Source of the DNA: a virus
Reading direction: 5' to 3' (one strand)
Length of the DNA: 38,854 nt
IMG/VR virus record: IMGVR_UViG_3300010885_024459
Span: 1 to 38,854 of that record
The translations under genes and the position numbers were made by a program. The number at the start of each line of letters is the position of its first letter. Within the stretch, counting starts at the first letter, position 1. The notes under the pieces were generated by a model. That model made no database searches. It worked only from the letters and a program-made list of their open reading frames with translations, and had not been told where the DNA came from. Of this stretch, positions 1-38,854 are shown piece by piece.

Positions 1-89
1 ATGGTAGGTACTCTTCGTCCGTGTTTCACACCGCAATCGAAACAGATCCACTGAAGGTGCGGCGTTTTGTCTTCACTGATTTTAGTCAT
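1..89 (-). CDS. Small zinc-finger protein, N-terminal part only
   Basis: The gene starts at 89 on the minus strand and runs off the left edge, so only 29 codons are seen. The visible peptide contains a CxxCG knuckle (residues 16-20) followed by a basic KHGRR stretch, as in small zinc-ribbon proteins that phages often encode near their early genes. No strong ribosome binding site is visible. It lies downstream of the tRNA-like element and is co-oriented with the leftward early operon. The second zinc knuckle would be outside the window, so metal binding is inferred. The function is unknown. Confidence 0.55.
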   Translation of the reverse strand, partial: MTKISEDKTPHLQWICFDCGVKHGRRVPT

Positions 90-111
90 TCACGATACTC
101 TCTTAAAAAAA

Positions 112-213
112 GATCAGGGTGGGAATTGAACCCACTAGCATTCACCCGCAGCCGATAAGGATGTGCTGTCCTCAGATGGCCTTGGGGCGTGTCGCCGTCC
201 ACGCTGCCTGATC
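112..213 (-). tRNA. tRNA-like RNA with no recognisable anticodon arm
   Basis: On the minus strand, GATCAGG (213-207) pairs exactly with CCTGATC (118-112) to make a 7-bp acceptor stem. A textbook T arm, stem GTGGG with loop TTCAATT and stem CCCAC, precedes the 3' acceptor strand. A D-like arm (GCGTG with CACGC) follows the 5' strand. The middle is too long (about 102 nt in total), and its arm folds around the loop CAGCACA, which lacks U33. No CCA is encoded. It is therefore a tRNA-like element or a degenerate class II tRNA. No amino-acid identity can be given. Confidence 0.45.
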
Positions 214-218
214 GTGAG

Positions 219-249
219 CCCGCAGAGTGTCATAAACGTTATTTGCGGG
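219..249. terminator. Hairpin after metallophosphoesterase gene
   Basis: CCCGCA at 219-224 pairs with TGCGGG at 244-249 around a 19-nt loop. It lies between the stop of the metallophosphoesterase gene and the tRNA-like element. There is no U tract on either strand, so it may be a processing or stability hairpin rather than a terminator. Confidence 0.35.
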
Positions 250-272
250 TGCTGTGCGTTGTTCTGTCATGT

Positions 273-1286
273 TTAGGATCTTCGCACTTGACCATCGCTA
301 TTAATTCGTAAATTGAGCACGTCAAACGCACCATCTTCACTTACATCTACAATTGCGAAACCATAATTCCAGCGATTGATACGAGCGTACTCCGGCGTCA
401 GGTCACATAAACAACCTGTGGACCATACAAATGTTTCTTCATGCCAAAGGTTTGTGTCAGCGTGTCCGCTCGTTTGATGACTATGGCCAACGAGCACGCT
501 GTGATGTGTACGCAGAAATGCACCACGTGCAGGATTTACGGGATTTGAAATGCCAGACCTTCCCAGCTCGTGACCGTGGAACACTGGCAACTTTCCAACC
601 ATCACCGGCCTTTTGTCGCCGACCATTTCAAAACCGTATTTATCGTACTCCAGCCAGTTTTCGAGCCTCATTCGTTCCATGTCGCAAATTTCGGGAGCAC
701 GATTCCATAACCAGTGATCCCATCTTTCGCAATGGTTTCCTTTTTTTCTAACCTTACGTGCCTTCGGAAACTGATTAGCAATCCATTCTGTGTACGCAAT
801 CTGTGCTTTGAGTTCGGCCTGCAGGTCGCGTTTTTTTGGATTCGTTTCCCATCGGCTGATTGTGTAAAAATCTGCACTGTCACCATTTAGTAATACACCG
901 TCTGGCTTCATCTTCTTTGCGTACGCTACTGCCGCTGTTAAAGCAACCTCACTGTGGTACGGCACGTGTTCATCACTAAAAATAGCGATTCGTTTTCCAG
1001 TCATTTCGAAGGGCAGCCACGCTTCTGCCAGTGACGGAGGCATAGATGGTGCTGTTCCTGATACTCCCAACTTACTCGGACATTCCGCATACTTTTGTTT
1101 TGCTTTACCGGAAGCACCTTTAACGTGTCTTACAGTGGACCGTGCAGAGTCTATTGTAACACCAAACTCTGTAGCCAGACGTCGTGCAAGTGTCCTGTTC
1201 TGAGCTGTGGGCATCTTCTTAATCAGTTCAACTGCTGCGTCTCTCAGTGCTGATCGATTGCGTGCCGGTCGTTTACTGCTGGTCAT
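273..1286 (-). CDS. Calcineurin-like metallophosphoesterase with N-terminal helix-turn-helix
   Basis: The protein has 337 residues. Residues 1-60 are basic and look like a helix-turn-helix. The metallophosphoesterase domain starts near residue 98 and shows the ordered motifs of the family: D105-x-H107 (SDEH), GD at 135-136 (NGDSAD), GNHCER at 183-188, HGH at 237-239 and GHSH at 267-270. These residues bind two metal ions and hydrolyse phosphodiesters or phosphomonoesters. The gene is the last large member of the leftward operon and overlaps the stop of the upstream metallopeptidase gene by 4 nt (ATGA). Phage members of this family are usually linked to DNA or nucleotide metabolism; the substrate here cannot be told. 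Confidence 0.85.
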   Translation of the reverse strand: MTSSKRPARNRSALRDAAVELIKKMPTAQNRTLARRLATEFGVTIDSARSTVRHVKGASGKAKQKYAECPSKLGVSGTAPSMPPSLAEAWLPFEMTGKRIAIFSDEHVPYHSEVALTAAVAYAKKMKPDGVLLNGDSADFYTISRWETNPKKRDLQAELKAQIAYTEWIANQFPKARKVRKKGNHCERWDHWLWNRAPEICDMERMRLENWLEYDKYGFEMVGDKRPVMVGKLPVFHGHELGRSGISNPVNPARGAFLRTHHSVLVGHSHQTSGHADTNLWHEETFVWSTGCLCDLTPEYARINRWNYGFAIVDVSEDGAFDVLNLRINSDGQVRRS

Positions 1287-1564
1287 TCGGCATCCTTTGC
1301 CATTTCGAGTAAATCGGCTAACTCACTCGCGAATTGCGATATGAAGCCCTCATCTAAGTGCCATCCCGCAAGGTGCAGGCACTCATGAATTATTACCTCC
1401 GTGCGTTCTTTTCCGGTCAACCGGCTATCTACCAAAATCTGCCGTGGCTGTTCTGTTGGTGGATCACAAAGCCCACGAACACGCGATCCTTTGTTTTTGT
1501 ACCTCCCGAGTTTTTTAAACTGTAACTCAGCATCCTGACCGAGTAACTGAAATTGTATGACCAT
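1283..1564 (-). CDS. Small HExxH metallopeptidase-like protein
   Basis: The protein has 93 residues. HECLH at 60-64 is a zinc-metallopeptidase signature, and D71/E72 shortly after could supply the third ligand, as in minimal zincins of the SprT or ImmA type. The N-terminal half has beta character and ends with a segment resembling the strand before the active-site helix (RQILVDSRLTG). It lies between the helicase-loader-like gene and the metallophosphoesterase. The role is unknown; in phages such proteins have been tied to processing of repressors or of DNA-protein links, but nothing here decides this. Confidence 0.65.
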   Translation of the reverse strand: MVIQFQLLGQDAELQFKKLGRYKNKGSRVRGLCDPPTEQPRQILVDSRLTGKERTEVIIHECLHLAGWHLDEGFISQFASELADLLEMAKDAE

Positions 1565-1601
1565 CGCGAACGACCTCCGTGCTAGTCACTGAGTAAATCA
1601 A

Positions 1602-2051
1602 TCACACTTCAATTCCCCAAGCCTTTGCCAGCCCCGTGACATCACGAAATGCGATCTTTGTGGAATCCTGCGGCAGAGTTTTGTCAGCAACTCGTCGGAG
1701 ATATTCACACTTTGCTAAAAGCTTGCTAAGGTCAGGAAATGGATCGTCAGAAACCGCAAGTTCCACCAGTGCCCGGTTTACCAGTTTTGGGCGGTCTGAG
1801 TACAGCGAAAACGCTGCGACCCACGTTTCGGCAGCATGTGGGGTAAGCTGAACCGTATTTTTTGCAGAACATAATCGTTCAATTGCTGGTAAAAACTGCG
1901 CACCCGAGATGGCCGCTGGTAATGGTGCTGGCTTGTTCTTGCTGCTGTCGTTCTGCAGCTTCGCGGATCCAGTTAAATCCCGTTGCGTTGAGTTGCTCGC
2001 GTCGTTCTGCGGCAGTCTGCTGCGCTGGTCGCTGTGCGTTTGTTGTTCCAT
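1602..2051 (-). CDS. Putative helicase-loader or replication accessory protein
   Basis: The predicted protein has 149 residues. Its N-terminus is polar and low in complexity. Residues about 50-149 are helical, with a pattern (W..AFSLYSDRPKLVNRALVELAVSDDPFPDLSKL) reminiscent of phage replication accessory or helicase-loader proteins that follow the primosome gene. It begins inside the replication gene in another frame and overlaps it by 173 nt, which is long for this compact operon. An internal start that would shorten the overlap cannot be excluded. The assignment rests on position and general pattern, not on a catalytic motif. Confidence 0.5.
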   Translation of the reverse strand: MEQQTHSDQRSRLPQNDASNSTQRDLTGSAKLQNDSSKNKPAPLPAAISGAQFLPAIERLCSAKNTVQLTPHAAETWVAAFSLYSDRPKLVNRALVELAVSDDPFPDLSKLLAKCEYLRRVADKTLPQDSTKIAFRDVTGLAKAWGIEV

Positions 2052-2895
2052 CGTAATTTCCTTCCATGATTTTTGAGACGCTGTCTGGTTTCAGAAACCA
2101 GTCGAAAGAAATTTTCCACCCGCCGGAGTCACCACGCAAAAACGGCGACTGCGATCCACGATCTAGGGCCGCTTGCCAGTTCTCACGCCACCAAACATCT
2201 TTCCATCTCTGGTTAGCAGCCTTCTGGCGTTTGTCAGAGCCTCGCAAAACGCCTCCGAAGGCGCAAGTGAACTGTTGCATTAAAAACCCAAGCGGTGCCT
2301 TCTGTGGCGATTCTGTGGCTTCGGGGATGTTTGCGATAACTGCGCACGCACCGGACGCGGAAGCGTCCGTCGTATTGTGTGTATCAGGGATAGGGATAGG
2401 GTTAGGGTTAGGGATAGGGTTAGAAGGTTTTCCGCTTTCCGTTTCGTATTCATTCCGGGATCCGTCACCTAATCGTTCCGGGATTCGTTCCTTATTCATT
2501 CCGCTATTCATTCCGCCGGCGGAATGAATAGCGGAATGATTCTCTTCAATTACCGTATCTGACAGCCCTTCGAAGTCCGGCGGAATCGTCACCCAATACC
2601 TACCGACTTCCCGATTTCCCGAGCGTTCGTAAACCAGCCAACCGGCGGATTCGGCTTTGCTCCGGGCATCGTTCAACTGTTTAGGGGATTTGAACCCCAT
2701 TACACTCATCAGTTGCTCATTCCAGAATCGAACTGGTCCTGTGTATCGTGCTGCGTCCTCGGTGTGAACGATGTAGCACAGAAACAAACAAGCGTTTGTG
2801 CCGATGTCCTGAGCCGCGCAAGACTTCTGCAGCAATCTCACAAACCGATGAGAGAAAAACACATCGCGTTTTGGGTAGGTAGTGTCGCCAGCCAT
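1879..2895 (-). CDS. Phage replication initiation (primosome-like) protein carrying the likely origin
   Basis: The protein has 338 residues. Residues 10-105 form a winged-helix-like DNA-binding domain. Residues about 115-195 are a low-complexity linker with a Pro-Asn/Pro-Ile repeat at 160-170. The C-terminal part contains PFLRGDSGGWKISFDWFLKP (251-270) and KIMEGNYD, a hallmark of phage replication and primosome proteins. By analogy with lambda O the linker DNA may be the origin: it carries seven 11-bp iteron-like repeats, a 44-bp perfect palindrome and a telomere-like hexamer run (entered separately). The protein would bind these and load the replicative helicase. The role in initiation is inferred from motif and context. 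Confidence 0.75.
   Translation of the reverse strand: MAGDTTYPKRDVFFSHRFVRLLQKSCAAQDIGTNACLFLCYIVHTEDAARYTGPVRFWNEQLMSVMGFKSPKQLNDARSKAESAGWLVYERSGNREVGRYWVTIPPDFEGLSDTVIEENHSAIHSAGGMNSGMNKERIPERLGDGSRNEYETESGKPSNPIPNPNPIPIPDTHNTTDASASGACAVIANIPEATESPQKAPLGFLMQQFTCAFGGVLRGSDKRQKAANQRWKDVWWRENWQAALDRGSQSPFLRGDSGGWKISFDWFLKPDSVSKIMEGNYDGTTNAQRPAQQTAAERREQLNATGFNWIREAAERQQQEQASTITSGHLGCAVFTSN
2352..2369. repeat. 7-bp hairpin with GGAA loop beside the origin-like region
   Basis: CGGACGC (352-358 of the third kilobase, i.e. 2352-2358) pairs with GCGTCCG at 2363-2369 around a GGAA tetraloop. It lies inside the replication gene, 17 bp left of the hexamer run. It could extrude as part of the origin or be chance. 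Confidence 0.35.
2387..2422. repeat. Six tandem GGGWTA hexamers, telomere-like
   Basis: Six perfect hexamers run without a break: GGGATA, GGGATA, GGGTTA, GGGTTA, GGGATA, GGGTTA. They encode on the minus strand the Pro-Asn/Pro-Ile repeat of the replication protein. The plus strand has six GGG runs spaced by 3 nt, which fits an intramolecular G-quadruplex. It lies next to the iteron cluster. Confidence 0.8.
2448..2541. other. Candidate replication origin: iterons and 44-bp palindrome
   Basis: Seven 11-bp units matching ATTCRTTCCGS or its complement are seen. Five are direct, at 2448, 2471, 2483, 2494 and 2506. Two are inverted, at 2519 and 2531. The units from 2471 on are 11-13 bp apart, close to one helical turn. 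Units 4-7 form a perfect 44-bp palindrome at 2496-2539 centred on CCGCC/GGCGG. The cluster lies in the linker-coding part of the replication gene, as the lambda origin lies in gene O. Origin function is inferred from this architecture. Confidence 0.6.
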
Positions 2896-2921
2896 CGAAA
2901 CATCCGTGTTACGTGAAAACC

Positions 2922-3227
2922 CTACGGCTTAAAAAATCCCGCCTCAAAGTGAGTCGGACGCACTGACACAATGTGATTCAGCCGAATGCCCTGTGCCCTC
3001 AATTCAGTTCGGACTCTGCTCTGTGCGTCTTCCTGCGTGATCACGTTTAGTAACGCCACAGGCAGACGCACGTGAGCCGTCTCAATCACACCGACAACTT
3101 CACAGTTTCGGTGAAAAATGCGTGTTATAGCATTCCAGAAATATGCTCTGGGCGAATCCTCACGAGGGACTGATACGACCACCTCGCATTCAATCCACTC
3201 ATCCTCGTCGCAAAAATCATTGCTCAC
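2922..3227 (-). CDS. Unknown 101-aa early protein
   Basis: I do not recognise this protein. It has an acidic N-terminus (residues 1-14), then mixed alpha/beta sequence with a hydrophobic segment RLPVALLNVIT near residue 55. It overlaps the preceding nuclease gene by 11 nt and precedes the replication gene, so it belongs to the same leftward operon. A replication or recombination accessory role is possible from position only. Confidence 0.6.
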   Translation of the reverse strand: MSNDFCDEDEWIECEVVVSVPREDSPRAYFWNAITRIFHRNCEVVGVIETAHVRLPVALLNVITQEDAQSRVRTELRAQGIRLNHIVSVRPTHFEAGFFKP

Positions 3228-3540
3228 AAATCAACTCCTTTAGGTCTGGTACAAACGCTCCGTCCTGCATTTGCGTCGGCGTGTATCGCAGAACGCGCCA
3301 GCCGAGCACTACAGCCCGGTTGTATTTCTCCATGTCTCCAATAAAGCCAGCTCCGCGAGTGTGGCGGCCTTGCGTGTATGCTCCACCCTCAACCTCGATG
3401 GCGATTTGCAGCGATACAGAGGCAAAGTCAAATCTCCATTTTCGAACGTTGTCGAACTTGTGTTCTGCTTTCCAGCCGTCCGGAACGGGGTGAAATGCGT
3501 TTAGGATCTGGACACCGTGTAGTGCAAAGGATTTGATCAT
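3217..3540 (-). CDS. PD-(D/E)XK-type endonuclease (VRR-NUC or resolvase-like)
   Basis: The protein has 107 residues. WRFDFA (35-40) supplies the acidic D38, and the strand IAIEVEGG (47-53) supplies E49 and E51 in the pattern D-x(n)-E-x-E/K of small PD-(D/E)XK nucleases. It is followed by GRHTRGAGFIGDMEKYN and GWRVLRY, which resemble the later helix and strand of VRR-NUC/DUF559-like and resolvase-like phage enzymes. It would cut branched or damaged DNA during replication or recombination. The lysine of the motif is not obvious, so the exact subfamily is open. It overlaps its neighbours by 4 and 11 nt. Confidence 0.65.
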   Translation of the reverse strand: MIKSFALHGVQILNAFHPVPDGWKAEHKFDNVRKWRFDFASVSLQIAIEVEGGAYTQGRHTRGAGFIGDMEKYNRAVVLGWRVLRYTPTQMQDGAFVPDLKELICEQ

Positions 3541-3743
3541 CCGTCTGTTTTCCTGTCCTTACTGACCACAAAAACAAGGTCTTCGGCGTCCACTAACCGT
3601 AAAGCTTTCCATTGCTCCACTCCATGTACTCGAATCACATAGCACACTCGGTGTTCATTAGATGCTCTAATGATCTTTTGAAGTCGCACAACGTCGCACG
3701 TGCGGCCATTCCACGTCGCAAGTGAACCAGAGCGGTCATTCAT
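3537..3743 (-). CDS. Unknown 68-aa early protein
   Basis: I do not recognise this protein. It is small, mixed beta in character (YVIRVHGVEQWKALRLVDAEDLVFVVS), and sits between the IbrA-like gene and the nuclease gene with 4-8-nt overlaps at both ends. The tight coupling argues that it is expressed. No catalytic motif or membrane segment is visible. Confidence 0.55.
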   Translation of the reverse strand: MNDRSGSLATWNGRTCDVVRLQKIIRASNEHRVCYVIRVHGVEQWKALRLVDAEDLVFVVSKDRKTDG

Positions 3744-4953
3744 GTGACAAACCTTTTTCTAGTTTGCGTTTTGCTCGCAATTCCTTAAACGTCTGGTATG
3801 CGTCTGAAAGTGGCTGCGACTGCCCTAGTCCTTTGCACCAGTAATCGTTGCGCAAAAGAACCTTACACATTCGTCTCCATGATGGTGCCCAGCATTTAAC
3901 CTCAAGCTCATGCGGGGCTTCATCGGGAATAATCGTGTATCCTCGATGATGCCATCCAGCGATAAACTTCTGAAAGCGAGCCACGTAATGTGCGCGAGTT
4001 TTTGCAGGCATGGTCCGCAAAAGCAGATTGCAGAATGATTTCCATGTGTGCCCGTCTGGTTTACAGATCTTGTTGTACCCAGTCATATTGCCAGTCTCTT
4101 GAATGTACAACGCACCGCTGTTAACACCGTTAACACGGACGACCAGTTTGTACCATGTCTGTGGTTCAAGAATGTGATAAAGCCACAACCCTTTACGCTG
4201 ATCATCGCCATAGGGCTGGCATAACCGTTGCTGGCTAAGAGGTACGCCAGCCTTTGTCATTTGGTCGTAAATGCGATTGTGATGCTTGTCTGGGTTCTTT
4301 CCGTGGTACACCCAAATATCTTCAACACGCCAGTCGTATATCGGGTAGATGTTGTAGAGGCAGCGAGCAACTTTAGTTGTCCACTTGTGGCCATTGGCCA
4401 TTAAGCCATCTTTCCGTGAAACGATAGCTCGGTATCGATGCAACGACTCGTCGGAGCGAATTCCGATGAACGCACCAGTTTTTTTTCCTTGTGCGTACCA
4501 CTCACCAAAAATGACCATAAATTCTTCGAATTCCATCTTCGGGACATAGAAATCGTACTGGCTCAGATCTGCAGCCAATGCAGGTTTTTCACGAACCCAG
4601 ATGTCCTTCTTGTCTTCATCCCAGCAAATCCATCGTGGCTGGTAGTTTGAAACGGCGTTCCTCAGCAACATTTCAGCGCACACCCAGTGAAGTTCAATGT
4701 GTTCTGCGTACTGAGTTACCATTTCCTCGATATGTTTTATCGTATCGGAATACTGAGCTTCGAGGTCGATTACCAAAACGCCGACTTTGCGATTCCGAAG
4801 TTTCGCTTCATCCATTACTAGATGAAACATAACTGAACTGTCCTTGCCACCGGAAAATGAAATGTACAACCGTTCGAACATGTCGAAAGACTTCGCTATT
4901 CGCTCACGGGCCTCGTCTAACACTGATGTAAGTAGTTGTACCTTCTTTGTCAT
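3736..4953 (-). CDS. PAPS-reductase-family protein, IbrA-like
   Basis: The protein has 405 residues. SGGKDS at 34-39 is the PP-loop that binds ATP or a sulfonucleotide in the PAPS reductase, DndC and IbrA superfamily. It is followed by a Rossmann-like half (KVGVLVIDLEAQYS) and a long C-terminal part rich in Trp and Tyr. The start at 4953 is chosen over an upstream in-frame ATG because it overlaps the IbrB-like stop as TGATG and is preceded by GGAG at good spacing. IbrA and IbrB-like pairs are known from phages and islands. The reaction is not settled; sulfur transfer or nucleotide modification is possible. Confidence 0.75.
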   Translation of the reverse strand: MTKKVQLLTSVLDEARERIAKSFDMFERLYISFSGGKDSSVMFHLVMDEAKLRNRKVGVLVIDLEAQYSDTIKHIEEMVTQYAEHIELHWVCAEMLLRNAVSNYQPRWICWDEDKKDIWVREKPALAADLSQYDFYVPKMEFEEFMVIFGEWYAQGKKTGAFIGIRSDESLHRYRAIVSRKDGLMANGHKWTTKVARCLYNIYPIYDWRVEDIWVYHGKNPDKHHNRIYDQMTKAGVPLSQQRLCQPYGDDQRKGLWLYHILEPQTWYKLVVRVNGVNSGALYIQETGNMTGYNKICKPDGHTWKSFCNLLLRTMPAKTRAHYVARFQKFIAGWHHRGYTIIPDEAPHELEVKCWAPSWRRMCKVLLRNDYWCKGLGQSQPLSDAYQTFKELRAKRKLEKGLSHE

Positions 4954-6110
4954 CAGTAAATCTCCACCTGTCTGCCATAGGATAGGGCAGAGTGCATATC
5001 GAGCGTTTCCATTCCGCGAGCTTGCAGCCAACTGTTTAACGCTTCTAACGCAGTCTCATTGGCAGCTTCCTGCTGTCCGATCGTGAGTAAGTTAAAACCA
5101 GAGCAAAACTGACTGGGAATGCCACGAGCAACGCACATCGCAGCCTGACCTAGCCATGCAATGCGGTTCATGGCTACGTTTGTAAGATAGTGTTCGCAGG
5201 AGTGCGGCCATTGCTCAAAGACCTTTACCAGTGCGTCAGCAAATTGCCGGGTGTCCGACAGGAAAGCCGCATATTCATGCTGGCACTGTTCCTTAGTCTT
5301 CCCGTGAACCGTCGAGGAATAAAAACCAGCTTTGACGCACTCCCATTTGTCGTGTGTGTGGAACACCCTGTTGGGGTCAGAGGTATTGGCTGTTCTGACG
5401 GCTGCTCGCATTTCATCTGTCACCTCGTCAGTTAGTTCAATGAAGTCATCCGTTGGAGAACTGTCAGACGCTTCCCACGCTCGCGAGAAATCATGGTCTG
5501 TAAACAGGTGTTCCAGTCCAGTGATTTGGCAAAGACGCAAGATTTCGTCCTCATCCATTCCGAGTTCTTTGGCGATCCGCTTGTTTGTCCAATTGCGATT
5601 CTTTAGTTCGAGCACAATTTCCGACATAGCATCTACCTGATGCTTTCCGCGTGCCCTGTTGTGGCGAATCGTTGACGCAATGCGATCATTCTTGCCCTGC
5701 TGTTCTTTGCGAATTTCTACGACTGGCAAATAGCCTTGAATACGCTGAGCGACGAGTTGTGATTCCTTACCAACGCGCGACCTATGAAATCCGTCAACTA
5801 CTTCGTGCGCGTCGTCTTTGGCCCACGTGACGATTGGTTGTGTGTAACCGTCATTTACAATAGATACTTCCAGCAATTCCATTTCCGGCGGTGCAACCTT
5901 ATTAGGGTTGTATTCGTTTGCAGTTACGTTCGCGGCTGGAATCCACACGACACAATCAACTGGCTCATTTGCAAACGGTGATATCGCGTGCAGTTTGCGT
6001 TTCACGTTATTGATTGCCGCCACCTTCTGAGGCATGTCCATCATCTCTATTTCATTAAGCAGCATGTTTACCGTGTCAGAAATGCTGCATGTGCATGTTT
6101 CTATACTCAT
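4953..6110 (-). CDS. ParB/sulfiredoxin-fold protein, IbrB-like
   Basis: The protein has 385 residues. Residues about 58-155 form a ParB N-terminal-like domain with EVVDGFHRSR (103-112), matching the GxxR-type ATP- or CTP-binding motif of the ParB/sulfiredoxin fold. A helix-turn-helix follows (about 165-195, NRNWTNKRIAKELGMDEDEILRL). It precedes the PAPS-reductase-family gene with a one-base TGATG overlap, the standard order of IbrB-IbrA pairs, so the two probably act together. DNA binding is likely. The C-terminal 190 residues are not recognised. Confidence 0.7.
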   Translation of the reverse strand: MSIETCTCSISDTVNMLLNEIEMMDMPQKVAAINNVKRKLHAISPFANEPVDCVVWIPAANVTANEYNPNKVAPPEMELLEVSIVNDGYTQPIVTWAKDDAHEVVDGFHRSRVGKESQLVAQRIQGYLPVVEIRKEQQGKNDRIASTIRHNRARGKHQVDAMSEIVLELKNRNWTNKRIAKELGMDEDEILRLCQITGLEHLFTDHDFSRAWEASDSSPTDDFIELTDEVTDEMRAAVRTANTSDPNRVFHTHDKWECVKAGFYSSTVHGKTKEQCQHEYAAFLSDTRQFADALVKVFEQWPHSCEHYLTNVAMNRIAWLGQAAMCVARGIPSQFCSGFNLLTIGQQEAANETALEALNSWLQARGMETLDMHSALSYGRQVEIY

Positions 6111-6322
6111 TCGTCCGAATCCTCATCGTTAATCTTGCAGCACCGAATCCACGGCAACGGCCGTCCTGACTCAAATACCTGACGAATCACCCGCAGAACG
6201 ATCAGCGGCTTACCTGACTCCTGAATAAACACAGTCGCACGAGGATTCGGGACAACCTCGCTATGCAGCTCAACCGTCAACCAATCGCCCGCAGCGTCCT
6301 TGTAACGGCATTCGAGAATCAT
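6107..6322 (-). CDS. Unknown 71-aa early protein
   Basis: I do not recognise this protein. It is predicted to be beta-rich (ILECRYKDAAGDWLTVELHSEVV, ATVFIQESGKPLIVLRVIRQVFESG), with an acidic tail. It has ATGA-type overlaps with both neighbours, the large unknown gene upstream and the IbrB-like gene downstream, which supports translation. Confidence 0.55.
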   Translation of the reverse strand: MILECRYKDAAGDWLTVELHSEVVPNPRATVFIQESGKPLIVLRVIRQVFESGRPLPWIRCCKINDEDSDE

Positions 6323-7296
6323 GCGACACCTGCCGCAAGCTCAGAGATTCGTGAATCCGCAAGCCGATTTAGTGACTGCAAATCCTGAGCGGAAATCGTG
6401 CCAGCCTTCACGCTGGCGGATGCCCGCGCCATAGACTTCGACACATCTGCCGCTGATTTGCTTTCAGCGACGGCATCCCAAGCAGTCCGAGCAGAATCAC
6501 TCTTGAGCAACTGACGTTCTTTTGCCCAAACGTTTTCAACGCTGGTCTGGTTCGTAATCATGACGGTTTCTGGCATCTCCAGCGTCGTCACTGGTGCGAC
6601 CGTCACGGAAGGCGAGTCGTCATCATCTGGGTCCTGTTCTTCTGGTTCGCCTGAAACCACAGACCACAGTGCAGCTAGCAACCTGCGGCGTGCCTTAGCT
6701 TCCGGCCCATCGCTGCCATCAGTTTCGTAGCACGGTATGATGATTGGCAGATCGCCTTTACGCTCCACTAGAATTTTGCGGCCATCCAAAAAGCAAAACG
6801 CCTCACCATCAAAAACCATTTCCCACTTATCCGGGTTATTTGGTTTTTTTCGCACTCCGCGTGAAACGCAAGGTGCTTGAATGTTTATGCAACCTGTGCC
6901 AGCCAGTTTGTAACGGTGTCCAGTTTCTTTCACCATTACGCCTACGGAACCACCCTTGCCGCTAAAAATAGAAAAATGCTGCCCGTTTTCATCACTCAAT
7001 AAATACCTCTTGCCGAGAGCAATTTCACATCCCTGTAAAATCTGTTGATCTGACAATTTATATTTTTCAGAGTTAGCAACCTCAAAAGATGTATTTGCCC
7101 CGGAAATCACAATCGGAGCAATCTCCGGGCGATGCAATACCTCACGCAATGTTTTCAGTGCCTGCATGCGAAACAAGCTGGACACTACCTGCCCATGCGT
7201 TTTTTCAAGTTCAGACGCTTTGACAAGTGTAGTCATTGCCGTTTGTAACAAAACACCGGCCTGAATAGCCTGTTCATCAGTTATCAATGTGCCCAT
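6319..7296 (-). CDS. Unknown 325-aa early protein, possible recombination accessory
   Basis: I do not recognise this family with certainty. The N-terminal third is helical. Residues about 75-210 are mixed beta with motifs such as GKRYLLSDENGQHFSIFSGKGG and YKLAGTGCINI. An RRRLLAALWSVVSGE helix follows, then an acidic linker with DPDDDDSP, then a helical tail. Position next to nuclease and replication genes could suit a single-strand annealing or recombination protein, but I see no clear RecT, Erf or Red-beta signature. It overlaps both neighbours (20 and 4 nt). Confidence 0.6.
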   Translation of the reverse strand: MGTLITDEQAIQAGVLLQTAMTTLVKASELEKTHGQVVSSLFRMQALKTLREVLHRPEIAPIVISGANTSFEVANSEKYKLSDQQILQGCEIALGKRYLLSDENGQHFSIFSGKGGSVGVMVKETGHRYKLAGTGCINIQAPCVSRGVRKKPNNPDKWEMVFDGEAFCFLDGRKILVERKGDLPIIIPCYETDGSDGPEAKARRRLLAALWSVVSGEPEEQDPDDDDSPSVTVAPVTTLEMPETVMITNQTSVENVWAKERQLLKSDSARTAWDAVAESKSAADVSKSMARASASVKAGTISAQDLQSLNRLADSRISELAAGVA

Positions 7297-7528
7297 AAGT
7301 CAACTCCTTTATAAATGCAGCAAACGAGGATCGCGGAACCTCTGTCTCTGCAATCTCTTGCCAGTATTGAAACTCTCTCAACCATTCCCGCGCCCGCACT
7401 GCCGCAGGGTTTGGTGTCGTCAGCACCGGCCCGAAAGTTTCCCAACGCATCGGTAGGCGTCTCGGCCCATGCGTCGGGTGCACGTAGTACGTTCTCGACT
7501 TCTGAGCACCAGCGGGAACACCATCCAT
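7277..7528 (-). CDS. Unknown 83-aa early protein
   Basis: I do not recognise this protein. The ATG at 7528 is preferred to an upstream GTG at 7561 because AGGTGA lies five bases before it. The C-terminal half is helical (REWLREFQYWQEIAE...FAAFIKELTYG). It overlaps the downstream large unknown gene by 20 nt and follows csrA. Confidence 0.5.
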   Translation of the reverse strand: MDGVPAGAQKSRTYYVHPTHGPRRLPMRWETFGPVLTTPNPAAVRAREWLREFQYWQEIAETEVPRSSFAAFIKELTYGHIDN

Positions 7529-7594
7529 TAAATCACCTATGCAATAAACTGAGCCCTGCACGACCGACTGGCGGGAAAATTCCTTTGTTCCCCG

Positions 7595-7789
7595 TCATGC
7601 CGTCCGCAGCCCTGCAATCGTGCAAGGCTCAGTTTCACCCTTCGGAGGAAGTTCTGTGCGTGTAATAATCACATCCCTCGGAGCATCAACACCGATACGC
7701 ACGACACCGGGTTTAATCTGCATCACAGTGATTCGGATGTTTGCACCGATCTGTATGCACTCACGCAACTTCCTTGACAACACCAGCAT
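7595..7789 (-). CDS. csrA: CsrA-type RNA-binding translational regulator
   Basis: The protein has 64 residues against about 61 for the family. The N-terminus MLVLSRK and the block VVRIGVDAPRDV (29-40) match CsrA, and R44, the key RNA-binding arginine of the family, is present. CsrA is a swapped dimer of beta strands that binds GGA motifs in leader RNAs and blocks or promotes translation. A GGGAG ribosome binding site lies just before the start. In a phage it could compete with the host regulator or act on phage leaders, many of which here have GGAG near the start codon. A truncated pseudogene is unlikely because the core is intact. Confidence 0.93.
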   Translation of the reverse strand: MLVLSRKLRECIQIGANIRITVMQIKPGVVRIGVDAPRDVIITRTELPPKGETEPCTIAGLRTA

Positions 7790-7857
7790 TCGAACTCCCT
7801 TTCAAACGATATAAACAGTCCCTACCAGATCCCGAGGAAACGCTCGCTGATGGATCT

Positions 7858-8124
7858 CTACCGCCTTCCATGCAGCGGCAGGGACTCGGTTTCACGAATT
7901 AAAACTACGTACCGAAACACGGCACCCTCTGACACAGCGATGAGGCCACGTCTGCGAAGTCTGCTCACTGTGTAGTTTGTGACTGGCGTTCCGTCCTTCA
8001 GTTGCCAACACAGTTCTCTGTCCCACAATTCAACGTCAGGCATTGCAGCCGTGCGGCGAATTGGTTGAGAACACTGTTCACCAGCCTCTAAACGCTGCAG
8101 CAGTTGGTCTACGGTCACTGACAT
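7858..8124 (-). CDS. Unknown 88-aa early protein
   Basis: I do not recognise this protein. The pattern ELCWQLKDGTPVTNYTVSRLRRRGLIAVSEGAVFRYVVL suggests a winged-helix-like fold with a recognition helix around YTVSRLRRRGLI. It could be a DNA-binding regulator. It is spaced 68 nt from csrA. Confidence 0.5.
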   Translation of the reverse strand: MSVTVDQLLQRLEAGEQCSQPIRRTAAMPDVELWDRELCWQLKDGTPVTNYTVSRLRRRGLIAVSEGAVFRYVVLIRETESLPLHGRR

Positions 8125-8134
8125 CGTTCCGTCC

Positions 8135-8236
8135 TTAGTCTCGGTCGCGTCGTTTATAGAACAGGTTTTCTGCGGTCATTCCCCACACGAGGATTGCACC
8201 AGCTACAGAGCACAGAATCGGTATAAAGTCATCCAT
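8135..8236 (-). CDS. 33-aa single-span membrane peptide
   Basis: The start at 8236 follows a strong GGAGGAAC ribosome binding site, so it is preferred to a longer in-frame version. The peptide has one hydrophobic segment (IPILCSVAGAILVWGM) followed by the basic tail YKRRDRD, giving an N-out/C-in single membrane span. Function is unknown. Confidence 0.55.
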   Translation of the reverse strand: MDDFIPILCSVAGAILVWGMTAENLFYKRRDRD

Positions 8237-8271
8237 GATGTTCCTCCGTGTGTGAAAACTCAGAGCCGGCG

Positions 8272-8577
8272 TTAGCCTTCGGAAACCGCCACCGACTCTG
8301 AGGGTGCTGCCTGGGTAACACACCCAGACAGCGGCGTTGGATCAGTCAGTACAATCGTCAATGCGTGTGAGCGGGACATGTCGACACCACCGGGACCAGC
8401 AAGATGCGCGACCGCTAAGTCCCAGGCTTGCATAGACAGTGTTAATGCGTCGAATGCGTTTCGCTCGATACGTTGCACAAGTGCGGCGTACATCTCGCAC
8501 TTAAACGCGATGTTCAGTGCGACGTGGTCGGGGTACTTCGCATCAGCGGCACGGTCGAAAAGTTCTTTGACAGTCAT
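8272..8577 (-). CDS. Unknown 101-aa early protein
   Basis: I do not recognise this protein. It is largely helical (ELFDRAADAKYPDHVALNIAFKCEMYAALVQRIERNAFDALTLSMQAW). GGAG lies at good spacing before the start. It sits among small early genes, and no catalytic motif is visible. Confidence 0.55.
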   Translation of the reverse strand: MTVKELFDRAADAKYPDHVALNIAFKCEMYAALVQRIERNAFDALTLSMQAWDLAVAHLAGPGGVDMSRSHALTIVLTDPTPLSGCVTQAAPSESVAVSEG

Positions 8578-8595
8578 AGCGGGTTCTCCAGTGAT

Positions 8596-8781
8596 TCAAT
8601 TGCGGTTCTGGAATTTCCAGAACTCTGCCTCGTCGTCGTCGCGGTCGTCTTCACCAGTCAGGTGCGACATGACCTGCTGATAATGTGCCCGCAGCGTGTC
8701 GATATGTCTTCGCTGTTCCGCGACTGCTACGCACAGGCCTGCAGCAAATCCGCAGCCGATGGCTAGAATGGTTGGAAACAT
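8596..8781 (-). CDS. 61-aa membrane-anchored protein
   Basis: The start at 8781 is chosen because AGGAAAG precedes it and it avoids the long overlap that an upstream start would give. Residues 2-20 (FPTILAIGCGFAAGLCVAV) form a membrane anchor, followed by a charged helical and acidic tail (GEDDRDDDEAEF). Function is unknown. Confidence 0.55.
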   Translation of the reverse strand: MFPTILAIGCGFAAGLCVAVAEQRRHIDTLRAHYQQVMSHLTGEDDRDDDEAEFWKFQNRN

Positions 8782-8782
8782 G

Positions 8783-9115
8783 TCAGACTTTCCTGTAAAT
8801 GGTTGCGTTCGAACCAGTGATGCGACAGACGCGGACACCACAACTGACGATCCGACCGTCTCGCACAAGCTCATGCACACGCTTGCGATAGGTTGCAGAA
8901 ATACCGCCGCAACGTGACTGGCTTTCAGTGGCCATTTCCTCTGCGGTCATCGGGTAGCCAGACAGTTTGAGAGTGTCCAGCATTGCCAACTGAGATGGCC
9001 CGACCTTTGGTGCAACCTGAGCGGCGGCCATGTGACTGGTGTCGGGGTCGACGTCCCTTGACCGCTTGTGCTGCGGTTCTGCAGGTCCGACGTCAAACAG
9101 TGTTCGCTGATTCAT
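8783..9115 (-). CDS. Winged-helix-like small phage protein
   Basis: The protein has 110 residues. The stretch DPDTSHMAAAQVAPKVGPSQLAMLDTLKLSGYPMTAEEMATESQSRCGGISATYRKRVHELVRDGRIV has the pattern of small phage winged-helix proteins in which a helix-turn-helix is followed by a beta wing. A DNA-binding role is likely. The start overlaps the preceding stop by 4 nt. Confidence 0.6.
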   Translation of the reverse strand: MNQRTLFDVGPAEPQHKRSRDVDPDTSHMAAAQVAPKVGPSQLAMLDTLKLSGYPMTAEEMATESQSRCGGISATYRKRVHELVRDGRIVSCGVRVCRITGSNATIYRKV

Positions 9116-9729
9116 TCTGCGGACTCCTGCTGAATATCCACAAGAAGCGACTGCAGCATTTGAATAAAGCTCTGCAGTTTCTGGTGCGACAGGTACTCGC
9201 CAGCAATCTCCATAATTTTTGAGCGGTCTTCGTCGAGACGTTCCGCCAAGATGAACGAGGTTACCTTCTGTTTTGGCTTCGATTCCTTAACCTTCACAGA
9301 CGACTGTTTTTCTGGCGTCTCAGGTTCCCGAGCCGTCACCTCAATCGGCGCGTCGCAGGATTCAGCGGAGTTGAGCGACTGTTGCTTTTTTACGTCAGTG
9401 TCATCGTGCGTCGGCTCTGACATTTCAGCCAGCAGCGATCTGACTGACCTGTTTTCCAAAACGCTACCGCTGTAGCGTTTTGAAATCTGCATGTATCGAC
9501 GGGCGAGCGACTGATGATAGTTCCAGTTTGCCTCCAGCCATTCTTCCCATTGGCCGTGGGCGATCTGTTCTTTCGCTGCGGCCAGTGCCTTGCCAGCCAG
9601 TAGAGCGGCCTCAGCGGTAGTTTTGGCTCGCTGTTCGGCCTGCTTTGCGGCATCGTTTGCGAGTTCTGCAAGCAGCTCCGGAGCCATTGCGGAAAGCGAT
9701 TCGGTGGAAAGGGTGGCAACAGTGCTCAT
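9112..9729 (-). CDS. DUF3102-like coiled protein
   Basis: The start at 9729 follows a good GGAGG site and overlaps the HNH stop as ATGA, giving 205 residues. The N-terminal half (GKALAAAKEQIAHGQWEEWLEANWNYHQSLARRYMQISKRY) matches the DUF3102 pattern seen in phage and plasmid proteins, often linked to partition or nucleoid-like functions. The middle is polar linker and the C-terminus is helical. The precise role is unknown. Confidence 0.6.
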   Translation of the reverse strand: MSTVATLSTESLSAMAPELLAELANDAAKQAEQRAKTTAEAALLAGKALAAAKEQIAHGQWEEWLEANWNYHQSLARRYMQISKRYSGSVLENRSVRSLLAEMSEPTHDDTDVKKQQSLNSAESCDAPIEVTAREPETPEKQSSVKVKESKPKQKVTSFILAERLDEDRSKIMEIAGEYLSHQKLQSFIQMLQSLLVDIQQESAE

Positions 9730-10250
9730 TCTGTTGCCTCCGTGGTTACATGTTTCCAACTCTTTCCGTAACAAACAGAGGCCACTGTTTTTTCTGTAAG
9801 CCCCAAATGCCTCGCTATTCTTCTGTATCCAAACTTATTTGGAACATATAAAGAACGTATTGTTCGCACGATGTCATCTGTGAGTTTTGCGTGGGAACAT
9901 TGCTCACCGAAGCGTTTATAGTCTGACGACTTATCGCCAATGTGTGCATGACGCATATTTTCTGCGTTGGTTCCGAGCGCCAAATGTGAGGGGTTCACAC
10001 ACGGCCTGCAGTCGCACATGTGCATGACGAGCAAGCCTAAAGGAACTCCGATTCCATCGTTCGCTATACGCCAACTGGCAACGTGGGCATCGATCTTATG
10101 TCCATCGATTTTAAACGCTCCGTATCCGTTGCGTTGGACTGCTCCAGTCCAGATCATGCATCCGGTAGATGCAGAGACGGTTTTGGAAAAAAACCGGTCC
10201 CTTAATTCGTTGGTGACGACGAAGACCTCGCGGAGTGTGCGAGTGCTCAT
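9726..10250 (-). CDS. HNH homing-type endonuclease with C-terminal helix-turn-helix
   Basis: The protein has 174 residues. The pattern WTGAVQRNGYGAFKIDGHKIDAHVASW followed by HMCDCRPCVNPSHLALGTNAENM (77-99) is that of phage HNH (His-Me finger) endonucleases with a zinc-binding cluster. H77 and N86/H89 are the expected catalytic and metal residues. Residues about 122-168 form a helix-turn-helix of the kind that sets target specificity in free-standing homing enzymes. GGAGG precedes the start. It may be a selfish gene inserted in the operon. Confidence 0.85.
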   Translation of the reverse strand: MSTRTLREVFVVTNELRDRFFSKTVSASTGCMIWTGAVQRNGYGAFKIDGHKIDAHVASWRIANDGIGVPLGLLVMHMCDCRPCVNPSHLALGTNAENMRHAHIGDKSSDYKRFGEQCSHAKLTDDIVRTIRSLYVPNKFGYRRIARHLGLTEKTVASVCYGKSWKHVTTEATE

Positions 10251-10290
10251 ATCAGCCTCCGTGCAGCCATCGCTGCCAATGAGTCACCAG

Positions 10291-10311
10291 TTATCCGGAA
10301 GTTCCGGATAA
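10291..10311. promoter_or_regulatory. Perfect 10-bp inverted repeat, operator-like
   Basis: TTATCCGGAA at 10291-10300 and TTCCGGATAA at 10302-10311 are perfect complements around a single G. The site is 41 bp before the HNH start, in the spacer between the two leftward genes. Single-base-centre palindromes of this size are typical of dimeric regulator sites. Confidence 0.5.
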
Positions 10312-10393
10312 GTCGACAATTGCCGACGGCGACAAGTCTCAAAACAAAAACCAGTGATTGAGTTATCAGGCTCATTCACTGGCGTGCATGTTC

Positions 10394-10407
10394 TACCGCG
10401 TGCGGTA
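10394..10407. promoter_or_regulatory. Operator-like dyad, copy 1
   Basis: TACCGC-GT-GCGGTA is a perfect 6-bp dyad. It lies just downstream of the helix-turn-helix gene. A near copy lies upstream of that gene at 10625-10638, so the two flank it. Confidence 0.5.
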
Positions 10408-10418
10408 ATTTGTCAACA

Positions 10419-10607
10419 TCAAGCAGATACTTTTTTTCTGCGATCTGGAAGATTTTTTATTTTGCGTACATCGTCTGGCGTTAAAACGCGGTCCCTGCCT
10501 AGCAAAACGCCAATTTCATGTTCTCGGCAAATTTGACGGATTCTGCCGTCAGTGACGCCAAGTTGCTCTGCGACCTGCTGAACTGAAAAGAATTGTTGCG
10601 TTGCCAT
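10419..10607 (-). CDS. MerR/excisionase-like helix-turn-helix protein
   Basis: The protein has 62 residues from the ATG at 10607, chosen because GGAG lies 7 bases before it, whereas the ATG six bases upstream would be too close. The sequence FFSVQQVAEQLGVTDGRIRQICREHEIG fits the MerR-like DNA-binding motif of helix_turn_helix_17 excisionases. It is the first gene of the leftward operon. Two near-identical dyads flank it, suggesting autoregulation. It could be the excisionase for the integrase across the control region or the early-operon regulator. Confidence 0.7.
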   Translation of the reverse strand: MATQQFFSVQQVAEQLGVTDGRIRQICREHEIGVLLGRDRVLTPDDVRKIKNLPDRRKKVSA

Positions 10608-10624
10608 AATCATGCTCCGTAAAG

Positions 10625-10638
10625 TACCTCATGCGGTA
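10625..10638. promoter_or_regulatory. Operator-like dyad, copy 2
   Basis: TACCTC-AT-GCGGTA matches copy 1 at 12 of 14 positions and keeps the half-site GCGGTA. It lies 18 bp upstream of the helix-turn-helix start, where a bound protein would affect its expression. Confidence 0.5.
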
Positions 10639-10650
10639 ACCCATGTCTAC

Positions 10651-10745
10651 GAAAAAAGAGGGTGCAGATTCTGATATCTCCCGAGACTTGTGATTCAGGG
10701 AGCGATGTGGCCTCGCGGCAAAATCAATCTGCACTCTCTTTTTTC
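10651..10745. terminator. 20-bp inverted repeat with A and T tracts, bidirectional terminator-like
   Basis: The arms at 10651-10670 and 10726-10745 are complementary at 19 of 20 positions. On the plus-strand RNA the exception is a G-U pair, giving a continuous 20-bp helix. The outer ends are A6 and T6 tracts, so either orientation would end in a U run. The 55-nt loop contains a second pairing, CTCCC 10678-10682 with GGGAG 10698-10702. It lies between tRNA-Leu and the helix-turn-helix gene and could terminate tRNA transcription. It could also be a small structured RNA. Confidence 0.6.
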
Positions 10746-10747
10746 AT

Positions 10748-10829
10748 TTCCCTCGACTGGACTCGAACCAGCATGAGTTTCCTCACACGCTCCTGAAGCG
10801 TGCGTGTCTACCAATTCCACCACGAGGGA
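10748..10829 (-). tRNA. tRNA-Leu (anticodon CAG)
   Basis: On the minus strand the acceptor TCCCTCG pairs with CGAGGGA. The anticodon stem CACGC/GCGTG carries the loop TTCAGGA with anticodon CAG, which reads CUG leucine. A long variable arm (TGAG, GAAA, CTCA) and the T loop TTCGAGT mark a class II leucine tRNA. The discriminator base is A, as in leucine tRNAs, and no CCA is encoded. It lies between the early operon and the integrase. Confidence 0.95.
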
Positions 10830-10930
10830 GTGTTGTTTTGCAGGCAACCGCGCTAGCTTGCAGTAGCGTTCACGTTTCGTTTTACCAGTGTTTTTCCTAT
10901 TCAAACCGTTATTGTCGGGAGCCTACTGAC

Positions 10931-10945
10931 GTGCTCCTGAAGCAC
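10931..10945. other. Hairpin repeating the tRNA-Leu anticodon core; possible attP core
   Basis: GTGCT pairs with AGCAC around CCTGA. Its middle GCTCCTGAAGC at 10933-10943 is identical to 10789-10799, the anticodon loop of tRNA-Leu. It lies 140 bp upstream of the integrase start. Integrases often use anticodon stem-loops as crossover sites, so this is a candidate attachment core; the length shared is only 11 bp. Confidence 0.4.
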
Positions 10946-11084
10946 CTTAGCACTAAGGGTAGGGGTGACCACTACACAAGGCTGTTTGAGTGGTTTTGTC
11001 TGGCCGGTTTTTCGTAGCCATTACGATCTATTCGGCATCAGGACAATATTTGGACGGAGTCTCTGCCACCCGTGGAGACAAGTA

Positions 11085-11951
11085 ATGAGACTTTTTGCTT
11101 TTTCGCAGCAGTACGTTCAGTCGCGAGGACTACAGAAGACCCCAATCTATTCCGCCTCTCGCTTTGTCAAACTGATCGCCGATATGGACGTTGGGCGAAT
11201 CACAGAGAAACATCTCAGTGAGTTTCGTACGAAAGCACTGGCCGCCGGTCTCAGCCCTCACACAGTGAAGGGATCACTGAAAGACCTGCGAACGCTTATC
11301 AGGTCCACCGGCAGGCAAATTAAGGTTGAGCGTGTAAAGGTTCCGCAGCCTGATCCGCACCCAGTGCCACACTCTCACATTGATTTCATCTGGCCGTGCT
11401 TGTCGCTTTGGGCTCAGCAGTGGCTGGTGTTTGCACTGTGGACTGCTGCCAGGCTGGACGACGTCATCAGGCTACAGCAGCAATTGACAGCGACAAGTTC
11501 AACGCTGGCGATGACTGCATCCAAGACAGGACATCGTCACGAATGGCCAGTGCCGACGTGGCTGCATCCGTGGCTAAATCCGCAGCGTTTGCCCTATGGA
11601 AAAAACTACGACTGGTCGGGGCATCAGGTACGTCAATCGTTGCGGGCGGCGTCTGAGTGCTGCGGAATTCCTGACGTGCTGCCAAATCATGTGAGGGACA
11701 GAGCACTTACGGAATGGTCACGAGCAGACCACACAGCGTGCGAGGTGCTGCACGGTCAGTCGCTCGGGACGCTGCGGCATTATCTGAGCCCCTTGGAAAT
11801 CCTGTCGGCTGCAGCTCCACGAGTGAAACTGCCAGCATCCTTTGGTGCGTCGACAGATTCGACGTCCCGATTGATTGATAGTTTTAATCGTTTAGACCCC
11901 AGTGCCCAAGGACTCATCGTCGACACAACTGAGCGTTTAGCCCGCTCATAG
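11085..11951 (+). CDS. int: Tyrosine recombinase (phage integrase)
   Basis: The start at 11085 is chosen because GGAG lies 7 bases before it; a GTG at 10965 would add an unlikely 40-residue tail. The product has 289 residues with an N-terminal SAM-like core-binding domain (SQQYVQSRG...). The catalytic domain keeps R123 (AARLDDVIRL), K147 (TASKTGH), R204 within NHVRDR, H223 and the nucleophile Y233 (RHYLSP). At the position of the first catalytic His of HxxR the best alignment has Asn201, with His202 next to it. The enzyme would integrate and excise the phage. It is read away from the leftward early operon. Confidence 0.85.
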   Translation: MRLFAFSQQYVQSRGLQKTPIYSASRFVKLIADMDVGRITEKHLSEFRTKALAAGLSPHTVKGSLKDLRTLIRSTGRQIKVERVKVPQPDPHPVPHSHIDFIWPCLSLWAQQWLVFALWTAARLDDVIRLQQQLTATSSTLAMTASKTGHRHEWPVPTWLHPWLNPQRLPYGKNYDWSGHQVRQSLRAASECCGIPDVLPNHVRDRALTEWSRADHTACEVLHGQSLGTLRHYLSPLEILSAAAPRVKLPASFGASTDSTSRLIDSFNRLDPSAQGLIVDTTERLARS

Positions 11952-11961
11952 GTTATTGCTA

Positions 11962-11989
11962 TTGACATCAACGCCGCCGGCGGTACAGT
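11962..11989 (+). promoter_or_regulatory. Candidate promoter of the rightward operon
   Basis: TTGACA at 11962-11967 and TACAGT at 11984-11989 are 16 bp apart and lie downstream of the integrase stop and upstream of the first rightward gene. The spacer holds the perfect palindrome CCGCCGGCGG at 11974-11983, which could be an operator or a coincidence. Confidence 0.4.
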
Positions 11990-12092
11990 CCCCGCCAGCC
12001 GTTCAAGATGCACGGTTAAGCACTTACGCAAAATTCCATCAATGGAACAACAGCCCTGACTGTGTCGGGGTCGCTTGTTGATTGCGTAATCG

Positions 12093-12284
12093 ATGCGAGA
12101 ACACACATCAAAATCCGGTTTGATCAAACGACCGGATAACTACGTCCCGACTGCTGAAGAACAGGCCGAGCAGGAAGCGATTCGCCGACAAATCGACGAA
12201 GAACGCACCGCAATCGACTGCATCGATCAACGCGGTCAATATCGACATCCGCGAAAGTTTACGCTCCGGGAGGTAATGCGATGA
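12093..12284 (+). CDS. Unknown 63-aa charged protein
   Basis: I do not recognise this protein. It is highly charged, with a helical middle EEQAEQEAIRRQIDEERTAIDCIDQRGQ, and overlaps the next start by 4 nt (ATGA). No clear Shine-Dalgarno site is seen before its ATG, so its start is less certain. Confidence 0.5.
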   Translation: MREHTSKSGLIKRPDNYVPTAEEQAEQEAIRRQIDEERTAIDCIDQRGQYRHPRKFTLREVMR

Positions 12285-12694
12285 AGTGGTATTTGTGGGT
12301 TATCGTCGCTGGTTTTCTTTGCGGTCTGACAGGCTGCGATGCCTCAGAGCAAACCGGCGTGTCAATCGATTTTCAGAAACTCAACTGGCAGACAATCGCA
12401 ATCCTCGGTGCGGCACTGTTGACGCCGTTTCAGTCGCTTCTGAAGCCGGTGCTGACGGCATTGCAGCCAATCATCAACATCCTGCAGAAGCTCGGAATAC
12501 TGCGGAAACCCGCAACACCAGACGACACGCCGAACGAACTGACGATAGCGGAATTCATCGCGATCTTGACGGACCTGCTCAGCAAGACCAGCGATCCCGC
12601 ATTGAAGGCGCAGATACTCGGGCTGATATCGACGGCTGCTGGCGTTGCACCTGAGGTCAAGGGGGTGGCAAGTGCCAGCAGCAAAAGCAAGTGA
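12281..12694 (+). CDS. Small lipoprotein
   Basis: The protein has 137 residues. Its N-terminus is a lipoprotein signal: basic start, hydrophobic WVIVAGFLCG, and lipobox LTGC with Cys19. After cleavage the lipid-modified Cys would anchor the protein to a membrane. The remainder is helical with a long amphipathic LTPFQSLLKPVLTALQPIINILQKLG stretch. Phage lipoproteins often block superinfection or act in lysis (spanin-like), but there is no second membrane motif to prove either. Confidence 0.6.
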   Translation: MKWYLWVIVAGFLCGLTGCDASEQTGVSIDFQKLNWQTIAILGAALLTPFQSLLKPVLTALQPIINILQKLGILRKPATPDDTPNELTIAEFIAILTDLLSKTSDPALKAQILGLISTAAGVAPEVKGVASASSKSK

Positions 12695-13049
12695 GCAGCC
12701 GGAATCGAATCCGCTGCTGTTGTTTATTCTGGTAGTGGCTGGCGTCTGGTTTTTTAACCGAGACGCGGCACCGACACCAGACCCACAACCACCGGCACCA
12801 GTTGTCAAGGATGTCTTGACGACTGCCTACGAGGCAGATCGCGTGACTCAGATTGCAGTGCTGCGGGAACTTGCACAGCAGCCGTTTGATGGTGCGACGG
12901 ACGATGGGCGATTGAAGGCTGGTGAATGGTTTACTCGGCAGCGGTTTCGTAGTCGGGCTGATGACTTCGGAGCCTATACCGACGCAGTCGCGGAAGCTAT
13001 TGCGACGAACACAGAGAGCGACCTGGCTGCGAAACTGGAGCAAAAGTAA
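12672..13049 (+). CDS. Single-span membrane protein
   Basis: The GTG at 12672 is preferred because a GGGGG run lies about 7 bases before it; an earlier TTG is possible. The product has a hydrophobic segment (LLLFILVVAGVWFF) near residue 15, then the Pro-rich stretch PTPDPQPPAP and a charged soluble domain. It overlaps the lipoprotein gene by 23 nt. An inner-membrane protein partnering the lipoprotein (spanin-like arrangement) is a possibility only. Confidence 0.55.
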   Translation: MPAAKASEQPESNPLLLFILVVAGVWFFNRDAAPTPDPQPPAPVVKDVLTTAYEADRVTQIAVLRELAQQPFDGATDDGRLKAGEWFTRQRFRSRADDFGAYTDAVAEAIATNTESDLAAKLEQK

Positions 13050-13118
13050 AGAAGAAAACCCCGCAACAGCGTCAACTGTTCGGGGAAGTGGTCCAAAACT
13101 TTTAGGGAGTTCTGAACG

Positions 13119-13598
13119 ATGATGATTCGACAGTGTGAAATCGGTTTTGTCAATAGCCCTATGGTACAGGTCGGAGTGAGTTTTTCGGACGGAAAGCACA
13201 AGCATGCAGTGTTCAAATGCCGGTGTGGCAAAAGAAAAATCTTACGAATCGATCATGTGAAGTCAGGTAGAACACAAAATTGCGGGTGTAAGTATGGTGC
13301 GTCTACTCATCGACAATCATATTCACGAGTGTATCGAGTATGGCAGGGAATGAACCAACGTTGCGGTAATAAAAAAGCTGCAAACTTTCCTCGATATGGT
13401 GGGCGTGGAATTACAGTCTGTGAGGAATGGAAAAAGTCTTTCGAGCAATTTTTAAGTGACATGGGTGAGCCAGAACACTCAGAAATGCAACTGGACAGAA
13501 TTGACAACAATCGAGGTTACTGCAAAACGAATTGTCGCTGGGTGACTCGGTCTGAAAACCAACAAAACCGAAGAAATAGCAAGCGGAATGCACGATGA
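13119..13598 (+). CDS. HNH homing-type endonuclease
   Basis: The protein has 159 residues. It carries a zinc-type cluster with KCRCGKRK and NCGC near residues 33-57. The core VYRVWQGMNQRC...YGGRGITVCEEW...LDRIDNNRGYCKTNCRWVT (71-143) is the standard phage HNH/AP2-like pattern of free-standing homing endonucleases. It is flanked by the membrane-protein and peptidase genes with an ATGA overlap to the latter. It probably is a selfish gene. Confidence 0.8.
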   Translation: MMIRQCEIGFVNSPMVQVGVSFSDGKHKHAVFKCRCGKRKILRIDHVKSGRTQNCGCKYGASTHRQSYSRVYRVWQGMNQRCGNKKAANFPRYGGRGITVCEEWKKSFEQFLSDMGEPEHSEMQLDRIDNNRGYCKTNCRWVTRSENQQNRRNSKRNAR

Positions 13599-14407
13599 GT
13601 GATTTTACAGGCTACATACCAGAAAACGAGGACCGTGACTTTCTTCAGTCGCTGACAGGCGGTGAGGAAATTTTGCGGCTCGTCGGTCAATATGAGGAAC
13701 AAACACTCGACCCGCGCCAGCTGATTCGCGTCGAGAACCAAGCGAATATGGGCAGCTGCGCCGGGCATTCGCTGTCGTCAAATCTGGAGTGGATTTACTG
13801 TCTGGCAACTCGCGGGCAAATCGTACAACTCAGTCGGATGGCTGGGTATATCCTCGCACAAAACGAAAACGGAATCCGCACAGATTCTGGTTCGACCATA
13901 AGTGCCGGCGTCAAAGTCGCATTGCGGGACGGTTTGCCTGAGGAACGCCTGTGGCCGTATCCCGCGTCATACACTCGGCAGATGCCCAACAATGATTGGC
14001 AGCAGAACGCTAAGCAATATGTGATTCAGAAGGCTGTCAAGATCACATCATTCGAACAGTGGCAAACATGGCTGGGATCCGGGCAGGGTGGAATTCACAC
14101 CGGTATCAGTTGGGGCAGCTCAATGAATAAGGCGGTTGTAGAGACGTTCAATGCCGGCGGTGGTGGTCATTCAATCGCAGCCCTGTGCTTGTCAGACCGA
14201 AAGAACGCTGCTGGCGAACATTATTCGTGGATCGCAAACAGTTGGTCGGAATCGTTCGGCACGAAGGGCTGGCAAGAATGGAGCCCGACGGCGATTCGCC
14301 AGATGTTGCAGCATCAGTTCACTGTGTTCGTGGGTCTTTCCGATATGCCAAACGTCAAGCCGCGTGAGTTCACTCTGGCGGATCTGAAGAAGTCTCTAAG
14401 GATCTGA
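13595..14407 (+). CDS. Papain-like (C1 family) cysteine peptidase
   Basis: The protein has 270 residues. Q49 and C55 in NQANMGSCAGHSLS, H192 in GGGGHSIAAL and N215 in ANSWSESFG match the oxyanion-hole Gln and the Cys-His-Asn triad of papain-like peptidases. There is no signal peptide, so the enzyme may act inside the cell or on the virion. It is coupled to the HNH gene by a 4-nt overlap and followed by a lipoprotein gene. It could cleave host proteins or virion proteins; the substrate is not indicated. Confidence 0.8.
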   Translation: MSDFTGYIPENEDRDFLQSLTGGEEILRLVGQYEEQTLDPRQLIRVENQANMGSCAGHSLSSNLEWIYCLATRGQIVQLSRMAGYILAQNENGIRTDSGSTISAGVKVALRDGLPEERLWPYPASYTRQMPNNDWQQNAKQYVIQKAVKITSFEQWQTWLGSGQGGIHTGISWGSSMNKAVVETFNAGGGGHSIAALCLSDRKNAAGEHYSWIANSWSESFGTKGWQEWSPTAIRQMLQHQFTVFVGLSDMPNVKPREFTLADLKKSLRI

Positions 14408-14408
14408 T

Positions 14409-15383
14409 ATGCGGTATTGCATGACAATCATTCTGCTGACTGGCTGCGTTGATGCAACGCAACAGGCCAGCATTGAAGAAGCAAAGCAGCAGCTTCGCGC
14501 CGCATCGGTGTTCGTCGACGATGAGCCAATAATCCCGAACACTATCGCACTGCAGGCGATTCGCACGAAATTTAACGAACCCTCCGAATCAGAACCAGCG
14601 GTTGAACCTGAGCCGGAGGACACACCGCAACCTGCCTCCGGGCTTCCAGATCCCGCTGGTTCTGATTTTATTCAGCCGGTTCCTGAGCCGTCGATCACCT
14701 TTAGCCGTGCGGTGCAGTCCGGGCCGGTGGCAACGCTCTACACGTCCGACGGGTCGTTTTCCTGCGGTGGTTGTATCACGCAAGAAAGAATCCTTTCGCA
14801 GGAAAAGATTCCTTACGACCTGTATGCAATCGAAAAGGTAAACGCTGAAACAGCCGCAGCGATGGGCGGTGTGCCGCGATGGATTCCATACGACAAGTCA
14901 GCCAGTTATCCGGGAGCGAAATCAAACGAGACGCTGCTAAGCTGGTTTAACACGCTCAAAACGTTTCGCGACGAAGGCACGTGTGTGACGTGTGAAGTGA
15001 TCGGGGGAGCGGTAACGGTTGATTCCGTTGCCGCTGCTATGGTCGTTCACTTGTCAGACGAAGCAGCACAGCAGCCATTTGGGGCACTGCTCAATATCGA
15101 CATTGATGCACCGGATACTGCGACGGCTGCGGTATTCACAATATTTGAAACGGGCCGATATGCAAACGCGACCGCTGGCATCGCTTTCGACTGGTCCGCA
15201 TCTACCCGCACAATCAGCGATACGGCCAAAACAATCACGCTGAATCCACCGGCAAAAATCACGCTGACAAAATGGCGTGCGAAATGGACTGCAGTCTTGC
15301 GGGGCATTCAGTACGAATCTGCGGCACGATCAGTCACGCTGTTGCTTTCAGGTGCTCCTGACCTGACTGTGAGGTTCAAATGA
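14409..15383 (+). CDS. Lipoprotein with a thioredoxin/glutaredoxin-like CxxC domain
   Basis: The protein has 324 residues. The start MRYCMTIILLTGC carries a lipobox with Cys13. A Pro/Glu-rich linker follows (about 58-95). The middle domain VATLYTSDGSFSCGGC (C119, C122) with GVPRW about 35 residues later fits a glutaredoxin-like fold with a cis-Pro loop. A C-terminal beta-rich domain is unrecognised. It could be an extracytoplasmic thiol oxidoreductase anchored to the membrane. It follows the peptidase gene closely. Confidence 0.6.
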   Translation: MRYCMTIILLTGCVDATQQASIEEAKQQLRAASVFVDDEPIIPNTIALQAIRTKFNEPSESEPAVEPEPEDTPQPASGLPDPAGSDFIQPVPEPSITFSRAVQSGPVATLYTSDGSFSCGGCITQERILSQEKIPYDLYAIEKVNAETAAAMGGVPRWIPYDKSASYPGAKSNETLLSWFNTLKTFRDEGTCVTCEVIGGAVTVDSVAAAMVVHLSDEAAQQPFGALLNIDIDAPDTATAAVFTIFETGRYANATAGIAFDWSASTRTISDTAKTITLNPPAKITLTKWRAKWTAVLRGIQYESAARSVTLLLSGAPDLTVRFK

Positions 15384-15697
15384 GTGCGATTTTTTTCGAA
15401 CGTGACCGCACGGAAATCATCGGGGATATGTTCCGCGCATTTGATTGCATGGAGTTACCCGCACTGGCTTGGAGAGACCGAAAAGAACCAAAGGAACGAC
15501 AGAAAAAACGTGCCCTGTGTCTCGCAACGCTTGAGGAATTTGAGCGGGTGCTGGAACGGATCGGGGCTCCGCGAACACGGCAGGAAGCCATCGACGCGAT
15601 CTATCCGCAGGGATTCGGGTACGTGCTGATGTGGTTGCTGTTCCGCGCGATGGTTGCACAGATCGTCGGTTGGCTGTGGGACAGAACGCAGGCGTAA
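15380..15697 (+). CDS. Unknown 105-aa protein with C-terminal hydrophobic helix
   Basis: I do not recognise this protein. The N-terminal two thirds is charged and helical. The C-terminus VLMWLLFRAMVAQIVGWLW is a probable membrane or membrane-binding helix. It overlaps the preceding gene by 4 nt. Confidence 0.55.
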   Translation: MSAIFFERDRTEIIGDMFRAFDCMELPALAWRDRKEPKERQKKRALCLATLEEFERVLERIGAPRTRQEAIDAIYPQGFGYVLMWLLFRAMVAQIVGWLWDRTQA

Positions 15698-15754
15698 CAA
15701 TCAGGAACCATAGAGGGGAGGTGATCCCGATCTGATGGTGGAGAGTGAATAGGC

Positions 15755-15877
15755 ATGGCAGCAAAGCTATCTCCTTACGAGGCATTAGAAAAGGAGAACA
15801 AGCAACTGAGGCGCGAGAACGAGAAGCTCAAAAAGGAACTTGAGCGGTTACATGCTAAGCGAGTAGTAATCAAATAA
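15755..15877 (+). CDS. 40-aa coiled-coil peptide
   Basis: The peptide has a heptad-like pattern (EALEKENKQLRRENEKLKKELERLHAKR). Its AUG is preceded by GGAGAG about 12 bases upstream. It is short but has clear coiled-coil bias and lies in a co-directional operon, so it is likely translated. The partner is unknown. Confidence 0.5.
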   Translation: MAAKLSPYEALEKENKQLRRENEKLKKELERLHAKRVVIK

Positions 15878-15882
15878 AAAAA

Positions 15883-15914
15883 GCCTGCGGCGTCCGGCAA
15901 GACAATCCGCAGGC
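15883..15914 (-). terminator. Strong terminator-like hairpin, oriented leftward
   Basis: GCCTGCGG at 15883-15890 pairs with CCGCAGGC at 15907-15914. On the minus strand it is followed by a run of T (A7 on the plus strand), the pattern of a rho-independent terminator for leftward transcription. No leftward gene lies to its right, so it may stop antisense transcription or also act on rightward RNA as a stem-loop. Confidence 0.6.
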
Positions 15915-15970
15915 AAGGAACGTTCCGGTAATCCAATCGCATCAACCCCCGGAGACCGGACAAAGAAAAA

Positions 15971-16138
15971 ATGACCGATGAGAAAAAAGATGAAGATCAG
16001 GAAACGGTGACGATCGGGCCGCTGAAGGCTACGCTCAGCCGGGAAAACATGCGGACGATCATGCCTTATGTGGGCATCAGTCTAATAATCACGACAGTCG
16101 CCTTAGCAATCGGGGCTGTCGTATGGGGAATCAAATAA
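15971..16138 (+). CDS. 55-aa single-span membrane protein, possibly holin-like
   Basis: It has an acidic N-terminus (DEKKDEDQE) and one hydrophobic segment near the C-terminus (VGISLIITTVALAIGAVVWGI). It overlaps the next gene start by one base (TAATG). The pair of small membrane proteins here is the best candidate for holin function, but no endolysin is adjacent. Confidence 0.55.
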   Translation: MTDEKKDEDQETVTIGPLKATLSRENMRTIMPYVGISLIITTVALAIGAVVWGIK

Positions 16139-16395
16139 TGTCGAGTGCATTCGCTGGCGTCTTACTGTGGGTCAATGCTGTTTTTATTGTCATCGCGACG
16201 ATGGCGGCGTATCAGGATGCGGTGCGGCGTAACCTCCGTGACGCGAAACAGCACCTGCAGATAGCGGGGTTACTGGCGTTATTTTCTGCGTTGATGTGCA
16301 GTGCAGTTCTTTACGAAAAGAAGGCTGATGCGTCTCCAGCAACTGAAAGTGTCGGGCCATCATGGAACGCTTACCCGTCGACCGTCAATCGATGA
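16138..16395 (+). CDS. 85-aa two-span membrane protein, possibly holin-like
   Basis: The start at 16138 overlaps the previous stop as TAATG and is preferred over an upstream in-frame ATG that lies inside the previous gene. Two hydrophobic segments (VLLWVNAVFIVIATMAAY and IAGLLALFSALMCSAVLY) separated by a charged loop suggest a two-span membrane protein. It fits the size of class II holins; this is an inference. Confidence 0.55.
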   Translation: MSSAFAGVLLWVNAVFIVIATMAAYQDAVRRNLRDAKQHLQIAGLLALFSALMCSAVLYEKKADASPATESVGPSWNAYPSTVNR

Positions 16396-16481
16396 GAGCT
16401 GTCTGTCGTTTCGTGTGCAATCTGGTCAAAGCCGTGTGGTATCTGAGTTTCGGTGTTGAGGAAGACGAGGGATCGCAATGA
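16392..16481 (+). CDS. 29-aa peptide, translationally coupled at both ends
   Basis: The ATG overlaps the preceding stop and the stop overlaps the next start, both as ATGA. The peptide MRAVCRFVCNLVKAVWYLSF is basic-hydrophobic, then acidic at its end. The double overlap argues that it is translated, but no function can be named. Confidence 0.4.
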   Translation: MRAVCRFVCNLVKAVWYLSFGVEEDEGSQ

Positions 16482-17083
16482 ACGCATATCAAAAGGCACA
16501 GGCACTGGGACTCAGCGGCACTAATGCGGAAATCGTCGCACAGTTAACGGCTTGCGGTTTAACGGCTCGTCCGATTCAATTATCAGAACTGCTGTTCCTG
16601 CTCAACTTTCGCGGCATGCTCACGAAACTCGTCAGCAACCAGACCGATGAGAAATGGACGGGGACGGTTCTCAGCATGAAGGCGGCACAGGTCGCAGCAA
16701 ATCAGACCGAATCAGTGGCCTCGCTGGACCGCTGGTTGAGTCACATTACGAACCCGCGAAACGTCACATTTGACACGACGTCGCCTGCTCACGCTGCTCC
16801 GTTCTGGGCAATGCGTATCGCGTTTGGTGGCGTGCCGACAATGCCGACACTGGCGGACTTCGACGCAGTCGCTGATTTGGGTGGTGGGTGGCTGTTCGCG
16901 ACGCTGACGGAACAGCAATACGCAGCACAAAAGGCCGCAGCAATCGCAGCAGAAAACGCTGAAACATTATCCAACGAATGGAACGCACACCTGAACGAAA
17001 CAATCAACCCAGCAATCGCCACCGGATCACGACAAAGTGTCATCACTGCAGTGACTGCTGTTCTTGCGGAGTTGTCTGAGTAA
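16478..17083 (+). CDS. Unknown 201-aa phage protein
   Basis: I do not recognise this protein. It is helical and Ala-rich, with GAGGGA before the start. Its tail AAAIAAENAETLSNEWNAHLNETINPAIATGSRQSVITAVTAVL resembles tail-fibre-neighbour proteins by composition. It overlaps the next gene by one base. Confidence 0.55.
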   Translation: MNAYQKAQALGLSGTNAEIVAQLTACGLTARPIQLSELLFLLNFRGMLTKLVSNQTDEKWTGTVLSMKAAQVAANQTESVASLDRWLSHITNPRNVTFDTTSPAHAAPFWAMRIAFGGVPTMPTLADFDAVADLGGGWLFATLTEQQYAAQKAAAIAAENAETLSNEWNAHLNETINPAIATGSRQSVITAVTAVLAELSE

Positions 17084-18255
17084 TGCCGACGACTTCACCA
17101 CTTCGTCCGAACGCGACACTCAATTCAGGCTGGGGCGGAAGTAATCCGTTTACGCTGATTGATGACGCTACCACTCAGCCGACGGCAGGCGGCACAAGTG
17201 ACTACGCATTTTACTCGGGTGATACCTCAGCGGCGCAGCAGTACGGTTGTGCGTCACCAACAGCAACCGGATTGATCACCAGTGCAAAACTGTGGGTGTA
17301 CCTCAAATTTGACAGCAACTCAGACGGTGACATCAGTGCTGTCCGAATCCGTCTGAACGGTGTTTGGCGGTCTGGAACACTGACAGGCAAGCCGTCATCA
17401 GGTGCATGGGGCTGGGCATCTTGCACGGTGACGGGCGAATATGGCGGTCTCAGCAGTTCGGCACCAGCGTTTGAATTGACCTACACGGGGGCCACAATCG
17501 ACGGTGAAGTGTATGTGGATGTCGCATATCTGGAAATCACCTACGATGCAATGCCGACACTGAGCGGGGCACCAGTGATTCAAGGCGTGGCAGTTACATA
17601 CTTTTCAGCCAATCAAACAACACACTCAGTGAATTTGCCTGCAGGTATTACATCAGGTGACTTGCTGCTGTTGTGGTTCAACAAAGACGGAACCACGGGA
17701 ACCATCACAACGCCATCGGGCTGGTCAATCGCAGTCAGCACGATCACCGCGACGGATCAAAGTATTCTGTTTTCCAAAACAGCATCAGGCAGCGAAGGAA
17801 CAACAGTTTCCGTTACGACGTCTATCAGCGAATCAAGCACTTGCATCGCTTACAGGATTTCAGGCTGGTCCGAGGTCGTTTACGCGAGTACGACGGTAAC
17901 CTCCACGATGCCGTATTTCCCACCAGCAACAGTCGCAACTGAAACTGCGGGCACAATTGCTGTCACGATGTTTTCTGGGCAGGGTGCGGTTGCTGAGCCT
18001 ACTGAGTTAAGCAATGGTCCAATTGCATGGACCGTTGCACTGGGAAATAGTGCAGACTCAGGAAATACAGTAGCGGCTTACTCGCAAGCCGCTACTGTAA
18101 ACGCTACGGAGGGATATGAGGTGTATAGCTTCCCGTGGCGATACTCAGCCAATACTTCCGGGCGATTGGTGTCAGTAGCAGTACACGGCACTGCCCCCAG
18201 CGGCGGTGGAAGTGGTGTGCGTTTCGTCAATGTTCGTGGAGGTGCTGACCAGTGA
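17083..18255 (+). CDS. Beta-rich virion surface or tail-fibre-like protein
   Basis: The protein has 390 residues. It is Ser/Thr/Gly-rich and predicted to be beta-sandwich throughout (LWVYLKFDSNSDGDISAVRIRLNGVWRSG; TTPSGWSIAVSTITATDQSILFSKTASGSEGTTVSV). No signal peptide is seen. A perfect 14-bp inverted repeat lies in the coding region at 18066-18099. It precedes a tail-fibre-like gene and may form part of the receptor-binding apparatus. Confidence 0.55.
   Translation: MPTTSPLRPNATLNSGWGGSNPFTLIDDATTQPTAGGTSDYAFYSGDTSAAQQYGCASPTATGLITSAKLWVYLKFDSNSDGDISAVRIRLNGVWRSGTLTGKPSSGAWGWASCTVTGEYGGLSSSAPAFELTYTGATIDGEVYVDVAYLEITYDAMPTLSGAPVIQGVAVTYFSANQTTHSVNLPAGITSGDLLLLWFNKDGTTGTITTPSGWSIAVSTITATDQSILFSKTASGSEGTTVSVTTSISESSTCIAYRISGWSEVVYASTTVTSTMPYFPPATVATETAGTIAVTMFSGQGAVAEPTELSNGPIAWTVALGNSADSGNTVAAYSQAATVNATEGYEVYSFPWRYSANTSGRLVSVAVHGTAPSGGGSGVRFVNVRGGADQ
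18066..18099. repeat. Perfect 14-bp inverted repeat inside tail-like gene
   Basis: TACAGTAGCGGCTT at 18066-18079 is complementary to AAGCCGCTACTGTA at 18086-18099, around the loop ACTCGC. It forms a very stable hairpin in the mRNA of the 390-aa gene. It could be a template-switch product or a translation-control element. Confidence 0.75.
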
Positions 18256-19883
18256 AAATGAAACGAGGGTCAACCTCCGTTCGACGGTTTGTGTTTATCG
18301 CTGACAGTGCGAGCACAACAGGTGCAGGACTGGCTAATCTCACTCACAGTTCGTCCGGTCTCGTCGCATCGTACATCGCAGGCGATTTGAGTAACGACGT
18401 TCAAATCACGCTTGCAACCGCAACGCTGGGAACGTTCACCAGCGGTGGCTTCGTGGCGGTTGACAACACAAACATGCCGGGCTGGTATGAGATCGGTATT
18501 CCGAACGCTGCACTCGATGGCGGCAATGAGGTAGCGATTCACCTGCGTGGTGCGGCCAACATGGTGCCGGTGAATATTTACATTGAACTGGACGCATTTG
18601 ATTACCAGACAGCAACGCAGCCGGTAAACGTGACGCAGTTTGGGGGAACCAGTGGCACGTTTGCGAGTGGTCGGCCTGATGTAACGGTTGCCTCTTACGC
18701 CTCTGGACAAGCACCGCTTCAGCCTACCACAGCAGGCAGAACGCTCGACGTTACGGCTACAGGTGCAGCTGCTATCGACTGGGCGAACATTGAAAACGCC
18801 ACAGCAACAAATCAGTTCAGCGGCAGCTACATTGCTCTACAAAACAACCAAAACGTGAACCTGAATGATGGTGCAATTACTGCTGCCAAATTCGCTGCAA
18901 ACGCAATAACTGCTTCTGCCTTAGCAGCTGATGCTGCAACAGAGATCGGCGCGGCTACACTCACAGCACTGGGCACCGGCACATGGGCGACTGCGATTCC
19001 ATGGAATGCTGCATGGGACGCTGAGGTGCAATCTGAATGTGCGGATGCAATTACGGCTGCTGGGGTGATGACGGGGACATACACGGCTCCTGATAATGCA
19101 ACGATCGGAACCATCAACACCAAACTGGGGTCGCCTGCTGGTGCATCTCTCGCGGCTGATATTGCTGCTGTAAAGACCGATACAGGAAATTTGGTCACTC
19201 GGATTACCAGCACATTGTTCTCAGGAATCACGTATCTTTCTCGATGGCTGGGCGCAATGGCTGGAAAAACGGCCGACAGCACGACGCTCACGGAAATGCA
19301 GGCGACTACTGCAGGGGCTTCATACAACAACACAACTGATTCTCTCGAAGGTGTGAGAGACAGAGGTGATGCCGCGTGGACAACCGCAACAGGATTTGCA
19401 ACACCGGCTAACGTGACTGATGCAGCAAACGCAATTCGTGGCACGGATAACGACACTCTGAAAACGCTTAGTGAACAGATTGATGGTATCGAAGGCGGTG
19501 GTAATACAACGGTGACGGTACTTCCCGCAACAGGCATCGTGGCAAACAGGAGTGCCGGCGTTACGCTGTTACCAGTGGTCGGTGAAACGATCAGTCAGGC
19601 AATCACTGTTTACCAGTCAGACGGAACAACAGCTGTTAATCTCAGCGGTAAGACGTTGCAAATAATCTTCGAAACAATGTCAGGGACCGACGTTGCTACA
19701 GTAAATAATGCAAACATTTCCGTGGGTGGAACAGGTAGCAACGTGGTGACATTTGCCTATCCATCAGCAGTCACTGCATCAGAGAGAACACTGCGGTTCG
19801 CTCTACGTGATGCAGCAGCACCATTAACTATGTATTTGCAAGGGGTGTGCAGTGTGGTTGCAGCACCGAAGGCAGACACATAA
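18252..19883 (+). CDS. Tail-fibre or baseplate-like protein
   Basis: The protein has 543 residues. The GTG start overlaps the preceding stop and is preceded by GGAGG at 9 bases. Its N-terminus (RRFVFIADSASTTGAGLANLTHSSSGLVASYIAGDLSN...GWYEIGIPNAALDGGNEVAIHLRGA) matches a family of phage tail-fibre proteins. The middle has Ala/Thr-rich repeats (DAATEIGAATLTALGTG...), often part of a trimeric shaft, and the C-terminus has a beta domain of the BppU-like type. It would be a host-binding protein. Confidence 0.7.
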   Translation: MKMKRGSTSVRRFVFIADSASTTGAGLANLTHSSSGLVASYIAGDLSNDVQITLATATLGTFTSGGFVAVDNTNMPGWYEIGIPNAALDGGNEVAIHLRGAANMVPVNIYIELDAFDYQTATQPVNVTQFGGTSGTFASGRPDVTVASYASGQAPLQPTTAGRTLDVTATGAAAIDWANIENATATNQFSGSYIALQNNQNVNLNDGAITAAKFAANAITASALAADAATEIGAATLTALGTGTWATAIPWNAAWDAEVQSECADAITAAGVMTGTYTAPDNATIGTINTKLGSPAGASLAADIAAVKTDTGNLVTRITSTLFSGITYLSRWLGAMAGKTADSTTLTEMQATTAGASYNNTTDSLEGVRDRGDAAWTTATGFATPANVTDAANAIRGTDNDTLKTLSEQIDGIEGGGNTTVTVLPATGIVANRSAGVTLLPVVGETISQAITVYQSDGTTAVNLSGKTLQIIFETMSGTDVATVNNANISVGGTGSNVVTFAYPSAVTASERTLRFALRDAAAPLTMYLQGVCSVVAAPKADT

Positions 19884-20230
19884 TGAGATACAAACTGTGT
19901 CGATGTGGTGCTGTGGTAGAGGATCACAAAGGATTTGTTTGTGCTGATTGTGGTGCTGGCAAGAAGGCACAGAACACCACACAGCGTGGATATGATGGTG
20001 AGTGGAACAGGCTAAGTCAAAGGCTGAGAGCAGAGAGGCCACTATGTGAAGCCTGTCTGGTGCATAAAATGGTGAAGCCATCAACAGAAGTACATCATAA
20101 ACTATCAATTGAAACAGCGCCGCATCTTAGACTTGAACCGAATAACCTGATGTGTTTATGTAATGACTGCCACAAGGCGATTCATGCAGGTCGGTCTGCC
20201 GATGTGACACCGGGGGTGGATCGAAAGTAG
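19883..20230 (+). CDS. HNH endonuclease next to terminase
   Basis: The start at 19883 (TAATG overlap) is preferred to an upstream in-frame ATG inside the previous gene. The protein has 115 residues. Zinc-knuckle Cys residues (C6, C8, C20, C23) and the HNH core with C55xxC58, H71-H72, N87-N88 and CNDCHKAIH (93-101) are visible. HNH proteins next to terminase genes are needed for cos cleavage and packaging in HK97-like phages, so this one probably partners the terminase. Confidence 0.85.
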   Translation: MRYKLCRCGAVVEDHKGFVCADCGAGKKAQNTTQRGYDGEWNRLSQRLRAERPLCEACLVHKMVKPSTEVHHKLSIETAPHLRLEPNNLMCLCNDCHKAIHAGRSADVTPGVDRK

Positions 20231-20254
20231 GATATCGTTCGGTCCTCGATATCC
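20230..20254. other. 8-bp inverted repeat between HNH and terminase small subunit; possible cos region
   Basis: GGATATCG (20230-20237) pairs with CGATATCC (20247-20254) around a 9-nt loop. It starts at the last base of the HNH stop. In phages with this gene order the cohesive-end site often lies near terS, so the gap up to 20299 is a candidate cos region. It has no T tract, so terminator function is less likely. Confidence 0.4.
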
Positions 20255-20299
20255 TGACCCACGCCTGTGATTGTCCACAAAACTGAGGAAAAGTTAAAA

Positions 20300-20788
20300 A
20301 TGGGAAGGAAAGCGTTAGCTCAAGAAGTGAAGGAAGCCACCGGCGCTTTCCGTAAGAACCCGCAGCGGAAAAACGTCACCGCACCGAAGGCTGACGGGGC
20401 ATCGCCAACACCACCGAAGCACCTTTGCAGAGTTGCAAAAGCCAAATGGAAGGAACTGGTAGGAGACCTGAAACGGAACGGCGTGCTGTCAACAGACACT
20501 CGCGAAATGTTGGTCTCGTACTGCACGACGTTCGCAAAGTGGATGGAAGCCAGGCAGAAGGTTGAAGAGACCGGACTGGCGATTGAATCAGTAGACAAAA
20601 TGGGTCAGCTCGTCATCGGTCGGAATCCTTACGTGTCTGAAATGCACAAGTTCCGCGAACAATTGAACAAGCTATTGCCTGAGTTTGGATTAACTCCAGC
20701 CAGTCGCCAGAAGCTCAAGAGCATGAATCTCGACGACAAGAAAGAGGATCCGTTTGCCAAGATCATGGAGCGAATGGGCAGGGGATGA
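20300..20788 (+). CDS. terS: Terminase small subunit, P27 family
   Basis: The start at 20300 follows GAGGAAAAG at good spacing. The product has 162 residues. The pattern KWKELVGDLKRNGVLSTDTREMLVSYCTTFAKWMEARQKVEETGLAIESVDKMGQLVIGRNPYVSEMHKFREQLNKLLPEFGLTPASRQKL is typical of the P27 family of small terminase subunits. It recognises the packaging site and regulates the large subunit. It overlaps terL by 4 nt (ATGA). Confidence 0.88.
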   Translation: MGRKALAQEVKEATGAFRKNPQRKNVTAPKADGASPTPPKHLCRVAKAKWKELVGDLKRNGVLSTDTREMLVSYCTTFAKWMEARQKVEETGLAIESVDKMGQLVIGRNPYVSEMHKFREQLNKLLPEFGLTPASRQKLKSMNLDDKKEDPFAKIMERMGRG

Positions 20789-22494
20789 ATAAACGCAAAC
20801 CAGTAAAATACGTGTTGGATAAGTACGTCGACGACGTGCTTTGCGATCGCGTATTGACTTGTGTTTCGGTTAAGGCTGCTGTCTCACGATACGTTCGCGA
20901 CATCGAGCGACAGGGAACGGACGAGTTCCCGTATCTGATCTCTGAAAACATCGGGGCTGCGTGTTGTGATTTCTTCCCGGAAGTACTACGGCACTCAATC
21001 GGCAAGATGGCAGGCAAGCCGTTTGAGTTGGAGCCCTGGCAAATATTCGGTATCTGGAACATTTTCGGATGGAAACGTGTAGAGGATCTGTCACGCAGGT
21101 TCCGTCGATTCTTTTGGTCAATGGCCAGGAAGAACGGCAAGTCGTGCATGGGGTCGGGTTTTGCGATTGTGGGCGGCATGGCCGATATGAACCCGATCAC
21201 GAAAACACCTGAGTCAGTTGCTGAAGTGCTGTTGTGCGCGACGAAAAAGGAACAGGTTCAGAAGGTGATGTACGCGGAGATTGAACGCATGCGTCTGCAG
21301 TCTGAACACGTGAAAGCGTTGTCTACTGCGATCAACAAGCAGATCAGTTTCAGTCACAACGGTGGTTCAATTCGCTGCATCGGAAGCGACAAGCCATTCA
21401 GCGGACTAAACCCGCACATGATCCTGATGGACGAAAAGCATGAATGGCGAGAACATCACCGCAAATTCTATGACACAATGATGACCGGGTCTGGGAACCG
21501 GGTTCAGCCGCTTATCGGCGACTTCACGACAGCTGGTGACGACACGTCGCAACTCTGGCAGGAGGATTACGACTACGCAACGGGCGTGGCTCGTGGTGAC
21601 TTTCAAGACGAAACGTATTTTTCCTACGTATTTGAACTGGATGAGCATGACGATCCGCTGAACGAAAACCTGTGGATAAAAGCGAACCCCAATATTGGCG
21701 TTTCGATCTCAATGCAGTATCTGCGGGAGGAAGCCGCGCAGGCAAAAACGTCTCCGGTAGCACTAAATCGCTTTACTAGGTTTCACTGTAACCGAAAGGT
21801 TTCGTCATACGATCGCCTGATTCTTCCTGATGACTGGGACGCAAACGCGGACGAGCCGTCTGACTGGTCGAACGCAGATGTTGTCACTGCAGGCATCGAC
21901 CTCGGTGGACGGGATGACCTGGCATCATATGGTGTCGTTGCGCGGTTTCCGATGGACGAGGATGAGGAGGGAAACACCGTTTGGAGATACGAAGCGTTTT
22001 CAAGGTCATTCATTGCTGAAGATACGCATCGCAATCTGAAACATCAGCCGTGGGCGGGATGGGTAGCCGGCAAGCAACTGAACGTGCATCGATACACGAC
22101 CGCAGCACTGCGAGACGCACTGCTGAAAGACGCTGAGCGGTTTGGAATTCGTGCAGTAGCATATGACCCATATAACGCGGCACAATTGGGCGATGAATTA
22201 GAGCAAACCGGGCTTGAAGTTATTAAGATGCCTCAGAATGAATACCACTTCAATGAGCCAATTGAGGAACTTCTGTCAGCGATTCGCGAACATCGATTTC
22301 GCCCGGATTCAAGCGACAATATCCTACGGTGGTGTGCCCTAAATGCGATGGTCAAGAAAAATGGCCAGGGCAAGATGATGTTCGATAAACGAAACTCTAA
22401 AGAAAAAATCGATGCCATTGTCGCAACTGCGATGGGTCTGCGTTTAGCAATGCTTGCTCCTTCCCGTCCGTCTGGTTCTCTGTTCATTCATTAA
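20785..22494 (+). CDS. terL: Terminase large subunit
   Basis: The protein has 569 residues. Its ATPase has the Walker A motif ARKNGKS (114-120) and Walker B ILMDE (212-216). The nuclease domain begins with AGIDLGGRDDLAS (D371) and later has VAYDPYNAAQLGDEL. These are the two functions of the packaging motor: ATP-driven DNA translocation and cleavage of concatemers. The length fits the YmfN-like/HK97 group. It follows terS with a 4-nt overlap and precedes the portal gene. Confidence 0.95.
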   Translation: MNKRKPVKYVLDKYVDDVLCDRVLTCVSVKAAVSRYVRDIERQGTDEFPYLISENIGAACCDFFPEVLRHSIGKMAGKPFELEPWQIFGIWNIFGWKRVEDLSRRFRRFFWSMARKNGKSCMGSGFAIVGGMADMNPITKTPESVAEVLLCATKKEQVQKVMYAEIERMRLQSEHVKALSTAINKQISFSHNGGSIRCIGSDKPFSGLNPHMILMDEKHEWREHHRKFYDTMMTGSGNRVQPLIGDFTTAGDDTSQLWQEDYDYATGVARGDFQDETYFSYVFELDEHDDPLNENLWIKANPNIGVSISMQYLREEAAQAKTSPVALNRFTRFHCNRKVSSYDRLILPDDWDANADEPSDWSNADVVTAGIDLGGRDDLASYGVVARFPMDEDEEGNTVWRYEAFSRSFIAEDTHRNLKHQPWAGWVAGKQLNVHRYTTAALRDALLKDAERFGIRAVAYDPYNAAQLGDELEQTGLEVIKMPQNEYHFNEPIEELLSAIREHRFRPDSSDNILRWCALNAMVKKNGQGKMMFDKRNSKEKIDAIVATAMGLRLAMLAPSRPSGSLFIH

Positions 22495-22518
22495 ATAGGG
22501 TGAGTTGGAAAAACAAAA

Positions 22519-24090
22519 ATGAGCGTTTTCGCTAACTCATATACCAGAGCAATCAACCGCTTTTCAGGCGGTCTCATGGGTTGGCTGTTTGGTGAAGACT
22601 ATGAGCAGGACCAGTTCATGACCGCAACGCGGGCATTGAGCTATGCGCCGGTGTGGAACTGCGTGTCACGCATCACCGGTGCGTTCTCGGTGATGCCGCT
22701 GAACATTCACCGGGAGATCGGTAAGAATAAGTCGATTCAGACGCGGCACAGCAGTTACGAGTTGTTTCGCTGGAGACCAAACCAGTACCAGACGCCAGCA
22801 GTGTTTAAGCAACAGATGATGTGCCATGCGTTACTTTGGGGAAATGCGAGAGCGTACATTTTACGTGAGGGTACTCGGCCCGTCGAACTCATTCCGCTTT
22901 TGCCTGACTCGTCATTTACGTTGATGCGAGACGGCGAAAAATGGCACGGCACAATTGCCGATGCAGATGCGCGGCTGAGGCTGTTTGAGGGTAATGAGAT
23001 TCGCCCGCAGGACATCATTTGGATTCCGGATAAGGACATCTGGCACATTCCTGGACTCGGGTTTGACGGACTTGAAGGTAAATCGCTTGTCAGCCTCGCC
23101 AAACAATCCTGGGGCATCGGGCTGAGTTCCGAAACACACGTCGCCAAACAGCAGAAAAAAGGGTATGCCGGCGGGCTGTTATTGGAAGCTCCGACGGGGG
23201 CATTCCGCAACGCTAAAGACGCTAAACAATTTCTTGATGAGTTCAAGGAAAACCACGAGGGAGCTGACAAAGCCGGCACAATCGGGATGCTGCGGGAGGG
23301 GATCAAAGCTAACGTGGTGGCGATGAATAATTCCGACGCGCAGTTTATTGAGCAGCGGAAGTTTCAGCGGGAAGATACGGCACTGTTCTTCGTGATGCAG
23401 TCAATTCTCGGCGATTCGACCGGCAATTCCTACGCATCGCTTGAGCAGAAGAATCTGGCGTACCGGATGGAGTGCCTTGCGCCGTGGTCGACAAAGATTG
23501 AGGAAGAGTCTGACATGAAATTGCTGACTGTGTCGGAGCGTCAGCGAGGCTTTTACCACAAGTTTAACGATGGAGCACTGCTGAGAACTGAAAAGGCTCA
23601 GACGATGGCATTCATCAGCCAGGGCATTGCGGCACGGGTAATCAATCCCAACGAGGGCCGCAGCATGCTCGACATGAACCCATATGATGGAGGCGACGAG
23701 TACGTTAACCCGAACACGATTGCACGCGGCAGCGAGCAACAGCCAAAGCCAGAGCAACCGAAAGAGGATCCGGCACAGCAAGCCGCTGCTATTAAATCGC
23801 GGATAGAACATATGATCTCGGTCGAATGCAAGCGGATCACTGAGGCGGCTGGTAAAGCGGCGTCCGACGGGTTCAATTTCGTGCAGTGGCTTGATAACTT
23901 CTATGATAAAAACTGGGGACCAAAACTGGCCACAGTTTTCACCGAACTGGGGTTGGAAGATTCGCGAGCGATCGCATGGTGTGAGGAATCTAAGCAGCGA
24001 TTGCTGAGTTGTTGTGACTATTCGACCGTGGAAACACTGCCGGAAAACGTCGCAAAGTGCGTGTTTTCATGGAAAATCCGGGAATATTGA
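22519..24090 (+). CDS. Portal protein, HK97 family
   Basis: The protein has 523 residues. The pattern PVWNCVSRITGAFSVMPLNIHRE, LLWGNARAYILREG and IWHIPGLGFDGLEGKSLVSLAKQ fits the phage portal family (HK97 gp3-type). It forms the dodecameric ring at the head vertex through which DNA passes. The C-terminal about 120 residues, after a Pro/Gln linker (EQQPKPEQPKEDPAQQ), are helical. It lies in the expected place between terminase and protease. Confidence 0.9.
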   Translation: MSVFANSYTRAINRFSGGLMGWLFGEDYEQDQFMTATRALSYAPVWNCVSRITGAFSVMPLNIHREIGKNKSIQTRHSSYELFRWRPNQYQTPAVFKQQMMCHALLWGNARAYILREGTRPVELIPLLPDSSFTLMRDGEKWHGTIADADARLRLFEGNEIRPQDIIWIPDKDIWHIPGLGFDGLEGKSLVSLAKQSWGIGLSSETHVAKQQKKGYAGGLLLEAPTGAFRNAKDAKQFLDEFKENHEGADKAGTIGMLREGIKANVVAMNNSDAQFIEQRKFQREDTALFFVMQSILGDSTGNSYASLEQKNLAYRMECLAPWSTKIEEESDMKLLTVSERQRGFYHKFNDGALLRTEKAQTMAFISQGIAARVINPNEGRSMLDMNPYDGGDEYVNPNTIARGSEQQPKPEQPKEDPAQQAAAIKSRIEHMISVECKRITEAAGKAASDGFNFVQWLDNFYDKNWGPKLATVFTELGLEDSRAIAWCEESKQRLLSCCDYSTVETLPENVAKCVFSWKIREY

Positions 24091-24103
24091 GGAGATATCG
24101 CCG

Positions 24104-24808
24104 ATGTTCGCCTACGACGTCAAAAAATCTGAAATCTACATTTATGACACCATCGGCGATCCTGAATGGGGGATGGTCGGCGCGATGCAGGTCGTCGACG
24201 CGCTGAAGAAAATGGAAGGCAAGCGGGTGACCGTTCGCATCAACACACCGGGCGGTAGTGTTGACGAAGGTATTCCAATGTTCAACGCGATGAAGCGCCA
24301 TGACGGCGGCGTTGACACGGTTGTCGATGGAATTGCAGCGTCGATGGGTAGTTATTTAATGCTCGCTGGAATCAATCGTCGCATTTCACAAAACGCAATG
24401 GTCATGATTCACAACCCAATGACAATCGCCTGGGGGAACGCCAATGAGCTGCGCAAGACCGCTGACGTGTTGGAAAAATACCTTGAGCGAATGCTGCCCG
24501 ATTACTCTGCAGCAACCGGAAAAACCGCAGAAGAACTGCGGCCATTGCTCGACGCTGAAACGTGGTACGTCGGTCAGGAAATCATTGACAATGGATTCGC
24601 ACTGTCTATGGACGATTCAGAGGGTATGGACCCAGCAACCAAGGGACTGAAGATGATTGCTGCGAAATCAATCGCTGCAGGTCTCGCACCGAAGGCGTTG
24701 TTTGAGAAACGAGCGAAGGCGATTCAGCAGTCAATCGACCCTCGCCCTAAATGGACTGCTGCGAAAGTTGCTTTGATGCAGTTGCAAGCGGAATCTGAGG
24801 CGATGTAG
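24104..24808 (+). CDS. ClpP-like head maturation protease
   Basis: The start at 24104 follows GAGGAGA at good spacing, giving 234 residues. The serine-peptidase signature is complete: S80 in GIAASMGSYL, H103 in MIHNPM, and D150 in LLDAETWY as the likely third residue. The strand RINTPGGSV near residue 45-53 is also typical. Such proteases cleave the capsid N-terminal scaffold domain. Its neighbour in this group of phages is usually the capsid gene; here 2.7 kb of other genes separate them. Confidence 0.92.
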   Translation: MFAYDVKKSEIYIYDTIGDPEWGMVGAMQVVDALKKMEGKRVTVRINTPGGSVDEGIPMFNAMKRHDGGVDTVVDGIAASMGSYLMLAGINRRISQNAMVMIHNPMTIAWGNANELRKTADVLEKYLERMLPDYSAATGKTAEELRPLLDAETWYVGQEIIDNGFALSMDDSEGMDPATKGLKMIAAKSIAAGLAPKALFEKRAKAIQQSIDPRPKWTAAKVALMQLQAESEAM

Positions 24809-24853
24809 ACTGGATGCAACCGCTGCGGGACGGAACGCAGTAACGCACCAGTC
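24808..24853 (+). ncRNA. Two-stem structured element after protease gene
   Basis: GACTGG at 24808-24813 pairs with CCAGTC at 24848-24853, and CTGCG at 24823-24827 pairs with CGCAG at 24836-24840. The sequence between the protease stop and the next gene also holds GACGG at 24829 and 24854. The purpose is unknown; it could be a processing site, a weak terminator, or a remnant of the pentamer arrays. Confidence 0.4.
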
Positions 24854-24888
24854 GACGGGAGTGACGCAACCACAGAAAGCCATAAGCC

Positions 24889-25080
24889 ATGGCAATGATT
24901 AAAGAGGCTCGCGACTGTAAGCAGTGTCACCGCAAGGTATCAGCGGACGTCAGAACGGCGAATCATGTTTTGCATTTGCTGCTTTCGCTTTTGACCGGTG
25001 GTTTATGGCTGATTGTGTGGCTGATTTGTGCTGGTGGGCGTAATCCTGGGATCTGTCCGCATTGCGGCGGAAAGTGTTGA
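24889..25080 (+). CDS. 63-aa zinc-ribbon membrane protein
   Basis: C10-x-x-C13 near the start and CPHCGGKC at the end (C56, C59) form a zinc ribbon. Between them HLLLSLLTGGLWLIVWLI (about residues 29-46) is a hydrophobic membrane segment. I recognise the pattern as a common small phage or bacterial type, but the function is unknown. It is the first gene after the protease and lies before the module leader. Confidence 0.6.
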   Translation: MAMIKEARDCKQCHRKVSADVRTANHVLHLLLSLLTGGLWLIVWLICAGGRNPGICPHCGGKC

Positions 25081-25143
25081 ATGAAAACATGCGTTGACAA
25101 TGGATCGCGTTCTTGTAACATTGTGACCCCGACAGTCTGCTAG
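25081..25143 (+). CDS. 20-codon possible leader peptide
   Basis: An ATG follows the preceding TGA directly and reads MKTCVDNGSRSCNIVTPTVC to a TAG at 25141-25143 that falls inside the next hairpin. A stop inside a hairpin followed by a terminator-like stem is the layout of a leader-peptide attenuator. It is short, so chance is possible, and it conflicts with the promoter placed at 25094. Confidence 0.25.
   Translation: MKTCVDNGSRSCNIVTPTVC
25094..25121 (+). promoter_or_regulatory. Candidate promoter of the Cas7-like module
   Basis: TTGACA at 25094-25099 is 16 bp from TAACAT at 25116-25121. Four of six -10 bases match consensus. The large dyad at 25121-25155 follows, so a bound protein or hairpin may control it. 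Confidence 0.4.
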
Positions 25144-25229
25144 CTGTCGTCACAACTTGGATTTTATGAGCTTCGGCTCATTGATCAGCCCGCGTCAGAC
25201 GTCTAGCAGCGTTTGATTGCGGGTTTTTT
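25121..25229 (+). ncRNA. Structured leader or small RNA with three stems and a terminator-like end
   Basis: Stem 1: TTGTGA and CGACAG (25121-25126, 25130-25135) pair with CTGTCG and TCACAA (25144-25149, 25150-25155), with a CCC bulge. Stem 2: ATGAGC (25166-25171) and GCTCAT (25176-25181) close a TTCG tetraloop. Stem 3: CCCGC (25189-25193) pairs with GCGGG (25219-25223), followed by T6. It ends 14 nt before the start of the Cas7-like gene. It could be an attenuator of the module or a small RNA that the module uses. Confidence 0.5.
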
Positions 25230-25243
25230 CATGGAGTTGAGAC

Positions 25244-25810
25244 ATGTCGAGTGTTACAAATTTAAGTTTTCGTTTGGAATCTGCTGCCCCGATTTTTTTC
25301 GGTAAGCCTGTCTTCGAAAAGAAGAACAGCGACGAAACGCATGAGCAGTTCGAAGAACGGACGTGGCAACTAAAAGTGCATCAGGCTGATGATGGGCAGG
25401 TGTTCGTTCAGCCGTTTGCACTCAAAAATGCTCTGGAGGCTGCTGGCAGTCGCTTGAACATGAAACTGAGCGGCAAAGCGACTTACACGAAACTGTTTCG
25501 GCAGGGAATTATGATCAATGATAACCTGTTGCTGACGAATGCTGCCGGTGGTTCAGTCACGATCGAAGACGTCAAGCCGATTTCAATGTTTGTTCCGTCC
25601 GACGGCAAACGTGGAAGCGGGAAACGAGTGATGCGGATTTTTCCGCAGTTGTCGAAGTGGTTCACGACGGTCCAAATTTTGTGCTTTGATAATCGGTTGA
25701 CCGAGGAAGTTGTACGAAAGCATCTGGAAGAGGCTGGCAAGTTCATTGGTTTCGGTTCAATGAGAGTCGAAAACGGTGGCGTTGCAGGTCGGTTTTCCGT
25801 CGTTGAGTAA
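25244..25810 (+). CDS. RAMP/Cas7-like protein of the pentamer-array module
   Basis: The protein has 188 residues, with GGAG 7 bases before the start. It is predominantly beta/alpha, with conserved-looking blocks VFVQPFALKNALEAAG (53-68) and FVPSDGKRGSGKRVMRIFP (116-134, basic). It ends with GKFIGFGSMRVENGGVAGRF (165-184), a glycine-rich loop like that at the C-terminus of RAMP-fold RNA-binding proteins (Cas7, Cas6). From memory, relatives occur in other phages with pentamer repeats nearby, but I could not check this. It is inferred to bind RNA from the adjacent arrays. The fold is not proven. Confidence 0.6.
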   Translation: MSSVTNLSFRLESAAPIFFGKPVFEKKNSDETHEQFEERTWQLKVHQADDGQVFVQPFALKNALEAAGSRLNMKLSGKATYTKLFRQGIMINDNLLLTNAAGGSVTIEDVKPISMFVPSDGKRGSGKRVMRIFPQLSKWFTTVQILCFDNRLTEEVVRKHLEEAGKFIGFGSMRVENGGVAGRFSVVE

Positions 25811-25819
25811 TCCAGATTA

Positions 25820-25889
25820 GACTCGACGGGACGGAACATGACTCGACAGGAAAGGGCGGGATATGTCCGGATACGACAAGACAAGACTT
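25820..25889 (+). repeat. Pentamer array 1, block a (14 units of 5 bp)
   Basis: Fourteen pentamers fill exactly 70 bp in one phase. The consensus is GAC plus two variable bases. Most units match GACNN; deviants are AACAT at 25835, GAAAG at 25850, GGCGG at 25855, GATAT at 25860, GTCCG at 25865 and GATAC at 25870. The last unit is GACTT. It begins 9 bp after the stop of the Cas7-like gene and shows no convincing coding sequence. Confidence 0.85.
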
Positions 25890-25911
25890 TTGGTGGCTCG
25901 CGGAATAGCCA
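25890..25911 (+). repeat. Linker between blocks of array 1
   Basis: This 22-bp linker holds the core TGGTGGCTCGCG, which is 11 of 12 identical to the linker in array 2. TGGCT and AGCCA within it can pair (loop 8), but that stem is not kept in array 2, so the sequence rather than the hairpin seems conserved. Confidence 0.7.
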
Positions 25912-25981
25912 GACTTGACAACAAGAGACGCGACGTGACGCGACAGGACGCAACCCAACAGGACGCGACAAGACACGACTG
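25912..25981 (+). repeat. Pentamer array 1, block b (14 units of 5 bp)
   Basis: Again 14 pentamers fill exactly 70 bp. Deviants from GACNN are CAAGA at 25922, AACCC at 25952 and AACAG at 25957. It ends 29 bp before the start of the 161-aa gene. Together with block a it makes a two-part array. Confidence 0.85.
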
Positions 25982-26010
25982 CTTCACTCATTCAATGGAG
26001 ATCACTTAAT

Positions 26011-26496
26011 ATGGAAAACGGCCGATTTGCAAAATCAGCGGATACAGCGATTATTGAAAACCGATTGAGGAACACTCAGGTCGGTGAATTGGTAACATAC
26101 GACGAACTGTCGAAACTTTTGGGCAGAAATGTCATCGAGTTCTGCCGCAGTAATGTAAATTCAGCACGGCATACGCTTGTCAGGGAGTCTATTTTCTTCG
26201 ACTGCGTAGCGAATCAGGGTTATCAGAGACTCAACTCAGAGCAGGCAGTAAATGCTTCCGAGCATTACCGGACACGGGCAAAGAAGGCAGCACGTCGTGG
26301 ACTTGTTCATTTGCAGCACGTACCGTTTGACGGTTTAACGGATGAAGGCAAGAAGAAACATTTGACGATGTCTGCGCAGCTGGGAGCCGTAGAACTGTTC
26401 AGCACAACAAAGGCAACAAAAAGAATCGAAACTGCAGTGAAAGACGTGTCACATAAAATGGCAATCGGTGAAACGTTAAAATTATTTGGCGGGTGA
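26011..26496 (+). CDS. Winged-helix-like basic partner protein of the pentamer-array module
   Basis: The protein has 161 residues. Residues about 10-80 have a winged-helix-like pattern (ENRLRNTQVGELVTYDELSKLLGRNVIEFCRSNVNSARHTLVRES...FFDCVANQGYQRL). A strongly basic helix RTRAKKAARRG (87-97) follows. The tail is helical. From memory, proteins of this shape occur next to relatives of the 188-aa protein in other phages; this needs a search. It lies between the two arrays, so it is probably part of the same system, binding DNA or RNA. Confidence 0.6.
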   Translation: MENGRFAKSADTAIIENRLRNTQVGELVTYDELSKLLGRNVIEFCRSNVNSARHTLVRESIFFDCVANQGYQRLNSEQAVNASEHYRTRAKKAARRGLVHLQHVPFDGLTDEGKKKHLTMSAQLGAVELFSTTKATKRIETAVKDVSHKMAIGETLKLFGG

Positions 26497-26500
26497 AGAC

Positions 26501-26570
26501 ATCATGACGTGACATGACCCGACGTGACAGGATCAGACTCGAAAAGACGCAACTCGACGAGACATGACTT
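26501..26570 (+). repeat. Pentamer array 2, block a (13 clear units plus one degenerate)
   Basis: Thirteen in-phase pentamers run from 26506 to 26570, and the five bases before them (ATCAT) would complete a 14-unit, 70-bp block. Deviants from GACNN are GATCA at 26531, GAAAA at 26541 and AACTC at 26551. The last unit is GACTT, as in array 1 block a. It begins immediately after the stop of the 161-aa gene. Confidence 0.8.
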
Positions 26571-26596
26571 CTCATATGGTGGCTTGCGATTACCTA
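26571..26596 (+). repeat. Linker between blocks of array 2
   Basis: This 26-bp linker contains TGGTGGCTTGCG, matching the array 1 linker at 11 of 12 positions. The rest differs. The shared core suggests a binding or processing site common to both arrays. Confidence 0.7.
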
Positions 26597-26666
26597 GACT
26601 GGACCCGACCGGACAACACCTGACAAGACATAACCCAACATAACTCGACTCGACGAGACAAGACTT
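26597..26666 (+). repeat. Pentamer array 2, block b (14 units of 5 bp)
   Basis: Fourteen pentamers fill exactly 70 bp. Deviants from GACNN are CACCT at 26617, AACCC at 26632, AACAT at 26637 and AACTC at 26642. The last unit is GACTT. It ends 18 bp before the methyltransferase start. Confidence 0.85.
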
Positions 26667-26684
26667 TTACCTGAACGGTGATGT

Positions 26685-27329
26685 ATGCAAACTGAGCGAT
26701 TATTTCCTCTGGACTTCACACCGCAGTGCCATCAGTTGCGGTGGCTGGTCGATCATCTTGACGGCTGGCAGTTCGGTGAGCAGGGGCTGATTGATGCGAT
26801 TGGTGAAGCAATTGGAGTGGGCGTGCATACTAGCGTATGTGTGGAATACGGGGCTGGAGATGGATCATCGCTTCCATTGACGCTCGGTCGTTTTTATGGT
26901 CGTAAGGACTGGAAATGTTTCTTAGTTGAAATTGAATCACAAAGACGAGCAGAATTAAAACGCCTGTATCCTAACTCGAAAGTGCTAGCATGCATCGATT
27001 GGAATACATTCGATGAGTTGCCTGAAATCGTCGTCATCGACATCGACGGCCAAGACTCTATCGTGATGCGTGAAATGCTCCAGTCCGGCGTGCGTCCAGC
27101 GTTGCTGGTAGTCGAGCACTTCGACAATCATTATCCGGTCGGTACATCAACGCCAGATCCGTTTCCACAGTGGGCATTGGGGCTGAAACTGGAAAGCGGC
27201 CACGCGATTCAGGACACAGCGGAGACCCTGCAGGCGATTGCAGCAAAATTTGGCTATGAGCGGATCGGGTTCAATCGGTGCAACTCGTTTTTTGTGGTAC
27301 GGGAACGGTATACTGATTTGTTTCGATAA
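26685..27329 (+). CDS. FkbM-like class I methyltransferase
   Basis: The protein has 214 residues. VCVEYGAGDGSS (51-62) is the AdoMet-binding glycine loop, and VVIDIDGQDS (116-125) matches the motif after it in FkbM-type methyltransferases. A substrate could be a sugar or a nucleic acid. It follows array 2 and precedes the capsid gene. It may be cargo of the same insertion or part of the array system. Confidence 0.65.
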   Translation: MQTERLFPLDFTPQCHQLRWLVDHLDGWQFGEQGLIDAIGEAIGVGVHTSVCVEYGAGDGSSLPLTLGRFYGRKDWKCFLVEIESQRRAELKRLYPNSKVLACIDWNTFDELPEIVVIDIDGQDSIVMREMLQSGVRPALLVVEHFDNHYPVGTSTPDPFPQWALGLKLESGHAIQDTAETLQAIAAKFGYERIGFNRCNSFFVVRERYTDLFR

Positions 27330-27335
27330 TTAGTG

Positions 27336-27364
27336 TTGACATAATACTTTCGATCTACTAGCTT
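27336..27364 (+). promoter_or_regulatory. Candidate promoter upstream of capsid gene
   Basis: TTGACA at 27336-27341 is followed after 17 bp by TAGCTT (27359-27364), a poor -10. It fits a capsid promoter by position, as high capsid expression would need its own start. Confidence 0.3.
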
Positions 27365-27469
27365 AATGTCCTCAGCGAACAACTCCGCACACAATTTGAA
27401 CCGATTGAATAACCGCCAGACTCTTTAGCCGTGCGGCCAAACAATTTGGAAACTACCAAGTTTTCATTT

Positions 27470-27504
27470 GCAGGCCATCACGGCTGTTTTCGTTTTTGGC
27501 CTGC
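27470..27504 (+). promoter_or_regulatory. Hairpin in capsid leader
   Basis: GCAGGCC at 27470-27476 pairs with GGCCTGC at 27498-27504 around a 21-nt loop containing T runs. It lies 24 nt before the capsid start. It may stabilise the leader or be an attenuator. Confidence 0.5.
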
Positions 27505-27528
27505 TTACCCTAGCAGGAACCAAAAACC

Positions 27529-28905
27529 ATGAAGTCGTCAAGCCAACTCCGCGAAGTCAAAGCGGAACTGCAGGAAGAACTGGACGCAATCGTCGCAGTT
27601 TCTGAGCGGGAAGAACGAGAACTGAGCGACGAGGAATCCGCTCGTTGCAGCGAGATCAGCGAAAAGCTGATTCCAATTCTGAACAAGCAGATTAAGACTG
27701 CTTTTTCGATCGAAAAGGAACGCAACAACCGCATGGAAAGCCGTGCGATTGAGCGGATCGAAGAAACCCGCATTGAATCGGGTCGCATCGACGCTGCGGC
27801 CGACAAAAACATGACGCGGTTTCCGTCGCTCAAGATCCCAGCGAAAGCCAAGGCTCACGGACCACTGAAAGCTTATCAGGGGCCGGACGCTGAGAAGCAC
27901 GCCTACATCGCTGGTAACGTGATTCTTGCCGGAATGTTCGGAAGCGAGGCCGCACAGCGATTCTGCCAGTCGAATGGTCTTCAGGTCAACAACCTGATGA
28001 GTTCGTCCGACAACAGTAAGGGCGGGTTCGTTGTTCCTGAAGAAATGAGCCAAACGCTGATTCGCCTGCGTGAAGAACGTGGCGTGTTTCCTCAGTACGC
28101 GAATCGTGTCCCGATGGGTGCAGACATCATCCGTATTCCTCGGCTGTTGTCAGACGTGACAGCGTACTGGACCGGAGAAGGTGCGGAAATCACCGCATCA
28201 GATGCAGTCCTCGGTGAAGCGGAACTGATGGCCCGCAAGTTGTCAGCATTGACTAAAGTGTCCTCCGAACTGGATGAAGACGCCGTCATTGACATTGGCG
28301 ACATGATCACCCAGTCTATGGCCTACGCCATGGCCGACAAGATCGACGAAGCCGCCTTCAATGGTGATGGAACGTCAACGTACGGTTCAGTGCTGGGTCT
28401 GAAGAACGCACTAGCCTCCGGTGCTATTCAGGACGCACTCGCTGGCAATGTCGGAGCGTCGACGCTGGATCTCGAAGACTTCGAGGCCGTGCTAGGCAAG
28501 TATCCACAGTATCCCGGTGCTTCGCCTCGCTGGTTTATGAACTCGGCAGTGTACTACGCATCGGCATTCAACCTGATGAACGCAGCAGGCGGAAACACCA
28601 ATGTCACACTGGCCACCGGTGTCACTATGCCGATGTTTTTGGGATTCCCAGTGACCTTCACTCAGGTGCTGCCGTCTACTACCGGAAGTTCAGTCAGCAC
28701 CATTCTGGCTTATTTCGGTGATTTGCGACTCGGAGCAGCCTACGGTGTTCGCAGGTCTGTTCGGACCGAAGTGTCGCTCGACCGTTACTTCGAAAACGAT
28801 TTGATCGGCATCAAGTGTACCGAGCGAATTGCGATCAATATTCACGAGCGTGGCGACAACATCCGCAACCGTCCGATTCTGGCACTGAAAACCGCTGCAT
28901 CCTGA
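27529..28905 (+). CDS. Major capsid protein, HK97 fold
   Basis: The protein has 458 residues. Residues about 1-115 form the helical, charged delta-type scaffold domain expected to be cleaved by the upstream protease. The rest has the HK97 pattern (GGFVVPEEMSQTLIRLREERGVF, RIPRLLSDVTAYWTGEGAEI, MADKIDEAAFNGDGTS, LGFPVTFTQVLP, LAYFGDLRLGAAYGVRRSV). It builds the icosahedral shell. The start follows AGGA at 10 bases. Confidence 0.95.
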   Translation: MKSSSQLREVKAELQEELDAIVAVSEREERELSDEESARCSEISEKLIPILNKQIKTAFSIEKERNNRMESRAIERIEETRIESGRIDAAADKNMTRFPSLKIPAKAKAHGPLKAYQGPDAEKHAYIAGNVILAGMFGSEAAQRFCQSNGLQVNNLMSSSDNSKGGFVVPEEMSQTLIRLREERGVFPQYANRVPMGADIIRIPRLLSDVTAYWTGEGAEITASDAVLGEAELMARKLSALTKVSSELDEDAVIDIGDMITQSMAYAMADKIDEAAFNGDGTSTYGSVLGLKNALASGAIQDALAGNVGASTLDLEDFEAVLGKYPQYPGASPRWFMNSAVYYASAFNLMNAAGGNTNVTLATGVTMPMFLGFPVTFTQVLPSTTGSSVSTILAYFGDLRLGAAYGVRRSVRTEVSLDRYFENDLIGIKCTERIAINIHERGDNIRNRPILALKTAAS

Positions 28906-28931
28906 TCCACTGACTCACCCCGGTGGGTTTT

Positions 28932-28957
28932 GTGCGGGCTGGTTCGCTGGCCCGCAC
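28932..28957 (+). terminator. 8-bp GC-rich hairpin after capsid gene
   Basis: GTGCGGGC at 28932-28939 pairs with GCCCGCAC at 28950-28957 around a 10-nt loop. It lies just after a smaller CACC/GGTG stem followed by TTTT. It may partially terminate or protect capsid RNA, giving more capsid than downstream product. Confidence 0.55.
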
Positions 28958-28991
28958 TTCTCAAATTCAAACTCTGTAGGAGATCAAATAG

Positions 28992-29414
28992 ATGAAGGTC
29001 GCACAGCTCGGAACTGACAGTGTGCTGTTAGCTCCAATCACAGCCGCTACTACGGCACGAACTGCAAACCTTGATTGTGCCGGTGCATATGCCGCACGAA
29101 TCACGATTGCCGTAAGTGCGGAAGCAAACACGAACTCAACGAACGTCGTTATCCAGCTCAGCGAAAGTGATGACACGGTCGTCACGAACTTCGCGACTTT
29201 CAACGCCAGTTTCAATCGTACCGTAGACAACACAGCAGCAACGGTCGCCACCAACGTTCTCGATCTGGAAGGCCGCAAGCGATACATCCGCCTGGCTTTG
29301 ACTCCAGACACGACCACAAACGGTGCCGTCATCAGTTCGGCTGTCGCCACGGTCTACAAAGACGTGATTTCCGATTCATCGACGATGCTCGGGCCGAACG
29401 TTGTTGTTGGCTGA
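28992..29414 (+). CDS. Unknown 140-aa beta-rich head-region protein
   Basis: It is Ala/Thr/Val-rich and beta-like (AARITIAVSAEANTNSTNVVIQLSESDDTVVTNFATF), with AGGAGA before the start. Its place directly after the capsid gene would suit a decoration protein, but I see no family signature. Confidence 0.5.
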   Translation: MKVAQLGTDSVLLAPITAATTARTANLDCAGAYAARITIAVSAEANTNSTNVVIQLSESDDTVVTNFATFNASFNRTVDNTAATVATNVLDLEGRKRYIRLALTPDTTTNGAVISSAVATVYKDVISDSSTMLGPNVVVG

Positions 29415-29442
29415 TTTTCTGTTTTCGGGTGAGGGGTGAGAA

Positions 29443-30087
29443 ATGGGAACTGGTAAAGACGCGAAAGTGTCTGCCGTGATGACGTGCGGCAGATACGAGG
29501 CTGTGTTTGCACGAAGCATGATCGAGGCTGCGTTACGTGAGGTCGGAATCGGCCTCATGTACAGCCAAGGTGTGTTTTACGGTCAATGCATGCAGCGAAT
29601 GCTGCAAAGTGTCATCGACATAGATGCGGATATCGTTTTGACGATTGATGGAGATTCAATTTTTAAAGCCGAACACGTCAGGCGGCTGCTGAACATCATC
29701 GTCAATGACGAAAAGATCGACGCACTGGCATCACTGCAATTGAGACGAGGAAAAGCCGACGTTCTGGGTTTTCATGAGAGCCAGACCAGCATCGTGTGGA
29801 CTGGTGATCCGGTGCAGGTCACGTCGGCACATTTTGGATTGACTGCACTTCGAGTCGACAAAATAGCGAAGTGCAAAAAGCCCTGGTTCTATTCGCAGCC
29901 GGACGAAAATGGCGAATGGGAAAAGAACCGGATCGATGACGACATCTGGTTTTGGAAACAGTGGAAAGAGGCGGGCAACAGTCTTTATCTGGATGCAGGA
30001 TGCCGCATCGGACATTTGGAAGAAATGGTTGCCACATTTAGCGAAGACCTTACACCGATGCACGTCTACCCCGGAGACTGGCAATGA
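29443..30087 (+). CDS. Glycosyltransferase-like protein (GT-A type)
   Basis: The protein has 214 residues. VLTIDGDSIF with D69-x-D71 is the metal/sugar-nucleotide DxD motif of GT-A enzymes. The region KKPWFYSQPDENGEWEKNRIDDDIWFWKQWKEAG and DAGCRIGHL fits the acceptor-side half of family 2-like glycosyltransferases. It might glycosylate virion proteins or a host surface. It lies between capsid and connector genes. Confidence 0.65.
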   Translation: MGTGKDAKVSAVMTCGRYEAVFARSMIEAALREVGIGLMYSQGVFYGQCMQRMLQSVIDIDADIVLTIDGDSIFKAEHVRRLLNIIVNDEKIDALASLQLRRGKADVLGFHESQTSIVWTGDPVQVTSAHFGLTALRVDKIAKCKKPWFYSQPDENGEWEKNRIDDDIWFWKQWKEAGNSLYLDAGCRIGHLEEMVATFSEDLTPMHVYPGDWQ

Positions 30088-30380
30088 GGTTGCGATTCTT
30101 GCGAATGTGGAAACATTTTAAGGTCGGACAGGAGACGTCGTCGCTGCCTGATGGTGTCGCGACGACGTTGATACGGGTGAGAACTGCCGCGTTAGTTGAG
30201 GATGCCTACAATGTCACTGCAACAATCAACCAGCAAAATAGAGTTGAGCCGTCCGACGGTAGTGACAGGTCCGACAGCGGAACCAGTGACACTGGCCGAA
30301 GCAAAGAGGCAGTTGTTTCTGGCGGAATCGGACACAAGCCAGGACGCCGAACTGGTCAGCCGAATTCAGGCCGCGCGTGA
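30084..30380 (+). CDS. Unknown 98-aa head-region protein
   Basis: The ATG overlaps the preceding stop (ATGA). The first 42 residues (MRLRFLRMWKHFKVGQETSSLPDGVATTLIRVRTAALVED) look like a real small phage protein between glycosyltransferase and connector. The remainder overlaps the connector in another frame and is low in complexity, so the true end may be as given or the tail may be tolerated. Confidence 0.45.
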   Translation: MRLRFLRMWKHFKVGQETSSLPDGVATTLIRVRTAALVEDAYNVTATINQQNRVEPSDGSDRSDSGTSDTGRSKEAVVSGGIGHKPGRRTGQPNSGRA

Positions 30381-30813
30381 GCAGTGGGAGCACGACACTG
30401 ACAGCGTTCTGCTAACACAGACACTTTCGGTCACTGCCGAAATGTTCGCAGGTCGCGAAATCGAATTAGACTCGCGACCTGTGCAGTCCATTACGTCCAT
30501 CGTCTATTACGACGAAAATGACACACTGCAGACGTTTTCCTCGGCGAAATACAGTTTCAACGCGGCTGAACGCGAAATTGAACTGAAATGGAACGAGGTT
30601 TGGCCGGTCACTGAAATCCGCTGGGATGCAGTGAAGATCACCTATGTCGCCGGTTACACGAGCGTTGCGGCGGTCCCAGCAATTGCAAAGCAGGCAATGT
30701 TGCTGCTGATCGCGTACTACCATTACAGCAATCGCGGCGACAACGATCGTGCGAACGACATGCGAGCGTATGAAAACCTAGTGAAACGGTTTCTCAGGAG
30801 TTCGTATCCATGA
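30211..30813 (+). CDS. Head-tail connector, gp6-like
   Basis: The start at 30211 is chosen because GAGGA lies about 9 bases upstream; two in-frame upstream ATGs are possible. The product has 200 residues. The pattern TLAEAKRQLFLAESDTSQDAELVSRIQAAREQWEHDTDSVLLTQTL with VKITYVAGY and the helical end is typical of gp6-like (HK97) connectors. It forms the ring below the portal. Confidence 0.8.
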   Translation: MSLQQSTSKIELSRPTVVTGPTAEPVTLAEAKRQLFLAESDTSQDAELVSRIQAAREQWEHDTDSVLLTQTLSVTAEMFAGREIELDSRPVQSITSIVYYDENDTLQTFSSAKYSFNAAEREIELKWNEVWPVTEIRWDAVKITYVAGYTSVAAVPAIAKQAMLLLIAYYHYSNRGDNDRANDMRAYENLVKRFLRSSYP

Positions 30814-31157
30814 GGGGCTACCGACCGCAACGTTTTCATCTCGGCGAAATGCGTGCCCGCATCACGGTAAAGACAGAAACGACTACTCAGGATTCTGCTG
30901 GTCAGCCGGTTCTTACGCTCGCCACGTGGTTGACCAATGAGCCAGCCAAGTGGGAGCCAGTCAGCGGCACTGAAGGTTCACGCGGCCGCCAGGTCGAGGC
31001 GGGAATTTCTGCAGTGTTTACCGTGCATTACCGGGACGGCTACACGCCGAAAATGCGAGTGATCTGCGACAGTCAGACATATGGAATCGTGTACGTGCAT
31101 CGTGTTGACGGGATGGATGCGTACAGGGAACTGCACTGTAAAGCGGTGGTGCTGTAA
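30810..31157 (+). CDS. Head-tail adaptor (SPP1 gp16-like)
   Basis: The protein has 115 residues. MRARITVKTETTTQDSAGQPVLTLATWLTNEPAKWEPVSGTEGSRGRQVEAGISAVFTVHYRDGYTPKMRVICDSQTYGIVYV matches the head-tail joining family of small beta-barrel proteins. It overlaps its neighbours by 4 and 1 nt and sits in the standard position between connector and the HK97 gp10-like gene. Confidence 0.8.
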   Translation: MRGYRPQRFHLGEMRARITVKTETTTQDSAGQPVLTLATWLTNEPAKWEPVSGTEGSRGRQVEAGISAVFTVHYRDGYTPKMRVICDSQTYGIVYVHRVDGMDAYRELHCKAVVL

Positions 31158-31678
31158 TGGCCGCAAATGTAAGCGTGGGACTGCAAATGCTAAACGGTAA
31201 CCAGTTGATAAAGCAACTGGAAGCACTTGCGATTCATGTCCGTGAAAAGGTCGGGCAGGACGCACTTAATGCCGGTATGAAGCCAGTGCAGGCCGCAGTA
31301 ATTGCGAACACACCGGAAAGCAGTTCTACAGGTTCACGCAAAAAACAATCGACCAAAACGCGACAGAAATGGTCTGGATCTAAGAAACTGAAATCAACGA
31401 TCACCAGTGTGGTAAGAACTCGCAAACGTGCTGGCATAACCGCCGGCATGCTGGGACTGGTCGGCCCGTCGTACAGTGGTGGCGGTGGACACGGAAACCT
31501 GTTTTCTAGAGACCACAAGCGGAAGGTGCTTTGGGGGCGTGATGGCGGAACCGTTCGCAGCGTTAATCAGTTTGTTAAACGCAGTGCGGACCAGTCACGA
31601 AGTCAGGCAGAGGCGGCAGTCGTACAGGCAGTGAAATCGGGAATTGACTCCGCAGCGAGGGCCACCACGAATGGCTGA
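31157..31678 (+). CDS. HK97 gp10-like head-tail protein
   Basis: The protein has 173 residues. The start (MLNGNQLIKQLEALAIHVREKVGQDALNAGMKPVQAAVIANTPESS) is the gp10 pattern, followed by a basic middle (KKQSTKTRQKWSGSKKLKSTITSVVRTRKRAG) and a helical tail. It is involved in tail attachment or tail tube joining. Confidence 0.8.
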   Translation: MAANVSVGLQMLNGNQLIKQLEALAIHVREKVGQDALNAGMKPVQAAVIANTPESSSTGSRKKQSTKTRQKWSGSKKLKSTITSVVRTRKRAGITAGMLGLVGPSYSGGGGHGNLFSRDHKRKVLWGRDGGTVRSVNQFVKRSADQSRSQAEAAVVQAVKSGIDSAARATTNG

Positions 31679-32099
31679 CCTCGGAACAGCAGTCAGGGGT
31701 TTTTTGTACGCGAATGCCGGGGTGCTCGCCCTGACATCAACGCGGATCTATCCAGACGTGTTGCCGCAAGGTTATGCAGTATCGACCGGTGGTGCATTGA
31801 CATACACGATCATCGACACAATTCACGATCACCTGATTAACGGGTTGTCGGGGATCGCGAGAAGCAGAATTGAGTTCGCAGCATTCTCAGGCACGCGGGC
31901 CGGAGCCAACGCAATTGCGGAAGCCGTGCGAGCGTCTGGATTAGCAGGAACGACGGGTCTGGTGGGTGGCGTGTTTTTCGAATCCGTGATGCTGGACAGC
32001 GGCGTGCAGACGCTGGATGAACAGCCAACGGACGGATCTCAGGAACACAGGTATTTTACAGTGTTTGATTATCTCATCGCCTATCAGGAGAGCATATAA
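31671..32099 (+). CDS. Tail completion protein, DUF3168-like
   Basis: The start at 31671 overlaps the previous gene by 8 nt. The product has 142 residues and the pattern YANAGVLALTSTRIYPDVLPQGYA...ALTYTIIDTIHDHLINGLSGIARSRIEFAAFSGTRAGANAIAEAVRASGLAG of DUF3168 proteins. It lies between gp10 and the major tail protein as expected. Confidence 0.8.
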   Translation: MADLGTAVRGFLYANAGVLALTSTRIYPDVLPQGYAVSTGGALTYTIIDTIHDHLINGLSGIARSRIEFAAFSGTRAGANAIAEAVRASGLAGTTGLVGGVFFESVMLDSGVQTLDEQPTDGSQEHRYFTVFDYLIAYQESI

Positions 32100-32552
32100 A
32101 TGCCCACAGGCACACGATTCAAAACAGGGAACTTGGCAACTCTGACTCTTGCTGGCACGCTCACGACCGGTGTCACAACATCATGGGTGGGAAACATTGT
32201 TTCTATCAATCCAGGCGAATGGACGATCGGCGAGCGGGACGTGTCGTTATTGGCTGATACTGGGTTTCTTCGTGTTGACCCTCATGATTTGGCAGTGCCA
32301 AACGAAGTGAGCGGCGTTTGTCGGTTTTCGCCTGTGGTCGGTGTGCCGACAGTTAACGGCAATGTCGCACTGGCGACAATCACTTTGCCGCAGTCGTCTA
32401 CAGCAACGTCCGGAGTGACACGTGGTAACATTGCAGGTAATGCGTTCTTCAGCCGTGTGTCGTTTCCGCAGATGTCCAATAATGAAACCATGGACAGCGA
32501 ATTCACGCTGAAGATGACCGGCGAATCTTTGGCATTTACGAAAGAAGCATAA
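32100..32552 (+). CDS. Major tail protein
   Basis: The protein has 150 residues and is beta-rich (FKTGNLATLTLAGTLTTGVTTSWVGNIVSINPGEWTIGERDVSLLADTGFLRV), ending with SEFTLKMTGESLAFTKEA. It follows the tail completion gene and precedes the chaperone pair, which is the position of the tube-forming protein. AGGAGAG precedes the start. Confidence 0.7.
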   Translation: MPTGTRFKTGNLATLTLAGTLTTGVTTSWVGNIVSINPGEWTIGERDVSLLADTGFLRVDPHDLAVPNEVSGVCRFSPVVGVPTVNGNVALATITLPQSSTATSGVTRGNIAGNAFFSRVSFPQMSNNETMDSEFTLKMTGESLAFTKEA

Positions 32553-32553
32553 C

Positions 32554-32829
32554 GTGCAAATTGAACTGACCGATCATCTAGGTGAGTCCAACACCGGCGA
32601 AGTCGTCGAGCACAATCAATGGATTGTGATGTGCGACGGAACGCACGTTGGCTACCTTCAGAAAACTGAAGGGGCATGGTTGTCGTGTATCGTTAATATG
32701 GACGAGCCGACAAAACTGGAATTGATCGAGGCGGTCAGCAAAGCGGCACGGCTGGCAATTGGGGGGGCGGCAGTTCCTGTTGACCCCGATTTCTTGAACG
32801 ATGACGAGGGTGAGGACGACGCAGAATGA
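32554..32829 (+). CDS. Unknown 91-aa tail-region protein
   Basis: It starts at GTG (32554) and overlaps the chaperone gene by 4 nt. The sequence is mixed beta (NQWIVMCDGTHVGYLQKTEGAWLSCIV) with an acidic tail. Position suggests a tail assembly factor; the family is not recognised. Confidence 0.5.
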   Translation: MQIELTDHLGESNTGEVVEHNQWIVMCDGTHVGYLQKTEGAWLSCIVNMDEPTKLELIEAVSKAARLAIGGAAVPVDPDFLNDDEGEDDAE

Positions 32830-33212
32830 CACTGACACGAGCAACGCTCGGCAAACTGACAAAGCGAGCCACGAAAGACATTGACATTGACGGGAACGCC
32901 GTGCGGATTCAGCGGCCAACACCGCTGGAATATTCTCAGTATCAGATGTCGCTGGTAGACAAGGACGGCAAATGGAACGCGACGAATCTGAACGACTCGA
33001 TTTTGTTGCTAGTCTCGCGCATGTGGATAGACGAAGAAGGCGAACGGCTGTTTAAAGACACTGAGACGAAACAACTCGGATCTATCGATCTCGGATTTTA
33101 TCAAAAACTGTCGGAGGAGTGTCAGCAGTACGCAAGGACAGGTGAGGCAGCGAAAACTCTGGGGGAGTCCAAAGAAATCACAAACTCAGGTTTGCTTGTC
33201 GAGTCTGTTTAG
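32826..33212 (+). CDS. Tail assembly chaperone (G-like)
   Basis: The protein has 128 residues and is helical with a tail-chaperone-like core (DIDIDGNAVRIQRPTPLEYSQYQMSLVDKDGKW...DSILLLVSRMWIDEEGERLF). Directly after it an open stretch in the -1 frame (33164-33526) has no start codon, so a gpG/gpGT-style frameshift fusion is likely. A G5 run at 33161-33165 lets the GGG codon slip by one base. Confidence 0.7.
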   Translation: MTLTRATLGKLTKRATKDIDIDGNAVRIQRPTPLEYSQYQMSLVDKDGKWNATNLNDSILLLVSRMWIDEEGERLFKDTETKQLGSIDLGFYQKLSEECQQYARTGEAAKTLGESKEITNSGLLVESV

Positions 33213-33526
33213 AACTCGGCATAGACGATCCAGAGGCGTGGTTAGATTCGATTCCTGAACGTTTATTAGAACTCTGGTGGGCATATTACCAGTGTGAGCC
33301 GTTCGGGTCGCATTGGGAACAGACAGCTTCAGTAGCCGCTGTAATGCACGCCAACACGGCAATGATGGCAGCCACTCGCGGCGTGAAGATGGACACGATG
33401 AGCGTTGTAGACTTTATGCCTTCAGATTCGATGCGATGGCAGAAACGATCAAAACTGAGCAAACGCGGCATCAGGCATCCTAAAGCACAGGCAGACATTC
33501 TCAAGCGGGCATTCGGGTTTTTATGA
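33164..33526 (+). CDS. T domain of the chaperone, made by -1 frameshift
   Basis: From the G run the -1 frame reads GVQRNHKLRFACRVCLELGIDDPEAWLDSIPERLLELWWAYYQCEPFGSHWEQ and continues to the stop at 33526. The EPFG motif is typical of tail chaperone T domains. There is no ATG, GTG or TTG in that frame before 33344, so independent translation of the conserved part is unlikely. It overlaps the tape-measure start by 4 nt. Confidence 0.6.
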   Translation, partial: GVQRNHKLRFACRVCLELGIDDPEAWLDSIPERLLELWWAYYQCEPFGSHWEQTASVAAVMHANTAMMAATRGVKMDTMSVVDFMPSDSMRWQKRSKLSKRGIRHPKAQADILKRAFGFL

Positions 33527-35433
33527 CAACGATAACCGCATTAAACGTCCGGCTCGGAATGGACGTATCAAACTTTAGCGAGGGTGCAAATCTCGCTAAG
33601 GGCGAGGTCACGAAGGTGGCCTCAATTATGCGGCAGTCTGTTCCGCCAGCAGAAAAATATAAGCAGGAACTGGACCTGCTTAATCGTGCGTTTAGCGATG
33701 TTGGAAAAAAGTCTGCTCAGTATGCCAACGCCGTTGACTATGTGAACAAAAAGAATCAGCAGGGGAAAAATTCCGTAAAGGAATTGACGGCGGAGGAAAT
33801 CAAACACACTGCAGCACTAGAACGTGGTAAAAGCGTTACTCGATCTGTCGAAAAAGCGCAGGAGGCTCACAATCGTAGAATTCGCGAATATCGCGAACTG
33901 CTGAAGGGTGGCGCGATCGATCAGGAAACGTTTCGCAGAGCTGTGCAGCGTTCTGGTGAAACGATGAAGCAATCGCAGTCGTCCTCCTCGTCAGCGATAT
34001 CATCAATCAAGGGCATGGCAGCGGCGTACATCGGATTTCAGACCGTCGCCAAATCCTTGCAGCTCGCGACGCAAGTGGAAGACGCAACGATTGCATTCGA
34101 GGTACTCACCGGAAGCGCAGAGGAAGGCAAGCAACTGTTTGAGGAGATTCGGCAATTTGCTGCTGCATCACCGATCACATTTGCAAATGCCACTGAAGCC
34201 ACAAAAACCATGATGGGTTTTGGTGTGGCGGCGGAAGACGTGCAAAAGAATCTGCAAATGCTATCGGATGTCACCGGCGGAAACAATGAGCGATTTAAAA
34301 CGCTATCGCTCGCGTTTTCGCAAATGTCTGCTGCTGGGCGATTGATGGGTCAAGACCTGCTGCAGATGGTTAACGCAGGGTTTAACCCGTTGCAGCAAAT
34401 TAGCAAGACGACCGGCGAAAGCCTGATCGAGCTCAAAACCCGGATGGAAGATGGCGGAATTTCAGCCGAAGAAGTACGCGGGGCATTTGAAACCGCCACA
34501 TCTGAAGGCGGCATGTTCTACGGGATGACAGAACGTCTTTCCGAAACAGTCAGCGGCAAGTTAAACATCGCGCTGAGCGACATGGAACAGAAACTTGCTT
34601 CTGCCGGCGAGGAACTTGCCCCGCTGGCGAATTTGTTGTTTGAGGGGTTTGATCTAGTGAAACCCGTTCTTGATGACATTGTCAAACTAATTCAAAGGGC
34701 CGTAGATGGTATATCGTTGATGGTGGCGTTTGTGCGAGATGTGTGGAACACAGCCACATCTGGTGTGAACGATACTACCCAAATAGATAAGTTGCTCGAT
34801 CGAATCGAAGATCGTGAACGAGAAGCGGAGCTAGCCAAGGAAAAAGCCTTGGACAAAAACCTGCAGGAGCGAGAAGCGGCAGCGAAGAAGGCGGCAGAGG
34901 CAGAAAAGAAGGCGGCCCAGGATGTAGCACAAGCAGAAAAGAAAGAGGCAGAAGAACAAAAGAAACAACATGAGAACGCAGCTAAGGAAGAAAAGAAGCG
35001 AATCGAGGAACAGGAAAAGGCACGGCTGAAGGCGATCGAGAACGAAAAGAAAGAACGCGAGCGAGCGGAAAAGCAGGCGGAAGAACAGTTTCAGCGTGAT
35101 CTGGAAACCGCTCGCGAAGGGGCGATGGATTACTTTGCTCAGCAGGAAGAAAAAAACAAACAGAAACGGGCCGACGTCGCTGCAGGCCCGGGTGCGGGGA
35201 TGGAAGTAGGATCTGCCGAGGCCGCTAAATTCGCAGCCGACAGAGTGAATCAGCAAATCGGAGTAGCAGCAGTGCCACAACAACCGACGCCGGGCGAAGC
35301 AGAGATTGCTAAGAAGGCAGAGCAGCTCTACAAGGAACAGAAACTCGCCACAGTTGCAGCAAATGCACAAACCGTTCTGCTGACATCACTGGTGACTGCG
35401 ACAAAAGAAAACGGATTCAAAAGGATTAGATAA
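33523..35433 (+). CDS. Tail tape measure protein
   Basis: The protein has 636 residues. The block EDATIAFEVLTGSAEEGKQLFEEIRQFAAASPITFANATEATKTMMGFGVAAEDVQKNLQMLSDVTGGNNERFKTLSLAFSQMSAAGRLMGQDLLQMVNAGFNPLQQISKTTGESLIEL is the tape-measure N-terminal domain. Residues about 420-540 are a K/E/A-rich coiled coil. A length of 636 residues suggests a tail near 95 nm if 1.5 angstrom per residue applies; this is a rough inference. Confidence 0.9.
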   Translation: MTTITALNVRLGMDVSNFSEGANLAKGEVTKVASIMRQSVPPAEKYKQELDLLNRAFSDVGKKSAQYANAVDYVNKKNQQGKNSVKELTAEEIKHTAALERGKSVTRSVEKAQEAHNRRIREYRELLKGGAIDQETFRRAVQRSGETMKQSQSSSSSAISSIKGMAAAYIGFQTVAKSLQLATQVEDATIAFEVLTGSAEEGKQLFEEIRQFAAASPITFANATEATKTMMGFGVAAEDVQKNLQMLSDVTGGNNERFKTLSLAFSQMSAAGRLMGQDLLQMVNAGFNPLQQISKTTGESLIELKTRMEDGGISAEEVRGAFETATSEGGMFYGMTERLSETVSGKLNIALSDMEQKLASAGEELAPLANLLFEGFDLVKPVLDDIVKLIQRAVDGISLMVAFVRDVWNTATSGVNDTTQIDKLLDRIEDREREAELAKEKALDKNLQEREAAAKKAAEAEKKAAQDVAQAEKKEAEEQKKQHENAAKEEKKRIEEQEKARLKAIENEKKERERAEKQAEEQFQRDLETAREGAMDYFAQQEEKNKQKRADVAAGPGAGMEVGSAEAAKFAADRVNQQIGVAAVPQQPTPGEAEIAKKAEQLYKEQKLATVAANAQTVLLTSLVTATKENGFKRIR

Positions 35434-35837
35434 TGGCGGATCTCAGCGGCATCACGGCAGTCAGACCAACAGCAAACACGCAGTTTAGGTTGGTGCAATA
35501 CGGAGGCACGGTATCAGTCGGTCAGCCGCTTGCGCAAAGCTCGAGCAAGTTTGTGGCGGCAGACGCTAACGCATCGCTTGCACTTGCTGCGGCTGAAGGT
35601 ATCGCGATGACGCCAGGAGTGACTGACGGCTACGGAATCATGGCGACTGGTGGACCGATTATTTTCGTTGGTACAACAATGGTGGTAGGCGAAACATATC
35701 TGGTGTCGCCGACAGCAGGCGGAATCATGCCGAACGTGGATCGTGCCACTGGTGCCTACGTTACTCGGCTTGGAACAGCAGCCACAACAACGCAACTCGA
35801 TCTCAGTATCAAAGCAACAGAAATTCAGGTGCCCTGA
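35433..35837 (+). CDS. Unknown 134-aa beta-rich tail-region protein
   Basis: The ATG overlaps the tape-measure stop (TAATG). It is small, Ala/Gly/Thr-rich and beta-like (FRLVQYGGTVSVGQPLAQSSSKFVAADANASLALAAAEGIAMTP), resembling DUF2190-type capsid-stabilising or decoration proteins by composition. Its function in the tail region is unknown. Confidence 0.5.
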   Translation: MADLSGITAVRPTANTQFRLVQYGGTVSVGQPLAQSSSKFVAADANASLALAAAEGIAMTPGVTDGYGIMATGGPIIFVGTTMVVGETYLVSPTAGGIMPNVDRATGAYVTRLGTAATTTQLDLSIKATEIQVP

Positions 35838-36685
35838 TGGCCTCAGTTCTGCAAGGCGAGCAACGCCAAGGACAATCAGCGATTCGATCGTCAGGCGGGA
35901 TTCCAATTCTCGACGAAACGTTTCATTTTCTCGTTAAGGCAGATTCAGCGAACGAAAGCCGCCTCACAGTGTTGGCTACTCCGGGACTGCCTATCGCGAA
36001 TGTTTCCGTTTCATCGTTCGGCAACGCGGTGTGCAAAGCGGTGACCGCTGTGAGGCGCGAAGAGCATCCGAAATATTGGGACGTGACGGCCACATTTTCC
36101 AGCGAAGTCGACGAATCGCAGCAGAAGGAAAGTGAGTCGCAGGATCCGCAGGAATGGGTTCCGATCTACGAAACCAAATTCGAGCGATTGCAGGAAATTG
36201 TAACAAAAGATTACAACGACGATGCAATTGCTAATAGCGCCGGGCAGCCGTTTGAAAACGGTTTGGTCAGGGCTCGCTTTATACCGATTTGGGAGTTTTT
36301 TCAGTTTGAGGCGGCATCAGTCAGCGATGAAACCGTTATTGATCGCAATGAGGTCATCAATAGCGTGGCGTTCAAAGGCCGAGCCGCAAGAACATTGTTG
36401 TGTACGGTAATGTCCTCGGTAGTTGGTTTTTACTACGGCAGAAAACGACGGCTCACACGATATTCGCTGCGATACGATAAACGTAACTGGAAAAACAAGC
36501 GACTAGACGTAGGTACTGTCTACAAAGATGGAACGAAGCATAAGGCGTATGAAGACGCTGATGGGAACGTAATCCTTGGGGGATTGAACGGGTCCGGCGG
36601 CAAGGTCGCTGTAGGCACTAAACCAAGCGTGCTGGAATTCGCCATGTATCAGGAAGTTGCCTTCGCCAGTTTTTTGAGGATCTGA
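35837..36685 (+). CDS. Unknown 282-aa distal tail protein
   Basis: It overlaps the preceding stop as TGATG. The protein is beta-rich with FRLTVLATPGLPIANVSVS-like strands and a polar middle (EVDESQQKESESQDPQEWVP). Position after the tape measure and before a large open gene suggests a distal tail or baseplate protein. No family signature is recognised. Confidence 0.5.
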   Translation: MASVLQGEQRQGQSAIRSSGGIPILDETFHFLVKADSANESRLTVLATPGLPIANVSVSSFGNAVCKAVTAVRREEHPKYWDVTATFSSEVDESQQKESESQDPQEWVPIYETKFERLQEIVTKDYNDDAIANSAGQPFENGLVRARFIPIWEFFQFEAASVSDETVIDRNEVINSVAFKGRAARTLLCTVMSSVVGFYYGRKRRLTRYSLRYDKRNWKNKRLDVGTVYKDGTKHKAYEDADGNVILGGLNGSGGKVAVGTKPSVLEFAMYQEVAFASFLRI

Positions 36686-36686
36686 C

Positions 36687-37091
36687 ATGGCTGACGAAAG
36701 CACCTACGGATTCGCGAAGGAAGACGCAGAAGCACTGCTGCTCGGAATCAACACGCAGGAAAATGCGTACAAAGAAAACAGCCCACGACAAGCGAAACCG
36801 ATTTCAGTTATTTTGGGTGAAGAACTGGCAGCAGCAACCGATCCTCGCACCGGATGGACTACCGCGCGAGCGTATGTCTATGGTGGGGTAAGTGATCTTC
36901 AATACCGGGGCTTTCAGGTAGTCGTCCGCCAGCGATACACTGGTATCACCGGAGCTGCTGGACAATACGGAAAAGCTGAACGCAAAAACGGTGGCTGGGA
37001 CTTGGAGTCTCTGGACTGTCAGCCTATTGACGGATGGACCGCACCCGAGGCGTTTACCATTGATGCGTCCCCAGGACCGGGAGACGCCTAA
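36687..37091 (+). CDS. Unknown 134-aa tail-region protein
   Basis: GAGGAT precedes the start. The protein is mixed, with an acidic N-terminus (DAEALLLGINTQENAY) and a beta-like C-terminal half. It overlaps the next start by one base (TAATG), so it belongs to the tail operon. Function unknown. Confidence 0.5.
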   Translation: MADESTYGFAKEDAEALLLGINTQENAYKENSPRQAKPISVILGEELAAATDPRTGWTTARAYVYGGVSDLQYRGFQVVVRQRYTGITGAAGQYGKAERKNGGWDLESLDCQPIDGWTAPEAFTIDASPGPGDA

Positions 37092-38854
37092 TGCAGATTG
37101 GTCGATGTTGTCATTGCAGCCCGCCAAACGGAGTGACAATACGCGCCTTTGAACCTGCGGACGGTGAACTGGTTTGGGAGCGTCTACTGCTGTATCCAGC
37201 GGTGGCGACTGACGGATCAATCTGGGGAACGGCACAGCAAGTCGATACATCGACGGCATCCAGATATTTCGCTATTTTCAGCATGGGGTCAGTTGGTGCT
37301 CCGTTGACATACAGAGCGACAGCATTGCCGTCTGGGGCAGTGCGATATAAGCAGTGGGTTCGGCAAATTAACGCGACCACTGGACTGACGATTCAAGACT
37401 CTGCCAGATACTGGTATTACTCAACATCAGCACCGAACACCGTAGATGGAACCACCGGGGCCTTTTGGTTTTGGGAGCTTGGATACGGCACCGACGTTAC
37501 AAGGTTTGAGCCATTCGTGCAGGACTTTTGCACGATCAATTCTGACGGGAACAAGGTATCACCGAGAACAAAAGATTTGTCGTCGATCATTGGCTCGCCA
37601 CGGATTGCAGTGTGGAACACATCAGACACGACGTTCACGCGATCGTATACGCTTATCGCGACACCGTTACCGCAAGCATCGATTACCGCGACGGTCACCG
37701 TGGAAAACAATACGATCCACGGTGAAGCATCAGCGGCGATCACGGGCATGCAGGGCAAAACTGCCAGCACATGGGCCAGCGATCTGGAGGCGGCGTTCCC
37801 GGATCATATTGTTTCGGTAACCGCAACCGGTGGACCATACCCGTACAAGGACATCGAATTTGAAATTGAATGGGAACACGATGTTTATCACCTGAAACAC
37901 ATTACGCTCAATCAACTTCCGTCCGGTGCGGTGTATTGGCGGAACATGATTTCAGGCGACATCATCGCATGGAAAACCACACAGGGCGACAGCGACGGTG
38001 AGCGATGGCAATTTATCGACGAAACGTCATGTCTCGGGATATCAAAGTTTGTCACCAGTTTCGGATTTTACCTGCAGCGGATTACGCTGGACAGCGACAC
38101 ACCGGTCAGCACATTTACCACAGACTGGACAGTGCGACTGAATGAAACGAGAACAACGGCGAGAAATCCAGTATCCGAAGCTGTTGTGTGGTGGCAGCCT
38201 GCGATTCGTGGCAGCAGTCTAATCGTCTCACATCCGCCCGTGAGAGTAAACGGGCAGGCATCTGGTGAATACAGTGTCAGCACGAAACTGGATCTGTCTG
38301 ACGGATCAATCACGGATCATGGTGAGTTTACCGCACGGTATCCAAGACGCCTGACGCATGCGGCGGACGCTCAGTATTTCCAAACTGGGATTGAGGACAG
38401 GTTCGAGCATCTGACAATCAGCAACCCAACTACCACAGCCGGCGGCGAGTGTCAGACACACACATGGCGGGGGCACAGACTTCTGTCAGGTTTCACTGAA
38501 TCAGATATCGATGCAGAAGGTCCGTACGGTTTCGGTCATGTGGCTGATGCGGATCAGCTTTACTGGATCGGTGGTAAATGGCTGCCGACAGTGACGGCAA
38601 TTCCATCGACGAATCAAGTATCAATTGTTGTGGCGACCAGTGGTGCCAATGCGGGTTTGATTGCAAACATTAACGGCGATAGGGCAATTGCTGATAATGT
38701 GCCATCTGGTGATTCGTGGTTCGCCTCACAGTATTGGCGGCTGAACTATTTTCGTCCATCAGTAGCATTGTGTCGCTGGAAGTCATCCGTTCTGCAATGG
38801 CGTTTCGCATGGTGGGCGCAAGGGGTAACGCCAGCTCCGAACACGACACCGACA
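37091..38854 (+). CDS. Large beta-rich tail or host-recognition protein, cut by the window edge
   Basis: The frame is open from 37091 to the edge, 588 codons, with no stop, so the protein is longer than 588 residues. It begins with RCCHCSP, suggesting a small zinc knuckle. Much of it reads as beta-sandwich domains (AFWFWELGYGTDVTRFEPFVQDF; DIEFEIEWEHDVYHLKHITLNQLPSGAVYWRNM). As the gene farthest downstream of the tape measure it is likely the tail tip or receptor-binding protein. The true length is unknown. Confidence 0.65.
   Translation, partial: MQIGRCCHCSPPNGVTIRAFEPADGELVWERLLLYPAVATDGSIWGTAQQVDTSTASRYFAIFSMGSVGAPLTYRATALPSGAVRYKQWVRQINATTGLTIQDSARYWYYSTSAPNTVDGTTGAFWFWELGYGTDVTRFEPFVQDFCTINSDGNKVSPRTKDLSSIIGSPRIAVWNTSDTTFTRSYTLIATPLPQASITATVTVENNTIHGEASAAITGMQGKTASTWASDLEAAFPDHIVSVTATGGPYPYKDIEFEIEWEHDVYHLKHITLNQLPSGAVYWRNMISGDIIAWKTTQGDSDGERWQFIDETSCLGISKFVTSFGFYLQRITLDSDTPVSTFTTDWTVRLNETRTTARNPVSEAVVWWQPAIRGSSLIVSHPPVRVNGQASGEYSVSTKLDLSDGSITDHGEFTARYPRRLTHAADAQYFQTGIEDRFEHLTISNPTTTAGGECQTHTWRGHRLLSGFTESDIDAEGPYGFGHVADADQLYWIGGKWLPTVTAIPSTNQVSIVVATSGANAGLIANINGDRAIADNVPSGDSWFASQYWRLNYFRPSVALCRWKSSVLQWRFAWWAQGVTPAPNTTPT

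Follow-up and report, generated by a model that had tools for sequence, protein, structure and literature searches.

Genes, leader and arrays of the cassette

The window, that is, the whole stretch of viral DNA analyzed here (38,854 nucleotides; IMG/VR record IMGVR_UViG_3300010885_024459), carries a cassette in which vipr, followed by two vrRNAs, precedes vap, which is likewise followed by two vrRNAs. A candidate promoter and a structured leader lie ahead of vipr. The names anticipate the assignment reached below. The features are as follows.

25094–25121, plus strand: candidate promoter TTGACA-N16-TAACAT, from a motif scan whose matches were no more numerous than expected by chance
25129–25237, plus strand: structured leader RNA, 109 nt, three hairpins
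25244–25810, plus strand: vipr, 188 aa, Cas7/RAMP fold, phrog_4652
25820–25889, plus strand: vrRNA 1 repeat tract, 14 in-phase GACNN units; NN series TC GG GG AT TC AG AG GG AT CG AC AA AA TT
25890–25911, plus strand: linker between vrRNA 1 and vrRNA 2, sequence TTGGTGGCTCGCGGAATAGCCA, its core kept in 17 copies in seven phages
25912–25981, plus strand: vrRNA 2 repeat tract, 14 in-phase GACNN units; NN series TT AA GA GC GT GC AG GC CC AG GC AA AC TG
26011–26496, plus strand: vap (Vap1-like), 161 aa, N-terminal winged helix, phrog_5926
26506–26570, plus strand: vrRNA 3 repeat tract, 13 in-phase GACNN units; NN series GT AT CC GT AG CA TC AA GC TC GA AT TT
26571–26596, plus strand: linker between vrRNA 3 and vrRNA 4, including GGTGGCTTGCG
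26597–26666, plus strand: vrRNA 4 repeat tract, 14 in-phase GACNN units; NN series TG CC CG AA CT AA AT CC AT TC TC GA AA TT

An earlier sequence-only reading had placed two genes and two arrays in this segment, each array close behind the stop codon of one gene and composed of two blocks that share a linker. Both open reading frames and all four blocks were found there: array 1 starts at 25820 and array 2 at 26506, each 9 nt past the stop codon of vipr and vap, respectively, the blocks contain 13–14 units each, and the linkers within both block pairs are 22–26 nt long with a common core, GGTGGCTYGCG. The same reading had described GACNN units in fixed phase. The phase was kept throughout, but the exact GAC triplet was present in only about 75–80% of the units, with AAC, GAT, GAA, GGC, and GTC as one-base deviants. 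Several units of vrRNA 1 were degenerate, which was counted against the assignment to VIPR. The longest in-phase GAC run in the window comprised 11 units, compared with 5 at most in 200 third-order Markov copies, and a scan of both strands of the window found no further GACNN array. These arrays were missed by a default run of Tandem Repeats Finder because the NN positions vary.

The end units of the vrRNAs (GACAAGACAAGACTT) and the linker GGTGGCTYGCGGAATA were conserved, and the last guide of each array ended differently. No stable fold was seen for the vrRNA tail, which is short and weakly structured; this was also counted against the assignment to VIPR. A search of Rfam near the window arrays gave no match above the threshold. 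In three relatives, a terminator-like hairpin and a T run were observed at the end of the last array (L125, approximately 5950–5990, AAAGGCGGCTGAG...CTCAGCCGCCTTTTT; L126, approximately 6610–6640; L123, approximately 4225–4260), and these hairpins fit with transcription of the arrays.

Upstream of vipr, most of the six relatives that were aligned share the GTTGAC box of the candidate promoter, and all of them have TTGAC. Hairpin 3 of the leader is a terminator-like stem with U6, and its loop is complementary to that of hairpin 1, forming a possible kissing loop. The leader fold had a z-score of −4.1. Changes on both sides of a pair were found in 8 of 37 pairs, including one in the loop–loop helix, compared with 2.0 in shuffled alignments, and none of 500 shuffles scored as high, a modest signal drawn from five sequences. 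A covariance model of the leader matched only before vipr, in the clade of the window. We propose that the leader is an attenuator.

Elsewhere in the window, a PAPS-reductase/DUF3440 protein and a papain-family cysteine protease are encoded at 3736–5031 and 13595–14407, respectively, and short tandem repeats (AGGGAT plus a 23-base unit) occur at 2386–2504, in or near a reverse-strand open reading frame.

Relationship of the cassette to VIPR

VIPR was reported in a 2026 preprint (PMC13142463), the available text of which describes a RAMP encoded by phages, a DNA-binding accessory protein, Vap, and vrRNAs of 9–16 pentamers, each composed of a GGY triplet and a hypervariable NN. In that text, the NN dinucleotides pair with double-stranded DNA, one target base being skipped per step, to give transcriptional repression, and the SUSP1 arrays are transcribed into RNA that copurifies with the RAMP (PMC13142463).

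A profile built from 14 homologs of the 188-aa protein had a sole significant match, PDB 36pp_D, "SUSP1 Vipr" (E = 1.8e-9), and in the SUSP1 genome, Vipr matched the 188-aa family in an HMM comparison (E = 1.5e-12). The AlphaFold2 model of the 188-aa protein had a pLDDT of 89.5. The best among the Foldseek matches shown were Cas7/RAMP subunits of CRISPR complexes, and VIA-align superimposed the model on Csm3 with Z up to 10.4 over some 155 residues. The sequence-only reading had taken this protein for a Cas7-like RAMP and named structure prediction as a check; the prediction agreed, giving a RAMP/Cas7-related fold like those of Csm3 and type VII Cas7. Comparison of the window vipr with that of L122 gave dN of 0.017 and dS of 0.66 (dN/dS of about 0.03), which indicates that vipr is under strong purifying selection.

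The HMM of the 161-aa family matched SUSP1 ALH47068 (vap1), whose gene adjoins that of SUSP1 Vipr (E = 5e-9). In the model of the 161-aa protein (pLDDT of 91), matches to winged helices spanned residues 2–81; single Foldseek matches were weak, yet nearly all top rows were winged-helix proteins. The winged-helix-like character noticed earlier thus corresponds to an N-terminal winged helix in the model.

The match to 36pp, the homology with Vap1, and the pentamer code identify the system, which the sequence-only reading had considered undescribed, as VIPR (PMC13142463). We conclude that the segment of 25.1–26.7 kb is very probably a phage-borne VIPR system of the Vap1-bearing kind. That reading had also related the five-base unit to a Cas7 kink at every sixth base that exposes five bases; in the mechanism set out in the available text, by contrast, the triplet serves as a scaffold, only the NN letters pair, and one base is skipped (PMC13142463).

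As far as the available text of the preprint describes them, the VIPR systems of the SUSP1 and P. fulva clade share with the window a small phage RAMP with a single RRM, a DNA-binding partner homologous to Vap1, and intergenic RNAs with a constant triplet and a hypervariable NN, the window having 13–14 units and the published arrays 9–16 (PMC13142463). The two differ in the triplet: the clade of the window, like the window itself, has GAC instead of GGY, so that the strict GGY triplet was not matched; the same text also allows "a related consensus" (PMC13142463). In VIPR, each vrRNA ends in an invariable 3' tail. Unlike the pseudoknotted tail described there for SUSP1, the window linker GGTGGCTYGCGGAATA has no clear pseudoknot (PMC13142463), and unlike in SUSP1 and P. 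fulva VIPR, the window vipr is preceded by a structured leader with a terminator-like stem and a possible kissing loop. The window Vipr is distant in sequence from SUSP1 Vipr, and their alignment covers the C-terminal half. Relative to the available text, the GAC variant, its leader, the mobility of the cassette, and the residue–triplet association described below appear to be new, the VIPR kind itself having been reported in 2026 (PMC13142463).

The cassette also resembles Class 1 CRISPR-Cas systems (Csm3, type VII Cas7) in its RAMP/Cas7 fold with a G-loop and in the placement of a variable guide beside a constant element. Unlike those systems, it has no CRISPR repeats, uses five-base guide units, and encodes a single small RAMP. 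The window guides are interrupted every five bases and do not match a CRISPR array of contiguous spacers, and neither cas1/cas2 nor other cas genes were found among the scanned cassette neighbors and phage genes (head/packaging, other, and unknown).

Distribution, guide turnover, and scaffold triplets among relatives

IMG/VR was scanned with the pattern (GACNN)5GAC alone, without use of the proteins, and the resulting loci include that of the window. A Vipr relative was encoded in 25 of 30 loci with two or more long blocks, compared with 1 of 77 loci without a block, and the 161-aa family was also encoded in many of the loci found by the pattern. Conversely, a homolog search, which the sequence-only reading had suggested to see whether the arrays accompany both proteins, found pentamer arrays alongside most 188-aa relatives on the same strand; the co-occurrence was seen across phages. 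The array sense was that of vipr in nearly all loci, and nearly all Vipr loci had a Vap family gene adjacent. The 2043 GAC units of all loci were approximately 95% constant in the triplet, partly by construction because blocks were chosen by their triplet, and near uniform at both N positions. In one phage (L042 and L031; contig 3300037070_005035), more than 10 GAC blocks were observed over several kilobases, far exceeding the set in the window.

Guides differed between close relatives. In L123 and L124, the vap DNA was identical and vipr dS was 0.15; the guide behind vap was common to both (25 of 26 NN letters the same), and the first guides were unrelated. L125 and L126, with a vipr dS of 0.11, had no guide in common. 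As judged from these sequences, guide replacement far outpaces change at synonymous sites. The likeness of the L123 and L124 contigs to the window DNA is restricted to 25129 to approximately 26570–26590, with 80–82% identity. Because this likeness is confined to the cassette, the cassette appears to move as a unit between otherwise unrelated phages. Internal duplications were observed in some arrays, as in L123.

Members of the family differ in their constant triplet (GAC, GGC, CGC, GTT, CTC, or one of a few others), which changes many times along the Vipr tree. Among 65 labeled Viprs, positions 133 and 172 (numbered as in the window protein; position 172 lies in the G-loop) showed the strongest association with the triplet, residue 133 tracking the first base and residue 172 the middle base. 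The association was kept, with exceptions, in 45 Viprs fetched afterwards, in which C was the first base in all 9 cases with Tyr133, and the middle base was not G in any of the 5 labeled loci whose residue 172 is not Arg. When 97 Viprs were pooled, Tyr133 was found in 15 of 20 with first base C and in 0 of 77 others, and Arg172 in 53 of 53 with middle G and in 9 of 44 others, these counts being uncorrected for shared ancestry. Strictly supported tree contrasts numbered two per trait, with none in the opposite direction; because these were too few, ancestry was controlled by comparing disjoint pairs of Vipr relatives that are 50–90% identical. Residue 133 differed in 16 of 20 pairs when the first base differed and in 4 of 43 when it was the same, and residue 172 differed in 18 of 27 and 5 of 42 pairs for the middle base, respectively; each was the best of all columns.

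These results suggest, with moderate confidence on our part, that Vipr holds a switchable scaffold code in which residue 133, together with residue 117, sets the first triplet base and residue 172 the middle base, and that phages switch it repeatedly, giving mutually orthogonal systems. Within such a code, Phe133 would go with G and Tyr133 with C, and Arg172 would accompany every middle G. Residues 133 and 172 may contact the triplet bases directly. SUSP1 Vipr, in which the aligned residues differ, does not follow the code.

Targets, competing readings, and proposed working

Seed scans of IMG/VR with window guides 4 and 3 gave two matches each, at chance level and without extension, and thus no convincing target. 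When 288–353 pooled guides were compared with both strands of approximately 2.8 Mb of loci under a one-base skip, no overall excess over shuffled guides was found; skip rules of 0, 2, and 4 (in the first run also 3 and 5) on the same loci likewise gave none. The best one-base-skip match paired the GAC guide L140:5861–5935 with L365 7604–7648 (contig 3300020042_006587), 25 of 30 NN letters agreeing. This site lies in the gene for a phage ATPase, and the skipped base falls on the wobble position; its chance expectation is approximately 0.1–0.3, and it is not significant once the number of guides is allowed for. No site other than this one emerged from the last IMG/VR scan. Because no target of the window guides and no pooled excess was found, the one-base-skip reading rule proposed for GAC systems rests on homology. 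These negative results, like the GAC triplet, were counted against the assignment to VIPR.

TRAP binds (G/U)AG repeats with two-base spacers in the leader RNA of trp genes, and its fold is not that of Cas7. The (G/U)AGNN sites of TRAP and the window arrays both have a constant triplet every five bases; unlike TRAP, the window combines a Cas7 fold, hypervariable NN, and multiple guides. This likeness in spacing and triplet, and the fact that no targets were identified, would suit an RNA scaffold or sponge bound by the RAMP, with GAC triplets that hold an oligomer and NN letters that are uninformative and drifting. We consider this very unlikely, as guides are swapped wholesale between phages with near-identical vipr and vap, faster than synonymous drift, and the NN letters are the guide in the characterized homologs described in the available text (PMC13142463).

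It is highly improbable that the arrays act as DNA to which the winged-helix protein binds, whether as an iteron, a centromere, or a packaging site. The winged helix of the 161-aa protein and the location of the arrays among head genes would agree with such a role, but the array sense matches vipr in nearly all loci, the triplet covaries with RAMP residues, and the SUSP1 arrays are expressed as RNA according to the available text (PMC13142463). Simple-sequence expansion without function, to which the internal duplications in some arrays (L123) would conform, has a next to negligible probability: the architecture recurs in unrelated phages with conserved linker and end units, phase and block length are kept far beyond chance, and the arrays co-occur with Vipr.

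Under the preferred assignment to VIPR, the candidate promoter and the structured leader would drive vipr, two vrRNAs, vap, and two vrRNAs. Copies of Vipr would line each vrRNA, one per five-base unit, each gripping GAC, the constant triplet, and presenting the two N bases. Together, these dinucleotides would read double-stranded DNA belonging to a rival phage or satellite, one base being skipped per step, and transcription of the target would be blocked with the help of the winged-helix Vap. We infer that the arrays are transcribed and bound by Vipr in this phage, and formation of the ribonucleoprotein, one-base-skip DNA recognition, and repression are expected by extension from the SUSP1 system.

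VIPR represents a newly reported RNA-guided DNA recognition and a proposed ancestor of CRISPR, and the window provides a compact GAC-scaffold example outside the strict published GGY description. The shared cassette and the fast replacement of guides fit the proposed use of VIPR in phage–phage conflict. If the scaffold code is true, orthogonal VIPR systems would ignore each other's guide RNAs. The residues pointed to by the relatives may determine which RNA scaffold is used. This would make orthogonal VIPR tools possible and would permit guide reading by a RAMP to be tested directly.
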